Positions 1-64,000 of a DNA stretch of 64,000 nucleotides are shown one piece after another. The notes under the pieces were generated by a model. That model saw nothing but the letters and a program-made list of their open reading frames with translations. It was not told the DNA's origin and made no database searches. Positions within the stretch are counted from its first letter, which is position 1. Every line of letters begins with the position of its first letter. The position numbers and the translations under genes were made by a program. Source of the stretch: Brevinematales bacterium (GTDB taxonomy: Bacteria > Spirochaetota > Brevinematia > Brevinematales > Thermospiraceae); NCBI GenBank assembly GCA_026417555.1, contig JAOADA010000001.1, positions 523,245 through 587,244 of the forward strand, in the 5' to 3' direction.

Positions 1-93
1 AATGATTTCCGGGTCAAGCCACCATCCAGCCCCAAGAAAAAAGTAGAGATGCACAAGAAGAGAAAGGTACAAAAAAAGAATCTCTTTTTTCAT
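1..93 (-). CDS. Partial membrane protein, N-terminus only
   Basis: The first 31 codons of a minus-strand gene that leaves the window at position 1. It begins with ATG at 93, three bases after the stop of the methyltransferase gene, and GGAA about eight bases upstream could act as ribosome binding site. The visible residues begin MKKEI and continue into a hydrophobic stretch rich in Leu, Phe and Tyr that ends near GWWLDPE, so it is either a signal anchor or the first membrane segment. The close spacing suggests an operon with the methyltransferase. An integral-membrane glycosyltransferase would fit this context, but nothing visible proves it. Confidence 0.55.
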   Translation of the reverse strand, partial: MKKEILFLYLSLLVHLYFFLGAGWWLDPEII

Positions 94-96
94 CGT

Positions 97-975
97 TTAT
101 TTCCAAGCTATCATTACCATAGAACTCGTCAAATGCCACGGACCTATGGTCACCTTACTTGCCATATGATACAGGGCAATCCTGACCCAATGTCGATAAT
201 CCCATATTGATCGAAACAAAGCCCGACTTTTAACAAGTTTTGGCAACAACCCAAATTCTACCCCTCCCACAAACTTCACCCGTGAAAACCCTACCCTTTT
301 CAAGGCAGAAGCAAGATTATGCCTATCAAAATACGAAAGGTGTCCCGGGAGGTAATAATGATACGAGGAACCCTTAAGCCTTGCCTGAAGCCCATCCATA
401 TCCGCTGTTTGAACAAGCAATACACCTCCTGGTTGCAAGGCATGATAAATATTTTCAAGGGCTCTCAATGGGTGCCCCAAATGCTCTATCACCTCCACCA
501 TGGATACGACGGAGAAAAAATCCTTGGGGAGGACATAGTCTTCTACGTTTCCTATCCAGATACGACCAGGAAAGATCTGCTGCGCGTATCCCCCGGCATA
601 CTCTGAAACCTCAAGACCGTACGGCTCATACCCAAAAGCCACAGCTCCTTCCAAAAGCCCCCCAAAAGCACACCCCACATCAAGCCAGCGTTTTTCTCCC
701 TTACTTTTGTCCATCCGCTTGAGCGCCCTTACCCGTGCTTTCCACACAGCCATAGAGGCGTGTTTGTTTTGGCGTTCATCTTGGTAAGTATACACCCCCT
801 GCCCCGTATAATATCCTTCCCCATACCAGTGAAGACTCTCCTCTGTTTTCACATCCTGAAACTGAAACCCACACCCCACACATCGAAGAATACGAAGAGG
901 AGGCTCCCACGTTTCAATCAAACGAAAAAACACAGCTTCACCACCACACAAAGGACACACACCTATTTTCTTCAT
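97..975 (-). CDS. Class I SAM-dependent methyltransferase with N-terminal zinc ribbon
   Basis: A 292-residue protein. The N-terminus has two CxxC pairs (CPLCGG and, about 25 residues on, CVGCGF), a zinc-ribbon arrangement common in Methyltransf_23-type enzymes. The SAM-binding motif I is LDVGCAFGGLLE, followed by an acidic strand end (GLEVSE) and the post-motif VEVIEHL, where VIEHL is typical of small-molecule or sugar methyltransferases. I start at ATG 975; an in-frame TTG at 1011 would add a Phe-rich stretch that looks untranslated. The methyl acceptor cannot be read. Enzymes of this build often modify nucleotide-linked sugars or surface glycans, and the partial membrane gene downstream fits such a role. 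That last point is inference. Confidence 0.8.
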   Translation of the reverse strand: MKKIGVCPLCGGEAVFFRLIETWEPPLRILRCVGCGFQFQDVKTEESLHWYGEGYYTGQGVYTYQDERQNKHASMAVWKARVRALKRMDKSKGEKRWLDVGCAFGGLLEGAVAFGYEPYGLEVSEYAGGYAQQIFPGRIWIGNVEDYVLPKDFFSVVSMVEVIEHLGHPLRALENIYHALQPGGVLLVQTADMDGLQARLKGSSYHYYLPGHLSYFDRHNLASALKRVGFSRVKFVGGVEFGLLPKLVKSRALFRSIWDYRHWVRIALYHMASKVTIGPWHLTSSMVMIAWK

Positions 976-1090
976 GGAAAATATTATAGGAAAAAAAGAA
1001 AAAAAACACAAGTAAGCCTTTCAACCTTCCCTTCTACCACCTTTTTTTCCTAAATCCAAGGCAAAAATTGTCAACGTCCCCCATGAATAA

Positions 1091-1118
1091 TTGACAAATT
1101 CTCCTTATGTCTTATAAT
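1091..1118 (+). promoter_or_regulatory. Sigma-70-type promoter of the HD-GYP gene
   Basis: TTGACA at 1091-1096 and TATAAT at 1113-1118 with a 16-base spacer, about 35 bases before the start codon. Both hexamers match the housekeeping consensus exactly. Confidence 0.8.
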
Positions 1119-1152
1119 ATACCTAGACTACAACCACAAGAGGAAAATCATC

Positions 1153-2328
1153 ATGTCCCACGTCGTCATGGAACTCTACGTCAATTCACTCTATCCAGGC
1201 ATGGTTTTTAGTGGGGATGTGTACGACGACAGTGAAACCCTCATCCTCGAAAAAGGCAAACCACTTACCTCCGATATTATCGAAAATCTCAAACTCAAGA
1301 AAGTTAAAAAAATCCATTACACCCAAGAATCCATGCTTTTTAAACAACCTGTGAGCCGTACGATGATCAGTGAGGTGAACCTGGGCAAAGCCGTCAACCT
1401 CCTCATAGACATTGAGAACATGCTCAAGAACAACTCTTCTGGCCTGCCCACCAAAGCCGCCAAAGAGATCGTAGGAAATCTTGTCACAGATATTCAAGAA
1501 AATCGTGATGCCTATCTGAATCTCTTAGAACTCCAGTCCCAGGATCAATACACTTACACCCACGGGGTCAACGTAACCACACTCTCTATCCTTATTGCCA
1601 CTATGGTAAACATACCCACAGAAAAGATCCACGATCTCGGTATCGCTGCCCTCTTTCACGATATAGGCAAAGTCATGATCCCCACTTCCATTATAGACAA
1701 ACCTACCCCTCTCACTCCAGAAGAATGGAAAATCATCAAACAGCATCCCGTCTACAGTTATAAGATTCTTCAGGCAGAGGCAGCTTTTACCGACAATATT
1801 CTCAAAACTGTCCTGTGCCATCATGAACATCATCAAGGGGGTGGCTATCCCCTTGGCATCAACCACGAGAAACTCTCTCTTCTTGCCAATATTATTTCAC
1901 TCGCCGATGTTTTTGATAGTATGACCTCACTCCGCCCTTACCGGGAAGCAAAAACTATGGACGAAGCCTTTGCTTACATCATGGAACAATCTGGAAAAAA
2001 ATTCCATCCCCAACTTGCTCAGGCATTTCTCAAACACATGGTAGAAAAACTCCACGAAAGCCCCCTTTATCCCTTGGAGAGTTATGTCCTTCTCAACACG
2101 GGAGAAATCGGTTACGTTGTGGACTACCCCAACAACCAAAAATACACCCTCAGACCTATCGTCAACATCTTCTTCAATCCCCATAAATCCAGCAACCTCG
2201 CTGAATGTTTCCTTCGTATCCCCCTTCAGATTAACCTTGAAAAAGACTACTCCCGGATGATTGTCAAGCGCATCATCGATCCTTCGTATATTTCCAAGTT
2301 CAACAAAATACTAAAAAAAGAAGAGTAG
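1153..2328 (+). CDS. HD-GYP domain cyclic-di-GMP phosphodiesterase
   Basis: A 391-residue cytoplasmic protein. Residues 1-110 form a variable N-terminal sensory part. Residues about 125-330 carry the HD-GYP domain: THGVN near 137, the metal-binding HD pair at 169-170 (FHDIGK), QHPV near 198, HHEHH at 223-227 and the GYP signature as GGGYP at 229-233. The metal ligands are all present, so hydrolysis of c-di-GMP to pGpG or GMP is likely. A further domain of about 60 residues follows. No receiver domain or membrane segment is visible, so the input signal is unknown. AGAGGA precedes the ATG. It forms a likely c-di-GMP pair with the GGDEF protein at 30712. Transcribed alone from the promoter at 1091-1118. 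Confidence 0.88.
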   Translation: MSHVVMELYVNSLYPGMVFSGDVYDDSETLILEKGKPLTSDIIENLKLKKVKKIHYTQESMLFKQPVSRTMISEVNLGKAVNLLIDIENMLKNNSSGLPTKAAKEIVGNLVTDIQENRDAYLNLLELQSQDQYTYTHGVNVTTLSILIATMVNIPTEKIHDLGIAALFHDIGKVMIPTSIIDKPTPLTPEEWKIIKQHPVYSYKILQAEAAFTDNILKTVLCHHEHHQGGGYPLGINHEKLSLLANIISLADVFDSMTSLRPYREAKTMDEAFAYIMEQSGKKFHPQLAQAFLKHMVEKLHESPLYPLESYVLLNTGEIGYVVDYPNNQKYTLRPIVNIFFNPHKSSNLAECFLRIPLQINLEKDYSRMIVKRIIDPSYISKFNKILKKEE

Positions 2329-2582
2329 AAATTTTCCTCCCCCTCACTCTGGTAGTTCTTCTCTCTCACAGCGCTTGCGTAGATTACCCACTCCGTCATG
2401 GGGCTTGCTCTCGGCTTTGGTCAAAAAAAGATCGTCAAGTGAAGAAAAGAAAAAGACTTACACACAAAGGTTTTGAGAGAAGGGGAGAGCGTTTTCCTCA
2501 GAGAGAGGTGGTGCTTTTGTCACGTTTCCCCACGAAGGGAAAAATCCAACTCGTTGTTTTCTCCCCGAGAGGAGGCCTCTTT
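2329..2582. other. Convergent intergenic gap without a recognised gene
   Basis: 254 bases between the ends of two convergent genes. A short ORF from 2439 crosses into the opposite gene and has no family features or good ribosome binding site. Two weak inverted repeats are present: TTTCCC/GGGAAA at 2525-2542, and AGAGG/CCTCT near 2566-2578 followed by TTTT. The second could be a weak terminator on the plus strand. I see no RNA gene. Confidence 0.4.
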
Positions 2583-3308
2583 TCAATACAAAAGCTCCAT
2601 GGCAATGTTCTCAATCCCATACGAAAACACACATTCCCCACATATCCCTTCCGGAAGATACCGAAACCACCGATGAGAGTCAAAGGTTATCGCTGAGAAT
2701 GAGAAGATCATCTCTGTCCTTTCCACGATCTCACCAAGGGTATACCGTTCTCCCCCCAAAGCCTCACAGAAGGAACCTTTGGTAGCACACAACTCTCCCA
2801 ACCAAGGCAAGAGATCCATCTCATACACAATGTACATCTCACTTGTGGCACTCCAGGGTATTCTTTCGCTTACCCCTGTCCGCAGGGCAGTGAGACACTG
2901 AAAGAGAGGATGGTTGTTTCCTGATAACGCACGACGAGACACAATGGTAGGAAGTCTCACCACACGTAGACCAAACATCTCCGTCATCAAAGCCAAAAGC
3001 CCTTCAAATATTCTCTGGGTCTTCTGCAAAATCGGATCATTGGTTTCTATATGGTAACTACGAAAGACAATTTTTTCCACACCCGGCAGAGAGAAATACC
3101 CATACAGATCAGCAAAAAGAGACAAAATCCCTTGAGGATTCATCAAAGGCCGAAACCAGTCCAACGTCAAATCTATCACTACACGATCGCAGAGAGGAAG
3201 CATATCTCCTAAGGAAAACACATTGTTCCCCACGGTGGGAAGAAGCACTATTTTCTCTCGAAGTTCTCCCAATTCTGTGTGGAGAGGTATCACAAAAACA
3301 GTTTTCAT
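2583..3308 (-). CDS. Hypothetical protein, possible degenerate NAD-binding sugar epimerase
   Basis: A 241-residue protein I do not recognise with certainty. It is the third gene of the SpoIIE operon and its ATG overlaps the stop of the membrane protein upstream (ATGA at 3305-3308), so it is translated by coupling. No signal peptide or membrane segment is evident. The segment around VRLPTIVSRRALSGNN and the later GGERYTLGEIVE loosely recall extended SDR sugar epimerases, but the N-terminal glycine-rich NAD motif and the YxxxK catalytic pair are not visible. It could be a derelict or repurposed SDR, or an unrelated family. Function unknown. Confidence 0.6.
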   Translation of the reverse strand: MKTVFVIPLHTELGELREKIVLLPTVGNNVFSLGDMLPLCDRVVIDLTLDWFRPLMNPQGILSLFADLYGYFSLPGVEKIVFRSYHIETNDPILQKTQRIFEGLLALMTEMFGLRVVRLPTIVSRRALSGNNHPLFQCLTALRTGVSERIPWSATSEMYIVYEMDLLPWLGELCATKGSFCEALGGERYTLGEIVERTEMIFSFSAITFDSHRWFRYLPEGICGECVFSYGIENIAMELLY

Positions 3309-4150
3309 CGCTTTCTACCAGAAAACACACGAAGCACCCATCTCCAGAGTTGCACAAAAGGGGTCAAGAGTTCCAACAAGGACCGTTTCCTCTCTTGGGG
3401 AGGCACCTCCTCAAAAACGTACCGAAACGTCCAGATATGTATCACTGCACCAATTCCATAGACAGAGACCAACGGAACCACAACGAGAAGAGGCATGATA
3501 CCTGGTGTGGCCAAAAACGGGGTAGCAGCCGGCACAAGAAGGATGAGATACACCACCCATGACACTCCTACCATCACCACATACACAAAGGCATACTTGA
3601 TCACCGTATACAACGCCAAAAGAAGCATCTCTGCTATTTTCATTCCACTTTTATAAAGCAAGATAACAAAAACCATTTCCCACGCAAGAAAAAGAACAAA
3701 AAACCATACACACACAAACAGAAGTATTCCCCAGAAAAAGGGAGAAGTCCCTATCCTCTGCCAGCACAAAACAAGAGATACTCCAAAAAGTGCCCCAATC
3801 ACTGTGGTTATTCCCCAAAGGGCCAGGGATAACCAAAAACGTTCTTTTGTAAATTGCCAAAACTTCTTCAAATATCCTACTATCGGACCGTTGATCATCT
3901 CTTCATGCATCCGGTGACTCGCCAAAGAGAGTGGCCAAAGCCACATTCCTCCTATAGCCGTACACACAACAATCACCCATACCCACCAGTACTCCCTCAA
4001 AAAACCTATATCAGAGGTTAAAAGAAACGCCACCGTTGGTACCAAGACAAGAAATGATGGATTCACTGCCGCCATCAAAGCGGTAAACATACTATATGAG
4101 AGATTGTCCCACCATGACCAGAAACTCCGCCACAGAATCTTGCCTATCAT
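3305..4150 (-). CDS. Polytopic membrane protein of unknown function
   Basis: 281 residues with about six hydrophobic segments, very rich in Trp, Val and Leu, and a short basic C-terminal tail. The N-terminus (IGKILWRSFW) and the overall plan recall YesL/DUF624-like membrane proteins often found beside transporters or signalling genes; this is only a resemblance. A strong AGGAGG lies seven bases before ATG 4150, in the nine-base gap after the SpoIIE phosphatase gene. It is flanked by the phosphatase upstream and the coupled unknown gene downstream, so the three probably work together. Confidence 0.7.
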   Translation of the reverse strand: MIGKILWRSFWSWWDNLSYSMFTALMAAVNPSFLVLVPTVAFLLTSDIGFLREYWWVWVIVVCTAIGGMWLWPLSLASHRMHEEMINGPIVGYLKKFWQFTKERFWLSLALWGITTVIGALFGVSLVLCWQRIGTSPFFWGILLFVCVWFFVLFLAWEMVFVILLYKSGMKIAEMLLLALYTVIKYAFVYVVMVGVSWVVYLILLVPAATPFLATPGIMPLLVVVPLVSVYGIGAVIHIWTFRYVFEEVPPQERKRSLLELLTPFVQLWRWVLRVFSGRKR

Positions 4151-4158
4151 GACCCCTC

Positions 4159-5649
4159 CTAAAAGCGAATCGCCATCAATGTTCGATCATCATCTTGAAT
4201 AGTACCTTCGTAAAAATCCTCAAGATGCATAAGCATCCCTCCAATCACATCCGAAGCTGTTGTTGCTCCCCGTACCACACTCTCAAACATCGTTGTCAAC
4301 CGTGGAAGGCCTACCTGTTCTTCCTGAACATTGGTTCCCTCAATCACCCCATCACTAAACATCAGCAAAATATCTCCATCATGGTACTTGAGCACATCCT
4401 CTTGAAAACGAACATGCTTGAAGGTACCCACAATAGGATTTTTATTCTTGAGAAACCTCACCTGATCTTCTTTTTTGCAATAGTAGAGTTGATCGGTATG
4501 GCCAGCCGAAAGAAAATGTATGTTTTTTGAACGCTTATCCACCAATACAGAAAAGAGAGTAATATAAGAATAGGTATTCTCCAGAATACGAGTAATCCTG
4601 CGATTCAAAGTAGAAAACGCCTCAGCAAGGTTAGAAAACTTTTGTTCCTCAATGAGCTCCTCTACCTCTACCTTGAGCATAGCCCAGATCATAGCGGCAT
4701 ATACCCCATGACCAGATGCATCCCCAAGCAAAAAAAGCAACAAATCATCAGAAAGCACAAACACATCATAGTAATCTCCCCCCACACTCTGCATCGGCAT
4801 GTAAGAAATCTCCATATCGATGATCTTCTGTACGGCCCGTTGCCTATCCAAAGGAAGAAGGGAAATCTGGAGAGACTGTGCCATACGGATTTCATCCATG
4901 ACCTTTTTATTGACATCTGCCAGTCTCCTTCGAGATTCGGCCTCTCGCATAAAAATCTCAATATACTCAAAAATCAGATAAAACGACATAGCCAAAGACA
5001 TGAAAACACATCCCAATGCCAAAAACATCCCTGACCACGAATCTGCTACTCTCCCATAAGCGAAAGAAACCACCCAAAGTACAATAGCCATCTCCCCTCC
5101 AAGGAGAAGCGTCCGGTACCGAAGCCCATTGATAGAAGAAATCTTCCCCCTTTCTCGTCGCATGAGAGAAAAAAACTCCATTGCCTCCAACACCCCTGTC
5201 AAGAGAAAATACCCCAACAATACCCCCAGAAAAAGAGTCCCATATGATTCCCACCACTGGTGAGGAGAAAGAAGAAGAAATACCATGACACTCCCAGCAA
5301 TGACAAGATAGAAAAAGAGATACCAACGAGTATATTCTCTATATCCATCTGTTTCAACAAATCCCAAGTCTTTCACCCAAACAAAAATATAACGCAAAAG
5401 AAGAACAAAACATCCTAACACCCCCACCAAAAGAGCCCTCTCTATCCTCCAGAGAGAGACCACCGTTTTCTCACCTAAAAGCCCTGCTATACCCAGAAAA
5501 GAAATCAACGCTCCTGCGATAATGATATACAAGAGATCTGCCTTTACCTCTTTTGCACCACCCTTTCGCAAGAGAAAAAGAAGAAACGCCACATACTGGA
5601 TCATCAAAAAAAGACCAAAGCTTCCCCCAAAGACATACCATAATGTCAT
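4159..5649 (-). CDS. Membrane-anchored SpoIIE/RsbU-type PP2C serine phosphatase
   Basis: 496 residues. Residues 1-230 hold about seven transmembrane segments, 235-265 form a linker helix with heptad character, and about 270-496 form a PPM/SpoIIE phosphatase. Visible motifs are GGDYYD near 290, GDASGHG near 312 and SDGVIEG toward the C-terminus; the aspartates coordinate the Mn or Mg ions. Such enzymes dephosphorylate anti-anti-sigma (STAS) proteins in partner-switching pathways. No STAS or HPK-like kinase gene is in this window, so the partner lies elsewhere. GAGAGGG precedes ATG 5649. It heads the operon with 3305-4150 and 2583-3308. Confidence 0.88.
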   Translation of the reverse strand: MTLWYVFGGSFGLFLMIQYVAFLLFLLRKGGAKEVKADLLYIIIAGALISFLGIAGLLGEKTVVSLWRIERALLVGVLGCFVLLLRYIFVWVKDLGFVETDGYREYTRWYLFFYLVIAGSVMVFLLLSPHQWWESYGTLFLGVLLGYFLLTGVLEAMEFFSLMRRERGKISSINGLRYRTLLLGGEMAIVLWVVSFAYGRVADSWSGMFLALGCVFMSLAMSFYLIFEYIEIFMREAESRRRLADVNKKVMDEIRMAQSLQISLLPLDRQRAVQKIIDMEISYMPMQSVGGDYYDVFVLSDDLLLFLLGDASGHGVYAAMIWAMLKVEVEELIEEQKFSNLAEAFSTLNRRITRILENTYSYITLFSVLVDKRSKNIHFLSAGHTDQLYYCKKEDQVRFLKNKNPIVGTFKHVRFQEDVLKYHDGDILLMFSDGVIEGTNVQEEQVGLPRLTTMFESVVRGATTASDVIGGMLMHLEDFYEGTIQDDDRTLMAIRF

Positions 5650-5750
5650 ATCGCCCTCTCTTCCTCAAAATTCCTCCCTTCTTTTTCATTCTCATTTCCT
5701 TTTTCGCCACTTTCAGACGTAATATTAAGAGAAAGAACACAATTTTTTAC

Positions 5751-5779
5751 TTGATTTTTTACATGGATGTATCTATACT
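5751..5779 (+). promoter_or_regulatory. Promoter of the beta-propeller lipoprotein gene
   Basis: TTGATT at 5751-5756, 17-base spacer, TATACT at 5774-5779. It shows that the gene starts at 5845 and not at the upstream in-frame ATG at 5767, which lies inside the promoter. Confidence 0.65.
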
Positions 5780-5781
5780 AT

Positions 5782-5810
5782 ATTATAGCATTGAAGGAAA
5801 AAAAGAGCAA
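5782..5810 (-). promoter_or_regulatory. Promoter of the SpoIIE phosphatase operon, overlapping the opposite promoter
   Basis: On the minus strand TTGCTC (5805-5810), 17-base spacer, TATAAT (5782-5787). Its -10 box lies two bases from the -10 box of the plus-strand promoter, so the two polymerases compete for the same DNA. The leader to ATG 5649 is about 125 bases. Confidence 0.55.
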
Positions 5811-5844
5811 CCTTTTGGGCGTTTTCAGAAAAAAGGAGGTCCCT

Positions 5845-6948
5845 ATGAATTCTCTGAAGAAAAAACATATTTTCATCGGTTTTTTCCTCCTCCTGACAGG
5901 ATGTACTATTGTAGATACAGTTGATGAAAATGGTGTCCTCTGGGAATACTATACACCAAGTCCTATCACCATCGGAGTAGAAACCATGCCTGCACAAAAC
6001 CTTGTTCTCTTTGCCGACGAGAGTGGCACTCTCTATGCCCTTGATGCAGGAAGTGGTCTGCTACGCTGGAAGATTACCCCTCCTCTCACTATCACGACTA
6101 TATTACCTACGGATACGGGGCTGTATCTCATAGGGTATTCCAACACAGGCCCACAAGGGAGTGTCCTCTATACCATAGATACCCTTAACGGAGCTATCGC
6201 TTCCCAGAAAAGTTTTCCCATAAAACCTGTCCCTAACCGTTATCTGGTCACCCCAGAAGGAAGACTCCTCTACTCCTCAAGCCAGGCTGTTCTCATTTCC
6301 AATACTGGAGCCCTCAGTGGGACCTACTCTCTCTTGAATGGCATCATAGCTATAGAGCGAGTAGGGACAGAGTATTATGCCCTCATTCGGGAGAGTGACA
6401 ATACCACAAAAGTACAGAAATACAATCAGAACTTTAACGCGATTCAAAGTAGTACCTACGGCGCAAATCCTACAGGAAGTATTATCGCATGGAACACAGG
6501 ACTTTACATCGGAACTACGACAGTGCTTCTGAGAAGTGATACTACCCCTGCCCTCTCTCTTTTCAAGAGTTTTCCCGTAAAAGCGGGAATGGCCACTACT
6601 TCTCTTATGCTTTTTGTTCCATCTGCGGAAAATTTCAACGGAAGTATTCGGGCTTATGATACTTTTGGCAACCAACAGTGGTTTGTCTCTACCTACGCCC
6701 CTCTCAGTTATGCCCCGCTTGTGTACAATAGTAGTTATCAGGTAGTTTTCTCGCTAGATGACAATGGAAACATTGGGGTGTATGATGCTTCTACGGGGCA
6801 TCTTCTCTTCCAACGGTATCTCGGGGCTCTCCAGAAAACGGGCCTCAAACTCCCCATGGATCTATACCAGAATTACATCTTTCTCCCCTTCTCTTCCCCG
6901 GCTAAACTCGTGTGCTTCTCTCTGCGTTATGCCAGCCGTGGCCAATAA
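5845..6948 (+). CDS. Beta-propeller (PQQ-like) lipoprotein
   Basis: 367 residues from ATG 5845, which follows AAAGGAGG by five bases. The N-terminus is a lipoprotein signal with lipobox LTGC (Cys about residue 20). The rest consists of repeated beta-rich blades of the PQQ type, for example LYALDAGSGLLRWK, YTIDTLNG and IGVYDASTGHLLFQR, spaced about 40 residues apart. BamB has the same plan, but these repeats alone cannot place it in the BAM complex. It lies three bases upstream of uvrB and probably shares its transcript, though a functional link to repair is not obvious. Confidence 0.78.
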   Translation: MNSLKKKHIFIGFFLLLTGCTIVDTVDENGVLWEYYTPSPITIGVETMPAQNLVLFADESGTLYALDAGSGLLRWKITPPLTITTILPTDTGLYLIGYSNTGPQGSVLYTIDTLNGAIASQKSFPIKPVPNRYLVTPEGRLLYSSSQAVLISNTGALSGTYSLLNGIIAIERVGTEYYALIRESDNTTKVQKYNQNFNAIQSSTYGANPTGSIIAWNTGLYIGTTTVLLRSDTTPALSLFKSFPVKAGMATTSLMLFVPSAENFNGSIRAYDTFGNQQWFVSTYAPLSYAPLVYNSSYQVVFSLDDNGNIGVYDASTGHLLFQRYLGALQKTGLKLPMDLYQNYIFLPFSSPAKLVCFSLRYASRGQ

Positions 6949-6951
6949 TGT

Positions 6952-8934
6952 ATGTCAGCTTTCCGTGTGCATGCTCCCTTCACACCAGCTGGAGACCAAC
7001 CCCGGGCTATTGAGGCCCTAGTACGCAACTTTCAGGAAGGGAAAAAGAGACAGGTTCTCCTGGGGGTAACGGGGAGTGGAAAAACTTTCACTATGGCTCA
7101 TGTTATTCAAGCCCTCCAGTATCCTACCCTTATCATGTCTCACAATAAGACACTGGCCGCTCAGCTCTATAGAGAATTCAAGGATTTTTTCCCAGAAAAT
7201 GCCGTAGAGTATTTTGTTTCTTATTACGATTACTATCAACCTGAAGCATACGTTCCCCAAAGAGACCTTTATATCGAAAAGGATGCCAGTATCAATGACG
7301 AAATTGACCGTATGCGTGTTTCAGCCGTAGCCTCATTGATGGATAGGCAAGATGTTATCATCGTGGCCTCTGTTTCTTGTATTTACGGTCTTGGTGCCCC
7401 TACGGACTACAAGGAACTCATGCTTCTTCTCAAAAAAGGTATGATCATTGACAGGGACACGATTCTCTCCCATCTTGTCCAGATTCAGTACGAAAAAGCG
7501 GATATTGAACTTGCTCGGGCCTCTTTTCGGGTAAAAGGTGATGTGATTGATATTCATACCGCCTACTCTCGAGAGGTTATCCGGGTAGAAATGTTTGGAG
7601 ATGAAATAGAGTCTCTCAAACGGCTTCACCTCATCACGGGACAACTTATCGAGGAACTTGACCGTATTGTGATTTATCCTGCCAAACTCTTTCTCACCAC
7701 CCAGGACAAGCTTAAACTTGCCATTGAATCTATCGAAACTGAACTCGCCCAGCGTGTAGCTGAACTCAAAGCAGAAAACAAAACCATCGAAGCCTACCGA
7801 CTCGAAACTCGAACCAGGTATGACATAGAAATGCTTCTTGAACTCGGGTATTGTAATGGTATTGAGAACTACTCTCGTCACCTCTCTTTTCGCCAACCTG
7901 GAGAGCGACCTTTTGTTCTTTTAGATTATTTTCCTCGTCCTTTTCTCACCATTTTGGATGAATCTCATCAAACCATTCCTCAGATCAATGGAATGTTTCA
8001 TGGGGACTACTCCAGGAAAAAAACTCTTGTTGATTTTGGTTTTCGCTTACCATCGGCCCTTGATAACCGTCCTTTGAGGTTTGAAGAGTTTGACACTCTT
8101 TTGGATCGGGTCCTGTATGTCTCAGCCACTCCAGCAGAATACGAGCTCATCCATAGCGAAGCCATCGTAGAACAAATCATTCGTCCCACCGGCCTCGTAG
8201 ACCCTGAGGTAGAAGTAAGGCCAACGACAGGACAAATCGAGGACATTATCCGGGAAGTTCATAAGCGTATCAATCAAGGGGAGCGTTCTATCATTACCAC
8301 CCTCACCAAGAAAATGGCTGAGGATCTCACCCAATACCTCCTCGACCAAAACATCAAAGTAGCTTATATCCATGCTGAGGTAGAAACTATTGAGCGAGTA
8401 GAAATTCTCAAAAAACTCAGGATGGGTATCTATGATGTGATTGTCGGTATCAATCTCCTCAGAGAGGGTATAGACCTCCCCGAGGTTTCTCTTGTCGTTA
8501 TTCTTGACGCTGACAAAATGGGTTTTCTTCGATCTTCTCGATCACTTATCCAGATCATTGGTCGAAGTGCCCGCCATATCAATGGAAAAGTCATCATGTA
8601 TGCAGAAAAACTCACTGATAGCATGCAGGAAGCCATCACTGAAACAAATCGCCGTCGACAGATCCAGATAGCTTACAATGAGACACACAATATCACCCCT
8701 ACGAGTGTGAGAAAGGAAATTGCCGACATCCTTGAGAGAAAACTCAAAGAAACAGAAGAAAAAGCCGATGAGGTTGAAAAACTCAAGCGCTCTATCCCTG
8801 AAAAAAAACGCCTTCTCCAGGAGATGGAAAAACTTATGTTCAAATACGCCGAAGACCTGGAATTTGAAAAAGCCGCTTTCGTCCGTGATCAGATAGAGGA
8901 GATCAAAAGAACAGAGAATGAAAAACATCCCTAA
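6952..8934 (+). CDS. uvrB: Excinuclease ABC subunit B
   Basis: 660 residues, the normal UvrB length. This is the damage-verification helicase of nucleotide excision repair, loaded by UvrA and later bound by UvrC. Visible features are the N-terminal FTPAGDQPRAI, Walker A GVTGSGKT near residue 40, the beta-hairpin region with YYDYYQPEAY, helicase motif II as LDESH, motif VI region SLIQIIGRSARH and a C-terminal UVR motif with DLEFEKAAFVRDQI that contacts UvrC. The start at 6952 lies three bases after the lipoprotein stop with no strong Shine-Dalgarno, so translation may depend on the upstream gene. uvrA and uvrC are not in the window. Confidence 0.97.
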   Translation: MSAFRVHAPFTPAGDQPRAIEALVRNFQEGKKRQVLLGVTGSGKTFTMAHVIQALQYPTLIMSHNKTLAAQLYREFKDFFPENAVEYFVSYYDYYQPEAYVPQRDLYIEKDASINDEIDRMRVSAVASLMDRQDVIIVASVSCIYGLGAPTDYKELMLLLKKGMIIDRDTILSHLVQIQYEKADIELARASFRVKGDVIDIHTAYSREVIRVEMFGDEIESLKRLHLITGQLIEELDRIVIYPAKLFLTTQDKLKLAIESIETELAQRVAELKAENKTIEAYRLETRTRYDIEMLLELGYCNGIENYSRHLSFRQPGERPFVLLDYFPRPFLTILDESHQTIPQINGMFHGDYSRKKTLVDFGFRLPSALDNRPLRFEEFDTLLDRVLYVSATPAEYELIHSEAIVEQIIRPTGLVDPEVEVRPTTGQIEDIIREVHKRINQGERSIITTLTKKMAEDLTQYLLDQNIKVAYIHAEVETIERVEILKKLRMGIYDVIVGINLLREGIDLPEVSLVVILDADKMGFLRSSRSLIQIIGRSARHINGKVIMYAEKLTDSMQEAITETNRRRQIQIAYNETHNITPTSVRKEIADILERKLKETEEKADEVEKLKRSIPEKKRLLQEMEKLMFKYAEDLEFEKAAFVRDQIEEIKRTENEKHP

Positions 8935-8973
8935 CCATACGAGATAAAAAGAGCCAAAAAACAAACCCGAAAA

Positions 8974-9002
8974 TGGACAGAAAAAAGATTTTATAGTATA
9001 CT
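8974..9002 (+). promoter_or_regulatory. Promoter of the LacI-family regulator
   Basis: TGGACA at 8974-8979, 17-base spacer, TATACT at 8997-9002. No copy of the TGTAAACGTTTACA operator is seen here, so autoregulation through that site is not supported. A short inverted repeat AGGAA/TTCCT lies at 9017-9029. Confidence 0.55.
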
Positions 9003-9062
9003 TATCATAAAGAAACAGGAAAAATTCCTCCCCACAAAAAATAAAAAGTTCAAGAGGAACCC

Positions 9063-10043
9063 ATGGCTACCATTCACGACATTGCCAGACAAGCAGGTGT
9101 GAGTATCGCCACCGTATCCAGAGTTATCAAAGGTGGAGCAAACGTCAAACCAGAAACCTACCAGAAAATTATTGAGGTAATGAAGGCTTTAAATTACCGT
9201 CCAAACCGTATTGCCCAAAAACTTGTGAAAAAACAAACCACTTCACGCACTATTGGGATACTCATTCCCGATATCACCCAAACCTTTTTCCTTGAGATCA
9301 TTCGCGGAATTTACAATGTCCTTCGAGTAGAGGAATACAACCTTTTTATTTTCAACATCCTCTCCCTTGCAGGATCCTCTATCTTCCCCCATATTCTTGA
9401 AGAGAATCTGGCTGGGCTTTTAGTTATCAATTTTCGGCTTTCTAAAGAAGAAGCCAATCTCCTTCGACACCATCATCTTCCTTTTCTTGTGTTGGAAAAT
9501 TATCTCTCTTATGCTCACTCTATTTATGTCAACAACAAAAAAGGAGGTGAACTTGCTGCTCAGTATCTTCTCTCTCATTCTTTGAAAAAAATTGCTCTCA
9601 TTGGAGAAGCCCGTCACACTCTGCAACAAGAACAACGCTTTCAAGGATTCAAAAACTATCTACAGAAAAATCATGTCCATCTCCCCATTCTTGAAGAGTA
9701 CATTTCTATCGATCCCCATCTCCCCTATAGCCATTATACCCAAGTTGCCTACGAACTCACCCTCCAACTTGTTACTCAAGAAGGGGTGGATGGTTTTTTC
9801 TTTTATTGTGATGAATTGGCCTATGGGGGCATTGCCGCTAGAAAAGAGATAGACAAAAAAATTTTTATTGTGGGGTACGACGACCTTCCTGCCTCAAGTT
9901 ACCTTGGGCTCACCACTATCCGTCAGCCAGCACAAGAAATCGGAAGACTGGGAGCCAGTACCCTTATGAGACTTTTACAAGCAGAAGCAGACGAACCTTA
10001 TCTTCATCTCTGCCTTGATCCCCAACTCATTGTAAGAAACTAA
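9063..10043 (+). CDS. LacI-family transcriptional repressor
   Basis: 326 residues. The N-terminal helix-turn-helix reads ATIHDIARQAGVSIATVSRV (residues 2-21) followed by a hinge helix region near residue 50 (NRIAQKLVKK). Residues 60-326 form a periplasmic-binding-protein-like sugar-sensing core (IGILIPDITQTFF to FIVGYDDLPAS). The gene faces the sugar transport/trehalose synthase operon, and two perfect LacI-type palindromes sit at that operon's promoter, so it is very probably its local repressor, released by a sugar. The inducer is unknown; maltose or trehalose would fit trehalose synthase. AGAGGA precedes the ATG. Confidence 0.92.
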   Translation: MATIHDIARQAGVSIATVSRVIKGGANVKPETYQKIIEVMKALNYRPNRIAQKLVKKQTTSRTIGILIPDITQTFFLEIIRGIYNVLRVEEYNLFIFNILSLAGSSIFPHILEENLAGLLVINFRLSKEEANLLRHHHLPFLVLENYLSYAHSIYVNNKKGGELAAQYLLSHSLKKIALIGEARHTLQQEQRFQGFKNYLQKNHVHLPILEEYISIDPHLPYSHYTQVAYELTLQLVTQEGVDGFFFYCDELAYGGIAARKEIDKKIFIVGYDDLPASSYLGLTTIRQPAQEIGRLGASTLMRLLQAEADEPYLHLCLDPQLIVRN

Positions 10044-10050
10044 TCCCCCA

Positions 10051-10088
10051 AAAGGCACTACTTCCCTTTTGTAAGTAGTGCCTTTTTT
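10051..10088. terminator. Bidirectional Rho-independent terminator
   Basis: A 13-base-pair perfect stem, AAAGGCACTACTT (10051-10063) with AAGTAGTGCCTTT (10073-10085), nine-base loop, then a T tract to 10088. It ends the lacI gene. It sits at the end of the convergent trehalose synthase gene, with a shorter T tract on that strand, so it may serve both. Confidence 0.92.
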
Positions 10089-10109
10089 CGTGTCTTTATC
10101 CGGGGTTAC

Positions 10110-11741
10110 CTAACCTTCTTTCACCTCCCATACCTTATACTCATAAGGAGCAAAGGACAGAGTAATATCTTTTGTACTCACAAAAAGAGGGGACTTTTTC
10201 CCCTCTATATCTTTTAGGGTTTTTCCTCTCCAACGATCAAAAGAAAGAGGGATTTTTTTCTCCTCATCACCAAAAAAAGCAAAAACCATGATCTCCTCAT
10301 CTTGATTATACACTCGATACCAAAGAAGGGCTGGATCTTTACCTGAGAGAAACTCTACTTTTCCCATCCCAAACACTGGATGTTTCTTACGACGAGCGAT
10401 CCAGCCCTTTATCCATGAAAGAAGAGAAGAGGGATTATGAGAAGCAGACTCTACATTCACTCTCTCATAAGAAAAATCCCCTTTGTCAATCACAGGGGCA
10501 TACAGTTTTTCTCGAAAAGCCTCAGAAAATCCTGCGTTGAGGGAGGTATTCCATTGCATGGGAGTTCTGACTCCATTTCTATCCGGGAGATCAATATTGT
10601 CTCCCATACCTATCTCATCCCCGTAGTAGAGAATGGGTGTTCCCGGTATGGTAAAAAGGATCGTATGAAGCAAACGAAGACGTCTCTCATCATTATCCAC
10701 AAGAGGGGCCAACCTCCTCCGAATCCCGAGATTAAGTCGCATACGGGGATCTGGCGCATACACTTTCCACATATATTCCCTTTCCTCAGGAGTGACCATC
10801 TCTAGAGTAAGCTCGTCATGATTGCGCAGAAAGTTACACCACTGACATGAGGAAGGAATCTCCGGAAGCCCTTCCATAATTTTGACGATAGGAGAGACAT
10901 CATGTGTTTTTAAAGCCATAAAAAGGCGAGGCATAAGGGGGAAATTAAACGCCATATGAAATTCATCTCCGTCTCCAAAATAGGGAAGCAAATCCCAAGG
11001 CCATTGATTAGCTTCTGCAAGAAGAATCGCCTCAGGATAGTGTTTCTCCACCATGGCCCGAAGTTCTTTTACATAGTCATGGGTTTCAGGCAAATTTTCA
11101 CAGTTCGTACCCTCCCGCTCAAAAAGATACGGTACGGCATCAACACGAAACCCATCCACCCCCATATCTAACCAGTATAAAAGAACCTTCTTCATTTCTC
11201 GACGAACCTCGGGATTGTCATAGTTGAGATCTGGCTGATGAGTATAGAACCTATGCCAATAATAATAGCCATTATCTTCACAATATGCCCAATTTGAACG
11301 TTCCGTATCCAGAAAAATAATGCGGGCTTCTGTATACTTCTCTGGTGTCCGAGACCATACATAATAGTGAAAATAGGGAGAACCGGGTCCTTTCTTTGCC
11401 TCCTGAAACCAGGGATGCTGATCCGAGGTATGATTAAGCACAAGATCCATAATAAGCCTCATACCTCGTCTATGAACATCTTCTAGCAAACAACGGAAAT
11501 CTTCTATCGTCCCGTACTTAGGAGCAATGGTATAATAATCTGCCACATCATAACCATCATCCTTTTCAGGAGAGGGATAAATAGGAGGTAACCAAATACA
11601 ATCAATACCCAAATCCTGAAGGTAATCGAGTTTCTCCCTCAATCCATTCACATCCCCTATCCCATCACCATTCGAATCATAAAACCCTTTCAGATAGAGT
11701 TCATAAAACACCGCATGCTTATACCACAGAGATCGAGACAT
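10110..11741 (-). CDS. treS: Trehalose synthase (maltose alpha-D-glucosyltransferase), GH13
   Basis: 543 residues. TreS-type GH13 enzyme that interconverts maltose and trehalose. The N-terminus (LWYKHAVFYELYLKGFYDSNGDGIGD) has the TreS pattern. The GH13 residues are in place: DLVLNHTS (region I), GFRVDAVPY with the nucleophile Asp, LLAEANQ with the acid/base Glu, and FLRNHDEL with the third Asp. I start at ATG 11741, six bases after AGGAGG; an upstream in-frame ATG at 11756 lacks a site. It is the last gene of the sugar ABC operon, 68 bases after the second permease, which suggests that imported maltose or trehalose is its substrate. An oligo-1,6-glucosidase is a less likely alternative. Confidence 0.87.
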   Translation of the reverse strand: MSRSLWYKHAVFYELYLKGFYDSNGDGIGDVNGLREKLDYLQDLGIDCIWLPPIYPSPEKDDGYDVADYYTIAPKYGTIEDFRCLLEDVHRRGMRLIMDLVLNHTSDQHPWFQEAKKGPGSPYFHYYVWSRTPEKYTEARIIFLDTERSNWAYCEDNGYYYWHRFYTHQPDLNYDNPEVRREMKKVLLYWLDMGVDGFRVDAVPYLFEREGTNCENLPETHDYVKELRAMVEKHYPEAILLAEANQWPWDLLPYFGDGDEFHMAFNFPLMPRLFMALKTHDVSPIVKIMEGLPEIPSSCQWCNFLRNHDELTLEMVTPEEREYMWKVYAPDPRMRLNLGIRRRLAPLVDNDERRLRLLHTILFTIPGTPILYYGDEIGMGDNIDLPDRNGVRTPMQWNTSLNAGFSEAFREKLYAPVIDKGDFSYERVNVESASHNPSSLLSWIKGWIARRKKHPVFGMGKVEFLSGKDPALLWYRVYNQDEEIMVFAFFGDEEKKIPLSFDRWRGKTLKDIEGKKSPLFVSTKDITLSFAPYEYKVWEVKEG

Positions 11742-11809
11742 GTCTATCCTCCTCATGCACTATCTTCCTCTACTCTTGTTTTATAAAATACCAAGAAGAA
11801 AAGCACGGT

Positions 11810-12685
11810 TTATCCCTTTACAGCTCCGGCTGTCAACCCTTCTACAAAATATTTTTGGAAACTCAAAAAAAGAATCAGTGGAATAAGCATAGAAACAAAA
11901 GCTGCCGCACTCATAAGGTGCCATCCTGATTCCAAGGATCCTTTCATAGAAGCAATCTTCACGGTGAGAGGCGCAACCTCAGGTGTTCCTCCCAAAAACA
12001 CCAATGCCACCAACAGATCATTCCACACCCACATAAATTGAAAAATTCCCAGGCTTGCCACGGCAGGCATAGACATAGGCATCACCAAATGGGTAAATAT
12101 CTGCAATTTCGTGGCTCCATCCACTTCTGCTGACTCAATAATCGCATAGGGAATACCTGCAAAGAAATTCCTGAATATATAAATAGCCAAAGGAAGCCCA
12201 TAAGCTGTATGCGCCATCCAAATTGCAGGAAAGGTCCCAGAAATTCCTATCTTGCTCAGCATTTTCATCACCGGTATTAAGGTAATTTGCAAAGGGATAA
12301 CCTGTAAAGACACGAAGAGAACAAAAAGCAATGTCTTCCCTGGAAATTTAAAAAATGCCAGTGGAAAAGCTGCAAGTGCTGCAATAATAATCACAAAGAG
12401 TGTTGACGGCAAAGAAATCAAAAGAGAATTCACAAAAGCCCGTCCTATGCCTCCTTGAAAGAGAACAGCCTTATAGTTGTCCAAGGTAAACTCATTTACT
12501 CGAGAAAAAGCCATCCACCATCCCGAAGAAACGATCGCCTCGGGTTTACGAAAAGAGGTAACCAAAAGACCAATCGTTGGTAGAATCCATATCACGACAA
12601 ACAGGACAAGTACCATATGAATAAGAAACATCTCAGAGGGTGCATGATAGGGTTTATGAGAAGTAAGGATTTTTGTCTCTTTCAT
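11810..12685 (-). CDS. Carbohydrate ABC transporter permease, MalG type
   Basis: 291 residues with six membrane segments. The cytoplasmic EAA loop that docks to the ATPase reads ESAEVDGATKLQIFTHLVMP, near residue 190. The N-terminus is cytoplasmic and polar (KETKILTSHKPYH) before the first membrane helix. It pairs with the MalF-type permease at 12698-13876, 12 bases upstream, and with the binding protein at 13948. No ATP-binding subunit is encoded in this operon, so a shared MalK/MsmX-like ATPase from elsewhere must energise it. Confidence 0.9.
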   Translation of the reverse strand: MKETKILTSHKPYHAPSEMFLIHMVLVLFVVIWILPTIGLLVTSFRKPEAIVSSGWWMAFSRVNEFTLDNYKAVLFQGGIGRAFVNSLLISLPSTLFVIIIAALAAFPLAFFKFPGKTLLFVLFVSLQVIPLQITLIPVMKMLSKIGISGTFPAIWMAHTAYGLPLAIYIFRNFFAGIPYAIIESAEVDGATKLQIFTHLVMPMSMPAVASLGIFQFMWVWNDLLVALVFLGGTPEVAPLTVKIASMKGSLESGWHLMSAAAFVSMLIPLILFLSFQKYFVEGLTAGAVKG

Positions 12686-12697
12686 TGATATCCTCCT

Positions 12698-13876
12698 CTA
12701 TCTTTGACTTTCCTCAATGTAATAACTTTTGATGTTTCCGATCATGACAGGAATAATACACAGAAAAAGAATTACTGCCATGGCCGCTGCATATTCAAAG
12801 TTTCCTTCGTTAAAAGCTGTACGATACATTCGGTTTGCCAACACCTCAGATGACCCATACGGTCCCCCTTGTGTCATTGTATAAACAATGTCAAATACCT
12901 TCAGAACATTGATCACCATTGTTGTCGTTACCACCGTAATGGTAGGCAAAAGCATAGGCACTTCTACGAGAAAAAAAGTCTGAACTGGTGTGGCCCCATC
13001 TACCATCGCTGCTTCCCGGACATCATGAGGAAGAGCAGCAAGCGCCGCACTAAACACCGTCATACAAAAACCTACCCACATCCACACACCAGCAGCAATG
13101 AGCGCAAAATTCACAGTTTCAGGCCGCCCCAAAAAGGCTATTCCTTCATAATATCCTGAACTCATCCGAAAAAAACTTCCCACATGGTTCAAAACATCGA
13201 TAACCGCATTGACCGTTCCAATCTGAACATCCTTATCGTACATAAACGACCAAATTACCCCTGCCGCAACATAGGAAATTGCCATAGGGACAAAAATAAT
13301 TGTTTTTGCAATGGGAGCCCAACGAATGTTCATAAGGAGTTTAGCAAGACCTAACCCAAAACTTACCGTAAAAACAGTAAAAACAACAAGCCACAAAACA
13401 TTATTACGAAAGGCTATGAGCATATCACTATCTGTGAACATCCGTTGATAATGATCAAACCCCCATCGATTAGCCTTTCTTTCTTTCAACTGCATATAAG
13501 AAATCTCAACAAGATCATTCACTGAAAAAGTGTCCTCTATCTTTTCCAAGTAAGAAAATTGATGCCTTTGTTCAAATAAAGCCACACCCCTCTGCCAATT
13601 GGGAATCTCCTGTAAAAGAGTATTTCTCTCCACGGGTATCCCCCCTACTTCAGAAAAAATCTGTATGAACTCTTTTCTCATTTCGGAAACACTGACTCTT
13701 TGCGGTACTTGAAAACTCATGACAATAGTTTGAAAAGTGGGAATTACCAAAAAAAACACCACCAAAAGAAAAGCAGGAAACATCCAAAGATAGTATTTCC
13801 AAAAATGATACCACCTTTTTTTCCCTGTCACCACCTTCTTTCCACTCATTTCCGAGAATCTCCCTACCTCATACAT
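12698..13876 (-). CDS. Carbohydrate ABC transporter permease, MalF type
   Basis: 392 residues, longer than the usual 290-300 for this family. The extra length is an insertion of about 100 residues between the first and second membrane segments (about 55-150, polar, with NTLLQEIPNWQRG), which should be periplasmic like the MalF P2 loop and may contact the binding protein. The EAA loop is EAAMVDGATPVQTFFLVEVP near residue 290. AGGAGG lies before ATG 13876. Second gene of the sugar operon. Confidence 0.9.
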   Translation of the reverse strand: MYEVGRFSEMSGKKVVTGKKRWYHFWKYYLWMFPAFLLVVFFLVIPTFQTIVMSFQVPQRVSVSEMRKEFIQIFSEVGGIPVERNTLLQEIPNWQRGVALFEQRHQFSYLEKIEDTFSVNDLVEISYMQLKERKANRWGFDHYQRMFTDSDMLIAFRNNVLWLVVFTVFTVSFGLGLAKLLMNIRWAPIAKTIIFVPMAISYVAAGVIWSFMYDKDVQIGTVNAVIDVLNHVGSFFRMSSGYYEGIAFLGRPETVNFALIAAGVWMWVGFCMTVFSAALAALPHDVREAAMVDGATPVQTFFLVEVPMLLPTITVVTTTMVINVLKVFDIVYTMTQGGPYGSSEVLANRMYRTAFNEGNFEYAAAMAVILFLCIIPVMIGNIKSYYIEESQR

Positions 13877-13947
13877 AATAACCTCCTCTTACAATGAGGG
13901 AAGAAGGGTGTCATGACAACACCCTTCCTTTTCCCTTTTTTCCTTCA

Positions 13948-15159
13948 CTAATAATTCTTTTTTGCCAAAGTTTCCATCTCCTGCAAAATCTTATCAAGAT
14001 TCTTTGGATTTTGGATATACTTCTTTGCTGCATCCCAAAAACCACCCTGATTTCCTACAGCAGGAGGCATAAGATCCGAAGCATCAAACACAAAAATATC
14101 TGCCTGCTGTACAATCTCTGCTGATTTACGAAGGACAGGATCCTTAAAGGCGGTAAGAGGAACTTTGCGATTAGGCACAAGGAATCCTCCCTCTGCTCCT
14201 ACGGTCTGAGCTTTCACATCAATGAGCCCTTTGATAAGTTTTTGAACTTCTGGGGTATCATTAAACACCACAATAATATCTCCACCACCTACAATAGGAG
14301 CACCATATTTGGGATCAATAGGGGGAAATACAAAAAAGTCCATAGTTGCTGAAGGAATTTGAGCTTTCACAATTCCTGCCATGAAATCTCCTTCATAATA
14401 AAGATAGGCTTTGGGAGGAGTTTGGAAAACAGCATACGCGGCATTCTGAAAGGTAGTAGCCAGAGTGCCATCCACGCCACCAAGCAAGTACTTAGGATTT
14501 GCCACAATATTTCCCCACGTCTGGAAAGCTTTTTTCACTGCTGGATGTGTCCAAGGAATCTCATGATCAATCCACTGTTGATAAAGTTCTGGTCCTGCTG
14601 TCCGAATCATAATATTTTCCACCCAATCAGAAAGAGGCCACCCAATATCAGCACCAATAGACCAGGGAGTTTTGCCTGCTTTTACCATTTTTTCCGAAAG
14701 ATCAAGCAAATCTTTCCACGTTTTTGGTACACTCCAACCATTTTTCTTGAACTCTTCGGGATTGTACCAGACAACCGACTTATTCGCAATCTTCACAAAC
14801 ACACCATACAACTTTCCACCATAGCTCCCGAGGTCATACATCGTTCTCGCCATCGTTTGGGATAATTCTTCACGAGAAACATACGTGATTGGCTTCAATA
14901 CCCCTTGAGCTGCAAGACGTTTCAGCATACTCGGATTGGGAAGAATGGCAATATCAGGTAAATTTTTTGATGCGGTACGAGTAGCAATCAAGGCATCCAG
15001 ATCACGGGTAGTTTCAAAATTTACCTTCACCCCTACACTACTGCACATCGCCTTGAAAACCTCAAGTTCACTTCCTCCCCAGGTCCCAATAGCCGACACA
15101 TCGGCAAACATCACCGACACCACCATCACACTCAACAACACCAAACACTTTCTCCACAT
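13948..15159 (-). CDS. Sugar ABC transporter substrate-binding protein
   Basis: 403 residues. An N-terminal signal peptide (MWRKCLVLLSVMVVSVMFA, cleaved near ADVSA) is followed by a type I solute-binding protein of the SBP_bac_1 family (IGTWGGSELEVFKAM; later TWKDLLDLSEKMVKAGKTPWSIG, as in maltose and alpha-glucoside binding proteins). There is no lipobox Cys after the signal, so it should be soluble in the periplasm. It is the first gene of the operon and directly follows the promoter and the two LacI operators. GAGGAGG precedes the ATG. Substrate probably a gluco-disaccharide, inferred from the treS neighbour. Confidence 0.9.
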   Translation of the reverse strand: MWRKCLVLLSVMVVSVMFADVSAIGTWGGSELEVFKAMCSSVGVKVNFETTRDLDALIATRTASKNLPDIAILPNPSMLKRLAAQGVLKPITYVSREELSQTMARTMYDLGSYGGKLYGVFVKIANKSVVWYNPEEFKKNGWSVPKTWKDLLDLSEKMVKAGKTPWSIGADIGWPLSDWVENIMIRTAGPELYQQWIDHEIPWTHPAVKKAFQTWGNIVANPKYLLGGVDGTLATTFQNAAYAVFQTPPKAYLYYEGDFMAGIVKAQIPSATMDFFVFPPIDPKYGAPIVGGGDIIVVFNDTPEVQKLIKGLIDVKAQTVGAEGGFLVPNRKVPLTAFKDPVLRKSAEIVQQADIFVFDASDLMPPAVGNQGGFWDAAKKYIQNPKNLDKILQEMETLAKKNY

Positions 15160-15181
15160 ACTATCCTCCTCTTCCTTTTTT

Positions 15182-15195
15182 TGTAAACGTTTACA
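15182..15195. promoter_or_regulatory. LacI-type operator, distal copy
   Basis: Perfect 14-base palindrome TGTAAACGTTTACA with the central CG typical of LacI/CcpA-family sites. It lies 22 bases centre-to-centre from an identical copy, about two helical turns, so two repressor dimers would bind the same DNA face. Confidence 0.88.
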
Positions 15196-15203
15196 TTTAT
15201 TTT

Positions 15204-15217
15204 TGTAAACGTTTACA
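15204..15217. promoter_or_regulatory. LacI-type operator, proximal copy
   Basis: Second perfect TGTAAACGTTTACA. It begins ten bases downstream of the minus-strand -10 box of the sugar operon and covers the initial transcribed region, the right place for repression. The regulator at 9063-10043 is the obvious candidate. Confidence 0.88.
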
Positions 15218-15226
15218 TTTTGCCTT

Positions 15227-15254
15227 ATTATACCATAAAAAATTTTTTTGTCAA
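15227..15254 (-). promoter_or_regulatory. Promoter of the sugar transport/trehalose synthase operon
   Basis: Minus strand: TTGACA (15249-15254), 16-base spacer, TATAAT (15227-15232). Both hexamers are consensus, so the basal promoter is strong and depends on repression by the operators just downstream. Confidence 0.85.
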
Positions 15255-15343
15255 GGGTTTTGGGCTTTTTTTTGAAAAAATTTTTACCTCTAAAAAAATT
15301 TAAACCAAAATCTTTTTTTCAAAGGGATCCTTTCCTGCATCTT

Positions 15344-15375
15344 TTGACAAAAAAATCGCCTTATTATAGTATAAT
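15344..15375 (+). promoter_or_regulatory. Promoter of the ECF sigma operon
   Basis: TTGACA at 15344-15349, then TAGTAT at 15367-15372 after 17 bases, overlapping TATAAT at 15370-15375. It places the transcript start near 15380, downstream of most of the long in-frame ORF, which supports the GTG start at 15401. Confidence 0.6.
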
Positions 15376-15400
15376 ACTACCAGAAAAGAAGGCGGGGAAT

Positions 15401-15898
15401 GTGGATTTTGAGAGTTTCTACCACACCCATAAGGATCTCTTTTATCGATGGGCCTATAGTTATACCCACAATAGAGAAGACGCAAGGGATATTGTTCAGG
15501 AGGCATGTATGATTGTGGCAAGCCGCTGGGAAAGGATTCACAAAATGGACAATGCTGTCGGATATACGCTTCGGGTGATAGGAAATCTCGCAAAAAAATA
15601 TCATGCTTACCCCCACCCTCTTCTCTTGGATGATGAGGGATGGGATACCCTCTCAGCAGAAATAGACATAGAAAACAAAATAGACCAAGAGAGGCAAGAG
15701 GCCTGGCTTTACCAAGCCCTCAACTCACTCAAAACTGTGGAGAAAGAGGTTATTCTCCTCAGGGATATAGAAGGCATGGAGTTCGCCACCCTTGCCAGGC
15801 ATCTCGGACTCAATCTTTCCACGGCCAAATCACATTATCGCCGGGGAAAACTCAAACTCATCACACTGTGGGAGGAAACGTATGGAAAAAACATGTAA
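15401..15898 (+). CDS. ECF-type RNA polymerase sigma factor
   Basis: 165 residues from GTG 15401, preceded by GGCGGGG. Sigma region 2 spans about 1-70 (FYRWAYSYTHNREDARDIVQEA, with the core-binding DARDIVQE). Region 4 spans about 105-160 (KTVEKEVILLRDIEGMEFATLARHLGLNLSTAKSHYRRG), a helix-turn-helix for the -35 element. Region 3 is absent, as in all ECF sigmas. The reading frame is open further upstream to 15248, but that part overlaps the promoter and is low-complexity. The anti-sigma gene overlaps its end by 17 bases. Target genes are unknown; self-control is not visible, since the promoter looks like sigma-70. Confidence 0.88.
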   Translation: MDFESFYHTHKDLFYRWAYSYTHNREDARDIVQEACMIVASRWERIHKMDNAVGYTLRVIGNLAKKYHAYPHPLLLDDEGWDTLSAEIDIENKIDQERQEAWLYQALNSLKTVEKEVILLRDIEGMEFATLARHLGLNLSTAKSHYRRGKLKLITLWEETYGKNM

Positions 15899-16268
15899 AA
15901 AAGTTATGGACTATATAGATGATTTCCCTCACACCTCGTATCCAGAATGGGTGAAAGCCCACCTTGAGACGTGCCGTCATTGTTTCCACTACGCTACCCT
16001 CTCAGAAAAACTCCAGAAACTACATCTTCGCAACCACACGATGCCAGAGGGAGAGGTTCCCTCTCCGCTACCCTCTCCCCCATCTCTATGGTATTGGTTA
16101 GGTGGAATAGCGGCAGCTATGATAGTCACCCTCATCCTCTGGGGGGGATTAAGCCTCTTTCAACCAATCTCTGATATCCCTCGCTTTTCCTCATCCTTCA
16201 CCAACACTATCCCCGAAAGAGAGGTTCAGGTTATAGATACCTTTACAGAAATAGCCTTGTTATGGTAG
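15882..16268 (+). CDS. Membrane-bound zinc-finger anti-sigma factor
   Basis: 128 residues. The cytoplasmic N-terminus carries the ZAS zinc motif HLETCRHC (His-x3-Cys-x2-Cys, near residues 28-35), which binds ECF sigma factors. A single membrane segment (WYWLGGIAAAMIVTLILWGG) lies near 70-90, and a short periplasmic tail of about 35 residues follows. Translation starts at ATG 15882 inside the sigma gene, after GGAGG, a coupling typical of sigma/anti-sigma pairs. Release of the sigma could be redox-linked through the zinc site or require proteolysis. Its periplasmic partner may be the next gene product. Confidence 0.85.
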   Translation: MEKTCKKVMDYIDDFPHTSYPEWVKAHLETCRHCFHYATLSEKLQKLHLRNHTMPEGEVPSPLPSPPSLWYWLGGIAAAMIVTLILWGGLSLFQPISDIPRFSSSFTNTIPEREVQVIDTFTEIALLW

Positions 16269-16294
16269 ACAAAGAGTTTAAGGAAGGATAAAGT

Positions 16295-16849
16295 ATGAAA
16301 AGAGTTATAGTATTTCTGATTCTTTTCCCCTGGATAGGATTTGCCCAGATGCAAAACCCTCGAGAGGGCCGTAACCCTATGGGACAACGTATGATGAGAG
16401 AACCTGAACCCCAGATTTCTCTAACAGAAGTGATGCTTTTTCAGTATCTTCAGATTCATGAGATTCAACAAAATTACATGCAGAAAATTCGCCAGATTAC
16501 TCTTCTCACCAGAACGCAAGGGGAAAAACTCCGCCAAGAATTAGCCACCTATGAAAGACGATTTCTCGATCTTACCAGTGAATCCACACTCTCTGTCCAA
16601 CAACAAGAAGAAATAATGAGCCTTCTCGAAGAGATCTCAAGAATCAATCAGGAGCTTTTTGCCCTTCAGAGAAAGGCCATGAAAGAGATCGAAACACTCA
16701 ACCTCGAGAGAGAGAAACGTATCCTTTCCATCACACATGCCTGGTTGAAAAAGGCCAGAAAAAACCCCGAGGAATTGATGAACTTCGTACATTTTGTCCA
16801 GAAAAAGAGGTCTTTCCTCCCCACTCCACCACCTAACGAAACTGACTGA
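16295..16849 (+). CDS. Periplasmic coiled-coil protein, Spy/CpxP-like plan
   Basis: 184 residues with a signal peptide (MKRVIVFLILFPWIGFAQ). The mature part starts with a Met-, Pro- and Arg-rich stretch (QNPREGRNPMGQRMMREPEP), followed by about 120 residues of almost continuous helix with heptad Leu, Ile and Glu, then a Pro-rich tail. Small periplasmic helical proteins encoded with ECF sigma/anti-sigma pairs (CnrX, CpxP and Spy-like) often sense metals or misfolded proteins; the LTxxQ motif of true Spy/CpxP is not visible, so the family assignment is loose. AAGGA precedes ATG 16295. Its end overlaps the end of the opposite ABC gene by 17 bases. Confidence 0.65.
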   Translation: MKRVIVFLILFPWIGFAQMQNPREGRNPMGQRMMREPEPQISLTEVMLFQYLQIHEIQQNYMQKIRQITLLTRTQGEKLRQELATYERRFLDLTSESTLSVQQQEEIMSLLEEISRINQELFALQRKAMKEIETLNLEREKRILSITHAWLKKARKNPEELMNFVHFVQKKRSFLPTPPPNETD

Positions 16850-17516
16850 AGCCTGTAATCTCCCCGTCCAGAATGGAATAGGCTTCTCGACAATACTCCC
16901 GAAATCTCACGTCGTGTGTCGCGACGACGATCGTAAGCCCCAACTGGTTTAAATTCTGGAAGATGTGGTATATCTCCTGGGCGGATTTTTCATCAAGATT
17001 TGCTGTAGGTTCATCTGCCACCAGAATCTCCGGGCTATGAATGAGGGCACGAGCAATACTTACCTTTTTTCTCTCTCCTCCACTGAGTTGATAGGGATAC
17101 AAATGAACAAGGTGATCAATCCGGAGTTTCTCACACAAGGTTTTGAAATAAACTCGTTTGGAATTGACAGCAATCCCATTGATCAAAAGGGGCAAGACAA
17201 TGTTATCAGCCACTGTTAAATCATCCACAAACTGGGCTTCCTGAAACACAATACCAAAATACCGCCGACGCATCGCTGAGATCTCAGCATCCGAGGCATG
17301 GGAAAGGGAAAGCTTGTTCCAAAAGACATCTCCTTCTGTAGGACGAAGGAGTCCAAGTGCTGTATGAAGGAGCGTCGTTTTTCCACTCCCTGACGGTCCC
17401 ACGAGACTTAGGTAATCCCCTTCATTGATATCCAAATTTACCCGCTTGAGAGATACAAGGGTCTTTTCTTGTGTCACTCTGTATCGTTTCGTGATATTGA
17501 TGAGACGAATCTGCAT
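16833..17516 (-). CDS. ABC transporter ATP-binding protein, LolD/MacB type
   Basis: 227 residues from ATG 17516, which overlaps the stop of the upstream permease gene (TAATG) after AAGGAG. Walker A is GPSGSGKTT near residue 38, the Q-loop is IVFQEAQF, the signature is LSGGERKKVSIARAL and Walker B is ILVADEPTANLDE, followed by the switch His in ATHD. The IVLPLLINGI stretch after the Q-loop is LolD/MacB-like rather than FtsE-like. With the FtsX-domain permease it should form a type VII (mechanotransmission) ABC system. Whether it moves lipoproteins or acts in signalling cannot be read. Confidence 0.88.
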   Translation of the reverse strand: MQIRLINITKRYRVTQEKTLVSLKRVNLDINEGDYLSLVGPSGSGKTTLLHTALGLLRPTEGDVFWNKLSLSHASDAEISAMRRRYFGIVFQEAQFVDDLTVADNIVLPLLINGIAVNSKRVYFKTLCEKLRIDHLVHLYPYQLSGGERKKVSIARALIHSPEILVADEPTANLDEKSAQEIYHIFQNLNQLGLTIVVATHDVRFREYCREAYSILDGEITGFSQFR

Positions 17517-18007
17517 TATAACTCCTTGAGGTATCGTTCCTGTTTGTACACACTTACCAAGGTAGAAATAGGCACCACCACCACAATACATACCAGTCCC
17601 ATCAGTACAGACAACCACAATCTCCCCCACCCTTGCATACCACTCCTAACGAGAGAAGCCACCATCTTTATTCCTATGGCCCCAATAATGCCAAAAAAAT
17701 AGGGAAAGAGAATCTCAAAAAGCATATTGACTACCAGAAAGACATACGATGCCCCCAAGGAACGTAAAAGAACAACGGTTGCATGGCTTTCCAGATGTGC
17801 TTTCAAGTTAATCACCACCATCTCCATCCCAAGAAAGAGAAAAGCCAATATCCACCATTTTACCTCAGAAGTTGTTTCTCCCAACAAAAACAACATCCCA
17901 CTATTGATCAATACAAGAAGAAGACGCCAAAACCACATTTTCCGAAGACGTCGAAGATTCAGCCACACAATATTTGTCCAAAATATGAGAAGGGATCTTT
18001 CCGACAC
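17516..18007 (-). CDS. Minimal FtsX-domain ABC permease
   Basis: 163 residues from GTG 18007, set by the strong GGAGGAG upstream; ATG does not occur in frame nearby. Four hydrophobic segments are visible. The segment VVLLRSLGASYVFLVVNMLFE matches the FtsX-domain pattern (LRxLGAS...E), found in FtsX, LolC/E and MacB. It is far shorter than FtsX (about 300) or LolC/E (about 400) and lacks any large extracytoplasmic domain, so it is a bare membrane core. Coupled to the ATPase gene downstream and one base after the stop of 18009-18881. Confidence 0.68.
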   Translation of the reverse strand: MSERSLLIFWTNIVWLNLRRLRKMWFWRLLLVLINSGMLFLLGETTSEVKWWILAFLFLGMEMVVINLKAHLESHATVVLLRSLGASYVFLVVNMLFEILFPYFFGIIGAIGIKMVASLVRSGMQGWGRLWLSVLMGLVCIVVVVPISTLVSVYKQERYLKEL

Positions 18008-18008
18008 A

Positions 18009-18881
18009 CTACTCCTCCTGCCACAAAAACTGGGAATACGCTTTCTTGATATTTTTAAGTATTTCCAGTTTCTGAGCAGGATCAAACTTTTTTATGAAAA
18101 GCATCCGGGCATACCTGTCAAAAGTCTTGACCTGTGCCAATACCCTTTTGTACTCATCATGAATCTCTTCATCAACCACAAGAATGAGCCCTATTTTTTT
18201 ATCGTTGTAGGTAGTCAAAAGTTTTGTCGGTTCATTGATGGTATACACATCCCCTTCTGGATAAAAATCCGGAGAAAGGGAAATCCCAAGTTTTTTGCTC
18301 TCTACCACCAGACTCACTACTTCCGTATATTGCATGAATTTCTGAGGATAGCGTGGATCTTTAGAATCCAAAAGAGAAAAAACTATGATCCCTGTTTCAT
18401 CAATCCGGTAATTGATCATGGCATTCCGACTGAGTTTGGATTTGACGGTATTCCAATCTTTATAAGAAAGCTCTGTCCCATAACCCAAAACAGTCTCTAA
18501 AACTCCCTGAGTATTTTTCTGATAAAACTCATCCAAGACAATAACATGCCGCTTTCGTTTAGTCATGGTGTTTGCACCATCAACCTGTTCGAGAAGTTTA
18601 TCCATCTCTATGAGGCTCTTCTGTCCTAAGGGAAGACGATATTTCTCCGGAAAATTCGCGGCCAACTTGGCAAACAATCGATCAGTATACACGACTTCTA
18701 TTTCTTTGATCTGAGAATCCACAAAAAGTTCATATTGGGAAGGATCAAAACGCATACCTGCTGAGATCTGGAGTACCTGAGCCCCATGACGTAAATACAC
18801 ATCCTTCAACAATATCAGAGGAACCTCTTCAGTCCCATATTTCTCACAGATGCGCATAGCCTCTTCAATAGCAATCCTCAT
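18009..18881 (-). CDS. Conserved-looking protein of unknown function
   Basis: 290 residues, mostly soluble, with no signal peptide or membrane segment. I do not recognise a family. Helix-rich N-terminus (IAIEEAMRICEKYG), mixed alpha/beta middle with KRKRHVIVLDEFY near 110, and a C-terminal segment with KKIGLILVVDEEIHDEY followed by a basic amphipathic helix. It is the first gene of an operon with the FtsX-like permease and its ATPase, so it may be a cytoplasmic partner or regulator of that transporter. AGGTGG precedes ATG 18881. Confidence 0.6.
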   Translation of the reverse strand: MRIAIEEAMRICEKYGTEEVPLILLKDVYLRHGAQVLQISAGMRFDPSQYELFVDSQIKEIEVVYTDRLFAKLAANFPEKYRLPLGQKSLIEMDKLLEQVDGANTMTKRKRHVIVLDEFYQKNTQGVLETVLGYGTELSYKDWNTVKSKLSRNAMINYRIDETGIIVFSLLDSKDPRYPQKFMQYTEVVSLVVESKKLGISLSPDFYPEGDVYTINEPTKLLTTYNDKKIGLILVVDEEIHDEYKRVLAQVKTFDRYARMLFIKKFDPAQKLEILKNIKKAYSQFLWQEE

Positions 18882-18909
18882 CTATGCCACCTTTTTCTCT
18901 TTCTTTATT

Positions 18910-18938
18910 ATAGTAAAGCCAAAAGGAAAAAAAGTCAA
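18910..18938 (-). promoter_or_regulatory. Promoter of the FtsX-like ABC operon
   Basis: Minus strand TTGACT (18933-18938), 17-base spacer, TACTAT (18910-18915), overlapping TATAAT (18907-18912). The -10 region has the same extended TA(C/G)TATAAT form as the ECF sigma promoter. Confidence 0.5.
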
Positions 18939-18964
18939 TACCCCAAAGAAAACTCCCTCACCCC

Positions 18965-18992
18965 TTGACTTTTCTAAAAAATATCTTATAAT
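18965..18992 (+). promoter_or_regulatory. Promoter of nadA
   Basis: TTGACT at 18965-18970, 16-base spacer, TATAAT at 18987-18992, about 36 bases before ATG 19028. No NAD-responsive operator is recognised. Confidence 0.65.
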
Positions 18993-19027
18993 CAATAGAG
19001 AAAGAGGCTCACACAAGGTACGCTTTC

Positions 19028-19963
19028 ATGTGGCTATCACCCAAGGGAGGCAATGTGGACACACAGGATCTCAAAGAGGCTATTCTTCGTCTCAAAAAGG
19101 AAAAACAAGCCTATATCCTAGCTCATAATTATCAACTTCCTGAGATCCAGGATGTGGCTGATCATGTCGCCGATTCCCTGGGGATGGCAAGACACGCCCT
19201 CACTATTCCCAATGATTGTATTGTGGTGTGTGGGGTATACTTCATGGCTGAAACTGTTTCTCTGCTCAATCCTCACAAACGTATCCTTATTCCAGATACC
19301 AATGCAGGATGTCCCCTTGCCAATTTTGCCCCTATCCAGGAGGTAAAACGTTGGCGCATCCAATACCCCGACCATACCTTCGTCGCTTATGTCAATTCAA
19401 GCGCTGAGGTGAAAGCCGAGGTCGATATTTGTTGCACCTCCGCTAACGCTATAGAGATTGTTCGCCGTCTTCCCAATACCAAGATTGTTTTCTTGCCAGA
19501 TAAAAATCTTGGCCGGTATGTCCAAAAACATGTCCCAGAAAAGGAGATTGTTCTCTGGCCAGGATTTTGCGTGGTTCATGAAACCGCTGATCTCGAGGCG
19601 CTTCTTCGGACAAAAGAAGCCCATCCCCATGCTCTGATTGTGGCTCATCCAGAGTGTCCAGAAGAAATCCAGGATATCGCCGATGGTGTGTGTAGTACCG
19701 GACAAATGATCCATTTTGTGGAACAACACCCAGAAATCAAGGAGTTCATTATTGTAACAGAGTGGGGAATGGTGTATGCTCTCCAGAAGAAATTTCCCGA
19801 TCGGGTGTTTCTTGAACCATCTCATCGGATGGAATGTAAAAACATGAAAAGGATTACCCTCACGAAACTCTATGATGCTCTCCGCGAGGAAAAATTCATC
19901 GTTAAAGTTCCTGATGACATTCGAGAGAGAGCAAGAAGAAGCATTGACAAAATGCTTGCCTGA
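19028..19963 (+). CDS. nadA: Quinolinate synthase
   Basis: 311 residues. NadA condenses iminoaspartate (made by NadB) with dihydroxyacetone phosphate into quinolinate, using an oxygen-sensitive [4Fe-4S] cluster. The three cluster cysteines are in place: NAGCP (Cys95), PGFCVVH (Cys181) and RMECKNMK (Cys270), as is the N-terminal AHNYQLPEIQDVADHVADS. The ATG at 19028 has a weak AAGG; a GTG at 19055 sits right after GGGAGG and may be the true start, shortening the protein by nine residues. nadB and nadC are absent from the window. nadK lies four genes downstream. Confidence 0.95.
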   Translation: MWLSPKGGNVDTQDLKEAILRLKKEKQAYILAHNYQLPEIQDVADHVADSLGMARHALTIPNDCIVVCGVYFMAETVSLLNPHKRILIPDTNAGCPLANFAPIQEVKRWRIQYPDHTFVAYVNSSAEVKAEVDICCTSANAIEIVRRLPNTKIVFLPDKNLGRYVQKHVPEKEIVLWPGFCVVHETADLEALLRTKEAHPHALIVAHPECPEEIQDIADGVCSTGQMIHFVEQHPEIKEFIIVTEWGMVYALQKKFPDRVFLEPSHRMECKNMKRITLTKLYDALREEKFIVKVPDDIRERARRSIDKMLA

Positions 19964-19984
19964 GACGATAAAATATGCTACAAT
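19956..19984 (+). promoter_or_regulatory. Possible internal promoter before the 50-residue gene
   Basis: TTGCCT at 19956-19961, 17-base spacer, TACAAT at 19979-19984, starting within the last codons of nadA. It could drive the operon from 20014 to 25776 independently of nadA. Confidence 0.4.
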
Positions 19985-20013
19985 AAGAGAAGAAGATATG
20001 ATGGGAGGTATCT

Positions 20014-20166
20014 ATGCCATTTGTCGTAACCCTCGATGATGCCCAAAAGGGTGTGAAGTTCCCTACCAAAGAAGACGCCATTGAAGCCATGTGGGAACTC
20101 TACAAAGATAAGATGAATCGTGCTGATTTTGAAAAAATGATTGAGTCACACATCAAAGAGGTATAG
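20014..20166 (+). CDS. Small protein of 50 residues, unknown
   Basis: ATG 20014 follows GGGAGG by five bases, an excellent start. The product begins MPFVVTLDDAQKGVKFPTKE and ends IESHIKEV, acidic and helical, without a membrane segment or cysteines. It fills most of the gap between nadA and the phosphoesterase gene and stops eight bases before the latter's GTG. The strong ribosome binding site and normal codon use argue for a real gene. Function unknown; it may be a small partner of a neighbouring protein. Confidence 0.7.
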   Translation: MPFVVTLDDAQKGVKFPTKEDAIEAMWELYKDKMNRADFEKMIESHIKEV

Positions 20167-20173
20167 CTTCATC

Positions 20174-20866
20174 GTGAAACTTCTTGTGGTAAGTGATGTT
20201 GTCAATCAAAAGCTGTATAGCCCACTCGTGACCAGCGTGGCGGGAAATGTAGACTTGATTGTGTCGTGTGGCGATCTCCCTATGTATTACCTTGATTATC
20301 TTGTCTCAACCCTCAACAAGCCCCTCCTCTACGTGTGTGGAAATCATGATCATTATACAAGAAAAAAAAAGTGGTGTGAAACCTTAAATGAGGTCAACGA
20401 TTTCAAATATCATCAACTCAATTATCAGAAAAAATGTTTTTTTGGTGGAGTAAATATTGATATGAAGGTTGTAGAGAAACACCAAGTCCTTTTTGCTGGT
20501 CTTGAAGGGTCTTATCTCTACAACTATGGCGAACATCAATACAATGAAAAACAGATGTGGAATCGAATTCTTCTTATGTCTCCTTCTCTTTTTTATAACC
20601 GTATGATATACCATCGATACGTGGATGTTGTCATAAGCCATGCCCCTCCCTATGGCATCCACGACGGAAAAGATCTTCCCCATCGAGGGTTTGAGGCATT
20701 TCTCTCTTTCATCAAGACATTCAAACCTAAGGTATGGCTTCATGGTCACACGCATCTGTATGACAGAAATACCTCGCGAATAGCCAAAGTAAATGGAACG
20801 TATGTTATCAATGCCTATGATTACCAAATTGTTGACCTTACTTCCTATTTAGAGGAGAAACAATGA
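20174..20866 (+). CDS. Metallophosphoesterase family protein
   Basis: 230 residues from GTG 20174. Calcineurin-like fold motifs are present in order: VVSDVVN near 8, CGDLP near 34, GNHDHY near 60, ISHAPPYGIHDG near 155 and HGHTH near 190. The first motif lacks the usual His (DxH is DVV), seen in a subset of the family, so one metal ligand differs. Likely acts on phosphodiesters or phosphomonoesters in the cytoplasm; the substrate is unknown. A spaced AGAGG upstream is the only ribosome binding site. Its end overlaps the next start (ATGA, 20863-20866). Confidence 0.85.
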   Translation: MKLLVVSDVVNQKLYSPLVTSVAGNVDLIVSCGDLPMYYLDYLVSTLNKPLLYVCGNHDHYTRKKKWCETLNEVNDFKYHQLNYQKKCFFGGVNIDMKVVEKHQVLFAGLEGSYLYNYGEHQYNEKQMWNRILLMSPSLFYNRMIYHRYVDVVISHAPPYGIHDGKDLPHRGFEAFLSFIKTFKPKVWLHGHTHLYDRNTSRIAKVNGTYVINAYDYQIVDLTSYLEEKQ

Positions 20867-21813
20867 GTCAACAGGTGAATCTCTACAACAAGGCTCGCTG
20901 GGATTTTGAGAAAGCCAAAAACAAGGCTTTCTTCTCGAGGCTGATGAAGAAGCTTTTCTCACAGAATGATGAACTCCTTCGTTTTGATGAGGTGAAACAC
21001 CTTCTTGCCCCGCATGGAATGGCCTATCGAGGTGTGAAAAGTATTCCTTTGGAAAAGATTGTCGGATCAGAGGGACGGTATCAGGATTTTGATACCAATT
21101 TTCTTCCCCTTCATGAACACAATCGCCAGCGATGGGAGAACATCGACCTCGCTCATCTCAAGGAGATTACTCTCCCCCCTATTAAGGTGTACAAAGTAGG
21201 AGACTTTTACTTTGTTCGAGATGGCAATCATCGTGTTTCTGTGGCAAGACAATTGGGGATGGAATTCATTGACGCTGAAATCACAGAACTCTTTGTGAAG
21301 GTTCCCCTCCAAGCAGAAAAACTCGATCAGAAGAGTCTTTTGATTGCAGAAGGATACCGTTTTTTCCTAGAAAAAACTCACATTGACAAGGTTCTTCCTG
21401 CGGTGTCGTTTTCTCTCACAAATCCATGGGGATATTATCGGCTGGTGGAGCACATCAATACCTACAAGTATCTCCTCGAAGAACGTCTCAAAAGATCCCT
21501 TTCTATAGAGGAGGCTTCTAAAGAATGGTTTTTTCATCTCTACAAACCAGTCACTGAGGTGATCCTCTCTCATAAAATCCTCAAACATTTCCCTGGACGA
21601 ACGGCTGGAGATCTTTACATTTGGATCATGGACCATTGGCACTACCTCAAAGAACGGTACGGCCCTGTGGATCTGATCACAGCCATTGAAGACTATACGA
21701 AAAAATTTGGCAAAAAATCCTGGTGGAAAAGAATATGGGATTTCCTTTTTCCTCATAAACAAGGAGAAAAGAGGCATGATACTCAAGAAAATCTTGATCG
21801 TCGCCCAGAGTAA
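20863..21813 (+). CDS. ParB/sulfiredoxin-like domain protein of unknown role
   Basis: 316 residues, translationally coupled to the phosphoesterase. Residues about 50-145 resemble the ParB N-terminal/Srx fold: SIPLEKIVGSEGRYQDF, then IKVYKVGDFYFVRDGNHRVSVARQLG, where DGNHRVSVA corresponds to the ParB GERRxRA box. The C-terminal 170 residues are helical and end in a basic Trp/Lys-rich tail; no ParB helix-turn-helix is obvious. In the ParB family this fold binds CTP and in relatives ATP, so nucleotide binding is possible, but this is inference. It is not a chromosomal ParB: there is no ParA neighbour and the length and motifs differ. Confidence 0.65.
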   Translation: MSQQVNLYNKARWDFEKAKNKAFFSRLMKKLFSQNDELLRFDEVKHLLAPHGMAYRGVKSIPLEKIVGSEGRYQDFDTNFLPLHEHNRQRWENIDLAHLKEITLPPIKVYKVGDFYFVRDGNHRVSVARQLGMEFIDAEITELFVKVPLQAEKLDQKSLLIAEGYRFFLEKTHIDKVLPAVSFSLTNPWGYYRLVEHINTYKYLLEERLKRSLSIEEASKEWFFHLYKPVTEVILSHKILKHFPGRTAGDLYIWIMDHWHYLKERYGPVDLITAIEDYTKKFGKKSWWKRIWDFLFPHKQGEKRHDTQENLDRRPE

Positions 21814-22642
21814 CCGCCCCCAGGTTGCCGAAGCCCTTGCCACCCTGAGCACGGAACTCTCGCGTCGTGGTATTGATTTTTTTCATGTTGAACCAGCATG
21901 GTACAAACTCAATAATGCCGAGGTTATTTCAGACTTTGATATCCATTACCGACACGAGGATTATCAGGCTATATTTGTGATCGGGGGAGATGGTACTTTT
22001 CTCTATGCAGCACGAACTTTTGGGATTTTTGGTATTCCTCTCGTGGGTATCAATGCAGGCAAATTGGGGTTTCTCATGAGTGTTTCTCCTATGGAATGCA
22101 AAGAACTCCTCGATGGTATTGAAAATCAGACGATTCCCCTCTGTGAACGTTTTCTCTTAGACGTCTGTGTGACCCGTGATCAGCGTATGCATCGGCTTGC
22201 CCCTTTCCTCAACGATGCAGTTATCGCAAGGGGAACCCTGTCTCGAATGATTCCTATTGAGGTGTTTATAGAAAACGAACTCTTCTCCCATTATTCAGCT
22301 GATGGACTCATCATCTCAACCCCCACAGGATCTACAGCCTACAACCTTTCCGCCGGTGGTCCTATTCTTTCTCCTACACTTCCGGCCTTGGTGATTACCC
22401 CTATCTGTGCCCATACCCTCGCTGTTCGACCTTTTGTCACAGACGTCCACCACCATATCAAGGTTCGTATCAACGGAGACCCCCAAGAGAGTGCCCTCAC
22501 CATCGACGGTCAGGAAAACTTCCATCTTCACGAGGGGGATGAAATCCATATCCGTTTGAGTGAAAAAAAACTTCATGTCTACGAACCCCATAAGCACCAA
22601 TTTTATCAGCTCCTCAGAAAAAAACTAAGGTGGCAGGTATGA
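21776..22642 (+). CDS. nadK: NAD kinase
   Basis: 288 residues from ATG 21776, which lies inside the end of the ParB-like gene after AGGAGAAAAGAGG. NadK phosphorylates NAD to NADP. Diagnostic motifs are GGDGTFLYA (catalytic GGDG), GINAGKLGFL, and PTGSTAYNLSAGGPI. The C-terminus has the expected VNGDPQ-like VRINGDPQ and IDGQ segments. Overlaps: 38 bases with the upstream gene and ATGA with recN. The nadK-recN order is widespread in bacteria. Confidence 0.96.
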   Translation: MILKKILIVAQSNRPQVAEALATLSTELSRRGIDFFHVEPAWYKLNNAEVISDFDIHYRHEDYQAIFVIGGDGTFLYAARTFGIFGIPLVGINAGKLGFLMSVSPMECKELLDGIENQTIPLCERFLLDVCVTRDQRMHRLAPFLNDAVIARGTLSRMIPIEVFIENELFSHYSADGLIISTPTGSTAYNLSAGGPILSPTLPALVITPICAHTLAVRPFVTDVHHHIKVRINGDPQESALTIDGQENFHLHEGDEIHIRLSEKKLHVYEPHKHQFYQLLRKKLRWQV

Positions 22643-24333
22643 TCCGAAGACTTGCTATACGCAACTATGCAATCATTGACCATCTTGAGGTAGAGTTTCC
22701 AAGTGGATTTATTGTCTTCACAGGAGAGACAGGGGCAGGAAAATCTATCATCCTTGGGGCTCTTGGTCTTCTCACAGGAGATCGCGCTGATACCTCTATC
22801 ATTCGAAGCGGAAGTGAAAGAGCTATTGTAGAGGGAGAGTTTCTTCTCCAGGAACCCGCGCTGAAAGACATCCTCAAAGATCTCGATATAGAAACGAATG
22901 ATAGTCTTCTCATACGAAGAGAGATTGTCTCCGATGGTCGAGGTCGTGTCTTTATTAATGGTCTTCAGGAGCCCCTCTCGAAACTTGAGGCTATTGGGGA
23001 GTATCTCGTAGACTTCCACGGCCAACATGACCACCAACTTCTCCTTCAACAAAAAGTACATCTGGATATGTTAGACAGGTATGGTCATCTCTTCTCAGAA
23101 CGAGAGGTGATCCGAACTCTCTATCAGCGATTTATCCAACTTCTTTCCACGTTGACAGATCTTCAGCAAGATGAAAGTCGTCTCGAACAAGAAAAAATGT
23201 TTTGGGAAACCGCTGTTGAAGACATTGCCAATGCCAAACTCTACGCTGAAGAAGAAAGTGAACTCACCGATGAGATAAAACGTCTCGAAAATGGAGAAAA
23301 AATTGCCGAGGCCTTTACCCTCGCTCACCATGTCCTCTACGAACAAGAAGGCTCTGTTCTCTCAAAACTCCAGAAAATCCTTCATCCGTTGGCAGACATC
23401 GCAGGAATGAACAAAACCTACCAAGAGATCTACGAAATCCTTGACAATGTGTTCACCCAAACCCAAGAAGCAGCCAGTCTCATCCGAGAAACACGGGATA
23501 GTCTGGATTTTGACCCAGAAAGGATGAACCGTCTCATTGAGAGGCTAGAAACCATCAAAGACCTCAAGCGAAAATACAAAAAAAACACTGTCCAGGAATT
23601 GTTGGAATACCTTCAGGAATGTCAGGATAGACTTCGACGTTTTTCCAACCGGGCTGAAGAAATTGCTTCCATCCAAAAAGAAATAGAAGAAACCAAAAAA
23701 GCCTACATCGAGAAGTCGCTTGCCCTTTCTCAAAAACGCCAGCAGGTAGCCAAAGAACTCTCTCAACGTGTAGGAGAAGAATTGTCCACGCTCGGTATGG
23801 AGAAAGCCTCCTTCCTTGTAGATATCAAATACGTACGAGACGATACGTCCCCCATAAAGATTCAAGACATTCCTATCAAAATCTCAGAACAAGGGATTGA
23901 CCGCGTAGAATTCTTTATGACTACCAACCCAGGAGAAGAACCTAAACCTCTACGAAAAATTGCCTCTGGGGGAGAAATCTCTCGAGTGATGTTAGCATTA
24001 AAAAGTATCTTTTCCTCCTCTGATGTGGTAGAAAGTCTTATCTTTGATGAGATTGACGTAGGGATTGGGGGACTCACAGCCAATCAGGTAGCTGCCAAGA
24101 TGCGCCAGATAGGATCAACCAAACAACTTTTTGTGATTACCCATCTTCCCCAAATAGCCTCTGCTGCTCACACCCACTTCAAAGTCCTCAAAGAGATCAT
24201 TGACAACAAAACCTATACCCGTCTCACCCTTCTTCAGCCAGAACAGAAAATCACAGAAATCGCTCGTATGCTTGGAGGAGAAGACGAAAGCGCCAAAGCC
24301 CATGCCCAAGAAATGATAAAGAGGTGGTTATGA
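22639..24333 (+). CDS. recN: DNA repair protein RecN
   Basis: 564 residues from ATG 22639, overlapping the nadK stop (ATGA). An SMC-like repair ATPase for double-strand breaks. Walker A is GETGAGKSI near residue 35, followed by LGALGLLTGDRA. The middle (about 150-370) is a coiled coil. The C-terminal half-ATPase carries IASGGEISRVMLALK (signature) and LIFDEIDVGIGG (Walker B), then the VITHLPQIAS switch. Length and motifs are normal for the family. Confidence 0.96.
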   Translation: MIRRLAIRNYAIIDHLEVEFPSGFIVFTGETGAGKSIILGALGLLTGDRADTSIIRSGSERAIVEGEFLLQEPALKDILKDLDIETNDSLLIRREIVSDGRGRVFINGLQEPLSKLEAIGEYLVDFHGQHDHQLLLQQKVHLDMLDRYGHLFSEREVIRTLYQRFIQLLSTLTDLQQDESRLEQEKMFWETAVEDIANAKLYAEEESELTDEIKRLENGEKIAEAFTLAHHVLYEQEGSVLSKLQKILHPLADIAGMNKTYQEIYEILDNVFTQTQEAASLIRETRDSLDFDPERMNRLIERLETIKDLKRKYKKNTVQELLEYLQECQDRLRRFSNRAEEIASIQKEIEETKKAYIEKSLALSQKRQQVAKELSQRVGEELSTLGMEKASFLVDIKYVRDDTSPIKIQDIPIKISEQGIDRVEFFMTTNPGEEPKPLRKIASGGEISRVMLALKSIFSSSDVVESLIFDEIDVGIGGLTANQVAAKMRQIGSTKQLFVITHLPQIASAAHTHFKVLKEIIDNKTYTRLTLLQPEQKITEIARMLGGEDESAKAHAQEMIKRWL

Positions 24334-24923
24334 AAGAACACAAACCTTTTCCCGTCACTCTTCTGATTCTTGCGTTTCTCATCTTTTGTGCGGCTGGTTT
24401 TCTTCTGCTCACCTACTGGCAAACCCACCTAAAACAGAGCATAGGAGATCTTCAGAAGGCTATTCAATCCCTCACCAATGAGTCTCTTCTTGCTGAGATA
24501 TCCCTCTCACAAACCTCTCCAGAACTCAGTGGACAGATAGTTTTTTATAGTCCCTCTGGGAGAGCTCTCCATAGTGAGGCTTTTGAAATGGGAGGAAATG
24601 ATATTTATCTGGAGTTTCACCTCATCTCATGGAAATATGAGACCAACCGTTTTGTTTTTGGGTATCCACTTCGCCTCTATAGTGATGTGGTGGCTCCTAC
24701 AGATGGCATTGACATTTTGGAGGCATTTACCAACGCCTTAATCCAAGGACAAGAAGGAGAAAAACTTGCTTCTCTGCTTATCTCTGGGACTATCCCTCAA
24801 AATATCCAGATTCTCCAAACGAGAACTATCGCCATCCATCAATACCCTGGAAAATCTTGGCAAAAAGGACACTACCTCATTCTCTCCCGCCAAGACAGTA
24901 CCCTTGAACTCAAGGAAAAATGA
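24330..24923 (+). CDS. Membrane-anchored protein of unknown function, paralogue 1
   Basis: 197 residues from ATG 24330, overlapping the recN stop (ATGA) after AGAGG. One membrane segment near residues 10-32 (LLILAFLIFCAAGFLLLTYW), then a short helix and an extracytoplasmic beta-rich domain. That domain resembles the C-terminal domain of the next protein: IYLEF...FGYPLRLYSDVVAPTDG here against VYVDF...LAFPARLYTETISPEKG there. I do not recognise the family. Pair and neighbours suggest an envelope role. Confidence 0.65.
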   Translation: MKEHKPFPVTLLILAFLIFCAAGFLLLTYWQTHLKQSIGDLQKAIQSLTNESLLAEISLSQTSPELSGQIVFYSPSGRALHSEAFEMGGNDIYLEFHLISWKYETNRFVFGYPLRLYSDVVAPTDGIDILEAFTNALIQGQEGEKLASLLISGTIPQNIQILQTRTIAIHQYPGKSWQKGHYLILSRQDSTLELKEK

Positions 24924-24924
24924 A

Positions 24925-25776
24925 ATGGAAACCATTCAGAAACTTCTTTCTCTCATCAAGGGGCTAGCAGACGTTTTTTCTTTTCTCCTTTTCACATGGT
25001 GGGGATGGGGTATTCTTGCTTCTCTTATTCTTTTGCTTGTATTCAAACAAGGGATCAGTGGTGACGGTACGTGGAGATGGTCTGTGTTTCTTCTCAACCT
25101 CTCTGAGAAATGTGTCTCTCTTGTGATTTCTCTCCCTCAGATCGTGATGGGGATTCTTGTCATCTTCATCATCGCCACCTTTGGAAAAGAGATCCAGCTC
25201 TTCTCAGAAAACCTTAGGCTGATCCACCAAAAGGAAATCCTCAACCAAACCCTCAAAAACCTTCGCTTTGAAGGAAAAATTCTGGAGATCAAAGTAGATC
25301 ATGCTACCAATGGATATGCCCTCACCCTTTTTTACTATACCCATAGCCCATGGCAAAATACCCCCATTCTTCGATCCACCCAGAGGCTTTTCACAACCGA
25401 AAAGCGGGTATACGTAGATTTTGGGGTATGTAATTTTGATTATGCTCTTATTGCCGAGGGAAACACGTATAACCTTGCGTTCCCAGCACGCCTCTACACA
25501 GAAACCATCTCACCAGAAAAGGGTTACACCCTCTTTTCTGGTGAAAAGGGTATCCTTTGGAGTTTTGATATTCCCGACGAGGACCTGGTTGGTATTGATG
25601 CCAAAGACTTCCGGACTATGGGACAACAGATTGTCAGTGCTATCACAAACGCCACCATTGCCAAAAAGCTTGGTATCCGTACCTTCTATGGTCAGGCTAT
25701 TGCCGTTGATCTCATCGCTGGCAAAACCTATCAGTTTGTGACAACCGGCACAGGGGGAGTCAAGCTTCTCCCATAG
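24925..25776 (+). CDS. Membrane-anchored protein of unknown function, paralogue 2
   Basis: 283 residues from ATG 24925, one base after the stop of its paralogue. Two membrane segments (about 17-43 and 60-87) precede a domain homologous to the one in 24330-24923, marked by FPARLYTETISPEKGY. An AAGGA sits at the end of the upstream gene. The frame is open well upstream of 24925, but that part overlaps the paralogue and looks like shadow. Last gene of the operon; it converges on the radical SAM gene with 33 bases between and no visible terminator hairpin. Confidence 0.65.
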   Translation: METIQKLLSLIKGLADVFSFLLFTWWGWGILASLILLLVFKQGISGDGTWRWSVFLLNLSEKCVSLVISLPQIVMGILVIFIIATFGKEIQLFSENLRLIHQKEILNQTLKNLRFEGKILEIKVDHATNGYALTLFYYTHSPWQNTPILRSTQRLFTTEKRVYVDFGVCNFDYALIAEGNTYNLAFPARLYTETISPEKGYTLFSGEKGILWSFDIPDEDLVGIDAKDFRTMGQQIVSAITNATIAKKLGIRTFYGQAIAVDLIAGKTYQFVTTGTGGVKLLP

Positions 25777-25809
25777 CATGCCGCTGCCGTACTTCCTTTC
25801 TCTCCACTT

Positions 25810-27120
25810 TTACATTTTTTCAACGCTGTGACGATACCCTACTTCGATTTGATGAAGATACTGAACATATGACACATCTATCCCACTCCGATAGAGATAC
25901 ACCGTATTGTTATGGAAAAGAGGATCAGAGAGATCAGTAAGCATAGATGCTCTCTCAAAATCAGGTGTCCCAGGAATAGGTGAATAATACGCTAACATAG
26001 GCAAAGCCCCGGCGTCAAAAATACATTGCATAGTTTTTTCTACTGAAGATAATGACTGCCCCGGAACATTCACCAGGGTGTATACCCTTATATGCCGTTG
26101 AGAAAACCCTACCCGAGACAAAACCTCCATGGCCTGAAAAAACTCTTCTCGTTTTGCCTTTTGGGTATGAGTGAGGTGAAATTCTTCCTCAGAAGACTCT
26201 AAAGAGAGTCTTATATCCTCAAACCCTGCCAATTTCATGAGCGAGGCCATGTCTTCTGTCAAAAAACGAATATGAAGCCCATTGGGGGTATGAAACACTG
26301 GTGCATACCCTTTCTGAAGCACATGTTCAAGAAGGATCTTCAACCTCTTCTCCCACCGAAAGAGGAGAGCATCATCATAAAAAGCAAAATGCCTCACCCC
26401 TTTTTCCTCATAAAGCCAATCAAAAGCCCGAATGGTCCGCGAAATATCCAATGCCTCAAAAGACAAGAGCCTTGGACTTGCACAGTATTCACAGCGAAAT
26501 ACACATCCCAAGGAAAGAAGCAAAGGAGCATACGCATATTCTTCCACATCGGTATAACAAGGGATGCTTCCCTCTGCCGACACAGAAATTCCCAAAAGTT
26601 CAGAAAGTCCACTAGCTACTTTTCTAGGCTGTTGAAAAGGAATAACATAGTCAGCTCCCTGCAAGGCTGCATGTTCAGCAAGCAGAGAAGCATATATCCC
26701 ACCCAACACTATCCTTGCCTCTGGAAAAACCTCCCGCAAAAGACGAATGGTATAAGCAAGTCCCGTATACCAGTATGTCATGCCACTTGAGACAAAAATC
26801 CAGTCCGGCTTCCATGCCAAGTTTTTCAGTCGCCGATACAGAAGAGATTCTGGTATACCATATCTTTTCCATCGCCTCGGAATATCAGAAAGGGATTCGG
26901 GAACAGGGATCACCTGCTCATAGAAATGCCCTGTCCCATCGGCTTTTGACTTGAGACCAAGCTCAGGAAGATTCCTTTGCAAAATATTCAGATAGGCGAC
27001 ATCGGCCTTCTCGTGAAGCATATCCATAAGCATCCACAATCCCAATGGCTTGGCAAAATGATCATACGCTGCAAAATCCTCAATATACGGATACACCAAC
27101 AAAATCCGAGGTCTACTCAT
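25810..27120 (-). CDS. B12-binding-domain-like radical SAM protein
   Basis: 436 residues. The N-terminal 170 residues resemble a cobalamin-binding Rossmann domain (RILLVYPYIEDFAAYDHFAKPLGLWML; later IVLGGIYASLLAEH), as in the class of B12-radical SAM enzymes, though the DxHxxG cobalamin ligand motif is not visible. The radical SAM cluster motif is GCVFRCEYCAS (Cys-x3-Cys-x2-Cys) near residue 215. The middle RLSLESSEEEFHL fits the strand series of the TIM barrel. Reaction unknown; candidates are methylation or rearrangement of lipids, tetrapyrroles or other anaerobic cofactors. Overlaps truB by eight bases and has only a weak ribosome binding site, so it probably relies on coupling. Confidence 0.8.
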   Translation of the reverse strand: MSRPRILLVYPYIEDFAAYDHFAKPLGLWMLMDMLHEKADVAYLNILQRNLPELGLKSKADGTGHFYEQVIPVPESLSDIPRRWKRYGIPESLLYRRLKNLAWKPDWIFVSSGMTYWYTGLAYTIRLLREVFPEARIVLGGIYASLLAEHAALQGADYVIPFQQPRKVASGLSELLGISVSAEGSIPCYTDVEEYAYAPLLLSLGCVFRCEYCASPRLLSFEALDISRTIRAFDWLYEEKGVRHFAFYDDALLFRWEKRLKILLEHVLQKGYAPVFHTPNGLHIRFLTEDMASLMKLAGFEDIRLSLESSEEEFHLTHTQKAKREEFFQAMEVLSRVGFSQRHIRVYTLVNVPGQSLSSVEKTMQCIFDAGALPMLAYYSPIPGTPDFERASMLTDLSDPLFHNNTVYLYRSGIDVSYVQYLHQIEVGYRHSVEKM

Positions 27121-27988
27121 GAAAAACTCGACAATAGTGAAATTGCCCTGCTTCCCACTTCACAAGAGCCAGAAGACGATTCTCCCATACCACTTGATAC
27201 ATGCCCTCAGAAGAAGGCAAAGAAACAAAAGAACCTCTTTCCAGTTGTCTCCCTTGTTTTATCCAAAGGGGATCCCTCACCTCAAGGGAGGGAAAAGAGA
27301 GGATCTGCCTCATAGGAAGAAGAAAATCCTGCCAATTGTCCGAAGAAATAGTCTCAAGAGAAACACAGTTTTCAAGAGAAATTCCCAGGGTTTCTGTACG
27401 CACAAGTCGAGCTACATGACCATAACACCCAAGTATTTCTCCGATATCCCTAGCAAGACTTCGGATGTAGGTACCCGAGGAACACCGTACCCTGGTATGT
27501 ATCAAACGAGTCGTTTCATCATATTCAAGAAGGACATGTTCAAAAATCTCTACCTCTCGAGGCTCAAGTTTCACCTCCTCACCCTCTCTTGCCAAGGCAT
27601 ACGCCCGTTTTCCCTTCACCTTGAGGGCTGAATAACGTGGAGGAATCTGCCATATCCTTCCTCGAAAACGAGCCACCCCTTCCTCTACCTCTCTGAGTGA
27701 AGGAACCCTTTCCGAAAAAGCCAAGGGCTTTCCCGTAGCATCATCTGTTTCAGTTCTCCACCCCAATTGGATCCATACCTCATACACCTTATCATGCTCA
27801 AGAAGGAAAGAAAACAGCTTCGTTGCCTCTCCTATCAAGAGAAGAAGCACACCCTCCGCCAAAGGGTCCAATGTCCCTCCATGCCCAACCTTTCTTTCTT
27901 TCAACTGAGGTACTTTTTTTTGAAGCACACGAATCACATCATACGAAGATATTCCAGAGGGTTTATAGAGAGGAAGTACGCCATGCAT
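27113..27988 (-). CDS. truB: tRNA pseudouridine-55 synthase
   Basis: 291 residues from ATG 27988, whose first bases overlap the stop of the lipoprotein gene (TGATG). TruB makes pseudouridine 55 in the T-loop of all tRNAs. The N-terminus has PLYKPSGISSYDVI, and the catalytic Asp lies in GHGGTLDPLAEGVL near residue 40. RYSALKVKGKRAYALAREG and GTYIRSLARDIGE are the other TruB signatures. Typical neighbours (rbfA, infB) are absent here. Confidence 0.95.
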   Translation of the reverse strand: MHGVLPLYKPSGISSYDVIRVLQKKVPQLKERKVGHGGTLDPLAEGVLLLLIGEATKLFSFLLEHDKVYEVWIQLGWRTETDDATGKPLAFSERVPSLREVEEGVARFRGRIWQIPPRYSALKVKGKRAYALAREGEEVKLEPREVEIFEHVLLEYDETTRLIHTRVRCSSGTYIRSLARDIGEILGCYGHVARLVRTETLGISLENCVSLETISSDNWQDFLLPMRQILSFPSLEVRDPLWIKQGRQLERGSFVSLPSSEGMYQVVWENRLLALVKWEAGQFHYCRVFHE

Positions 27989-28317
27989 CAATTCGCAACC
28001 TGAACCTCAATCGTCTCACTTTGAACCTTGCCTTCTATGTCATACACAGAAACCGAAAGAGTATAAAAACCATTCGGGGAACTTGTTGTATCCCACTGTG
28101 AGGAATACGGTCCCGGGGAAGGAATCACGGCGTGGCGCTTGCCATTGATAGAAATCTCCACACGATCTACAACCATAGTTGCGGGTGGAGAGACAGAAAT
28201 AATCACCACCCCCCGTACCGTTTCACCATTTCGGGGAGAAAGAATAAGCCTCTCCTCTTCCATTGCTGTACAAGAAAAAAAGAAAAAGCTCACAATCCAC
28301 CACCATCTCTTTCTCAT
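27988..28317 (-). CDS. Small lipoprotein with one Ig-like domain
   Basis: 109 residues from ATG 28317. A signal with WWWIVSFFFFSC ends in a probable lipidated Cys near residue 16; the lipobox (FFSC) is relaxed, as tolerated in spirochaetes. The mature part is a single bacterial Ig-like domain: RLILSPRNGETVRGVVIISV, then SSQWDTTSSPNGFYTLSVSVYD. Such domains are common in surface and periplasmic proteins and often mediate protein or sugar contacts. Upstream of and overlapping truB; its role is unknown. Confidence 0.72.
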   Translation of the reverse strand: MRKRWWWIVSFFFFSCTAMEEERLILSPRNGETVRGVVIISVSPPATMVVDRVEISINGKRHAVIPSPGPYSSQWDTTSSPNGFYTLSVSVYDIEGKVQSETIEVQVAN

Positions 28318-28379
28318 CACTCACTCCACATAGTATTATACCACAAAACCTATTTGTTTGCAAATCCTTTTCTTAACCC

Positions 28380-29993
28380 TTATCCTACCTTTTCCTTGAG
28401 TCTAACAATCTCCTCACGATTTTCCTGACTCAATTGAGAAAGAACAGCTGCCTCGTCCACTAATTTCACAAAATGGCTTCTCAGGGCTGTCGCCTCATCG
28501 TACACCTTCTGCGCCACACGACTTGCTACTCTTGTCTGATCAAGGGTATTTTGCAACTCTCTTTCCATCCTCTCTGTGGCTTCTTTCACCTGATTCCCAA
28601 AAGTAGAAAAATCCACCAGAAATTCATTGAGGGTTTTGGTATTATTCGCCACGGTCTGGAGATTTTCAAAGGTTTCTTTGAGACCTACCTGTGTTTCCTG
28701 TACCTCTCCTTGAACAGTCTTGAAAAATCCCATCGTTTCTTGCATCGACTCTTCCACAATTCCCATACTTTTTTGAATATTCCCAAGAAACTCTCCTACT
28801 TCCTTACTCTTTTGTTTGGCATTTTGAGCTAACCGACGGATCTCCTCAGCCACAATTCGGAAGCCCTTTCCCTCTCCCCCAGAATGGCTTGCCTCAATAG
28901 AGGCATTTAACCCAAGCATATGGGTTTTTTCAGCAATCTCACTGATCAAGGCATTGATTTCAAAAAGCTTCTGAAGCATGTTTCCCATCGACAAGACCTG
29001 AGAAGACAAATCCCTGAGACTCCCGTCCACTTCATCCATGGTCCGGAAAACCCGAAGCAAAACACTCTCCCTCTCCCTTGCCGTACTTGCACTCTCCTGA
29101 ACAAGATGAAGTGTTTTTGACAACACTGTCATCCCCTCTCCCAATTGGAGAATGTGTGTCTGGAGGGATTTTCCTGCTTCTTTTTGGATATTTACTACCT
29201 CTTCCTCACGAGAAGCATTGGAAACGAGAATAGTGGAAAGGGTTTGCATGTTTTGTGCTATTTCGGAAAAAAACTTTTCAAGATCCTGGGATGTCTTATG
29301 AAGTACCTGAGAAGATTGAAGTAATCTTCCACTAATCCCTTCGATATCCTTTTGGGTCTGAGTCAAAGCCTCGGTGGTTCTCTCATAACTTTCCTGAATA
29401 TGCTGACTGAGACGCACCCCTTCCTCAAGAAGGGTTTGTTGCAATATCACAATACGCCGGGAAAAATATCCCCCTACTAAGACCAAAAGAAGTGATGTTA
29501 CCAACGACTGAATAGCCAAAAGGGTAACCCGATACCCATCCAGGGGAAAAGCATCCAAAACATACAAGGCCACAATACCCCCACTCACCAACCCTGTCAA
29601 CACATCAATCTGGCCTTTGCTCACACTCACCAGTCCCCCTACAAGCAGCAAAAAAAGCCCCAGTGTAGCAAAAACATAGGTCTCATACACTGTTTGATAA
29701 GCATCAAATTTAATAGCCAGAAACATAACAACAAAAAGAGTATAGACGAACACCCCCACAGCAAAGGAATACCAGCCCCTCCGCATACAGAAAAGAACCA
29801 CACCACAACTCACAACAAGCAAAGCTATGGCCCCTCCTGCCGCCATGGCTCCCGTCAGAAACATCACCACTGCCAAAAATCCACTAAAAATCCCCACTAC
29901 CCCCACGACAGGAGCAAGAATCTGAGCCTTCCGATAGATTCTGACATCCGCGTGCTGATACGGTGACGCAAAATAGGCACTCCACACACCCAT
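28380..29993 (-). CDS. Methyl-accepting chemotaxis protein-like receptor
   Basis: 537 residues. Residues 30-195 contain about six membrane helices with no large periplasmic sensor domain, so the signal is sensed in the membrane or from inside. A long coiled coil follows. The conserved chemoreceptor hairpin tip that binds CheA/CheW lies near residues 350-400 (EIAEKTHMLGLNASIEASHSGGEGKGF, then IVAEEIRRLAQNAKQKSKEVGE). No HAMP domain is evident. GGAGG precedes ATG 29993. Single-gene transcript from the promoter at 30020-30047. Confidence 0.87.
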   Translation of the reverse strand: MGVWSAYFASPYQHADVRIYRKAQILAPVVGVVGIFSGFLAVVMFLTGAMAAGGAIALLVVSCGVVLFCMRRGWYSFAVGVFVYTLFVVMFLAIKFDAYQTVYETYVFATLGLFLLLVGGLVSVSKGQIDVLTGLVSGGIVALYVLDAFPLDGYRVTLLAIQSLVTSLLLVLVGGYFSRRIVILQQTLLEEGVRLSQHIQESYERTTEALTQTQKDIEGISGRLLQSSQVLHKTSQDLEKFFSEIAQNMQTLSTILVSNASREEEVVNIQKEAGKSLQTHILQLGEGMTVLSKTLHLVQESASTARERESVLLRVFRTMDEVDGSLRDLSSQVLSMGNMLQKLFEINALISEIAEKTHMLGLNASIEASHSGGEGKGFRIVAEEIRRLAQNAKQKSKEVGEFLGNIQKSMGIVEESMQETMGFFKTVQGEVQETQVGLKETFENLQTVANNTKTLNEFLVDFSTFGNQVKEATERMERELQNTLDQTRVASRVAQKVYDEATALRSHFVKLVDEAAVLSQLSQENREEIVRLKEKVG

Positions 29994-30019
29994 ATCGACC
30001 TCCTTCCTTGTCCACGTAT

Positions 30020-30047
30020 ATTATAGCGTAGTCGTGAAAAAAAGCAA
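30020..30047 (-). promoter_or_regulatory. Promoter of the chemoreceptor gene
   Basis: Minus strand TTGCTT (30042-30047), 16-base spacer, TATAAT (30020-30025). It looks like a housekeeping promoter and not a sigma-28 one. Confidence 0.55.
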
Positions 30048-30075
30048 CTTTCCCCCAAATCAAGGAAAATAAAAT

Positions 30076-30105
30076 TTGACTTTTTCTTAGAAATAGGCCT
30101 ATAAT
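30076..30105 (+). promoter_or_regulatory. Promoter of the nuclease/diguanylate cyclase operon
   Basis: TTGACT at 30076-30081, 18-base spacer, TATAAT at 30100-30105, divergent from the chemoreceptor promoter. Confidence 0.6.
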
Positions 30106-30162
30106 TTTCCAGCAAGAAGCCAAGGAAGCATTTCTATCCACACGAAGGTAGGGGGGATCACC

Positions 30163-30705
30163 ATGAAGATCTTCATTATGGTATTCTTTCTCTTCTCTTC
30201 TCCTCCTCTGTGGGGAGAATGGGTCTCCCAAAATGCCGTCGTGCGAGAGATTGTTGACGGGGACACCATCAAAGTAACCCTTTCCCAAGGAGAGATCATA
30301 ACGGTGAGACTTCTCTACATAGATTGTTTTGAAACCTCACGCAATGTCCACAGGGCCTCAGATATCAAAAAACTCCGCGCAGCAGGGTATGCCGTAAGTG
30401 AGAAATCTCTCCTTGAAAAAGGATTAGAAGCCAAACGATGGCTTCTCAAAAGACTCCGAGTAGGCACCCCTCTCAAACTTGAATGGGACAATACAAAACC
30501 GTATGATCGCTACAAGCGACTCCTTGCCCTTGTTTACACCCTCTCCCCACAAAACTGTATCAACGAGGAACTCATCCTCTTAGGACTGGCTCGCCCCTAT
30601 TTTGTGGGCAAAACCCCCGACAACCATAAAAAACGTATAGAAAACGCCTACCATCAAGCCATCCTTACCGGGAAATGGCAATGGCTTGAGTCAAAAAGGA
30701 GATAA
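30163..30705 (+). CDS. Exported thermonuclease-family (SNase) nuclease
   Basis: 180 residues with a signal peptide (MKIFIMVFFLFSSPPLWG). The staphylococcal nuclease domain shows VVREIVDGDTIKV, VRLLYIDCFETS with the Ca-binding Asp and catalytic-type residues, and DRYKRLLALVY, equivalent to the DxYGRxLA box (here Gly is Lys). Periplasmic or secreted degradation of DNA or RNA is likely. Ends six bases before the diguanylate cyclase gene, whose ribosome binding site AAAGGAG lies within its last codons. Confidence 0.85.
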   Translation: MKIFIMVFFLFSSPPLWGEWVSQNAVVREIVDGDTIKVTLSQGEIITVRLLYIDCFETSRNVHRASDIKKLRAAGYAVSEKSLLEKGLEAKRWLLKRLRVGTPLKLEWDNTKPYDRYKRLLALVYTLSPQNCINEELILLGLARPYFVGKTPDNHKKRIENAYHQAILTGKWQWLESKRR

Positions 30706-30711
30706 ACACCC

Positions 30712-32379
30712 ATGGACAAGACCCGTCTTGAAACTCTTGGTTTTGATCCGGTAGAATTTGCAACCGCCCTTTTTGAGTATAGCGATCTTGCTATCTTTCT
30801 TGTTCATGTTCATGGCCCAAAAAATTTCACATATAGTGGCCTTAATCCCACCCACGAGAAACTCACAGGACTTACAAGCGAGGCAATCAGGAACAAGCAT
30901 CCCCACGATTTTCTCCCACCAGCATTGGCAGACGTGATTGTAGCCCATTATGAAGAATGCAGACAAAAAAAAGCGACCATCTGGTACGAAGAAACTATCC
31001 CCTTCGAAGGTAGGGATACCTACTGGATTACCAAGCTCATTCCTCTCATTGATAAAAACCGTACCGTCACCCATATCATAGGAGCCTCCCTCAATATCAA
31101 TCATCAGAAAGCTATGGAAGAAGAACTCCTTCAACTGGTAGAATTCAATCAAACCATCATCTCTATTTCCCAAATGGGTTTTTTGATATTTGAGAGAGAG
31201 GGATACTGTGTATCAATAAACGAGGCAGCTCAGGGCATCTTTGGTATCACTGATCGTGAAGCGTTTTTCAGAAAACCTTTTTGGGAGCTTCATCCTCTCC
31301 ATGAGAATCACTGGGAAAATCTCTGGAAAGAAAAACACCTTTTTCCTGAGGTTCATTTCCACAACAACGTAGGGGAGGAAAAGTGGATTATTCTTCAGAG
31401 TTTTCCTTATCGTCATGGAAGCAAAGATCTTCTTGTGGTAAGTGCTACGGATATTACGTCGCTAAAAAAGCAACAGCAGGCTCTCGAAGAGCAAAACCAT
31501 CTCATCATGACACTCCTTCGCTATCTTCCCAATCCGATTGCTTCTTTTCGGGAAGATCTTACCCTCTGTTTTCACAATGAACAATTTGCTCAAGAGTTTG
31601 CCTTCCTTCACCCTGAGAATAACACCACTACCCTCACAGAGATTCGAGAGGCCCTTTCTATACCCGAGGCCAGTGTGTATCCCCTGAGAAAAGGTCATGA
31701 GATCATGGAGATCAGTCTCAAAAACCACAAAAAGAACCGACACTATCTTCTGGAACAATACCGAATTGGAGAATTAGGCTCCCCTTCATGTCGGATCCTC
31801 TGGAGTTTTTCTAACATCACCCGCCAAAAGGATCTCATCCACAAACTCGAGAAAGAGCTCCATAGAGACTTCCTGACAGGATTGTACAATCGAAGAGGGA
31901 TGGCGGATATCCTTCCCACCGAGTGGAAACGGGCCCAAAGAGACAAACTGCCCTTGTCTCTTCTCATGATTGATATTGACTTCTTTAAAAACTACAATGA
32001 CTCTCTCGGCCATGCCAAGGGAGACACTTGTCTCAAAGAAGTTTCCGAGGTACTCAAAGAATCCTGTTTTCGACCAGGGGATTTTCTTTTTCGTTATGGT
32101 GGAGAAGAGTTTCTCATCCTTTTGACCAACACGTCACAAGAAGGGGCATTCTTAGTCGGCCAACGTATCCAACACAACCTTGCCAAAAAATCTCTCCCCC
32201 ATCCTACCTCTCCCATCTCTGCCTCTGTGACTGTTAGTATAGGAATTGCTTCTTTCTGCCCCGAGCATACCTCCTGGCAAACGGCTATTCAAATTACAGA
32301 CAAGGCCCTTTATCAAGCTAAAAAAATGGGAAGAAATACTATCGTTCTTTGGCGTGAGGAAACCTCGTCTCTCCCCTGA
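30712..32379 (+). CDS. Diguanylate cyclase with PAS sensor domains
   Basis: 555 residues, cytoplasmic, no membrane segment. About 20-130 and 135-255 are PAS domains (the first with YSGLNPTHEKLTGL, the second with EAAQGIFGITDREAFF), and a third PAS-like region may cover 265-375. The GGDEF domain spans about 385-550: DFLTGLYNRRGM, MIDIDFFKNYND, and the active site YGGEEF. An inhibitory I-site RPGD lies five residues before GGEEF, so c-di-GMP feedback is expected. It is the likely source of the signal destroyed by the HD-GYP protein at 1153. Confidence 0.92.
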   Translation: MDKTRLETLGFDPVEFATALFEYSDLAIFLVHVHGPKNFTYSGLNPTHEKLTGLTSEAIRNKHPHDFLPPALADVIVAHYEECRQKKATIWYEETIPFEGRDTYWITKLIPLIDKNRTVTHIIGASLNINHQKAMEEELLQLVEFNQTIISISQMGFLIFEREGYCVSINEAAQGIFGITDREAFFRKPFWELHPLHENHWENLWKEKHLFPEVHFHNNVGEEKWIILQSFPYRHGSKDLLVVSATDITSLKKQQQALEEQNHLIMTLLRYLPNPIASFREDLTLCFHNEQFAQEFAFLHPENNTTTLTEIREALSIPEASVYPLRKGHEIMEISLKNHKKNRHYLLEQYRIGELGSPSCRILWSFSNITRQKDLIHKLEKELHRDFLTGLYNRRGMADILPTEWKRAQRDKLPLSLLMIDIDFFKNYNDSLGHAKGDTCLKEVSEVLKESCFRPGDFLFRYGGEEFLILLTNTSQEGAFLVGQRIQHNLAKKSLPHPTSPISASVTVSIGIASFCPEHTSWQTAIQITDKALYQAKKMGRNTIVLWREETSSLP

Positions 32380-32442
32380 AAAAACGATGAAAAACTCACC
32401 TCTCCCTTTTTGAGGGGATTTTGCGTACTCTGGGGATGAAAA

Positions 32443-32472
32443 TTGCTTTTTTCTTCACTTTCTCTTTATACT
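32443..32472 (+). promoter_or_regulatory. Promoter of the cell-wall hydrolase pair
   Basis: TTGCTT at 32443-32448, 18-base spacer, TATACT at 32467-32472, about 32 bases before ATG 32504. A sigma-28-like CCGATAA follows at 32476-32482 but has no matching -35. Confidence 0.45.
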
Positions 32473-32503
32473 ATTCCGATAATTTTTGCGAGGAGAGATA
32501 ATC

Positions 32504-33379
32504 ATGCACTCAAAATCCTTTTTGATACGTGTGATGATATTATTTCCCCTTCTCAGTTTTGCAAAAGTGAGCCTCATCACCAATAAAAACGGAAATGAAT
32601 GGACATACATCGTCAAAAATGCCTATGCCTGCCCAATCCAGGTTCTTTTTCGATATACCAATACCACAGGCAATGAAGAAATCATTCATCATGTAATCCC
32701 TGCCTACTCTGAACAGATTGTTTTCAGCATCAGTAACAGGACACTTCCCTCTTTCCGGTTTACGTATGAACTAGGGGATCCCTTTCTTGAACCAGAGGAT
32801 GTAGAATATTGGCTTCCCCTTCCACCGGGGGAGTTTGTGCGTGTTACCCAGGGATACCATACCCGTTTCTCTCACAAAGGAAAAAACGCTTATAGTATTG
32901 ATTTTGCCCTCGCCATAGGGACACCTGTGTATGCCGCAAGAGACGGGGTTGTCGTGATTGTCAAAGACAACAGCCGACGAGGTGGAAATCGCAAAGCATA
33001 TCGAGGAATGGCAAATTATATTGTTATTTATCACAGTGATGGAACGTTTGCCCACTATGTTCACCTGAAATACAAAGGCGCCGTTGTCAAACCAGGGGAT
33101 CGTGTGGAAGCAGGACAACTGATTGGTTACAGTGGAAACACAGGATGGACTAAAGGACCACATCTGCATTTCATGGTAACACGAGCAGGATATATGGATC
33201 GTTTCTCTATCCCGACGAGATTTTACTCTTCTGAGGGACCTCTTACCAATCTCATTGCGAGAAATTTTTATCTTGTAGAACATCCCTCGAGTACTGTGGT
33301 CCTTTTGCCCTCTACCAATACCAATTCTCTCGCTGCTGAGGCTATGGGTGAAGATGAGGGTGACGTAGGTGCTCCGTAG
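32504..33379 (+). CDS. Exported M23 (LytM-type) peptidase
   Basis: 291 residues from ATG 32504, after GAGGAGA; signal peptide about 1-20 (FLIRVMILFPLLSFA). An N-terminal beta domain (about 20-110) precedes the M23 zinc peptidase domain: the zinc ligands are in HKGKNAYSIDFAL (His...Asp) and HLHFMV (HxH), with YSGNTGWTKGPHLHF matching the LytM consensus. The domain should cut peptidoglycan cross-links in the periplasm or activate amidases, as EnvC/NlpD do. Its stop overlaps the following amidase gene by 11 bases. The last 30 residues are a Thr/Asn/Ser then acidic tail. Confidence 0.9.
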   Translation: MHSKSFLIRVMILFPLLSFAKVSLITNKNGNEWTYIVKNAYACPIQVLFRYTNTTGNEEIIHHVIPAYSEQIVFSISNRTLPSFRFTYELGDPFLEPEDVEYWLPLPPGEFVRVTQGYHTRFSHKGKNAYSIDFALAIGTPVYAARDGVVVIVKDNSRRGGNRKAYRGMANYIVIYHSDGTFAHYVHLKYKGAVVKPGDRVEAGQLIGYSGNTGWTKGPHLHFMVTRAGYMDRFSIPTRFYSSEGPLTNLIARNFYLVEHPSSTVVLLPSTNTNSLAAEAMGEDEGDVGAP

Positions 33380-34031
33380 TATCTTTCTCGTCTTGGGGTG
33401 TCTGTGTGTTATTCCACCATTGTGGAATCTATCGTATAGTAATCTCTTAGGACAGGTAAGTGAACGTCGTCTCACCCTGACAAAAGAGTATATGAGAGAT
33501 CACTACGGGATAGACTCATACCTTCTCACTAACCCCAAGATGATTGTGATTCATTATACCGTGACGCCTGATCTTCCCACCACCCTTTCTATTTTTCTTC
33601 CTGATGAACTTCCTGCCATGTCCCGACCAGAACTTGCTCCCTACGGGAGGGTAAACATTGGGGTGCATTTTCTCGTGGATAGAGATGGGACTATTTACAG
33701 TTTCCTTCCTCTCTGGATGGTAGGACGTCATACTATCGGGTTTAACCATGTGGCTATTGGGATAGAAAACATTGCCAAAAATGCCAAAACCCTCACCACA
33801 GCCCAACTTGAGTCCAACGCTTATCTCATCAAAACCTTAGTGGAAACTTTTCCCTCGATTCAATACCTGATCGGACATCACGAATATCTTTTCACCAACC
33901 TTCCCCATTTTTCACTTTACAAGGAAAACTACCCTCACTATCGAACAGAGAAGTTTGATCCAGGCCCAGTTTTCATGAAAAAACTCCGGGAAAAACTCCA
34001 AAAAACCTACAATATCTATCTTTTGGAGTAA
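33369..34031 (+). CDS. Exported N-acetylmuramoyl-L-alanine amidase (Amidase_2)
   Basis: 220 residues from GTG 33369, inside the end of the M23 peptidase gene. N-terminal signal or anchor (RSIFLVLGCLCVIPPLW). The Amidase_2/PGRP-like zinc domain shows MIVIHYTVTP (first zinc His), VGVHFLVDRDGTIYSF (as GVHFLVDRDG), HTIGFNHVAIGIEN and IGHHEY toward the end. Cleaves the amide bond between muramic acid and L-Ala. The coupling to an M23 peptidase suggests the two remodel the wall together, for example in division or around flagella. Confidence 0.87.
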   Translation: MLRSIFLVLGCLCVIPPLWNLSYSNLLGQVSERRLTLTKEYMRDHYGIDSYLLTNPKMIVIHYTVTPDLPTTLSIFLPDELPAMSRPELAPYGRVNIGVHFLVDRDGTIYSFLPLWMVGRHTIGFNHVAIGIENIAKNAKTLTTAQLESNAYLIKTLVETFPSIQYLIGHHEYLFTNLPHFSLYKENYPHYRTEKFDPGPVFMKKLREKLQKTYNIYLLE

Positions 34032-34039
34032 AAGCTTTT

Positions 34040-34069
34040 TTGACATTTTTCGTTCCCTTATGATATACT
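34040..34069 (+). promoter_or_regulatory. Promoter of galU
   Basis: TTGACA at 34040-34045, 18-base spacer, TATACT at 34064-34069, about 30 bases before ATG 34099. Confidence 0.6.
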
Positions 34070-34098
34070 ATACGTCACACGAAAATGAGGGAGAACAT

Positions 34099-34941
34099 AT
34101 GAAAGGCATCATTGTGGCGGCCGGGTATGGAAGTCGGTTTCTGCCTATCACCAAAACCCTTCCCAAAGAGATGCTTCCCCTGTATGACAAGACGCTCCTT
34201 GACTGTGTCCTTGATGAATTTGAGGAGGCAGGTATCCGGGATATTCTGATCATCACAAGTCGCCGAAAGAAAGTACTTGAAGACTATTTGGACCGTGAGG
34301 TAGAACTCGAAGAGGTTTTTACAAGGGAGGGAAAAATACAACAACGAGAGATTATCCGCCCGAGAAATCTCAATATCTCTTTTGTACGCCAACAAGAGAT
34401 GAAAGGAACAGGACAGGCTCTTCTCCTCGCTCAACCGTGGATCAAAGATGAACCCTTCATCGTTGCCTATCCAGACGATATTGTCCTCCATACACCAGGA
34501 ATCTCGACACAACTCATTGCCGCCTACAAACATACACCTGCTCACTATCTTGTTGTTCGTGAGGAACTCCACAACATCAGTCGCTATGGGGTGATCGATG
34601 GGAAACAACAAGGAGAAACCCTCATCGTATCCCGCATTGTTGAAAAACCCACAAGGGAAGAGGCCCCAAGTCACTGGGTATCCATAGGAAGGTACCTCTT
34701 TGAACCAGAGATTTTTGCACTCTTGGAAAGTGGTTGGAAGAAACACACAACAGGGGAGTTTTATCATATTGATGCTATCAATACCCTTGCCAAAGAAGGA
34801 AAAATGCGGGCTCTCCCCCTCAAGGGTATGATGCTTGATACCGGAGAGCCTGAGAGTTACCTCTACTCACTTTTGTTGTATTGCAAACAACACCCAAAAG
34901 CATCCAAGGTCCTCTCCCGTTTTCTCGCAGAAAATCCTTGA
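34099..34941 (+). CDS. galU: UTP--glucose-1-phosphate uridylyltransferase
   Basis: 280 residues from ATG 34099, behind GAGGGAGAA. Makes UDP-glucose from UTP and glucose-1-phosphate for glycan and glycolipid synthesis. The nucleotidyltransferase signature is IVAAGYGSRFLPITKTLPKEMLPL, with DKTLLDCVLDE, VRQQEMKGTGQALLLAQ and YPDDIVL following, and TGEFYHIDAIN toward the C-terminus. Length is normal for bacterial GalU. The 13 residues upstream in frame overlap the promoter and are not used. Confidence 0.93.
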   Translation: MKGIIVAAGYGSRFLPITKTLPKEMLPLYDKTLLDCVLDEFEEAGIRDILIITSRRKKVLEDYLDREVELEEVFTREGKIQQREIIRPRNLNISFVRQQEMKGTGQALLLAQPWIKDEPFIVAYPDDIVLHTPGISTQLIAAYKHTPAHYLVVREELHNISRYGVIDGKQQGETLIVSRIVEKPTREEAPSHWVSIGRYLFEPEIFALLESGWKKHTTGEFYHIDAINTLAKEGKMRALPLKGMMLDTGEPESYLYSLLLYCKQHPKASKVLSRFLAENP

Positions 34942-34997
34942 GAATGGCTTGCCTTTTGAGAAAGATGAGTGTATATTTTTAAAAGATGGAGGTTGGT

Positions 34998-35882
34998 ATG
35001 AGATGGTGGGTTCTTTTCTTTCCTACGATACTTTTTGGCCTAACTATCTATAGCCCAAAAGCTGCTCCAGCTCTCCCGTTATTGAAACTTACCAATCAGA
35101 TAAATGTCGTTTTCTATCAGGATCTTACGACAGAGATTCTCCCTAAAATCGTCCAAAGAGAAGAGGCTCTTTTTATCCTTCCTGTAAACATGGCTGCGAA
35201 GCTCTATCAAAAAACTCCCGATCTTCGCCTCATAGGCATTACCTCCGTAGGTATGTTGGCTCTCCTTACCACCAATATCTCTTATAGCAACTGGCAAGAC
35301 CTAGCGGGAAAAAAGGTCCATATCGGGGCTCCTGGTTCCTCCCCTGATACGATTAGTCGAGTCCTCTTGAGAGTACATGGGGTCAAACCAGAAATCATCT
35401 ATGGAGACTCCCCACAGATAGCCCAACTCCTCATCGCCGGAAAAATAGAAAACGCGGTTCTCCCTGAACCCCTCGCTTCATTGGCACTTGCCAAAAATCC
35501 CCACGTACGTATGTTTAAGATCTATCGTGAGGAATGGAACCGTGTCTTCTCTACAAAAAGTGGGGTCCCACAAACAGCGCTTGTGTCATTTGCTGGTTAT
35601 CTCTCCAAGAATCAACAAATGATAAGTAGTTTCCTCCAGGCATATCACAAAGAGGTCCAGTGGGTGAATGCCCACCCCGCTGAAGCAAGCCAATTGGGGG
35701 TGGTTGGTCTGGGACTTCAGGTGCCTCCTGAAGTCATCGAAAAATCAATCCCAAGAATGGGCCTCACATATCTCCCGGCACGTTTCATACGAGAGGATAT
35801 TCTCTTGTATCTCAAGGTATTGAAAGAGACTGATGAACAAACCGTCGGAAGTATCCCCGATGACACCTTCTTTGCGTGGTAG
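34998..35882 (+). CDS. NitT/TauT-type ABC transporter substrate-binding protein
   Basis: 294 residues from ATG 34998, eight bases after GGAGG. Signal peptide about 1-20 (RWWVLFFPTILFGLTIY), then an NMT1/SsuA-like fold: LPLLKLTNQINVVFYQD, DLAGKKVHIGAPGSSPDTISRVLL, AVLPEPLASLAL and QTALVSFAGYL. The motif LPEPLA (usually xEP) is typical of this family, whose members bind sulfonates, nitrate, thiamine precursors, phthalates and others. The substrate cannot be read. First gene of a complete three-gene ABC import operon. Confidence 0.82.
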   Translation: MRWWVLFFPTILFGLTIYSPKAAPALPLLKLTNQINVVFYQDLTTEILPKIVQREEALFILPVNMAAKLYQKTPDLRLIGITSVGMLALLTTNISYSNWQDLAGKKVHIGAPGSSPDTISRVLLRVHGVKPEIIYGDSPQIAQLLIAGKIENAVLPEPLASLALAKNPHVRMFKIYREEWNRVFSTKSGVPQTALVSFAGYLSKNQQMISSFLQAYHKEVQWVNAHPAEASQLGVVGLGLQVPPEVIEKSIPRMGLTYLPARFIREDILLYLKVLKETDEQTVGSIPDDTFFAW

Positions 35883-36624
35883 GATCTATTCTGTTGGGGG
35901 ATTGTTGTTCCTCCTTACAGGGTGGTGGTTAGCCAGCCTCGGAATTGGGTCATCCCTTCTTCTTCCTTCTCCTCTCTCTGTCTTTGAAAATATAGTGTCT
36001 CTTCTCCTTCATCCTGAAAATTATCATCATATTCTTCATACGTTGAAGCGTCTCTTTGGTGGCATTCTTTTGAGTTCTTTGCCAGGTATTCTCCTGGGAA
36101 TAGTCGCGGGGAGAAAGTCTTCATTTTTTGCCTTTCTTCAGCCTCTGATCCTTTTCTTTCAGAGCGTCCCTGCCATTGTTTGGATGCTTCTTCTTCTCCT
36201 TTGGATACCCAAAGAGACTTCTCCTCTCTTCCTCGTCTTTCTCACCACCTTTCCCCTGTGGGTGCTTAACACCAGACAGGCTGTCCTCAGTGTGAGTCAA
36301 GAAATGCAAGAAATGGCAAAGGTCTTTGCCCTTAGGGGACTCCAACGACTCCTTGCGCTTTATCTTCCTCATCTTGTCCTCTCGTTAGCCACCTCTCTCC
36401 GTTCTACTCTCTCGCTTTCTCTCAAAGTTGTGGTTATGGCAGAGGTTTTGGCTTTTCCCTCTTTTGGGATGGGAAGTAAGCTCTTCTGGGCCAAAACCTA
36501 TGTGAATATTGAAGAACTTTTTGCCTGGGCTGGGCTTTTGTTTATTTTGGGATGGGTTCTTGATACTCTTCTGCTTTCGTTTCTTTCTGGGTTGAAAAAC
36601 CGTTTTTCCCTCGAGGATATATGA
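35860..36624 (+). CDS. NitT/TauT-type ABC transporter permease
   Basis: 254 residues if started at ATG 35860 (GGAAG upstream); an in-frame ATG at 35833 would add nine residues. Both overlap the binding protein gene, so translation is coupled. Six membrane segments. LLLPSPLSVFENI near 40 is the conserved entry of SsuC/TauC proteins. The EAA-type loop is EMQEMAKVFALRGLQRLLALYLPH near 165. SFGMGSKLFWAKTY near 210 is also family-typical. Confidence 0.88.
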   Translation: MTPSLRGRIYSVGGLLFLLTGWWLASLGIGSSLLLPSPLSVFENIVSLLLHPENYHHILHTLKRLFGGILLSSLPGILLGIVAGRKSSFFAFLQPLILFFQSVPAIVWMLLLLLWIPKETSPLFLVFLTTFPLWVLNTRQAVLSVSQEMQEMAKVFALRGLQRLLALYLPHLVLSLATSLRSTLSLSLKVVVMAEVLAFPSFGMGSKLFWAKTYVNIEELFAWAGLLFILGWVLDTLLLSFLSGLKNRFSLEDI

Positions 36625-37337
36625 GAGTGTGTGAAAACCTTTGCAAGCATTTTGGAAACCGAGTTCTTTTTACACATTTTTCTTGGGAGATTTCTCAGGG
36701 GATCACAGCTATTCTTGGCCCCTCAGGGTGCGGAAAAACCACTCTTCTTCGTCTTTTTTCTGGCCTTGAATCCCCCACCGAGGGAAAAGTTCACTCCATC
36801 ACACCGGTAGGCATGGTATTCCCAGACCTTCGGTTAGTAGAATGGCTCTCCGCTCGAGACAATATCCGTCTCGTCTGTTCCTCAGTTCCCCCTCAGCATA
36901 TCCTCTCTACGCTCCATACGCTTGAGATCGATTCTCCACTCACTCCAGTGGCAAAACTCAGTAGTGGACAGAAACAGCGAGTTGCCCTTGCACGGGCGTG
37001 GCTCTTTGAAAGCCCCTGGCTCCTCCTCGATGAGGCCTTCCGATCATGGGATATAGGCCTCAAACAGAGGCTTTTTCCCATTCTTCGAGAGGCATGGCAT
37101 AGAGAAAAAGAATATACTATCCTCGTCACCCATGACATCATGGAAGCCCTCATGATAGCTGACTCGGTAACACTTTTGTCTTTTCCCCCTGTGCACATAC
37201 TAGGAGAATATAGCCTCTCTCTCAGTGAAAAAGAAAGGCAAAACCTCTCCTCCGATCACCCCTCTTTTCAACACATCAGAACCCTCATCGCCCACTATTT
37301 CGACCCTACGAGCCTTATTACCCAATCCCAGAGATAA
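36621..37337 (+). CDS. NitT/TauT-type ABC transporter ATP-binding protein
   Basis: 238 residues, coupled to the permease by ATGA (36621-36624). Walker A is GPSGCGKTT near residue 34, the signature is LSSGQKQRVALARAW (second Gly is Ser), and Walker B is WLLLDEAFRSWD, followed by the switch His in VTHDIMEAL. It is shorter in the Q-loop region (VGMVFPDLRLVEW, with Pro-Asp in place of the usual Gln), so the Q-loop glutamine appears missing. Might be slow or specialised but otherwise intact. Its last 43 bases overlap the convergent dgkA gene. Confidence 0.87.
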   Translation: MRVCENLCKHFGNRVLFTHFSWEISQGITAILGPSGCGKTTLLRLFSGLESPTEGKVHSITPVGMVFPDLRLVEWLSARDNIRLVCSSVPPQHILSTLHTLEIDSPLTPVAKLSSGQKQRVALARAWLFESPWLLLDEAFRSWDIGLKQRLFPILREAWHREKEYTILVTHDIMEALMIADSVTLLSFPPVHILGEYSLSLSEKERQNLSSDHPSFQHIRTLIAHYFDPTSLITQSQR

Positions 37338-37690
37338 CCCCAGAACACAGCTACTCCCACCCCTACACTTCCCAGGCTTGCGACAAAAACAGCCCCAGCC
37401 ATGATATCTTTGATCCTCCGGATAGAAGCCTTTCTCTCAGGACTCAAGATGTCACACCACTCCTCTACCGCCGTATTCACAACCTCCAACGAAAGCACAC
37501 TCGAGATAGCCAGAAAAAGTAACCCCCATGCCTCCCAACTGATCTGAAAACTCACCCCAAGAAGAATAACAAACCCAGCTGCCACAAGATGAAACCGAAA
37601 ATTTCTCTCTCGAAAAAATACCCGACGAAGTCCTCGAAAAGCATAGACAAAACTCTTCCACCAGGGATGAAGATGCCTCCGAAACATCAT
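37295..37690 (-). CDS. Diacylglycerol/undecaprenol kinase family protein
   Basis: 131 residues, three membrane helices. DgkA-family signatures: RERNFRFHLVAAGFVIL, LEVVNTAVEEWCDILSPE (the catalytic Glu region) and IRRIKDIMAGAVFVAS. The Gram-positive-like form of this family phosphorylates undecaprenol rather than diacylglycerol; which one applies here is not decidable. The ATG overlaps the stop of the upstream NHL gene (ATGATG). The final 43 bases run through the opposite ABC ATPase gene. Confidence 0.85.
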   Translation of the reverse strand: MMFRRHLHPWWKSFVYAFRGLRRVFFRERNFRFHLVAAGFVILLGVSFQISWEAWGLLFLAISSVLSLEVVNTAVEEWCDILSPERKASIRRIKDIMAGAVFVASLGSVGVGVAVFWGYLWDWVIRLVGSK

Positions 37691-39768
37691 GGTTGTCCTG
37701 ATTGGGATTGACGAAACTTCATCTGTTCACGATTGAGATCAATAAGCTTTGGACCAAAAGGTGTTGAGAAAAGTTCTGGTACAAAATACCCTCCATCAGC
37801 AACACCCACAAAATCCTTGTATTGAATCTTGAGTTTCAGATTCACCCAGAAATGAGGAAGCCCCCTGAGATTCAGTCCATTGTAGGCCACAACATACTCA
37901 AGGGGTGGAGATTGGCGGATAATCTCGTAGAGACGAACAATTTCTTTCATTTCCTGGAGAGTATAATATTTTCCAAAAGTACGAGAAGCCATCTGCTGGT
38001 AAAACGGCTGACGACGAGTGCCCATTTGCACCACATAAATAGGAACAGCATTTTGTTTCGCATACGTTATAATCACATCTGGCTCATAGGTGAGAAACGA
38101 ATCAAAGGAAGTGTTGCCCGAAGTAAAATAGAGGATAGCCTTGTTCAGATTGACGTTCAAGGTAGAGGTAACAGCCTGGTACAAAGCCTTGTCCACATCG
38201 CGAAGTACCCCAGCGGGGTGTTTAGCGACCCTGTCCAAGGTTTGCAAAAGATTAGCCGCATAGGGACCTGTATCTACCGTTTCTCCACCAATCAGAGTAA
38301 GATCAAGCTTATCTGTCCCTTGCATAGGATCAATGATCTGCTTCAAAAATTCCTGAAGTTCTTCTCTATACTTTGCCATTGTTTCATCCATCTCTATCAC
38401 AATCTTGAGATACAACCTATCTCGATAGTTATAGGTTTGTCCCAGTCGCAAAAAGGGCACAAGGGTATTTTCCTCATAGATAGCAATATTTTCTTGTCTG
38501 AGATTGTAGATGGGATTTCCCTCTCTATCCCATACACGAAAATGTAAAAATACTCGTGGATATTTATCCAGCCATATTTGAGGAATTGACACCCCAAGAT
38601 TCACATATTTCATCTGAAGAGGGGCATAAATAGCCATTTTCGTACTATTCAAATCTGAGAGAAAGAGACGGTACTGCCTATCTACGGCTACATCAAAAGG
38701 CTTATCCAACACTTTTTCTTGCATCTCCACCGTCTCTCTTTCCTCTGTACGAAGATTGTAGAGAATAATTCCCCGTTTACTATCCACCACATAGAGAAAA
38801 TCATCCCGGAGTGTCATTCCCCGTGGCTCTTCTACACCAGGGAGCTGAATCTCTGAAAGAAAATTCCCAAAGAGATCATACACAACAATACGTTTATGAC
38901 CAGTATCACTCACATACAGTTTTTCTCCATCCGCCACAATATCTGTTGGGCGATTCAGTTCCCCTTCTCCAATCGTTTGAACCCACTCTCCCTCTGTGGT
39001 AAATTTTTGCACCCTATCGTTTCCGTTGTCCACAACATAGATGTACCCACGATGGACTACCAACCCCATAGGACCAGCAAGATTTGAGGATTGATAACCT
39101 CGGGTTCCAAACGACCCTAAAAGTTTTCCCGTACGATTAAAAATGAAAATCTTGTCCTTTTCATAGTCAGCAACATAAATCTTGCCTTCAGAAAGAAAAA
39201 CCCCCATAGGAAGAGAAAGTACACTTCTCTCCCACCATCTTCGCCCAATGGTGCGGATCACCCGACCGGTATTGTCTATCTCGGAGATATAGCGGTTCCC
39301 CACCGAAGAAATGAGAAACGTATCCTCTTGTTCATCATAAAAGAGAAAACCAGGACGAATTACCTTATGAGATCCCTCTCTGAGACCATCATAAATACGG
39401 CTCATGATATAATTCTCATAGAGGGTATAGTTTTTGTCAAGTGACAATTGGTAATAAAGATCATTCAACCGTTGCTTTACCTGATATGTGGCTCCCCCAA
39501 GCTGAACAAGACTTTCCCATTCCTCTATCGCTTGACGCGTATAGCCTGCCTGAAGATATGCCTCCCCCAAGTAATAACGCGCCCGGTAATTCATGGGATC
39601 AAGATCAAGTGCATTCTGAAATACCTGAATGGCCGCCTGATATTCTCGATTATAAAAACGGAGCATCCCCACCCGAAATTCTCTCTCAGACAAAATCTGG
39701 TTCACCGTCTGAGCATACAAGGTACCCACAAGAAAAACCCATGAGAGGATGGAGAGAAATTTTCTCAT
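37687..39768 (-). CDS. Exported TPR-NHL propeller-VWA-like protein
   Basis: 693 residues with a signal peptide (RKFLSILSWVFLVGTLYAQ). Residues about 30-110 hold two TPR units (REYQAAIQVFQNALDLDPMNYRARYYLGEAYLQAG). Residues about 140-395 form a six-bladed NHL propeller with blades such as GKIYVADYEKDKIFIFN, GYIYVVDNGNDRVQKF and EKLYVSDTGHKRIVVYD. Residues about 430-640 look like a VWA-type domain with the early strand KIVIEMDETMAKYREE, though the DxSxS metal site is altered to DETMA, and ILYFTSGNTSFDSF later. Likely a periplasmic or surface scaffold. GGAGG precedes ATG 39768. Upstream partner of dgkA by coupling. Confidence 0.75.
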   Translation of the reverse strand: MRKFLSILSWVFLVGTLYAQTVNQILSEREFRVGMLRFYNREYQAAIQVFQNALDLDPMNYRARYYLGEAYLQAGYTRQAIEEWESLVQLGGATYQVKQRLNDLYYQLSLDKNYTLYENYIMSRIYDGLREGSHKVIRPGFLFYDEQEDTFLISSVGNRYISEIDNTGRVIRTIGRRWWERSVLSLPMGVFLSEGKIYVADYEKDKIFIFNRTGKLLGSFGTRGYQSSNLAGPMGLVVHRGYIYVVDNGNDRVQKFTTEGEWVQTIGEGELNRPTDIVADGEKLYVSDTGHKRIVVYDLFGNFLSEIQLPGVEEPRGMTLRDDFLYVVDSKRGIILYNLRTEERETVEMQEKVLDKPFDVAVDRQYRLFLSDLNSTKMAIYAPLQMKYVNLGVSIPQIWLDKYPRVFLHFRVWDREGNPIYNLRQENIAIYEENTLVPFLRLGQTYNYRDRLYLKIVIEMDETMAKYREELQEFLKQIIDPMQGTDKLDLTLIGGETVDTGPYAANLLQTLDRVAKHPAGVLRDVDKALYQAVTSTLNVNLNKAILYFTSGNTSFDSFLTYEPDVIITYAKQNAVPIYVVQMGTRRQPFYQQMASRTFGKYYTLQEMKEIVRLYEIIRQSPPLEYVVAYNGLNLRGLPHFWVNLKLKIQYKDFVGVADGGYFVPELFSTPFGPKLIDLNREQMKFRQSQSGQP

Positions 39769-39797
39769 AGCAGCCTACCTCCGTTTCCTGTCCCCTC

Positions 39798-39826
39798 ATT
39801 ATACCACAAAAGACAAGAAAAATCCA
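39798..39826 (-). promoter_or_regulatory. Promoter of the TPR-NHL protein and dgkA
   Basis: Minus strand TATAAT at 39798-39803 is strong; the -35 (TGGATT, 39821-39826, 17-base spacer) is poor. Confidence 0.4.
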
Positions 39827-39890
39827 TCTTTCTCCCCTCTCATTCCACTTCCCTCTGAGAGAAGAGAAAAAACTTGCTCAAAAAATGCCT

Positions 39891-41258
39891 TTATCCCTTC
39901 TTGAGTTCTTCGACAACCTCTTCTAACTTCATTCCATGGGACGCCTTCACAAGAATCGTATCCCCAGGCTGAAGAAGAGATCGAATACTGCGAATCAACT
40001 CCTGTTTTGAAGGAAACCAAAAGGCAAGCATTTGGTTGGCTTTGAGTTTTTCAAAAGTATGGCGAGATTCCTCTCCATGAAGAACCACAAGATCTGCCAC
40101 CTCATTGGTAACAATCACCTCTCCTATCATCTCGTGGAGGGATCGCGAATGTTTCCCCAATTCCAGCATATCCCCAAGAATAGCCACACGACGACCAGGA
40201 AGATCCTTCAAAAGAAAGAGGGCCGCTCGCATCGAAGACGGATTGGCATTGTAGGCATCATTGAGAATCGTCCAGTGTGGTGTTCGAATCACCTCACTTC
40301 TTCCACTCACGGGTTGAAAGTCCTCAATAGCCTTGAGAGCCTGGGCCATATCCACCCCAAAATATTCCGCCACCTTGAGGGCAATCGCAAGATTGGTTAT
40401 ATTATGTCTTCCAGGCAGACGGAAACGAAAACTCATTCCCTGATAGTAAAGAAGATAACCGTCCAATCCGTGGTTTTCCATAACAGTAATTTCATCAGGA
40501 ATCACATCCACAACGGGAACAGGAGAAAGCTTTTTGTGATAGCTGTAGAATTCATCATTTCTATTGAGAAAAGCCACCCCATATTTTGGCATCATTCCCT
40601 TGAAAATCTCCCCCTTGGCACGAGCAATGTTATACAGGGACCCAAGATTACCAATATGAGCATACCCTATATTGGTAATCACTGCTCCATAGGGATGAAC
40701 AATAGAGGAGAGGTACTCAATCTCCTTCAGGTGGTTCATCCCCATTTCCAGAACCATAAAATGTACCCCTTCCTTGGCTTCAAGTACAGTCAAAGGAAGC
40801 CCAATGTCATTATTCAGATTTTTCTTGGTGGAGTGAACCTGATACTTGAGAGAGAGCAGATAACTCACCAATTCTCGGGTGGTCGTTTTCCCAGAACTCC
40901 CAGTTATCCCTATCACTTTGGCATACAAGTACTTGCGATACGCTCTCGCCAAAACACCGAGAGCCTGCCGGCTATTATGAACCACAAAAAAAATCCCACG
41001 GGGAAGATTTTTTTTATTCTTGCGATAAAAAGTCCTCTCCACAATGAAAACCTTCACCCCTTTGTGCACACAATCATGAATAAAATCATGCCCATCAAAG
41101 CGTTCTCCAGGAAGGGCTACAAAGCACTCCGAGGGTTGAATGGTCCTTGAATCCAGAGAAAAGGCCGTCACCCCCAACGGTATTTCTGGGAGATTCTCCA
41201 CATAGAGAGCAAAGTTATTGAGTGTCAGAACATCCTTCAGCCATACCAAACTAAACAT
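39891..41258 (-). CDS. murF: UDP-N-acetylmuramoyl-tripeptide--D-alanyl-D-alanine ligase
   Basis: 455 residues. MurF adds the D-Ala-D-Ala dipeptide to the peptidoglycan precursor. N-terminal DSRTIQPSECFVALPGERFDGHDFI is the Mur ligase substrate domain, the ATP site is ITGSSGKTTTRELV near residue 112, and TKKNLNNDIGLPLTVL and ILNDAYNANPSSMRAAL are MurF signatures. The D-Ala-D-Ala substrate is made by Ddl at 59431. It follows amaP by nine bases at the end of the pepP-efp-acc-asp23 transcript, outside any mur cluster. Confidence 0.94.
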   Translation of the reverse strand: MFSLVWLKDVLTLNNFALYVENLPEIPLGVTAFSLDSRTIQPSECFVALPGERFDGHDFIHDCVHKGVKVFIVERTFYRKNKKNLPRGIFFVVHNSRQALGVLARAYRKYLYAKVIGITGSSGKTTTRELVSYLLSLKYQVHSTKKNLNNDIGLPLTVLEAKEGVHFMVLEMGMNHLKEIEYLSSIVHPYGAVITNIGYAHIGNLGSLYNIARAKGEIFKGMMPKYGVAFLNRNDEFYSYHKKLSPVPVVDVIPDEITVMENHGLDGYLLYYQGMSFRFRLPGRHNITNLAIALKVAEYFGVDMAQALKAIEDFQPVSGRSEVIRTPHWTILNDAYNANPSSMRAALFLLKDLPGRRVAILGDMLELGKHSRSLHEMIGEVIVTNEVADLVVLHGEESRHTFEKLKANQMLAFWFPSKQELIRSIRSLLQPGDTILVKASHGMKLEEVVEELKKG

Positions 41259-41267
41259 CTTTTTCCC

Positions 41268-41837
41268 TTAGCGGTAGTGTACCGTCTTGTGAGAATCTCC
41301 CCCAAGAAATGCATTCACCTGAAGATGAAAACGCTTGATATCCTTGATCCCAAAGGTGGAAAGAAGCATCTGAAGAATATCCTGCTGGAGTTTCTCTCCA
41401 TAGTCACGGCAGGATTTTTCATAGGTGAGAAGCACATGGATATCCAATGCCACAAAACGACGCTTGAAGATAGCCACACTTACATCACAGTCCACCACTT
41501 CAGGCAAAAGCTGAAGCTGCTGGACAAGATATCCCTGGATAGCGGTCTTATGAATCTCCAGTTCTCCATAAGGAGTTCTCACATAAATAGTATGACTATA
41601 GAAATGCTCATAGTACCACCATCCCGCAACCCCAAGTCCTACAAGTGTCAATATCCACCCGACCACACTCAAAAAAGCAAGTGGTGACATACCCGTCGTA
41701 AAATGTATGGCCTGTTCCACAGGAAGTTGTGAACCTCGCCCAGCAATAAAAAGACACACTACCCCAACAAGAACCACCACGATCCAGGAAAGTTGCATAA
41801 GGATATTAAGGATTCTGCTTTTCGAGCGACTCGTCAT
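41268..41837 (-). CDS. amaP: AmaP-like membrane anchor of the Asp23 protein
   Basis: 189 residues with two membrane segments (about 12-32 and 52-75), then a soluble C-terminal domain with VRTPYGELEIHKTAIQGYL and VALDIHVLLTYEK that resembles the Asp23 fold itself. AmaP proteins in Firmicutes anchor Asp23 at the membrane. The gene overlaps the asp23-family gene by 32 bases after GAGGGG. Assignment rests on architecture and context. Confidence 0.7.
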   Translation of the reverse strand: MTSRSKSRILNILMQLSWIVVVLVGVVCLFIAGRGSQLPVEQAIHFTTGMSPLAFLSVVGWILTLVGLGVAGWWYYEHFYSHTIYVRTPYGELEIHKTAIQGYLVQQLQLLPEVVDCDVSVAIFKRRFVALDIHVLLTYEKSCRDYGEKLQQDILQMLLSTFGIKDIKRFHLQVNAFLGGDSHKTVHYR

Positions 41838-42111
41838 ACAAACCCCTCACAGTTATTTTGCAGTGCCGAAGATCAAGCCCTGCTAGTTTCTCAAGAGTGA
41901 CCTTCAGTTTCTGATGAAGCTTTTCCATCGTTTCCACCATATTGACACCACTTTTCACCAAAATATCAAGTTGTACATCAATTTGGTGAAAACCCACAAA
42001 AAAGAGAGACACAGCCCTTTTCTTTTCTGGCAAACTCACCGACGGAAATTCTTTGAGAGTCCAGGTGATCAGATCCTCCACTGCCTGTTTGCTAATCACA
42101 AATTTTTCCAT
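41806..42111 (-). CDS. Asp23/Gls24 family envelope stress protein
   Basis: 101 residues of the Asp23 family: FVISKQAVEDLI at the start, VQLDILVKSGVNMVETMEKLHQKLK in the middle and ITVRGLY at the end. In Bacillus the accB-accC operon ends with yqhY, an Asp23 protein connected genetically with acetyl-CoA carboxylase activity. The same order (accB-accC-asp23) is seen here. GAGGAAAAT precedes ATG 42111. Shorter than staphylococcal Asp23, close to YqhY. Confidence 0.85.
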   Translation of the reverse strand: MEKFVISKQAVEDLITWTLKEFPSVSLPEKKRAVSLFFVGFHQIDVQLDILVKSGVNMVETMEKLHQKLKVTLEKLAGLDLRHCKITVRGLYDESLEKQNP

Positions 42112-42131
42112 ATTTTCCTCATCTTCCTCTT

Positions 42132-43475
42132 TTATTTCATCTTAAAGTTGTCCATGAACTTCGTTGAATAGTTCCCCTTGATAAAATCAGGATTGTCCAT
42201 CATCTGACGATGAAATGGGGCCGTTGTTTTGATGCCCTCAATCCGCATCTCATCAAGAAGCCGACGCATACGAGCAATGGCCTCTTGACGATCCCTTCCC
42301 CATGCCAAAACCTTGGCCACGAGAGAATCATAGTACTTGGGGATCTCATACCCCGTATAGATGTGACTATCAATCCGGATCCCAGGCCCCCCTGGAAAAT
42401 GAAGTTCTGTAATTTTTCCTGGTACAGGCATAAAATTCATATACGGGTCTTCGGCATTGATACGACACTCAATGGCATGACCATTGATCCTCAGGTCTTC
42501 CTGTCGGAAAGAGAGTTTTTCACCCATAGCCACAAGAATCTGCTCCTTAATAAGATCTACACCCGTAATCAACTCTGTCACTGGATGCTCAACCTGAATA
42601 CGGGCGTTCACTTCCATGAAATAGAACTGCTGACTCTCCTCGTCAAAGAGAAACTCCATCGTACCAGCACCGTAATATCCCGCGTGCAGAGCTCCACGAC
42701 ACGCTGCCTCACCCATTTTCTTGCGTATCTCTTGGGAAAGGGCTGGGCTTGGGGCTTCTTCAATAAGCTTCTGATGACGACGCTGGATAGAGCAATCCCT
42801 CTCAAAAAGATAGACAGCATTGCCATGTTTATCTGCAATAAACTGGATCTCAATGTGTCTTGGATTTTGAAGATACTTTTCTACATAGACATCAGGATTA
42901 CCAAACGCTGTTTGAGCCTCTGCTTGGGCAATAGGAAGAATACTTGCCAGTTCATCATCAGACCAAGCCACACGCATGCCTTTTCCTCCACCCCCTGCTG
43001 TGGCCTTCACAATCACAGGATACCCCACTTCATGAGCAAATTTCATTGCTTCAGACACGTCCTTGATAATCCCTGTTCCTGGGGTAATAGGAACACCCAC
43101 CTCACTCATGGTTTTTCTGGCGGAAGCCTTGTCCCCAAGAAGTTCTATAGCCTCAGGGGTTGGACCAATAAAGGTGATATTATGGTCCCGACAAATTCGA
43201 GAAAACTTGGCATTCTCAGAGAGAAACCCATAGCCGGGATGCACTGCATCCGCTCCGGTAATCTCTGCAGCACTGATGATACTCGGAATATTGAGATACG
43301 AATCCTTAGAAAGCGCCGGACCAATACAGACATCCTGATCTGCCAATCGTGTGTGGAGACTATCTTTGTCAGCCTCAGAATGGATGGCCACCGTCTTTAT
43401 GCCCAGTTCCTTGGCAGCTCGAATCACCCGAACGGCAATCTCTCCCCGGTTCGTTACAAGTATCTTTTTTATCAT
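42132..43475 (-). CDS. accC: Biotin carboxylase subunit of acetyl-CoA carboxylase
   Basis: 447 residues, full length. ATP-grasp enzyme that carboxylates biotin on BCCP. N-terminus ILVTNRGEIAVRVIRAA, GSHPGYGFLSEN-like HPGYGFLSENAKF, ATP lid KATAGGGGKGMRV near residue 160, and FMEVNARIQVEHPVTE near 285 carrying the metal-binding Glu and catalytic Arg. All key residues appear intact, so this subunit should be active, in contrast to the BCCP homologue upstream. AGGAGG precedes ATG 43475. accA and accD are not in the window. Confidence 0.94.
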   Translation of the reverse strand: MIKKILVTNRGEIAVRVIRAAKELGIKTVAIHSEADKDSLHTRLADQDVCIGPALSKDSYLNIPSIISAAEITGADAVHPGYGFLSENAKFSRICRDHNITFIGPTPEAIELLGDKASARKTMSEVGVPITPGTGIIKDVSEAMKFAHEVGYPVIVKATAGGGGKGMRVAWSDDELASILPIAQAEAQTAFGNPDVYVEKYLQNPRHIEIQFIADKHGNAVYLFERDCSIQRRHQKLIEEAPSPALSQEIRKKMGEAACRGALHAGYYGAGTMEFLFDEESQQFYFMEVNARIQVEHPVTELITGVDLIKEQILVAMGEKLSFRQEDLRINGHAIECRINAEDPYMNFMPVPGKITELHFPGGPGIRIDSHIYTGYEIPKYYDSLVAKVLAWGRDRQEAIARMRRLLDEMRIEGIKTTAPFHRQMMDNPDFIKGNYSTKFMDNFKMK

Positions 43476-43486
43476 TGCATCCTCCT

Positions 43487-43927
43487 TTACACCTCTAAAC
43501 GGAAAAGGGGCTGACCATATTCCACAGGCTGACCCTCTTCCACAAGGATCTCCTTCACTTTTCCATCATACTCACACACTACATCCTGAAGATGACCCAA
43601 CACACGAACATGGGCAATCACCTCTCCCTTCTTGACCGTGTCACGCAACTTCACATAGGCTTCTTTTGTCTTGGGATTCAATCGCGTAAAAACCCCAACC
43701 CACTTTGAGGTAACATCCTTGATGGGGGATTCTTGGGGAAGTGGAGATTTCACTTCCTGAGGAGAAGGTACCGGCACAGGAGAAGCAATGACCGGAGAGA
43801 TCACCGGTTTCTTAGATAGCCCACTCACCATCCGCACCTTGAGTTCACCCTGTTGAAACTCTATCTCTCCAACATCCACCTCTTCAAAAAGCATATACAA
43901 CTCTTTTAAATCTTTTACGGAAAACAT
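43487..43927 (-). CDS. accB: BCCP (AccB) homologue lacking the biotinylation lysine
   Basis: 146 residues from ATG 43927 behind GGAGGTG. The N-terminus (VKDLKELYMLFEEVDVGEIEFQQGE) matches AccB, a Pro/Val-rich linker covers about 41-70, and the C-terminal biotinyl fold is recognisable: WVGVFTRL, VKKGEVIAHV, GKVKEILVEEGQPVEYGQPLF. Aligned without gaps to the conserved 11-residue distance from Lys to the following Gly, the biotin Lys of EAMKM corresponds to Gly111 in VRVLGHLQ. The whole EAMKM motif is gone. It therefore cannot be biotinylated at the normal site. It may be a regulatory or structural BCCP, like plant BADC proteins, or a decaying copy. The frame and ribosome binding site are intact. 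Confidence 0.85.
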   Translation of the reverse strand: MFSVKDLKELYMLFEEVDVGEIEFQQGELKVRMVSGLSKKPVISPVIASPVPVPSPQEVKSPLPQESPIKDVTSKWVGVFTRLNPKTKEAYVKLRDTVKKGEVIAHVRVLGHLQDVVCEYDGKVKEILVEEGQPVEYGQPLFRLEV

Positions 43928-43962
43928 GTTCACACCTCCATCCATATTCCTTTTTTCCCTGC

Positions 43963-44523
43963 TTATTTCACCCTTTCAATATATCGATCATCTCGTGTAT
44001 CCACACGAATCTTTTCCCCAATCTGAACAAAAAGCGGCACCTGTACCACAGCTCCTGTCTCGAGCGTCGCAGGTTTTGACCCACCACTGACAGTATCCCC
44101 TCGAAGACCAGGATCTGTTTCCACAATCTCTAATTCTACAAACATAGGAGGTTCCACAGCAATCACTTGCCCCTCGTAAAAGGAAAGGTTACAGATCATC
44201 TCATTCTTGAGGTATTTTGCTGCCTCATCAACCACTTCTTCCGAAACATGAAACTGCTCATAACTCTCCGTATCCATGAAAACATATTCCTCCCCCTCTT
44301 TGTAAAGAAGCTGGGCCGGTCTTGTCTCTACCATCACATCCTCAAGATCTTCTCCTGCTCGAAACGTTTTTTCCACTACAGCATCACGCAGGAGATTTTT
44401 CAATTTTGTCCGCACCACCGCCCCACCTTTTCCAGGCTTGTGATGTTGAAACCATATCACTTTATACAGTTCGCCATCGAGTTTGATAACAGTACCCTTC
44501 CGAAGGTCATTCGATGATATCAT
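43963..44523 (-). CDS. efp: Elongation factor P
   Basis: 186 residues from ATG 44523, preceded by GGAGGAAGAT. EF-P relieves ribosome stalling at polyproline. The tip of domain I is HHKPGKGGA, with the usual modified Lys at about residue 32. ETDPGLRGDTVSGGSKPATLETGA is the EF-P C-terminal signature. The KPGKGGA form is compatible with EpmA-type beta-lysylation as well as other lysine modifications; no modification gene is in the window. Lies between pepP and the accB homologue, as in Bacillus. Confidence 0.96.
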   Translation of the reverse strand: MISSNDLRKGTVIKLDGELYKVIWFQHHKPGKGGAVVRTKLKNLLRDAVVEKTFRAGEDLEDVMVETRPAQLLYKEGEEYVFMDTESYEQFHVSEEVVDEAAKYLKNEMICNLSFYEGQVIAVEPPMFVELEIVETDPGLRGDTVSGGSKPATLETGAVVQVPLFVQIGEKIRVDTRDDRYIERVK

Positions 44524-44540
44524 ATATCTTCCTCCATCCA

Positions 44541-45614
44541 TTACAAGTCATATTCAACCGTGGTCAACACCTCAGCTCCATGTTTTCGCACAACAACCAT
44601 GTCCTCAAGGCGTATCCCAAACCCTTCCTCTGGGAGATAAATCCCCGGTTCCACAGTAAACACCATCCCCTCTTGAAGGATCTGGCTATTTCCAAAACGA
44701 AGGTACGGATCCTCATGGATCTCGACCCCTACCCCATGCCCCGTAGAGTGCCAGAAATTGTCTGCATACCCAGCCTTTTGGATCACATCATAGGCTGCCG
44801 CATGGACTTTTTCTGCCGGAACACCTGGCTTTACGACAGCCTCTGCGGCTTTCAGGGCCTCTTCTACAATCCTCCTCACCTCTAAGATTTTCGGATTCTT
44901 TATTTTAACGGGAGAAAAACATCTTGTAAAGTCAGAACAATACCCATCCTTCAAAACTCCAAAGTCAAACATAACCACATCGTTTTTTTCAATCACCCGT
45001 GAGGATGCTGTCCCATGAGGAAGAGTGGTACGGTATCCAGAAGCCACAATCGGATCAAAGGAAAAGGCTTTTGCCCCTTTTTTCTTGAGAAAATACTCAA
45101 GCTCTGCCGCCACCTGCTCTTCTCTTTTGCCAGGTTTTGTCTGTCTAAGGATATAATAGTACCCCCACTCAGTAATCAAGAGATTTTGTTTGATAACCTC
45201 AATCTCCATGGCATCTTTCACCATTCGCATTTCCTTGACTATGGCTGTTTCCCCATAGTCAAGACTGGGCACCTGTTTCGAAAGATACTCATACAAGGCA
45301 AGAGGAAAAAGATTTTTATCCACAAGAAGCTTTGTCACACGTTCTTCCTGGATCATGGAAAGAAGACACTCCTTTCGGCCTTGTCTTCCTTCCACAAGCA
45401 AAAGATGGTAGGGGATTTTCACCTCATATTTGAGTTGTTCAGTATACCTCTTGTCAGTGATAAAAAAAACCCCTGTCGGAGTAAGAGCCAACACGGTATC
45501 ATCACCTGTAAATCCTGTAAGATAAAACACTTCTTCCCTTTTCAAGACAAGAAGGGCTTCTCCTCTCGTGAGCTTCTGCTGAACATATGAGGTTCTCCTA
45601 GCAAAATCAAACAT
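44541..45614 (-). CDS. Xaa-Pro aminopeptidase (M24 family)
   Basis: 357 residues. Creatinase N-terminal domain (about 1-125; EALLVLKREEVFYLTGFTGDD) and M24 pita-bread catalytic domain. Metal ligands are in FDFGVLKDGYCSDFTR (two Asp), HSTGHGVGVEIHEDPYLR (His), TVEPGIYLP (Glu) and GIRLEDMV (Glu). Removes N-terminal residues before proline. GGAG precedes ATG 45614. It heads the operon pepP-efp-accB-accC-asp23-amaP-murF; the pairing of this type of peptidase with efp is conserved in Firmicutes (yqhT-efp). Confidence 0.92.
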   Translation of the reverse strand: MFDFARRTSYVQQKLTRGEALLVLKREEVFYLTGFTGDDTVLALTPTGVFFITDKRYTEQLKYEVKIPYHLLLVEGRQGRKECLLSMIQEERVTKLLVDKNLFPLALYEYLSKQVPSLDYGETAIVKEMRMVKDAMEIEVIKQNLLITEWGYYYILRQTKPGKREEQVAAELEYFLKKKGAKAFSFDPIVASGYRTTLPHGTASSRVIEKNDVVMFDFGVLKDGYCSDFTRCFSPVKIKNPKILEVRRIVEEALKAAEAVVKPGVPAEKVHAAAYDVIQKAGYADNFWHSTGHGVGVEIHEDPYLRFGNSQILQEGMVFTVEPGIYLPEEGFGIRLEDMVVVRKHGAEVLTTVEYDL

Positions 45615-45636
45615 GAACTACTCCTTTAGGTGGTAT

Positions 45637-45665
45637 ATTATACTGGAAAAGAGGATTTCCGTCAA
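45637..45665 (-). promoter_or_regulatory. Promoter of the pepP-efp-acc operon
   Basis: Minus strand TTGACG (45660-45665), 17-base spacer, TATAAT (45637-45642), with a 23-base leader to ATG 45614. Confidence 0.7.
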
Positions 45666-45697
45666 TTCCTTCTGGATCACAAAGATTTTTCCCTTTT

Positions 45698-46519
45698 TCC
45701 AATATGGAACTCATTGCTCAGGGAGTAGCCAATATTGCATCCCCTCTTTTTGGGGGTATTCCTGCTACAGGGGCTATCGCAAGAACCGCTACAAATATCA
45801 AAAATGGTGGCCAAACACCTGTGGCTGGAATGGTACGCTCTCTGACTCTTCTTTTCATCCTCCTCTTTTTTGGAAAGTGGGCAAGCCTTATTCCATTGGC
45901 TTCCCTTGCCGCTGTACTCATAAAAGTAGCTATAAACATGAGTGAATATCAGGTCTTTCTCTCCATTTTCAAAACCACAAAATCTGACATAGCCGTTCTT
46001 CTCACCACTTTTTTGCTCACCGTGTTTATCGATCTTACGGTGGCTATTGAGGTAGGAATAGTCCTTGCGGCTCTCCTCTTTATGTATCGGATGTCGAATG
46101 TTACCCAGGTTTCTTCCATTACTCAGGAAACAGCAGAAGAAGAAACGCCAAATTCCACTCTTCTCTCTACCGAAAAAATACCCAAAGGTATTGAAGTCTT
46201 CGAGATTCAAGGGTCGTTGTTCTTTGGAGCGGCAGAAACCTTCAAAAGCCGTATCAGAAACATACAAAAACCTCCAAAGATACTCATCATTCATATGCGT
46301 TACGTGTATGCTCTCGATGCCACAGGCCTCCATGTCCTTGAAGATCTTTATCATAGATGTCAGCATGAAAAAACACGGCTTATGATTTCTGGAATACACG
46401 CTCAACCTATGTCAGTGTTGGTGAAAAGTGGGCTTGTTGAAAAGATTGGAGATGAAAACCTTTTTAAAGATCTCCAGGACGCTCTTTCCAAAGCAAAGAC
46501 TCTCCTTGCAAGCCCATAA
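45698..46519 (+). pseudogene. 5'-truncated SulP family anion transporter (C-terminal half)
   Basis: About 272 codons remain of a gene that should encode some 550-600 residues. The frame opens with SNMELIAQGVANIASPLFGGIPATGAIARTATN, a diagnostic middle segment of SulP transporters (normally SN-ELIAQG); upstream of 45698 the homology stops and the DNA is the pepP promoter region. About four or five membrane helices and a complete C-terminal STAS domain (from about EVFEIQGSLFFGAAETF to the end, with LDATGLHVLEDL) remain open. There is no ribosome binding site before ATG 45704. The N-terminal half of the transport core is missing, so it cannot transport. A STAS-bearing membrane fragment could still be made, which I consider unlikely. 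Confidence 0.8.
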
Positions 46520-46678
46520 TTCTCTGTCTTTTCTGAAATGTGGACCCGTGATACAGATACCCTTCTCTACCATGGCATTTCAAAACAACTGACCACCTCC
46601 TCTCAAGAAAAAAATCTCTCCTCTGGAATATCATTCTTCTTTATGTGAAAGAGAATACCCCTTTTCTCAAAAGTCTCA

Positions 46679-46707
46679 TTGACAAAAATCTCTCTCTCCC
46701 CTATCCT
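46679..46707 (+). promoter_or_regulatory. Promoter of the hydrogenase maturation operon
   Basis: TTGACA at 46679-46684, 17-base spacer, TATCCT at 46702-46707. About 65 bases of leader precede ATG 46779. The stretch from 46520 to 46678 between the sulP remnant and this promoter has no gene I can support. Confidence 0.55.
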
Positions 46708-46778
46708 AAAATATATTCTGAGAGGTGGATTTTCCCCACTCGAGGAGTCAAGCCCAATCAAGTCCAGAGGGAGGCCTG

Positions 46779-47075
46779 ATGGACAAGAGAATCGGTATCA
46801 TCGGTATCATGATCGAAGATTTTTCTCAGATATCTGCTGTATCTCGTCTCCTAGGAGAGTATAGCGATTGTATCCTTGGAAGACAAGGAATGAATCTCCG
46901 TGAAGAGCATCTCCGTGTCATCTCCCTCATTGTTGAGGCTACGACGGATGAGATGGGTGCCCTCACAGGCAAGTTAGGGCGTCTCCCCGGGGTGAGGGTC
47001 AAATCCATCCTCTCACGAACCAAGGAGGAGAGAGATGCAGACACTACCCGAGATTCCGTTCATCCCAAGGGATGA
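46779..47075 (+). CDS. TM1266-type iron-only hydrogenase system regulator
   Basis: 98 residues from ATG 46779, behind GGGAGG. The family (named for T. maritima TM1266, NikR-C/ACT-like ferredoxin fold) is found next to hydG/hydE in many anaerobes: IGIIGIMIEDFSQISAVSRLLGEYSDCILGRQGMNL, then ISLIVEATTDEMGALTGKLGRLPGV. It is presumed to be a small sensor or regulator of hydrogenase assembly; no DNA-binding domain is visible. Overlaps hydG by 41 bases, so they are co-translated. Confidence 0.85.
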   Translation: MDKRIGIIGIMIEDFSQISAVSRLLGEYSDCILGRQGMNLREEHLRVISLIVEATTDEMGALTGKLGRLPGVRVKSILSRTKEERDADTTRDSVHPKG

Positions 47076-48438
47076 GCTTTATCACCGACTTGAGGATGCT
47101 AAAAAGCACTATTCAAGAGAAAAACTTCATGACATCCTTCATACCGCCCTGAAACTCAAGGGGCTTTCTCTTGTTGATGTCTCCCTTCTTCTTCAAGCAG
47201 AAACTGATGATGATATTCATCTCATCCTTTCCGCTGCTCATACCGTGAAAGAGGCTATTTACGGCAAGAGAATGGTTCTCTTTGCCCCCCTTTACCTAGG
47301 AAATTACTGCTCCAACAATTGTCTTTATTGTGCCTTCCGAAAGGACAATATACGCCTTGGTCGTGCTCTACTTACCCCTCAGCAGATTGAAGAAGAAACC
47401 AAAGCCCTTCTGAAACAAGGGCACAAGCGTATCCTCATGCTCACAGGGGAGGATGAGCATACCCCTCTTGACTATGTTCTTGAGGCCATCCGTGTTGTCT
47501 ATGCCACACGGGACGATCACGGTTCCTCTATCCGACGCATCAACGTCGAGATTGCTCCCCTCGATGTCGAGGGTTTCCGTCGTCTCAAAGCAGAGAAAAT
47601 CGGCACCTATGCCTGTTTTCAGGAAACATACGACGAGGTCCTCTACACAAAGTACCACCCTTCTGGTCCCAAATCTGACTACCTCTGGCGACTTTTCGTG
47701 ATGGACAGAGCAATGAAGGGGGGAATAGATGATGTAGGGCTCGGTGTCCTTTTTGGCCTTGCTGACTATCGCTTTGAAGTGCTTGCCCTTCTTCTCCATG
47801 CCCAACATCTTGAACACTCGTTTGGATGTGGCCCTCACACTATCAGTGTGCCTCGTATTGAACCAGCAGATGGCGCCCCACTCTCGACCCATGTTCCCTA
47901 TCCTGTCTCTGACAAAGATTTCAAAAAGATTGTGGCTATCATTCGTTTGGCTCTCCCCTATACAGGAATTATCCTTTCTACAAGAGAAAATGAGACCCTC
48001 CGGCAAGAGCTCTTCCATTACGGGGTGAGCCAGATCTCTGCTGGCTCACGTACCAATCCGGGGGCGTATGCTCACCCCGATGATACCACAGGAAGCCAAT
48101 TCTCTCTTGGTGACCACCGAAGCCTGGATGAAGTTATCTCGGCTCTGATTGACGACGGGTTTATACCATCTTTTTGCACTGGATGTTACCGCAAAGGACG
48201 TGTAGGACAAGATTTCATGGACTTGGCCAGGCCAGGACTCATCCAAAAATTTTGCATGCCCAATGGAATCTTCTCTTTTCGAGAGTATTTAGAGGATTAT
48301 GCCTCACCACAAACAAAGGAAAAAGGTCTTCGGTTAATTGCCCATCTTGTTTCCGAAATAAAAGACCACAACCTCAAGACAAAAACACAAAAAGGACTCA
48401 CAGAAATCATGGAGGGAAAACGTGATGTCTACTACTAG
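47035..48438 (+). CDS. hydG: [FeFe]-hydrogenase maturase HydG
   Basis: 467 residues, standard length. Radical SAM tyrosine lyase that makes the CO and CN ligands of the H-cluster. The SAM cluster motif is NYCSNNCLYC (Cys92, Cys96, Cys99). The C-terminal auxiliary cluster motif CTGC...C fits CxxC-x22-C exactly (FCTGCYRKGRVGQDF to KFCMPNG), which separates HydG from ThiH. AGGAGAGAG precedes ATG 47035. Second gene of the operon, overlapping its neighbours at both ends. Confidence 0.97.
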   Translation: MQTLPEIPFIPRDELYHRLEDAKKHYSREKLHDILHTALKLKGLSLVDVSLLLQAETDDDIHLILSAAHTVKEAIYGKRMVLFAPLYLGNYCSNNCLYCAFRKDNIRLGRALLTPQQIEEETKALLKQGHKRILMLTGEDEHTPLDYVLEAIRVVYATRDDHGSSIRRINVEIAPLDVEGFRRLKAEKIGTYACFQETYDEVLYTKYHPSGPKSDYLWRLFVMDRAMKGGIDDVGLGVLFGLADYRFEVLALLLHAQHLEHSFGCGPHTISVPRIEPADGAPLSTHVPYPVSDKDFKKIVAIIRLALPYTGIILSTRENETLRQELFHYGVSQISAGSRTNPGAYAHPDDTTGSQFSLGDHRSLDEVISALIDDGFIPSFCTGCYRKGRVGQDFMDLARPGLIQKFCMPNGIFSFREYLEDYASPQTKEKGLRLIAHLVSEIKDHNLKTKTQKGLTEIMEGKRDVYY

Positions 48439-49474
48439 CCCTTTTCCTGTTCCTCAGTATCTTGCAAAGCTCTCTTTTGATGGCTTAAGAGAATGGTTCT
48501 CTAGCCAGCCGACATCCGTTCTTCTTTCCTTGGCTCAGACAGTGTGTGCAAACACATATGGAAACAAGGTTTATCTCCGAGGCTTAATTGAATTTTCCAA
48601 TCACTGCTTTTGTGACTGTCTTTACTGTGGTATCCGTCATTCAAACCACAAGGTAGAACGCTACACCCTCTCAGAAGAAGAGATCATCGCTATCGTTCAG
48701 AGGGGGATAGCAAGAGGATTGAAAACCTTTGTCCTCCAAAGCGGAGAGAACCGACAAGACCTCCCAGAAACCATGTCTCGGCTCCTTCGCCGTCTTCGCC
48801 GTTTTGCCAACGAGGATATAGCCTTCACACTTTCCTGTGGAGTATATCCTCGCGAAGTCTATCGAGAATGGAAAAAAGCCGGAGCAAACCGTTATCTTCT
48901 TCGTTTTGAAACCTCAGATGAGGATCTCTTCTCTCACCTTTGCCCTGGAAAAAGCCTTTCCAGGCGACTTCAGGCAATCGAGGACCTTAAAATCGAAGGG
49001 TATGCCGTCGGTTCGGGGTTTATGGTTGGGCTTCCCGGAGAGACACTTGACACTCGGATCCAGAATGTTTTCCTCTGCCGAGAACTCCAACTTGAGATGG
49101 TAGGAATTGGGCCTTTTCTCCCCCATCCAGATACCCCTCTCGCCTCCCATCATTCTCTTCCCATCGAGGAAACAGTACGCATGACAGCCCTGTTAAGACT
49201 TCTCCTTCCTTGGGCTAACATTCCTGCCACAACGGCTGCCGGTTCCCTCCACCCACGAGGAAGAGAAATGATGCTTGAAGCAGGTGCCAATGTCCTCATG
49301 CCTAACCTCACCCCCACAGAGAAAAAACGCCACTATCTCCTCTATGCCAACAAAATCTGTCTTGATGAAGACGGATGGGAATGTCTCTCGTGCCTTTCCC
49401 TTCGCGTTGCCTCCATCGGTAAATCTCTCTCTTTTGCAAAAGGAGAAAGCCTCTTGAGGGAGGAAAAAAGATGA
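48425..49474 (+). CDS. hydE: [FeFe]-hydrogenase maturase HydE
   Basis: 349 residues from ATG 48425 behind GGAGGG (a GTG just before is possible). Radical SAM enzyme that processes the HydG product toward the diiron subcluster. The SAM cluster motif is HCFCDCLYCG (Cys61, Cys65, Cys68), and the C-terminal optional site Cys-x7-Cys-x2-Cys is present (CLDEDGWECLSC). SGFMVGLPGET and GIGPFLPHPDTPLA are HydE signatures. Overlaps hydG by 14 bases and the next gene by four. Confidence 0.96.
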   Translation: MSTTSPFPVPQYLAKLSFDGLREWFSSQPTSVLLSLAQTVCANTYGNKVYLRGLIEFSNHCFCDCLYCGIRHSNHKVERYTLSEEEIIAIVQRGIARGLKTFVLQSGENRQDLPETMSRLLRRLRRFANEDIAFTLSCGVYPREVYREWKKAGANRYLLRFETSDEDLFSHLCPGKSLSRRLQAIEDLKIEGYAVGSGFMVGLPGETLDTRIQNVFLCRELQLEMVGIGPFLPHPDTPLASHHSLPIEETVRMTALLRLLLPWANIPATTAAGSLHPRGREMMLEAGANVLMPNLTPTEKKRHYLLYANKICLDEDGWECLSCLSLRVASIGKSLSFAKGESLLREEKR

Positions 49475-50814
49475 AATACGGACCACAAACCGTTCTTGCC
49501 GTCCAAAACTTTGGAGAAGGAAGAACTCCTCCGTGCCTTGTCAAGGCCTATGCCGAGGTAAAAAAGGCTTGCGTCATGGCTATACAAAAGACAGAACAAA
49601 GCTTTTCTCCCCCTGTGTATGAGAGTATCCTCCAAGCACTCGACGAAGTTATCCAGGGACAGTGGAATGATGAATTTGTGGTCCCCCTTCAACAGGGAGG
49701 AGCAGGCACAAGCCTCAACATGAATATCAACGAAGTAGTCGCCTCACGTGCCACAGAAATCCTCTCCCAAACCCATCCTGACTCCACCCCCATTCATCCC
49801 CTCGAACATATCAATCGCTACCAATCCACCAATGACACCCTTCCAACAGCCATTACCCTCTGTCTTCTTCGTGATCTCTCTGAGGTAGAAAAAAAAGTGG
49901 TGACTCTCCAATCTATTTTAGTAGAGAAGGAGTCTACCTATGGCCTCACCCTCATCATGGGGCGAACAGAACTTCAGGATGCTCTCCCTATGATGTTAGG
50001 GCAAATCTTTGGAAGCTGGGCAGGAATGATTGAGAGAGACCGTTGGCGCTTGCACAAACTCAAAGACCGGATTCGCCTCATTGCCCTTGGAGGAACAGCC
50101 GTAGGTACCGGTTTTCCAGCCCCTCAAGCCTATGTTCACGCTGCCGAACAATTTCTCCGTGAAATTACAGGACTCCCCATTGCCCGTTCTCAGAATCTTC
50201 CCGATGCTATTGCTCATCATGATGATTGGTCTGAGTTAGCCAGCGGTTACCTTCTCCTTGCTAAAAACCTCGAGAAAATGGCTAACGACTTTCTCTTCTA
50301 TACCTCTTCCTTTTGTGGGGAAATGGAACACCCAGAACTCCAGTATGGATCTACTCTCATGGCAGCCAAAAGCAATCCCATCCTTCTCGAATGGATCAAA
50401 GGAATGTGCTTGAGAGCCAGCCATTTGTCTCATCTCATAGAAGATTATCACAGTGAAGGCAACCTCCAACTCAATGCGTTTGTTCCTTTCATGGCTGAGG
50501 CGCTCTTTGAAATAGCCTATCTTCTCAAAAAATCTCTCGATGGTATGCTTCGTTTTCTCTCCATTCTCCAGATAAAACCAGATGCTCTCGCCAATCATAT
50601 TCATCACTCCAAAGCCGTACTCAATCTTCTTCTTCCTCTTCTGGGATACACCAAGACCAAGGAAATTGTCTCTCAGATGCCACCCCTTTCAGATCTTGCC
50701 AGTCTCCAAACATGGCTTCTCTCCCAGGGAATTTCCCAAGAGATTGTCACACTTCTTGAACCACCCCATATCACACGACTCATCCGAAATTTTCGACAGG
50801 AGAAAAACCCATGA
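49471..50814 (+). CDS. aspA: Aspartase/fumarase superfamily enzyme, probable aspartate ammonia-lyase
   Basis: 447 residues. Superfamily blocks are in order: GGAGTSLNMNINEVVASRA (first conserved region), GRTELQDALPMMLGQ (aspartases have GRTQLQDA, fumarases have H), GTAVGTGFPAP, and the signature loop GSTLMAAKSNP, which keeps the catalytic first Ser, Lys and Asn of GSSxMPxKxN but has changed positions around them. The reaction is probably aspartate to fumarate and ammonia. It is fully embedded in the hyd maturation operon (ATGA overlaps on both sides), which suggests that it supplies ammonia for the azadithiolate bridge. That functional link is inference. Fumarase or argininosuccinate-lyase-like activity cannot be excluded. 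Confidence 0.84.
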   Translation: MKYGPQTVLAVQNFGEGRTPPCLVKAYAEVKKACVMAIQKTEQSFSPPVYESILQALDEVIQGQWNDEFVVPLQQGGAGTSLNMNINEVVASRATEILSQTHPDSTPIHPLEHINRYQSTNDTLPTAITLCLLRDLSEVEKKVVTLQSILVEKESTYGLTLIMGRTELQDALPMMLGQIFGSWAGMIERDRWRLHKLKDRIRLIALGGTAVGTGFPAPQAYVHAAEQFLREITGLPIARSQNLPDAIAHHDDWSELASGYLLLAKNLEKMANDFLFYTSSFCGEMEHPELQYGSTLMAAKSNPILLEWIKGMCLRASHLSHLIEDYHSEGNLQLNAFVPFMAEALFEIAYLLKKSLDGMLRFLSILQIKPDALANHIHHSKAVLNLLLPLLGYTKTKEIVSQMPPLSDLASLQTWLLSQGISQEIVTLLEPPHITRLIRNFRQEKNP

Positions 50815-52028
50815 TTCATACCCCCCTTGCAGAGAGACTCCGCTTTGTTCTCTTTGGCAAAAGAAACGCGGGCAAGTCCTCCCTCATCAATAACCTCGCC
50901 GAAAAGCCATTGGCGATTGTGTCCTCTCATCCAGGAACCACCACAGATCCTGTGATATTTCCTATGGAGCTTGGTGAACTTGGTCCTGTGGCCTTTGTAG
51001 ATACGGCTGGCTTGGATGATGAAGGGGAACTTGGTGAACTCCGGATCCAAAAAACACGAGAACGCCTCCTCACCGCTGATGTGGGGATCTTTGTCACACC
51101 CTCCTGTGACATTCTCACCCAAAAAGAAGAAGCCATGCTCCGAGAATTCCAAAAAACAGGTCGGCCCCTTTTGATTGTTTTCACGTTCTACACAGGAGAA
51201 CTCCATCCAAGTAAACAATCCCTGACATCATACCCGTGGGTTGGAGTAGACAATACCCTCCCCAGCGGAATCCCCGACGTCAGAAAAAGACTTCTCTCCA
51301 TGAAGGATCTCATCCAAAGAGAACCTGAACTTTTAGAAGGGCTCGTCAAAGAAAACGACTTTGTCCTCCTTGTCACTCCTATTGACCTGGCTGCCCCAAA
51401 AGGACGACTCATACTTCCCCAGGTAGAAACTATCCGAGAACTCCTTGATAGAGATTGTGGAGTGATGGTTGTCAAGGAAAGGGAACTGTCGTCTTTTTAT
51501 CACAGACTGGGAATAAAACCAGCCCTTGTTATCACTGATAGCCAAGCCTTTCATAAAGTCGCCGCAGATCTGCCATTTGACCAAAAGCTTACCTCCTTTT
51601 CTCTCCTCATGGCAAGAAAAAAAGGCAACCTTCTCCCCTTTGTTGAGAGCTTGAGAGCTTTTTCCCACTTTCCTCCGGGAGGGAAGGTTCTCATTCTTGA
51701 AGCGTGTAGCCATCATCGACAACCTGATGATATTGGAACCGTCAAAATCCCTCGTCTTTTTACTCAGATGGTAGAACCGACCGCCACTTTCTCGTGGAAG
51801 AAACACCTCACATGTCCAGAAGAAGTAGAGGGGTTCAATGCTGTTATTATGTGCGGAGGCTGTATGGTCTCTCGACGCCACTACGAATACACAATGTCTC
51901 TCATCCAAGAGAAGCATATCCCCATCCTCAACTACGGGCTTTTTCTCGCATGGGTGCATGGCCTGCTTCCACGCGCTATCGAAATGTTTCCCGAGGCATA
52001 CGAAAGATACCTTGCGCTGTATACGTAA
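50811..52028 (+). CDS. hydF: [FeFe]-hydrogenase maturation GTPase HydF
   Basis: 405 residues. Scaffold and GTPase that carries the diiron precursor to apo-hydrogenase. The N-terminal GTPase has G1 FGKRNAGKSSLIN (15-27), G2 Thr in PGTTTD, and G3 VDTAG. The C-terminal cluster motif is CxHx46CxxC (Cys299, His301, Cys348, Cys351), which exactly matches the family. ATGA overlap with the aspartase-like gene. Last gene of the operon. The hydrogenase structural gene (hydA) is outside the window. Confidence 0.97.
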   Translation: MIHTPLAERLRFVLFGKRNAGKSSLINNLAEKPLAIVSSHPGTTTDPVIFPMELGELGPVAFVDTAGLDDEGELGELRIQKTRERLLTADVGIFVTPSCDILTQKEEAMLREFQKTGRPLLIVFTFYTGELHPSKQSLTSYPWVGVDNTLPSGIPDVRKRLLSMKDLIQREPELLEGLVKENDFVLLVTPIDLAAPKGRLILPQVETIRELLDRDCGVMVVKERELSSFYHRLGIKPALVITDSQAFHKVAADLPFDQKLTSFSLLMARKKGNLLPFVESLRAFSHFPPGGKVLILEACSHHRQPDDIGTVKIPRLFTQMVEPTATFSWKKHLTCPEEVEGFNAVIMCGGCMVSRRHYEYTMSLIQEKHIPILNYGLFLAWVHGLLPRAIEMFPEAYERYLALYT

Positions 52029-52100
52029 GAGACAACGCATGCTTTGGAGAAGATTTGTTTCCCTTCTCACCAAAAATATCCATATCCCTGTTTCATTTAT

Positions 52101-52129
52101 TTGACAAAGAAAAAAACTCTCTTTACACT
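52101..52129 (+). promoter_or_regulatory. Promoter of the beta-barrel protein gene
   Basis: TTGACA at 52101-52106, 17-base spacer, TACACT at 52124-52129, with a 60-base leader to ATG 52196. The strong promoter and AAAGGAGG suggest high expression. Confidence 0.65.
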
Positions 52130-52195
52130 ATTCGAATAGATAACATAAAAAACATCCCTTGTTTTTGTAAGAAACCTTTAAAGGAGGTAACGTGT

Positions 52196-52891
52196 ATGAA
52201 CGTAAAAAAAATGACCGGTATGGTAATGATCATGGTGTTGGTAGGCGCAAGTGGAATGTTTGGAGCTACAAAAACAACAAATACCCAAAAAACATCAACT
52301 CCTCCCGCCCAGACAAAAAAAGAGGCGGCTTCCCCAAACACCACAGCATCAAAATTTTTGGCTTCTCATTACAAACCAAACACCTTTGCTGTCAATGTGG
52401 GGCTTGATCTATGGGCTTTCACCTACAGTGGTTTTGGTATCTATCCAGGAGCAGAATGGACATTCAGTCAGTATGCCATTGACAACCAAATCCCCTTTGA
52501 CTTTGGTGTTGCTGTGCAGGGCTTTTATTATACCTATGGATTTGATTATGCTTACGTGGGATACAACTATTCCTGGAGGTACAATTTTCTTGGGGTGGGC
52601 GTCTTTGGGACCATGCACTTTGGACCAAAAAAGAGCCTCCCAACCCTTCCCGAGTTTCTTGAACGGGTAGATTTTTACGCAGGTATTGGGCTTTTCTTCC
52701 GTACTTACTGGGTAAACTTTTCAGATCCCGCTGTTGAACAATACTATAATACTCTCGTCAAGCCTTCTGCTCTCGGTTTTGCCACTATTGGTGGTGTGAC
52801 CTACTTTTTAACCGATACGTTTGGTCTCCGTTTCGACGCTTCTTATTACGGATATGGGGGAGTCACTCTCTCTGCTGTGTTTAAGCTTTAA
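52196..52891 (+). CDS. Putative outer-membrane beta-barrel protein
   Basis: 231 residues from ATG 52196, five bases after AAAGGAGGTAA. Signal peptide about 1-24 (VMIMVLVGASGMFGA), then a Thr/Pro/Lys linker (KTTNTQKTSTPPAQTKKEAA) and about 180 residues of alternating aromatic beta strands (FAVNVGLDLWAFTYSG, FDFGVAVQGFYYTYGF, YVGYNYSWRYNFLGVGVFG) ending in the strand GVTLSAVFKL with a terminal Leu rather than Phe. Probably an eight-stranded barrel like OmpA/OmpX-type or the spirochaetal small OMPs. Function unknown. Confidence 0.75.
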   Translation: MNVKKMTGMVMIMVLVGASGMFGATKTTNTQKTSTPPAQTKKEAASPNTTASKFLASHYKPNTFAVNVGLDLWAFTYSGFGIYPGAEWTFSQYAIDNQIPFDFGVAVQGFYYTYGFDYAYVGYNYSWRYNFLGVGVFGTMHFGPKKSLPTLPEFLERVDFYAGIGLFFRTYWVNFSDPAVEQYYNTLVKPSALGFATIGGVTYFLTDTFGLRFDASYYGYGGVTLSAVFKL

Positions 52892-52924
52892 AAAAAGGGG
52901 CGTCCAAAGGACGCCCCTTTTTTT
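52891..52924. terminator. Bidirectional Rho-independent terminator
   Basis: Perfect 9-base-pair GC stem GGGGCGTCC (52897-52905) and GGACGCCCC (52909-52917) with loop AAA, flanked by A6 and T7. Ends the barrel gene on the plus strand and can also end the convergent response regulator gene. Confidence 0.95.
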
Positions 52925-52942
52925 CTTCATTCTTTCTCCCCT

Positions 52943-53671
52943 TCACACCTCAATGAGCATATACCCTACACCAAATATCGTTTTGATATACCTTGCCTGA
53001 CGGCCTGTATCTCCTATTTTCTCTCGAATGTTGACGATATTGGTATCTACCACACGATCTGTAATCGCATGTTCCTCCTCCAAAAACCAAACCGTCTTCA
53101 AAAACTCAGCCCTAGGGATAACCCGTCCCTTATTCATATATAAGAGTTTCAACATACCCGCTTCTTTGGGGGTCAACATAATGGTTTCCCCATTCCTTAT
53201 CACAAGCATCCGATCAAAGTCAACCTCTGCCTCTCCAATGCGAACAGGCCCATTCATCACAAGATGCCCTTTTTTGAGTTCTTTGTTTTTGATCTCTTTC
53301 ACATAATTGGCAACCCGAAGCCTTGCCTTAAGACGACAAAACACCTCCATCGTATCAAAGGGCTTGCGAATAAAATCATCCGCTCCCATGTTGAAAAAAT
53401 ATACCGCTTTCTCAGCTGACACTTGATCCGATACCACCATGATAGGAAGAGCTGGGTTTCTTCGACGAAGCTCCTGCAAGAGGGTCCCGCTACGATTTCC
53501 TATCTGGGCCACGTCAAAAAGAACCACATCCACCTGAGAAGCTATGCCCACATCCACCATCTCTGGCTTCACCACTTGGTACCCAATAGGGGGCTGATGC
53601 AGTTCAAGATGGGACAAAAGCTCCTGAAATTCTCCTGCCTCAGGCAGGATCAACAACACCTTGTTCTCCAT
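52943..53671 (-). CDS. OmpR-type response regulator with atypical receiver
   Basis: 242 residues. Receiver domain 1-120: Asp53 (VVLFDVAQ) and Lys in FIRKPFD are present and a Ser occupies the T/S site (MVVSDQ), but the acidic pair that binds Mg after beta-1 is Leu-Pro (VLLILPEAG). Phosphorylation is therefore likely weak or absent. The C-terminal winged helix (about 140-240) has MLTPKEAGMLKLLYMNKGRVIPRAEF and VDTNIVNIREKI with FGVGYML at the end. No histidine kinase gene is adjacent. GGAGG precedes ATG 53671. Function may be phosphorylation-independent. Confidence 0.88.
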   Translation of the reverse strand: MENKVLLILPEAGEFQELLSHLELHQPPIGYQVVKPEMVDVGIASQVDVVLFDVAQIGNRSGTLLQELRRRNPALPIMVVSDQVSAEKAVYFFNMGADDFIRKPFDTMEVFCRLKARLRVANYVKEIKNKELKKGHLVMNGPVRIGEAEVDFDRMLVIRNGETIMLTPKEAGMLKLLYMNKGRVIPRAEFLKTVWFLEEEHAITDRVVDTNIVNIREKIGDTGRQARYIKTIFGVGYMLIEV

Positions 53672-53707
53672 ACGTTCCTCCTTTTTTTACCAAACCTCTG
53701 TACCCTA

Positions 53708-53736
53708 AGTGTAAAGGAAAAAAAAGAAAAAATCAA
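53708..53736 (-). promoter_or_regulatory. Promoter of the response regulator gene
   Basis: Minus strand TTGATT (53731-53736), 17-base spacer, TACACT (53708-53713). Confidence 0.5.
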
Positions 53737-53887
53737 ATTTTCCACAAATCTTATGAAGATAACCCACAAAGAAAAACGTTTTTTATGGCCCTCTTGTCGA
53801 AAAACATGTGAAAAAGAATCAAAAAAGGAGAATCATCTCCATTCTTAGAAGCAACACAAAAATACCCCCACTTCTTCTGAAGAAAAC

Positions 53888-53914
53888 TTAATTTTTTCTT
53901 TCTTTTTCCGATAG
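53888..53914 (+). promoter_or_regulatory. Sigma-28 (FliA)-type promoter of fliD
   Basis: TTAATTTT at 53888-53895, 11-base spacer, TCCGATAG at 53907-53914, against the consensus TAAAGTTT-N11-GCCGATAA (6 of 8 in each box). It lies 36 bases before ATG 53951 of a late flagellar gene, where sigma-28 control is expected. Confidence 0.65.
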
Positions 53915-53950
53915 ATCCTATGAGGGGAAAAGGGAAGCAAGGAGGCCCAT

Positions 53951-55993
53951 ATGCGATCTCTCTCGTTAGCAGTGGGTATAGTATGTGCAAGCCTTATGTG
54001 GGGAGCATCTATTACCAATAAGCCTATTCTAAATCTTCCAGGAACAGAAAATAAATTTGATACCGAAGGAACTATCAAAAAACTCGTTGAGGTTAAACGT
54101 CTGCCGATCCTGAAGAAACAACAAGAGATCCAGGATCTCAAGATAGAGAACCAGATTATTCAAGATTTTGTGAATTATCTGCGGGAGCTTGATACGAAAA
54201 CCAAAAAGCTCTACAGTTTTGAATCTCCCTTTGGAGACAAATTGGCTAATTCTACGGATGAATATAGCCTCTCAGCCATTGCCCAACGAAAAGCCAAAAA
54301 AAGCCAATACCGCATACGTGTCATCCAAATTGCACAAGGAGATGCTTATGCCAGCCGTTCCCTTTCCCGATTCGATACCCTTCCTCCTGGGGACTTTTCT
54401 CTCACCATGGGTGAGACTACCGTGAGGGTCCGATTCCGTGGAGGGAATATCTACCAGCTTGCAGAACAACTCAATCAACAAGCGTCGGAGATTATTGAAG
54501 CCAAAGTGATTGCTGACACCCCATCAACAGGGGTACTCGTCATTTCTGGGAAAAAGACAGGCCAAAAGAATAAACTCATCTTCTCCGGTACTCTTGACCC
54601 CCTCTTTAAGGCAGATGTTCTCAAAATGGGTGAGGACAAGAAAGAGACATACCTTCCTCCCTTGACACGTTCTCTCACAAAAAAAGGAACCCCCATCATC
54701 TCCCCCACTTCTCTGACCCTCACCCCAGAATCTGAAGTAGATCTTGTCCTCCCTGATGGACCAGAAATAAAAGACAATACTTCTCTCATTTTCTCTGTGG
54801 TTATCACCCCCCTTCCTGAGCAAGAATCACCAACAAACTATCTTTTAGACTTCCCTATAGAAAAAATGGAACCTGTAGAGGTGAGTAACGTTACAGTAGA
54901 AGGGGGAAGCCTCATCGTATACTATGAAGAACCCAAGACTCCTCCCCTCCGCGTTTCTAATTTTCAAGATTATCTTGCTCTAGAGTTTAATGATGGCCAA
55001 GTCCAGTATCTCTCTCCAACGGCTTCCGGAACCTATTCCAATCAAATGGTTTTGCAAAAAGGCAAAAAAATTGTCCGTATGTACTTCAAAAATGCCAACA
55101 CCGACAAACAGGTCATCCTCCAAAACATTTCCATAGAAACTACCATCAGCGAAGGAGGGATTCAGGGGAAAAATCCTGTCTCAAAAGCTCAAGATGCCAT
55201 CTTTACGCTGGATGGTATAGAGGTAAAGCGAGACAAAAATACTATCGATGATGTGATTGATGGGGTATCTCTCACCCTCAAAAATCCCTCAAGCAACCCT
55301 ATCACACTTACCATTGACCATGACTACGAAAAGGTCTATCAAGCCCTTTTGGATTGGGTTCACGCCTACAATCAGGTTATGGAATACCTTGCCATTGTTA
55401 CTACACCAGACAAAGACAGAACCCCTCTCAGTGAACGAAGCCAAGAGACGTTGAGAAATGGTGTTTTCCAGGCAGATGTCAGTTTCAGTACCCTACGAAG
55501 CAAACTGAGAACCATTGCGCAAAATGCCTACCCCACAATATATGGACGTGAACTCGCCGTTTTGGAACAAATAGGTATCTACACAAAAAAAGCTGGATCT
55601 TTCTCCACCAGTGATGAAGACTGGAATACCGCCAAGATGGGGCTTTTGCAAGTTGATGAAAATAGACTCAAAGAGGCCATACAAACAAAAATTGATGGTG
55701 TAGAACAGCTCTTTGCTTCTGATACCACAGGTGACATGGTCAAAAACGAAGGTATAGCAGTTCAGATCAATCTTCAACTTCGTTACTCCTACGGCCCTGG
55801 AAGCTTCACTACCTTGCGTATGGATAGTAACAAACAAAAAATCGCCACCAAGGAAAAAGAGATTGAAAAAATGAACCGCGATCTCGAGGACTATGAACTC
55901 AAACTTCGCCAAGAATATGGTCGTATGAACCAAGCTATCCAGCAAAGCGAAGCCCAGAAAAAATGGCTCCAAGGACAATTCCCCAATAAATAA
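53951..55993 (+). CDS. fliD: Flagellar filament cap protein FliD with an N-terminal signal-like extension
   Basis: 680 residues from ATG 53951, six bases after AAGGAGG. FliD caps the flagellar filament and guides flagellin folding. FliD_N begins near residue 30 (LNLPGTENKFDTEGTIKKLVEVKRLPI, compare the usual start of FliD), and FliD_C covers about 400-660 (LDWVHAYNQVMEYL; LRSKLRTIAQNAYP; then the terminal coiled coil EKEIEKMNRDLEDYELKLRQ). Unusually, 20-odd residues precede FliD_N and look like a Sec signal peptide (RSLSLAVGIVCASLMWGA). A downstream ATG at 53996 has no ribosome binding site, so the long form is favoured. Flagellar export proteins normally have no such signal. Confidence 0.92.
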   Translation: MRSLSLAVGIVCASLMWGASITNKPILNLPGTENKFDTEGTIKKLVEVKRLPILKKQQEIQDLKIENQIIQDFVNYLRELDTKTKKLYSFESPFGDKLANSTDEYSLSAIAQRKAKKSQYRIRVIQIAQGDAYASRSLSRFDTLPPGDFSLTMGETTVRVRFRGGNIYQLAEQLNQQASEIIEAKVIADTPSTGVLVISGKKTGQKNKLIFSGTLDPLFKADVLKMGEDKKETYLPPLTRSLTKKGTPIISPTSLTLTPESEVDLVLPDGPEIKDNTSLIFSVVITPLPEQESPTNYLLDFPIEKMEPVEVSNVTVEGGSLIVYYEEPKTPPLRVSNFQDYLALEFNDGQVQYLSPTASGTYSNQMVLQKGKKIVRMYFKNANTDKQVILQNISIETTISEGGIQGKNPVSKAQDAIFTLDGIEVKRDKNTIDDVIDGVSLTLKNPSSNPITLTIDHDYEKVYQALLDWVHAYNQVMEYLAIVTTPDKDRTPLSERSQETLRNGVFQADVSFSTLRSKLRTIAQNAYPTIYGRELAVLEQIGIYTKKAGSFSTSDEDWNTAKMGLLQVDENRLKEAIQTKIDGVEQLFASDTTGDMVKNEGIAVQINLQLRYSYGPGSFTTLRMDSNKQKIATKEKEIEKMNRDLEDYELKLRQEYGRMNQAIQQSEAQKKWLQGQFPNK

Positions 55994-55995
55994 GG

Positions 55996-56012
55996 GCTTG
56001 CTTTCGGCAAGC
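55996..56012. other. Hairpin after fliD without a T tract
   Basis: GCTTGC (55996-56001), loop TTTCG, GCAAGC (56007-56012), immediately after the fliD stop. No T run follows, so it may be a 3-prime stabilising hairpin rather than an intrinsic terminator. Confidence 0.4.
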
Positions 56013-56083
56013 ATCCTCAAGTCTCTTGCTCAAGAGAGAATTTTTGCAAAAGGAAAAAGAAAGAAAACTGAAAAGAGAAGGAT

Positions 56084-56120
56084 AAAAAAACTGGTCTTCT
56101 CTCAGAAGAGAGAAGACCAG
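56084..56120 (-). terminator. Rho-independent terminator of tRNA-Leu
   Basis: Perfect 13-base-pair inverted repeat: 56108-56120 pairs with 56091-56103, loop of four bases, then on the minus strand a run of seven T (56084-56090). Starts seven bases after the tRNA 3-prime end. Confidence 0.93.
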
Positions 56121-56127
56121 TGGGGTG

Positions 56128-56211
56128 TGCCGGGGACAGGACTTGAACCTGCACGAGCTTGCGCCCGCTACCACCTCAAAGTAGTGCGTCTACCAATTCC
56201 GCCACCCCGGC
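56128..56211 (-). tRNA. tRNA-Leu (anticodon GAG)
   Basis: 84-base class II tRNA. The acceptor stem is GCCGGGG/CCCCGGC with discriminator A; the D-arm has GGCGGAATTGGTAGACGC; the anticodon stem CTACT/GGTAG holds loop TTGAGGT, giving anticodon GAG (reads CUC and CUU). A variable arm CGGGCGCAAGCTCG and T-arm GCAGGTTCAAGTCCTGT follow. CCA is not encoded. Has its own consensus promoter and terminator. Confidence 0.95.
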
Positions 56212-56223
56212 GTAAGTATATAT

Positions 56224-56252
56224 ATTATAGCACATTTTCCCGCCTTTGTCAA
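56224..56252 (-). promoter_or_regulatory. Consensus promoter of tRNA-Leu
   Basis: Minus strand TTGACA (56247-56252), 17-base spacer, TATAAT (56224-56229): a perfect sigma-70 promoter 13 bases before the tRNA 5-prime end. It lies between the ftsZ stop and the tRNA. Confidence 0.85.
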
Positions 56253-56286
56253 GAGGAGAGAAAAAAATCCTCCTCCCAAACAAGCC

Positions 56287-57459
56287 CTATGGTTTAAAAC
56301 GCCTTTGCACACGGAGATACGCAGGGGTATTGAGATCATCATCCCCCACAGCCTGAGCCTGTTGTCCCCCTATCCCACTCTGATAGGTACGAAAACGGCG
56401 AACTCCCTTTGCCTCATCTATCTTTACCAACCGTCTCTCACTAAAGATCTCATCAGCCGAGATACCCTCTTCCATATCAGATTGCACTTGTTCACTCTGA
56501 AAATCAGTAGCAATAATCACCACACGAATAGAATCCTTGAGAGAATCATCCACATTCACACCAACGATAATCTCAGCATCTGGTCTACAGAGTTCGGAGA
56601 TTGTTTGGGCGGCTTCTTGCCACTCAATCATGGTCATATCAGGGGAACCAATCACATTCACCAACATAGCCCCTGCATTGCGGAAAGAAGAATTCTCAAT
56701 GAGGGGATTCTCGAGGGCCTGTTTCGCGGCATCAAGGGCACGGTTTTCTCCTCTACCAACCCCAATTCCCATGATCGCTTCTCCTCGGTTGGAGAGGATC
56801 GTTCGTACGTCTGCGAAATCTACATTGATCAGCCCTGTCTCAGAGATAATATTTGAAATACCCTCCACAGCCTGTTTGAGCACCTCATCAATCTTGTGAA
56901 AAGCTTCTTTGATACTGGTTTTTCTCTCAATAATCCTAAAAATACGCGAATTGGAGATAACAAGCATAGTATCCACATGTTCTTTGAGCTTGGCTATCCC
57001 TTGCTTGGCCGCTGCAATACGTTTAGCTCCCTCAAAATCAAAGGGAATCGTCACCACGCCAATGGTAAGCGCACCAATCTCTTTGGCAATTTGTGCCACA
57101 ACAGGGGCTGCTCCCGTTCCTGTTCCACCACCCATCCCCGCGGTAATAAAAACAAGATTGGCCCTTTCCAAAGCCTTACGAATAGTCTCGGCATCCTCTT
57201 GAGCAGCTTTTTCTCCCATCTCCGGCCGTGCCCCGGCTCCAAGTCCTTTGGTCACTTGTTTTCCTATCTGGATTTTGGTTTTGGCAAGGGATTGGTTGAG
57301 AACCTGAAGATCTGTATTGATGGCAATAAAATCCACCTCTCGAATGCCTGCTTCAACCATTCTATTCACGGCATTACAGCCAGCTCCACCGACACCCACG
57401 ACCTTGATCCGTGCGACTGGTTCATGTCTTTCAAAAATCTCCATAAAACCTTCCTCCAT
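56287..57459 (-). CDS. ftsZ: Cell division protein FtsZ
   Basis: 390 residues. Tubulin-like GTPase that forms the division ring. [17 protein letters not shown] at the start, the tubulin signature [13 protein letters not shown] near 110, and the T7 synergy loop [15 protein letters not shown] near 215. The C-terminal tail ends [16 protein letters not shown], the conserved peptide that binds FtsA. Two starts are possible, ATG 57459 (GGGAGGAAGAC upstream) and ATG 57444 (GGAGGAAGG upstream). Last gene of ddl-ftsQ-ftsA-ftsZ. Confidence 0.98.
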
Positions 57460-57486
57460 TGTCTTCCTCCCTTTTTCTATCCCTTT

Positions 57487-58734
57487 TTAGAAAAATTCTT
57501 TCACCCATTCTCTCAACCGTTCCACAATGGAATTGATATTTTTTTCCTCATCTTTATGATCTGTGGGCCCCAAACGGGGAGCATTGTCCATAGCATACAA
57601 ACAGAGTCCGACGGCAGTGGAATATATAGGGCTATCCACCATATCCCGCAATCCTTTGACCCCTAATGGCTTGCCAATTCGTACCGGCATGTTAAAAATA
57701 GCTGTAGCGAGATCAACAATATAGGGAGTCAAGGAAACTCCTCCTGTCAGGACTACTCCACCCAGCAGTCCATCCAAAAGCCCCGTCTTGTCCACTTCGT
57801 GATATACCAAAGAAAGGATTTCCTCAAGACGTGGTTGAATAATCTCAGCCAATTTACGACGAGATTCTATTCCTGGGGATCTCCCTCCAATACCCGGAAC
57901 CTCAATAACCTCATCCTCATCCACAAAATCAGCCACTGCACATCCAAAACGTTTCTTGATATCCTCAGCAGCGGGCAAAGATGTTTTCAAACCATACGCC
58001 ACATCATTGGTGACATGATTTCCCCCCAGAGAAAGGATACCGGTATGTCTGAGACTCCCCTCTTTAAAGACCACATAGTCCGTCGTTCCCCCACCAATAT
58101 CCACAACAAGCACCCCCATGTCTCGCTCTTCGTCACTCAAGATAGCACGGGACGCTGCCAAAGGTTGAAGAACAATATCTTGGGCTTCAAAACCAGCCTT
58201 CTTTACTGCTTTTACGGTATTGTTTAGAGATGTTGTGGCTGCCGTGATAATATGAACCACCGCCTCCAATCGGTTGGCTGACATACCTACAGGATCACGG
58301 ATTCCCTCATGAGAATCTACAATGAATTCCTGTGGAATCACATGAATCAGATCCCTATCAACAGGCAAAACGATTGCTGTCGCCGCATCAATAACCCGCT
58401 TCACATCTGCTTCGGTAATCTCTTGGTTTTTGTCCGAAATAGCTATCACACCTCGGCTATTGATACCCTCGATATGGCCTCCAGAAATACCAATGTAGAC
58501 CCCTTGCACCGTTTCTCCTGCTTGAATCTCTGCCTTTTGTACTGAGGTAGCAATAGATCGGGCTGTTTCCTCAATATCAATCACCACTCCCTTGCGAAGA
58601 CCATGAGAGGGAACCACAGAAACCCCTATGATTTCAAGGTCTCTGCCTGTAATATGCCCTATCACCGTACATACCTTTGTCGTCCCAATATCGAGCCCTA
58701 CCACAACCGAGGATTGGATACTACTGGTAGCCAA
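57487..58734 (-). CDS. ftsA: Cell division protein FtsA
   Basis: 415 residues. Actin-like protein that tethers FtsZ to the membrane. VVVGLDIGTTKVCTVIG is the phosphate-1 loop, VVDIGGGTTDYVVF the phosphate-2 loop, and GGVVLTGGVSLTPYI the adenosine loop. The C-terminal membrane-targeting helix is SIVERLREWVKEFF, amphipathic. The start is TTG at 58734 (AGGGAG upstream) overlapping ftsQ by 14 bases; no in-frame ATG is nearby. A non-ATG start may tune the FtsA:FtsZ ratio. Confidence 0.96.
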   Translation of the reverse strand: MATSSIQSSVVVGLDIGTTKVCTVIGHITGRDLEIIGVSVVPSHGLRKGVVIDIEETARSIATSVQKAEIQAGETVQGVYIGISGGHIEGINSRGVIAISDKNQEITEADVKRVIDAATAIVLPVDRDLIHVIPQEFIVDSHEGIRDPVGMSANRLEAVVHIITAATTSLNNTVKAVKKAGFEAQDIVLQPLAASRAILSDEERDMGVLVVDIGGGTTDYVVFKEGSLRHTGILSLGGNHVTNDVAYGLKTSLPAAEDIKKRFGCAVADFVDEDEVIEVPGIGGRSPGIESRRKLAEIIQPRLEEILSLVYHEVDKTGLLDGLLGGVVLTGGVSLTPYIVDLATAIFNMPVRIGKPLGVKGLRDMVDSPIYSTAVGLCLYAMDNAPRLGPTDHKDEEKNINSIVERLREWVKEFF

Positions 58735-59428
58735 TGGCGTTCTCCCTATGTAAATTTATAGTTTTCAGAGAGAGTTTTTTCTCTATCACCTCTCGCTCCA
58801 AAGCAAAAACCCTCTCCCATACCTCTTCATCAAGTACCTCATGCCCCACCCAAATATCCACTGGTATACTTCTCAGCCACACATGAGCCCCCGTTTTTCG
58901 GTCAAAAAGGATCCTCTCTATTTTCTCTATATTGGTTACCTTTCCTAGGTACTTCAGTCCCGAAAGAACCCAATCATCGCTAATCCGACCTTTTTCCACA
59001 CTCAAGGGATAGGTAAACTCAAGCCGAGGAACTCGGGGTGCCCTTGCCGAGGGGTATAAAACTCCCTCTTGATCAACAAAAAAGGCATTGGCCCCTATCA
59101 CCACTACCCCCACTGGCATGTTCTCCTCGATGTGAAGCCTCACCGTCCAGGGCAAAACCCTCTCTCCCCGGGCACTGCGAATATATGGTCGGTTGGTTAA
59201 TCTTGTTATCACCACATCCCAAGAGAAATCAAATATCCCCATCCCTTTTCTCAGTCCAGAAAGATGGAGAATCTCCTCACTTGGGATATATCGGTTGCCC
59301 TCTACAACGACATCCCGAAGAGAGAGCATATCATTTGCTACCAAGAGGCGATACACCACCATATGAACAGCCACAATCACCCCTACAAAAAAAACGCTCA
59401 GCAGCAGAGAAGCAAGCCGGCGTCCCAT
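58721..59428 (-). CDS. ftsQ: Cell division protein FtsQ (POTRA domain)
   Basis: 235 residues. One membrane segment near 6-28 (LASLLLSVFFVGVIVAVHMVV), then a POTRA domain (SLRDVVVEGNRYIPSEEILHLSGLRKGMGIF) and an FtsQ-type beta domain (VRLHIEENMPVGVVVIGANAFFVDQEGVLY). Acts in the periplasm to recruit FtsB/FtsL and later divisome proteins. The stop of ddl lies two bases upstream of its ATG. Confidence 0.88.
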   Translation of the reverse strand: MGRRLASLLLSVFFVGVIVAVHMVVYRLLVANDMLSLRDVVVEGNRYIPSEEILHLSGLRKGMGIFDFSWDVVITRLTNRPYIRSARGERVLPWTVRLHIEENMPVGVVVIGANAFFVDQEGVLYPSARAPRVPRLEFTYPLSVEKGRISDDWVLSGLKYLGKVTNIEKIERILFDRKTGAHVWLRSIPVDIWVGHEVLDEEVWERVFALEREVIEKKLSLKTINLHRENAIGYQ

Positions 59429-59430
59429 AG

Positions 59431-60372
59431 CTACTCCGCACTTTCCAAAATAGTGAGCACTAATTCTTCTCGTGATATCCCAGCAGCCTCTGCCATAGCT
59501 GGAATATCACTCGTTTCTGTCATCCCCGGACTCGTATTCACCTCAAGGAAAAACGCTCGGTTCTCCGCCGTAAACACAAAATCAAAGCGTAGCGGCCCCT
59601 TCAACTTCATCACACGCATAGCGTGTGTCAGTTGGTGTTGGAGATGAGATCTCACTCCCTCATCCATGGGGGCTGGGAGGATAAACTCTGTCATCCCCTT
59701 GGTATATTTAGCCTCAAAATCATAAAAAACATTCTTTGGTCTCAGTTCAAGAATGGGCAAAAACACATACTCTGGATACTTCCCCAATACCCCTATCGTC
59801 ATTTCCCTTCCATGAATGTACTGCTCAATAAAATAATCAGGATACCGAGGGATGTTATGCTCAAGCACATGACGAAGCTTTGCTTCATTCTCACATACCT
59901 CCACACCCACACTCGAACCTTCACAATTTGCCTTAAAAACAACAGGATAGGAGAGAGTATGACGAACCCTCTCCACCATTCTCTCAATATCCTGCTCCCC
60001 ATCCAGAGAAAGGGGAACGTCTATCCCACATCCTCGAAGGATACGTTTGGTGGCATTTTTGTCCATCCCAAGGGCGCTCCCCAGCACCCGGCTCCCGGTA
60101 TAGGGAATATGAAGAAGCTCAAGAAGCGCTTGGATGACCCCATTCTCACCAACAGAACCATGGAGGGCGATATACGCTATATCAAAAGGTGTTTCTTGCA
60201 ACGTCGCAATGGGATCACTCCCAATATCTACCTTGATAACATCAAGCCCCAAAGAAGCCAGAGAACGGTATACATTCTCCCCTGACCTCAGGGATATCTC
60301 TCTCTCCGAGGAATCCCCTCCCATCAGCACGCCAATCCGTTTACCATGAAAACGTTTCAGCCTCTCTTTCAT
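59431..60372 (-). CDS. ddl: D-alanine--D-alanine ligase
   Basis: 313 residues. Makes D-Ala-D-Ala, the substrate of MurF at 39891. IGVLMGGDSSEREISLRSG at the N-terminus, IALHGSVGENGVIQALLELL near 70, the ATP-grasp core (YPVVFKANCEGSSVGVEVC), and FFLEVNTSPGMTETSDIPAMA near the end carrying the metal-binding Glu and Asn. First gene of the division operon, an order (ddl-ftsQ-ftsA-ftsZ) shared with many bacteria though murC is absent here. Confidence 0.95.
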   Translation of the reverse strand: MKERLKRFHGKRIGVLMGGDSSEREISLRSGENVYRSLASLGLDVIKVDIGSDPIATLQETPFDIAYIALHGSVGENGVIQALLELLHIPYTGSRVLGSALGMDKNATKRILRGCGIDVPLSLDGEQDIERMVERVRHTLSYPVVFKANCEGSSVGVEVCENEAKLRHVLEHNIPRYPDYFIEQYIHGREMTIGVLGKYPEYVFLPILELRPKNVFYDFEAKYTKGMTEFILPAPMDEGVRSHLQHQLTHAMRVMKLKGPLRFDFVFTAENRAFFLEVNTSPGMTETSDIPAMAEAAGISREELVLTILESAE

Positions 60373-60400
60373 CGTCCATCCCCATTTTTTTCACGCTTAT

Positions 60401-60429
60401 ATTATTATATGATTTTTCTTTTTTGTCAA
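60401..60429 (-). promoter_or_regulatory. Promoter of the ddl-ftsQAZ operon
   Basis: Minus strand TTGACA (60424-60429) and AATAAT (60401-60406) with 17-base spacer; TATAAT at 60404-60409 is also present but only 14 bases away. Confidence 0.5.
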
Positions 60430-60442
60430 TAGTTTTTCGCAT

Positions 60443-60469
60443 TTTAGTAGTAAAAATTTTTCTACTAAA
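60443..60469. promoter_or_regulatory. AT-rich palindrome upstream of ddl, possible operator
   Basis: TTTAGTAG (60443-60450) and CTACTAAA (60462-60469) flank AAAAA/TTTTT, a near-perfect 27-base inverted repeat with a single extra base. It sits 14 bases upstream of the ddl -35 box and is separate from the PFOR terminator. No regulator is identified. Confidence 0.45.
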
Positions 60470-60491
60470 TTTCCTTTCCCTGACCCCACCT

Positions 60492-60522
60492 AAAAAAAAA
60501 CGCCCCACCGTTGGTGGGGCGT
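60492..60522 (-). terminator. Rho-independent terminator of the PFOR gene
   Basis: Perfect 10-base-pair stem ACGCCCCACC (60500-60509) and GGTGGGGCGT (60513-60522) with a three-base loop; on the minus strand it is followed by nine T (60492-60500). Thirteen bases after the PFOR stop. Confidence 0.95.
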
Positions 60523-60535
60523 GTGTGCCTTTTGC

Positions 60536-64000
<3,465 letters not shown>

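Follow-up and report, generated by a model that had tools for sequence, protein, structure and literature searches.

AccX, a lysine-less AccB paralogue encoded beside accC in spirochaetes, is a candidate non-catalytic subunit of acetyl-CoA carboxylase

Gene organization of the accX locus

The window analysed here is a 64,000-nucleotide stretch of a Brevinematales genome (GCA_026417555.1, contig JAOADA010000001.1, positions 523,245 to 587,244). Its minus strand carries an operon with the order pepQ-efp-accX-accC-asp23-amaP-like-murF, in which successive genes are separated by 17, 35, 11, 20, -32 and 9 nt. The name accX was coined in this analysis for the AccB-like gene at 43487-43927 (-). Upstream of it lie efp for elongation factor P (43963-44523, -) and, as the upstream gene of the cluster, a pepQ-like Xaa-Pro peptidase gene (44541-45614, -). 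Downstream are accC for biotin carboxylase (42132-43475, -), an Asp23-family gene (PF03780; 41806-42111, -) and a gene for an AmaP-like membrane protein (41268-41837, -; NF033218, 54.0 bits with a cut-off of 55), which overlaps asp23. This matches the efp-accB-accC-asp23 order given in the original prediction, with accX as its AccB-like gene.

AccC scored 729 bits (cut-off 626.5), and its catalytic motifs are intact. The agreement of its active-site motifs with those of solved biotin carboxylases is consistent with the functional enzyme that had been proposed. accX starts with ATG, has GGAGG 8 nt upstream of this codon and is open throughout, so that codons, start and frame are intact as described before. 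An alternative start at 43945 is likewise open.

Divergent from pepQ, positions 45704-46519 (+) encode the C-terminal part only of a SulP sulfate permease (PF00916 positions 279-379) together with STAS; this is apparently a 5'-truncated transporter gene. Positions 46725-50814 (+) encode a TM1266-like hydrogenase regulator, two radical SAM proteins resembling HydG and HydE, and a fumarase/aspartase-type lyase, and probably represent a [FeFe]-hydrogenase maturation cluster.

Biotin site and predicted structure of AccX

AccX (146 aa) consists of an N-terminal helix and hairpin, a Pro/Ser/Ala-rich linker and a biotinyl domain. A profile of AccX and its relatives was aligned with E. coli AccB over the full length from residue 1 (E = 6.5e-26). 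VLGHL replaces the EAMKM of AccB, and Gly111 (codon GGT, 43595-43597, -) aligns with E. coli Lys122 without an indel, exactly where a glycine had been predicted in place of the biotinylated lysine. The biotinyl fold and the N-terminal segment of AccB are thus retained in a full-length homologue that has no biotin-accepting lysine in an (A/S)MK motif. The thumb is unchanged in length and has lost its Tyr and Pro (Thr81 for Tyr92, Lys86 for Pro97). On TIGR00531, the NCBI equivalog model for AccB, AccX reached 73.5 bits, below the cut-off of 115.2. Because both the lysine and the equivalog score define AccB, the protein should not be called AccB.

The biotinyl domain was predicted intact by AlphaFold (pLDDT ~92), with an N-terminal helix at residues 4-16 followed by a hairpin. 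Strands 103-109 and 112-117 flank Leu110-Gly111 in the model, at the hairpin tip where biotin would hang. Best matches to the model among solved structures were E. coli BCCP, alone and with biotin carboxylase, and Arabidopsis BCCP1. Comparison with 4hr7_G (E. coli BCCP in the BC-BCCP crystal) gave a TM score of 0.94 by target length and 1.2 Å. No plant BADC was among the PDB matches of the AccX profile. The model and the full-length profile alignment bear out the clear biotinyl fold noted earlier.

Residues were compared between 58 lysine-bearing AccBs and 21 spirochaete AccX proteins (E. coli AccB numbering). E119-A120-M121-K122, Tyr92 and N125 are nearly or fully invariant in the AccBs, and all are replaced or variable in AccX; thumb Pro97 is Lys in 18 of the 21. 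Core residues G89, F91, V109, G112, G133, L139, V146 and E147 as well as the N-terminal Glu20 are retained. Strict residues specific to AccX are Arg82, Lys93, Arg95 (KLRD), Lys123, Glu126, Tyr137 and Gln139.

Carboxylase subunits in the same genome

Four proteins, AccA, AccB, AccC and AccD, are regarded as necessary for acetyl-CoA carboxylase in bacteria. Whole-genome family searches returned, besides an HlyD-like adaptor, only two carrier-like proteins, AccX and a canonical AccB. The latter carries EAMKVM, scored 119.9 bits on TIGR00531 (above the 115.2 cut-off) and is encoded in a mutS operon on a different contig, unlinked to accX, where 45 nt separate its gene from mutS downstream. Another BCCP, one of the two options originally considered, therefore does exist. 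A third Biotin_lipoyl match (C28:52191) was rejected as a BCCP, being the HlyD-like efflux adaptor. BirA (190 bits), AccD (393 bits) and AccA (431 bits), for which a genome search had been suggested, were all found.

The neighbour of accX is the sole biotin carboxylase of the genome, and the genome search found no further AccC that could serve AccB. The AccC encoded with accX must therefore serve the AccB from the unlinked locus. Hence, the genome has all subunits of acetyl-CoA carboxylase and, in addition, a carrier-like protein unable to be biotinylated. Service of AccC and AccX in a different biotin-dependent enzyme would agree with the location of the accX-accC pair apart from accA, accD and accB, but is very improbable given the single AccC, which scores as an acetyl-CoA carboxylase subunit, and the restriction of other biotinyl-domain proteins to AccB and the HlyD-like adaptor.

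Conservation across spirochaetes

Relatives of the window in the public collection were found in Brevinematales and other spirochaetes. AccX occurs in at least 27 spirochaete genomes from 16 family codes, a lower bound read from best matches only, and has G, H, N or Q at the biotin site. Both same-genus genomes, which are independent, carry a Gly-bearing AccX (83% and 79% identity), and Gly occupies the site in all same-order relatives with the gene (families f2 and f3). The proposed conservation of the Gly thus holds in genus and order and widens to four residues across the phylum.

In almost every relative, accX immediately precedes accC; it often follows efp, and accX and accC stay adjacent even where efp or asp23 neighbours went undetected. 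Every near-complete AccX genome that was checked has a gene for a lysine-bearing AccB at another locus; none was found in three AccX-carrying genomes (G007, G030 and G058), all of them incomplete MAGs. Exactly one AccC was present in 18 of 19 further AccX spirochaete genomes, and the remaining genome (G041), in which a contig ends inside accC, gave none. Among the spirochaetes without AccX that were read, an ordinary lysine-bearing accB adjoins accC.

The persistent pairing with accC, together with the retained AccB N-terminal segment, argues against a protein that no longer belongs to the carboxylase and has taken on a different role within the operon, such as one alongside EF-P or the envelope proteins Asp23 and AmaP. 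Such a role is considered quite unlikely, even though asp23, amaP and efp share the operon and AccX has residues absent from AccB (K93, R95 of KLRD, E126).

Family f5 (G013-G015), which belongs to the same class, has a lysine-less AccB-like gene (L158 in G014, L178 in G013) that does not adjoin accC. It falls elsewhere in the tree than other AccX and possibly has a separate origin.

Selection and phylogeny

Between the window genome and G002, dN/dS was 0.06 for AccX and 0.065 for the true AccB, ratios that are rough because synonymous sites are near saturation. Non-synonymous divergence, which is unaffected by saturation, was low (0.10 for AccX and 0.15 for the true AccB). AccX is thus under purifying selection and conserved, as expected of a functional gene. 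Its score below the AccB equivalog cut-off could also be produced by a sequencing error, a pseudogene or a decaying duplicate. This has negligible probability in view of the concordance between independent genomes, an uninterrupted reading frame, the dN/dS of ~0.06 and the age of the lineage. Sharing of the Gly by same-genus and same-order genomes excludes chance or sequencing error as its source, the latter having been raised as an objection to the prediction. Neither a second reading with EAMK nor a loss of accA and accD together with decay, the other objections, was encountered: AccA and AccD are present and the gene is under purifying selection.

A tree was computed from 114 AccB-like proteins, short sequences for which many deep forks stay open. 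One clade (SH-aLRT 97) contains 23 of the 26 spirochaete AccX. Apart from it, 19 of 20 unlinked AccBs cluster (support 90) in a group that also takes in three Planctomycetota AccBs. As both groups hold largely the same families, the AccX/AccB pair has long been co-retained. Most simply, the tree would reflect a duplication long ago after which both copies were retained, with a tentative order of events given the short proteins and deep forks. The Planctomycetota proteins that group with the unlinked spirochaete AccBs (L047, L074 and L090; support 90) are accC-linked canonical AccBs, hinting at transfer as the source of the unlinked copy.

Lysine-less AccB homologues in a second phylum

Two lysine-less matches of the public scan (L069 and L114) belong to one other phylum, which at a guess is Armatimonadota. 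An AccB-like match to the L069 protein was found in 80 of 81 sampled genomes of this phylum, and nearly all have two. In the 30 accC-linked copies that were read, the site residue is Gly (15), Lys (9), Arg (3), Thr (2) or Ser (1). These copies are mostly without a thumb, and the unlinked copies read retain EAMK. Loci L218-L274 (genomes G411-G491) show this arrangement of an accC-linked AccB variable at the biotin site beside an unlinked canonical AccB. Judged by their sequences, the Lys, Arg, Ser, Thr and Gly copies are apparent intermediates of a change from carrier to non-carrier. Because the lysine is still present in part of the accC-linked copies, its absence does not make up the entire function in this phylum.

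By parsimony, the lysine state must have changed no fewer than 5 times within the second-phylum group and 7 times over the whole tree. A single origin of AccX in both phyla was neither rejected nor established by the AU test (p = 0.67).

Proposed role of AccX

AccX keeps the fold and the N-terminus of AccB and has given up the biotin-associated residues. Its gene lies with that of the sole AccC, and it is retained beside a true AccB. The best explanation of this combination is a non-catalytic subunit. Among the possible roles, that of a lysine-less AccB paralogue kept in the AccC-AccB half of acetyl-CoA carboxylase is regarded as fairly probable. AccX would be made beside, and probably in step with, AccC. 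Since it retains the N-terminal segment of AccB as well as the biotinyl fold, it would most likely either occupy part of the carrier sites on AccC or pair with the true AccB. As an assembly partner it would fix the composition of the AccC-AccB subcomplex, and it may cap its activity. Biotinylated AccB is made from an unlinked gene, and its level relative to AccX could therefore set carboxylase output. Three observations fit a non-catalytic subunit less well: the f5 gene neither adjoins accC nor groups with other AccX, the AccX-specific surface motif KLRD could mean a partner other than AccC, and the lysine is kept in some accC-linked copies of the second phylum.

In plants, BADC proteins have been explained by two models, either as inhibitors that replace BCCP or as a "glue" that assembles BC and BCCP (PMC11926652). 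Like BADC1-3, AccX is homologous to BCCP, lacks the biotinylation motif and occurs together with a real BCCP and biotin carboxylase (PMC11926652). Unlike them it is bacterial, without a plastid, and encoded beside accC; its binding to AccC or AccB is presumed, and the likeness is proposed at the level of role. On the best reading, AccX would work like plant BADC, with an assembly partner likelier than a pure inhibitor. The premises of the non-biotinylated, BADC-like regulator originally suggested have stood: AccX is conserved, has lost the lysine, evolves under purifying selection, resembles AccB from end to end and is tied to accC, with a true AccB in all near-complete genomes checked. BADC-like action itself can be put forward by analogy.

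As a pure inhibitor, AccX would be a dominant-negative carrier that competes with AccB for AccC and throttles malonyl-CoA synthesis by its abundance, following the first plant BADC model. Loss of the lysine from an otherwise intact fold would permit this, and inhibition is one of the published BADC models (PMC11926652). The operon also contains a relative of B. subtilis YqhY, the loss of which leads to suppressor mutations in carboxylase subunits and is thought to raise carboxylase activity (PMC5437119). However, accX and its presumed target are encoded in one tight operon and not regulated separately, which suits a constant subunit better, and recent plant work favours the assembly role (PMC11926652). 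Pure inhibition is therefore judged rather unlikely. Encoding of accX with accC suggests a constant stoichiometric part, by which control of assembly and composition is favoured and restraint is possible.

A further proposal is the ancient and partly parallel evolution of a fifth carboxylase subunit in bacteria of two or more phyla. This would be a biotin-less carrier made with AccC and forming mixed AccC-AccB-AccX complexes. As a bacterial counterpart of BADC, it would have extant intermediates (Lys, Arg, Ser, Thr or Gly at the site) that trace its emergence. The proposal is given an even chance. If true, such a conserved subunit would change the view of carboxylase assembly and control in parts of at least two phyla.

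Comparison with known systems

With AccB/BCCP (TIGR00531; E. coli 4hr7, 1bdo), AccX shares the full-length architecture, biotinyl fold, N-terminal helix and place upstream of accC. It differs by the missing biotin-accepting lysine and EAMKM, the lost thumb Tyr/Pro, the strict KLRD and the true AccB elsewhere in the genome. The B. subtilis accB-accC-yqhY operon likewise contains an Asp23-family gene, YqhY being a small acc-operon gene tied to carboxylase control (PMC5437119). Asp23 and AccX are unrelated proteins and mere neighbours here; by analogy, the shared operon is suggestive of a link to carboxylase control. Synechocystis PII (GlnB) binds BCCP (PMC5080355) and, as proposed for AccX, acts on acetyl-CoA carboxylase via the carrier subunit, but protein and mechanism are unrelated.

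The open-access literature searched, which mostly leaves subscription papers outside its scope, contained plant BADC papers and no precedent for a bacterial lysine-less AccB. A Chloroflexus carboxylase paper was rejected as precedent, as it concerns a fused biotinylated BCCP. A 2011 biotin carboxylase survey reported no acetyl-CoA carboxylase in its 3 spirochaetes and could thus not have seen AccX.

Among plant researchers it is contested whether BADC inhibits the enzyme or helps to assemble it. Reconstitution would be easier for an independent bacterial system that has a single AccC, AccB and AccX, and would make this question directly testable. Annotation pipelines may label AccX as AccB and thereby misplace the true carrier in these genomes.

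Follow-up and report, generated by a model that had tools for sequence, protein, structure and literature searches.

A predicted Sec signal peptide precedes the flagellar cap protein FliD in the class Brevinematia

The window, a stretch of 64,000 nucleotides from a Brevinematales bacterium, contains a fliD gene whose product scores above the curated cut-offs for both FliD domains (FliD_N 51.3 bits versus 24.8, FliD_C 151.3 versus 25.4). These domains stand alone at E ≤0.001, and the FlaA sheath family PF04620 has no match in the protein. The FliD_N match is the only one in the genome (search of 2.04 Mb, 33 contigs). In a single-protein search, the nearest named relative comes from Brevinematales bacterium Ch60 (JABLXN010000002.1, 90% identity), which assigns the window to a spirochaete of the class Brevinematia. 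The genes around fliD in the window are, as far as examined, non-flagellar; a divergent response regulator gene (52943-53671) adjoins it, and the Pfam receiver match of this regulator begins at profile position 40.

Features of the fliD locus, with positions counted from the first letter of the window
Feature	Position	Strand	Remarks
Sigma-28-like promoter candidate, CTTAAT ... TCCGATAG	53887..53914	+	CCGA[TA] search
AAGGAGG ribosome-binding site, long start	53939..53945	+	5 bases 5' of ATG 53951; kept in congeners L003 and L004
fliD	53951..55993	+	680-aa frame opened by ATG 53951
Predicted Sec signal peptide	53951..54004	+	residues 1-18; n-h-c pattern, -3/-1 rule, variable codons 2-18, model helix
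Internal ATG (Met16)	53996..53998	+	without ribosome-binding site; unconserved
Predicted mature N-terminal stretch	54005..54052	+	residues 19-34, 16/16 residues identical in both congeners
FliD_N domain (PF02465)	54053..54340	+	residues 35-130, Pfam E 1.9e-13
FliD_C domain (PF07195)	55187..55948	+	residues 413-666, Pfam E 3.8e-44

The AlphaFold model of the window FliD, computed from a 15-sequence alignment (mean pLDDT 84.8, pTM 0.58), displays the long terminal D0 helices of the cap fold (residues 38-88 and 619-676). Structure search places it next to 5h5v_C (Z 25.9, rmsd 5.0 over 346) and 9gnz_U (Z 22.7, rmsd 4.9 over 426). As modeled, the window FliD is a full, intact FliD fold. Residues 229-400 (window 54635-55150) match carbohydrate-binding modules with Z ~9-11 and may form a glycan-binding domain; the same residues match crystal-toxin domains, also with Z ~9-11, the fold being a common β-sandwich.

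The residues preceding FliD_N (MRSLSLAVGIVCASLMWGASITNKPILNLPGTEN) run from one Arg through an uncharged hydrophobic core (approximately residues 4-16) to WGAS, and the model places a short helix (H2-15) here, followed by a low-confidence stretch. A preliminary description of this DNA had claimed a Sec-like signal peptide on FliD with a 14-residue core; the signal-peptide-like pattern is present and the core is hydrophobic and uncharged, while its length is 13 residues. Under the -3/-1 rule, the predicted signal peptide could be cleaved after G18, A19, or S20. The core is short, with a single Arg ahead of it, and the Trp at -3 would disfavor the cut after A19. Where an ordinary type III FliD has an N-terminus without a cleavable signal, the window FliD appears to carry one. 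A lipoprotein reading was rejected: Cys12 lies inside the core, preceded by G-I-V, which does not make a lipobox, and the extension lacks Cys altogether in most class members.

Comparison with two congeners divides the N-terminus sharply. Protein identity amounts to 35.3% and 29.4% over codons 2-18, rises to 100% in both over codons 19-34, and is 88.8% and 78.3% over codons 35-500. Since the complete identity of codons 19-34 persists despite 2 and 11 synonymous codon changes (11 versus L004), the stretch after the border is strongly constrained. The border coincides with the predicted signal-peptidase site, as expected if a signal peptide is joined to a mature N-terminus under constraint. In L004, from a one-contig genome (G001), the fliD frame stops after 554 codons, which may reflect an error in sequencing or a genuine frameshift.

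The sequence upstream of the long start is also conserved. Identity over the 25 bases before ATG 53951 is 25/25 and 21/25 in the two congeners, and the position of Met16 is Leu in both. As described earlier, AAGGAGG lies ahead of the long start and no such site precedes 53996; both congeners retain the AAGGAGG. Among class genes, an ATG lies at most 16 codons 5' of the FliD_N start in 2/16 (L006 and L025) versus 105/110 outgroup loci. Fifteen of the 16 class FliDs are ATG-started; L016 opens with GTG and has no in-frame ATG, and the start position of L005 is uncertain. Further upstream lies the promoter candidate, which resembles the sigma-28 consensus. CCGA[TA] occurs at most 110 bases from the start in 15/16 class fliD genes versus a mean of 2.2/16 in first-order Markov sequences. 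This element is only suggestive, because a stricter sigma-28-like pattern precedes just 13/29 flagellin genes.

FliD_N is found in 16/18 genomes of the class Brevinematia, the remaining two being 73% and 84% complete, and all 16 N-termini, which were read individually, bear a signal-like extension. The score given to each is the highest mean hydropathy reached by an uncharged 10-residue stretch close to its start. Because the class FliDs all score 2.24-3.79 (n=16) and the top ATG-started outgroup score is 1.54, two exceptions (G030 and G237) aside, the extension is not a product of chance; taken by itself, such a score is not unusual in a gene, as 11/52 greedy open reading frames of the window reach at least 2.2. 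The Sec/signal peptidase I pattern of a basic start, a hydrophobic core, and small residues at the cut is present in the class FliDs. Although the alignment of the extensions contains 0 invariant columns, this pattern is kept in every member, and none is reduced to a start at the internal ATG. Two of the 16 n-regions are devoid of Lys or Arg (L005 and L030), and in family f5 the FliD cores are long, at ~14-20 residues. If the chain were cut at a permitted site close to where the core ends, ~10-15 residues would remain ahead of FliD_N in 14/16 class FliDs, ~17 in L005, and 14-21 in L006; ordinary FliDs start mostly 7-12 residues before this domain. On the sequences read, the extension is confirmed as a property of the whole class, wider than the single protein of the preliminary description.

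Across the phylum sample, FliD_N occurs in 223/247 genomes. The outgroup comprised 110 loci from 103 genomes: 30 listed loci, 39 stretches representing at least one per family where coordinates were listed, 11 loci, and 30 loci from a list favoring weak matches (L190 was omitted because L231 represents the same genome). No signal precedes FliD in 100/103 of these genomes; in one (G137) a contig end truncates the locus, and two have hydrophobic signals of their own (G030 and G237), which are the only ATG-started outgroup cases scoring at least 2.0. In two further genomes of family f36, G242 and G233, a score above 2.0 arises only when reading begins at a non-ATG codon ahead of the normal ATG, and these were counted as signal-less.

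A quick IQ-TREE analysis groups all class FliDs in a single clade (SH-aLRT 98), which a single gain in the ancestor of the class is enough to explain. The FliD of G030 (L214 / L181, contig C25) falls outside this clade, and since its long branch joins another long branch, its placement is unsure. This genome is the sole member of its order in the sample, and its signal-bearing fliD lies behind two same-strand flagellin genes; no signal is present on its flagellins or its FlgL. In G237 (L237, contig C8), the FliD start is lipoprotein-like (MKKIAVPSAAILLLAFLVICCDNSS), and a flagellin match is absent from both genomes searched in its genus. The G237 FliD has perhaps been put to another use. G237 thus indicates that a signal on FliD can go along with loss of capping.

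The other axial proteins of the class present a different picture. No signal was found in flagellins (30/30 class loci), rod and hook proteins (30/30; L099 was judged by eye, the other 29 by score), FlgL (18/18 class regions), FlgK (13 class regions containing it), or FlgD (16/16 loci, by eye); these counts refer to loci read, with paralogues sampled rather than exhausted per genome. FlhA is present in 18/18 class genomes. FlaA is likewise found in all 18, with four matches in 17/18; among these four, two are usually short neighboring copies. All 20 class FlaA loci read have signals, with scores of 2.61-3.54, that resemble those of FliD. The idea of the preliminary description, that a Sec-routed cap could assemble from the periplasm side, is supported as a prediction: the host is a spirochaete whose FlaA genes bear similar signals. 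FlaA is exported by Sec and recruited onto the filament afterwards, according to PMC9254593, and the passages considered from PMC13144727 mention a signal peptide for FlaA only.

We propose, with a probability of roughly three in four, that Brevinematia export the FliD cap via Sec and signal peptidase and that it attaches to the filament from the periplasmic side. These steps, from Sec use and cleavage to periplasmic docking and function as a cap, are predictions from sequence, and the Sec route appears to be the simplest reading. Because FliD has a predicted Sec signal and the other axial proteins read have none, the cap probably reaches the tip from the periplasm. A cleavable signal peptide (residues 1-18 to 1-20) would be placed ahead of an ordinary-looking FliD N-terminus. 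Sec would carry the pre-protein out, signal peptidase I would cleave it, and the mature protein of ~660 residues would fold and oligomerize in the periplasm, where spirochaete filaments reside. From there, mature FliD would dock from outside onto the FlgK/FlgL junction and the growing tip, while flagellins, FlgK, FlgL, and hook and rod proteins would pass through the type III channel as usual. We lean towards the view that the class took the cap out of this channel, relying on a Sec-fed periplasmic FliD pool, in one ancestral event, perhaps with a separate one in G030.

According to PMC7316729, the first 17 residues of Campylobacter FliD pack on the adjoining subunit and matter for motility. 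Loss of fliD in Borrelia burgdorferi leaves filaments decreased or abolished (PMC11607428). The title of Ikeda 1993, as listed among the references of PMC6066329, states that filaments of Salmonella mutated in fliD grow again once purified FliD is supplied externally, and PMC6066329 itself reports that capping proteins act when supplied in the medium. By analogy with the restored Salmonella filaments, a cap arriving from outside would be mechanically reasonable; in the spirochaete case, the "outside" of the filament is the periplasm.

Several alternatives compete with a Sec-exported cap. Unlikely, though the least so, is that FliD is still a flagellar type III export substrate and its hydrophobic N-terminus a lineage-specific type III signal. 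FlhA is retained, and flagellar proteins use N-terminal stretches as signals for type III export (PMC7316729), but the extension is absent from all other type III substrates read in the class. Both the n-h-c pattern and the switch from variable to conserved residues at the predicted cut fit Sec, and the FlaA signals in the same genomes are alike. Slightly less likely still, FliD may have departed from the flagellum for another periplasmic job, as the non-flagellar neighbors in the window and the case of G237 might suggest. Against this stand the sole FliD_N match in each class genome having one, the retention of flagellin, FlgL, and rod/hook genes by the class, the sigma-28-like element upstream of 15/16 fliD genes, the complete cap fold of the model, and the strongly constrained N-terminus.

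We regard it as improbable that the extension is an uncleaved anchor tethering FliD to the inner membrane on its periplasmic side. The long cores of family f5 and the lipoprotein-like FliD of G237 would accord with an anchor, but in most members a moderate core is followed by a permitted cut site, and a membrane-tethered cap presumably could not move with the filament tip. Hardly credible is a start-site error, with the true start downstream and the extension untranslated: the ATG at 53996 offers such a start, but the long start has the ribosome-binding site ahead of it in 3/3 congeners, Met16 is unconserved, and only two of the 16 class genes have an ATG that close to FliD_N.

In the textbook scheme, rod, hook, junction, cap, and flagellin all travel through the flagellar type III channel and are added at the far end. 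In line with this, FliD is described as a late type III substrate in PMC9307174. Nothing relevant to Sec export of FliD otherwise appears in the passages considered from PMC8983047 or PMC9307174, and FliD is unmentioned in those from PMC7225975. The literature searched, which lies mostly outside the subscription journals, yielded no report of a Sec-routed FliD and no paper on Brevinematia FliD. If our proposal holds, a Sec-exported cap would be a natural exception to the type III rule that is kept across a class, and the periplasmic location would let the filament be built from two sides. Capping would be freed from the type III export order, and broken or uncapped filaments could be re-capped from outside. 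The old question of whether the cap must come via the channel, and in sequence, would then become testable through nature's own experiment.

Sec export of flagellar proteins has precedents. FcpA of Leptospira is a filament protein with a signal peptide that is Sec-exported like FlaA, and the ring proteins FlgI and FlgH as well as FlgA are flagellar parts exported via Sec. FlgI/FlgH and FlgA thus share the route proposed for FliD, but they are non-axial and bypass the type III channel. Spirochaete FlaA is likewise a filament protein with a signal peptide; however, it forms part of the sheath and is not related to FliD, the tip cap. A further close counterpart is the ordinary FliD (HAP2, flagellar hook-associated protein 2), with which the Brevinematia protein shares FliD_N and FliD_C, the cap fold with its long terminal helices, the single copy, and a sigma-28-like promoter candidate. 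In contrast to HAP2, Brevinematia FliD has a predicted signal peptide ahead of these domains, and its predicted route is Sec, not type III.
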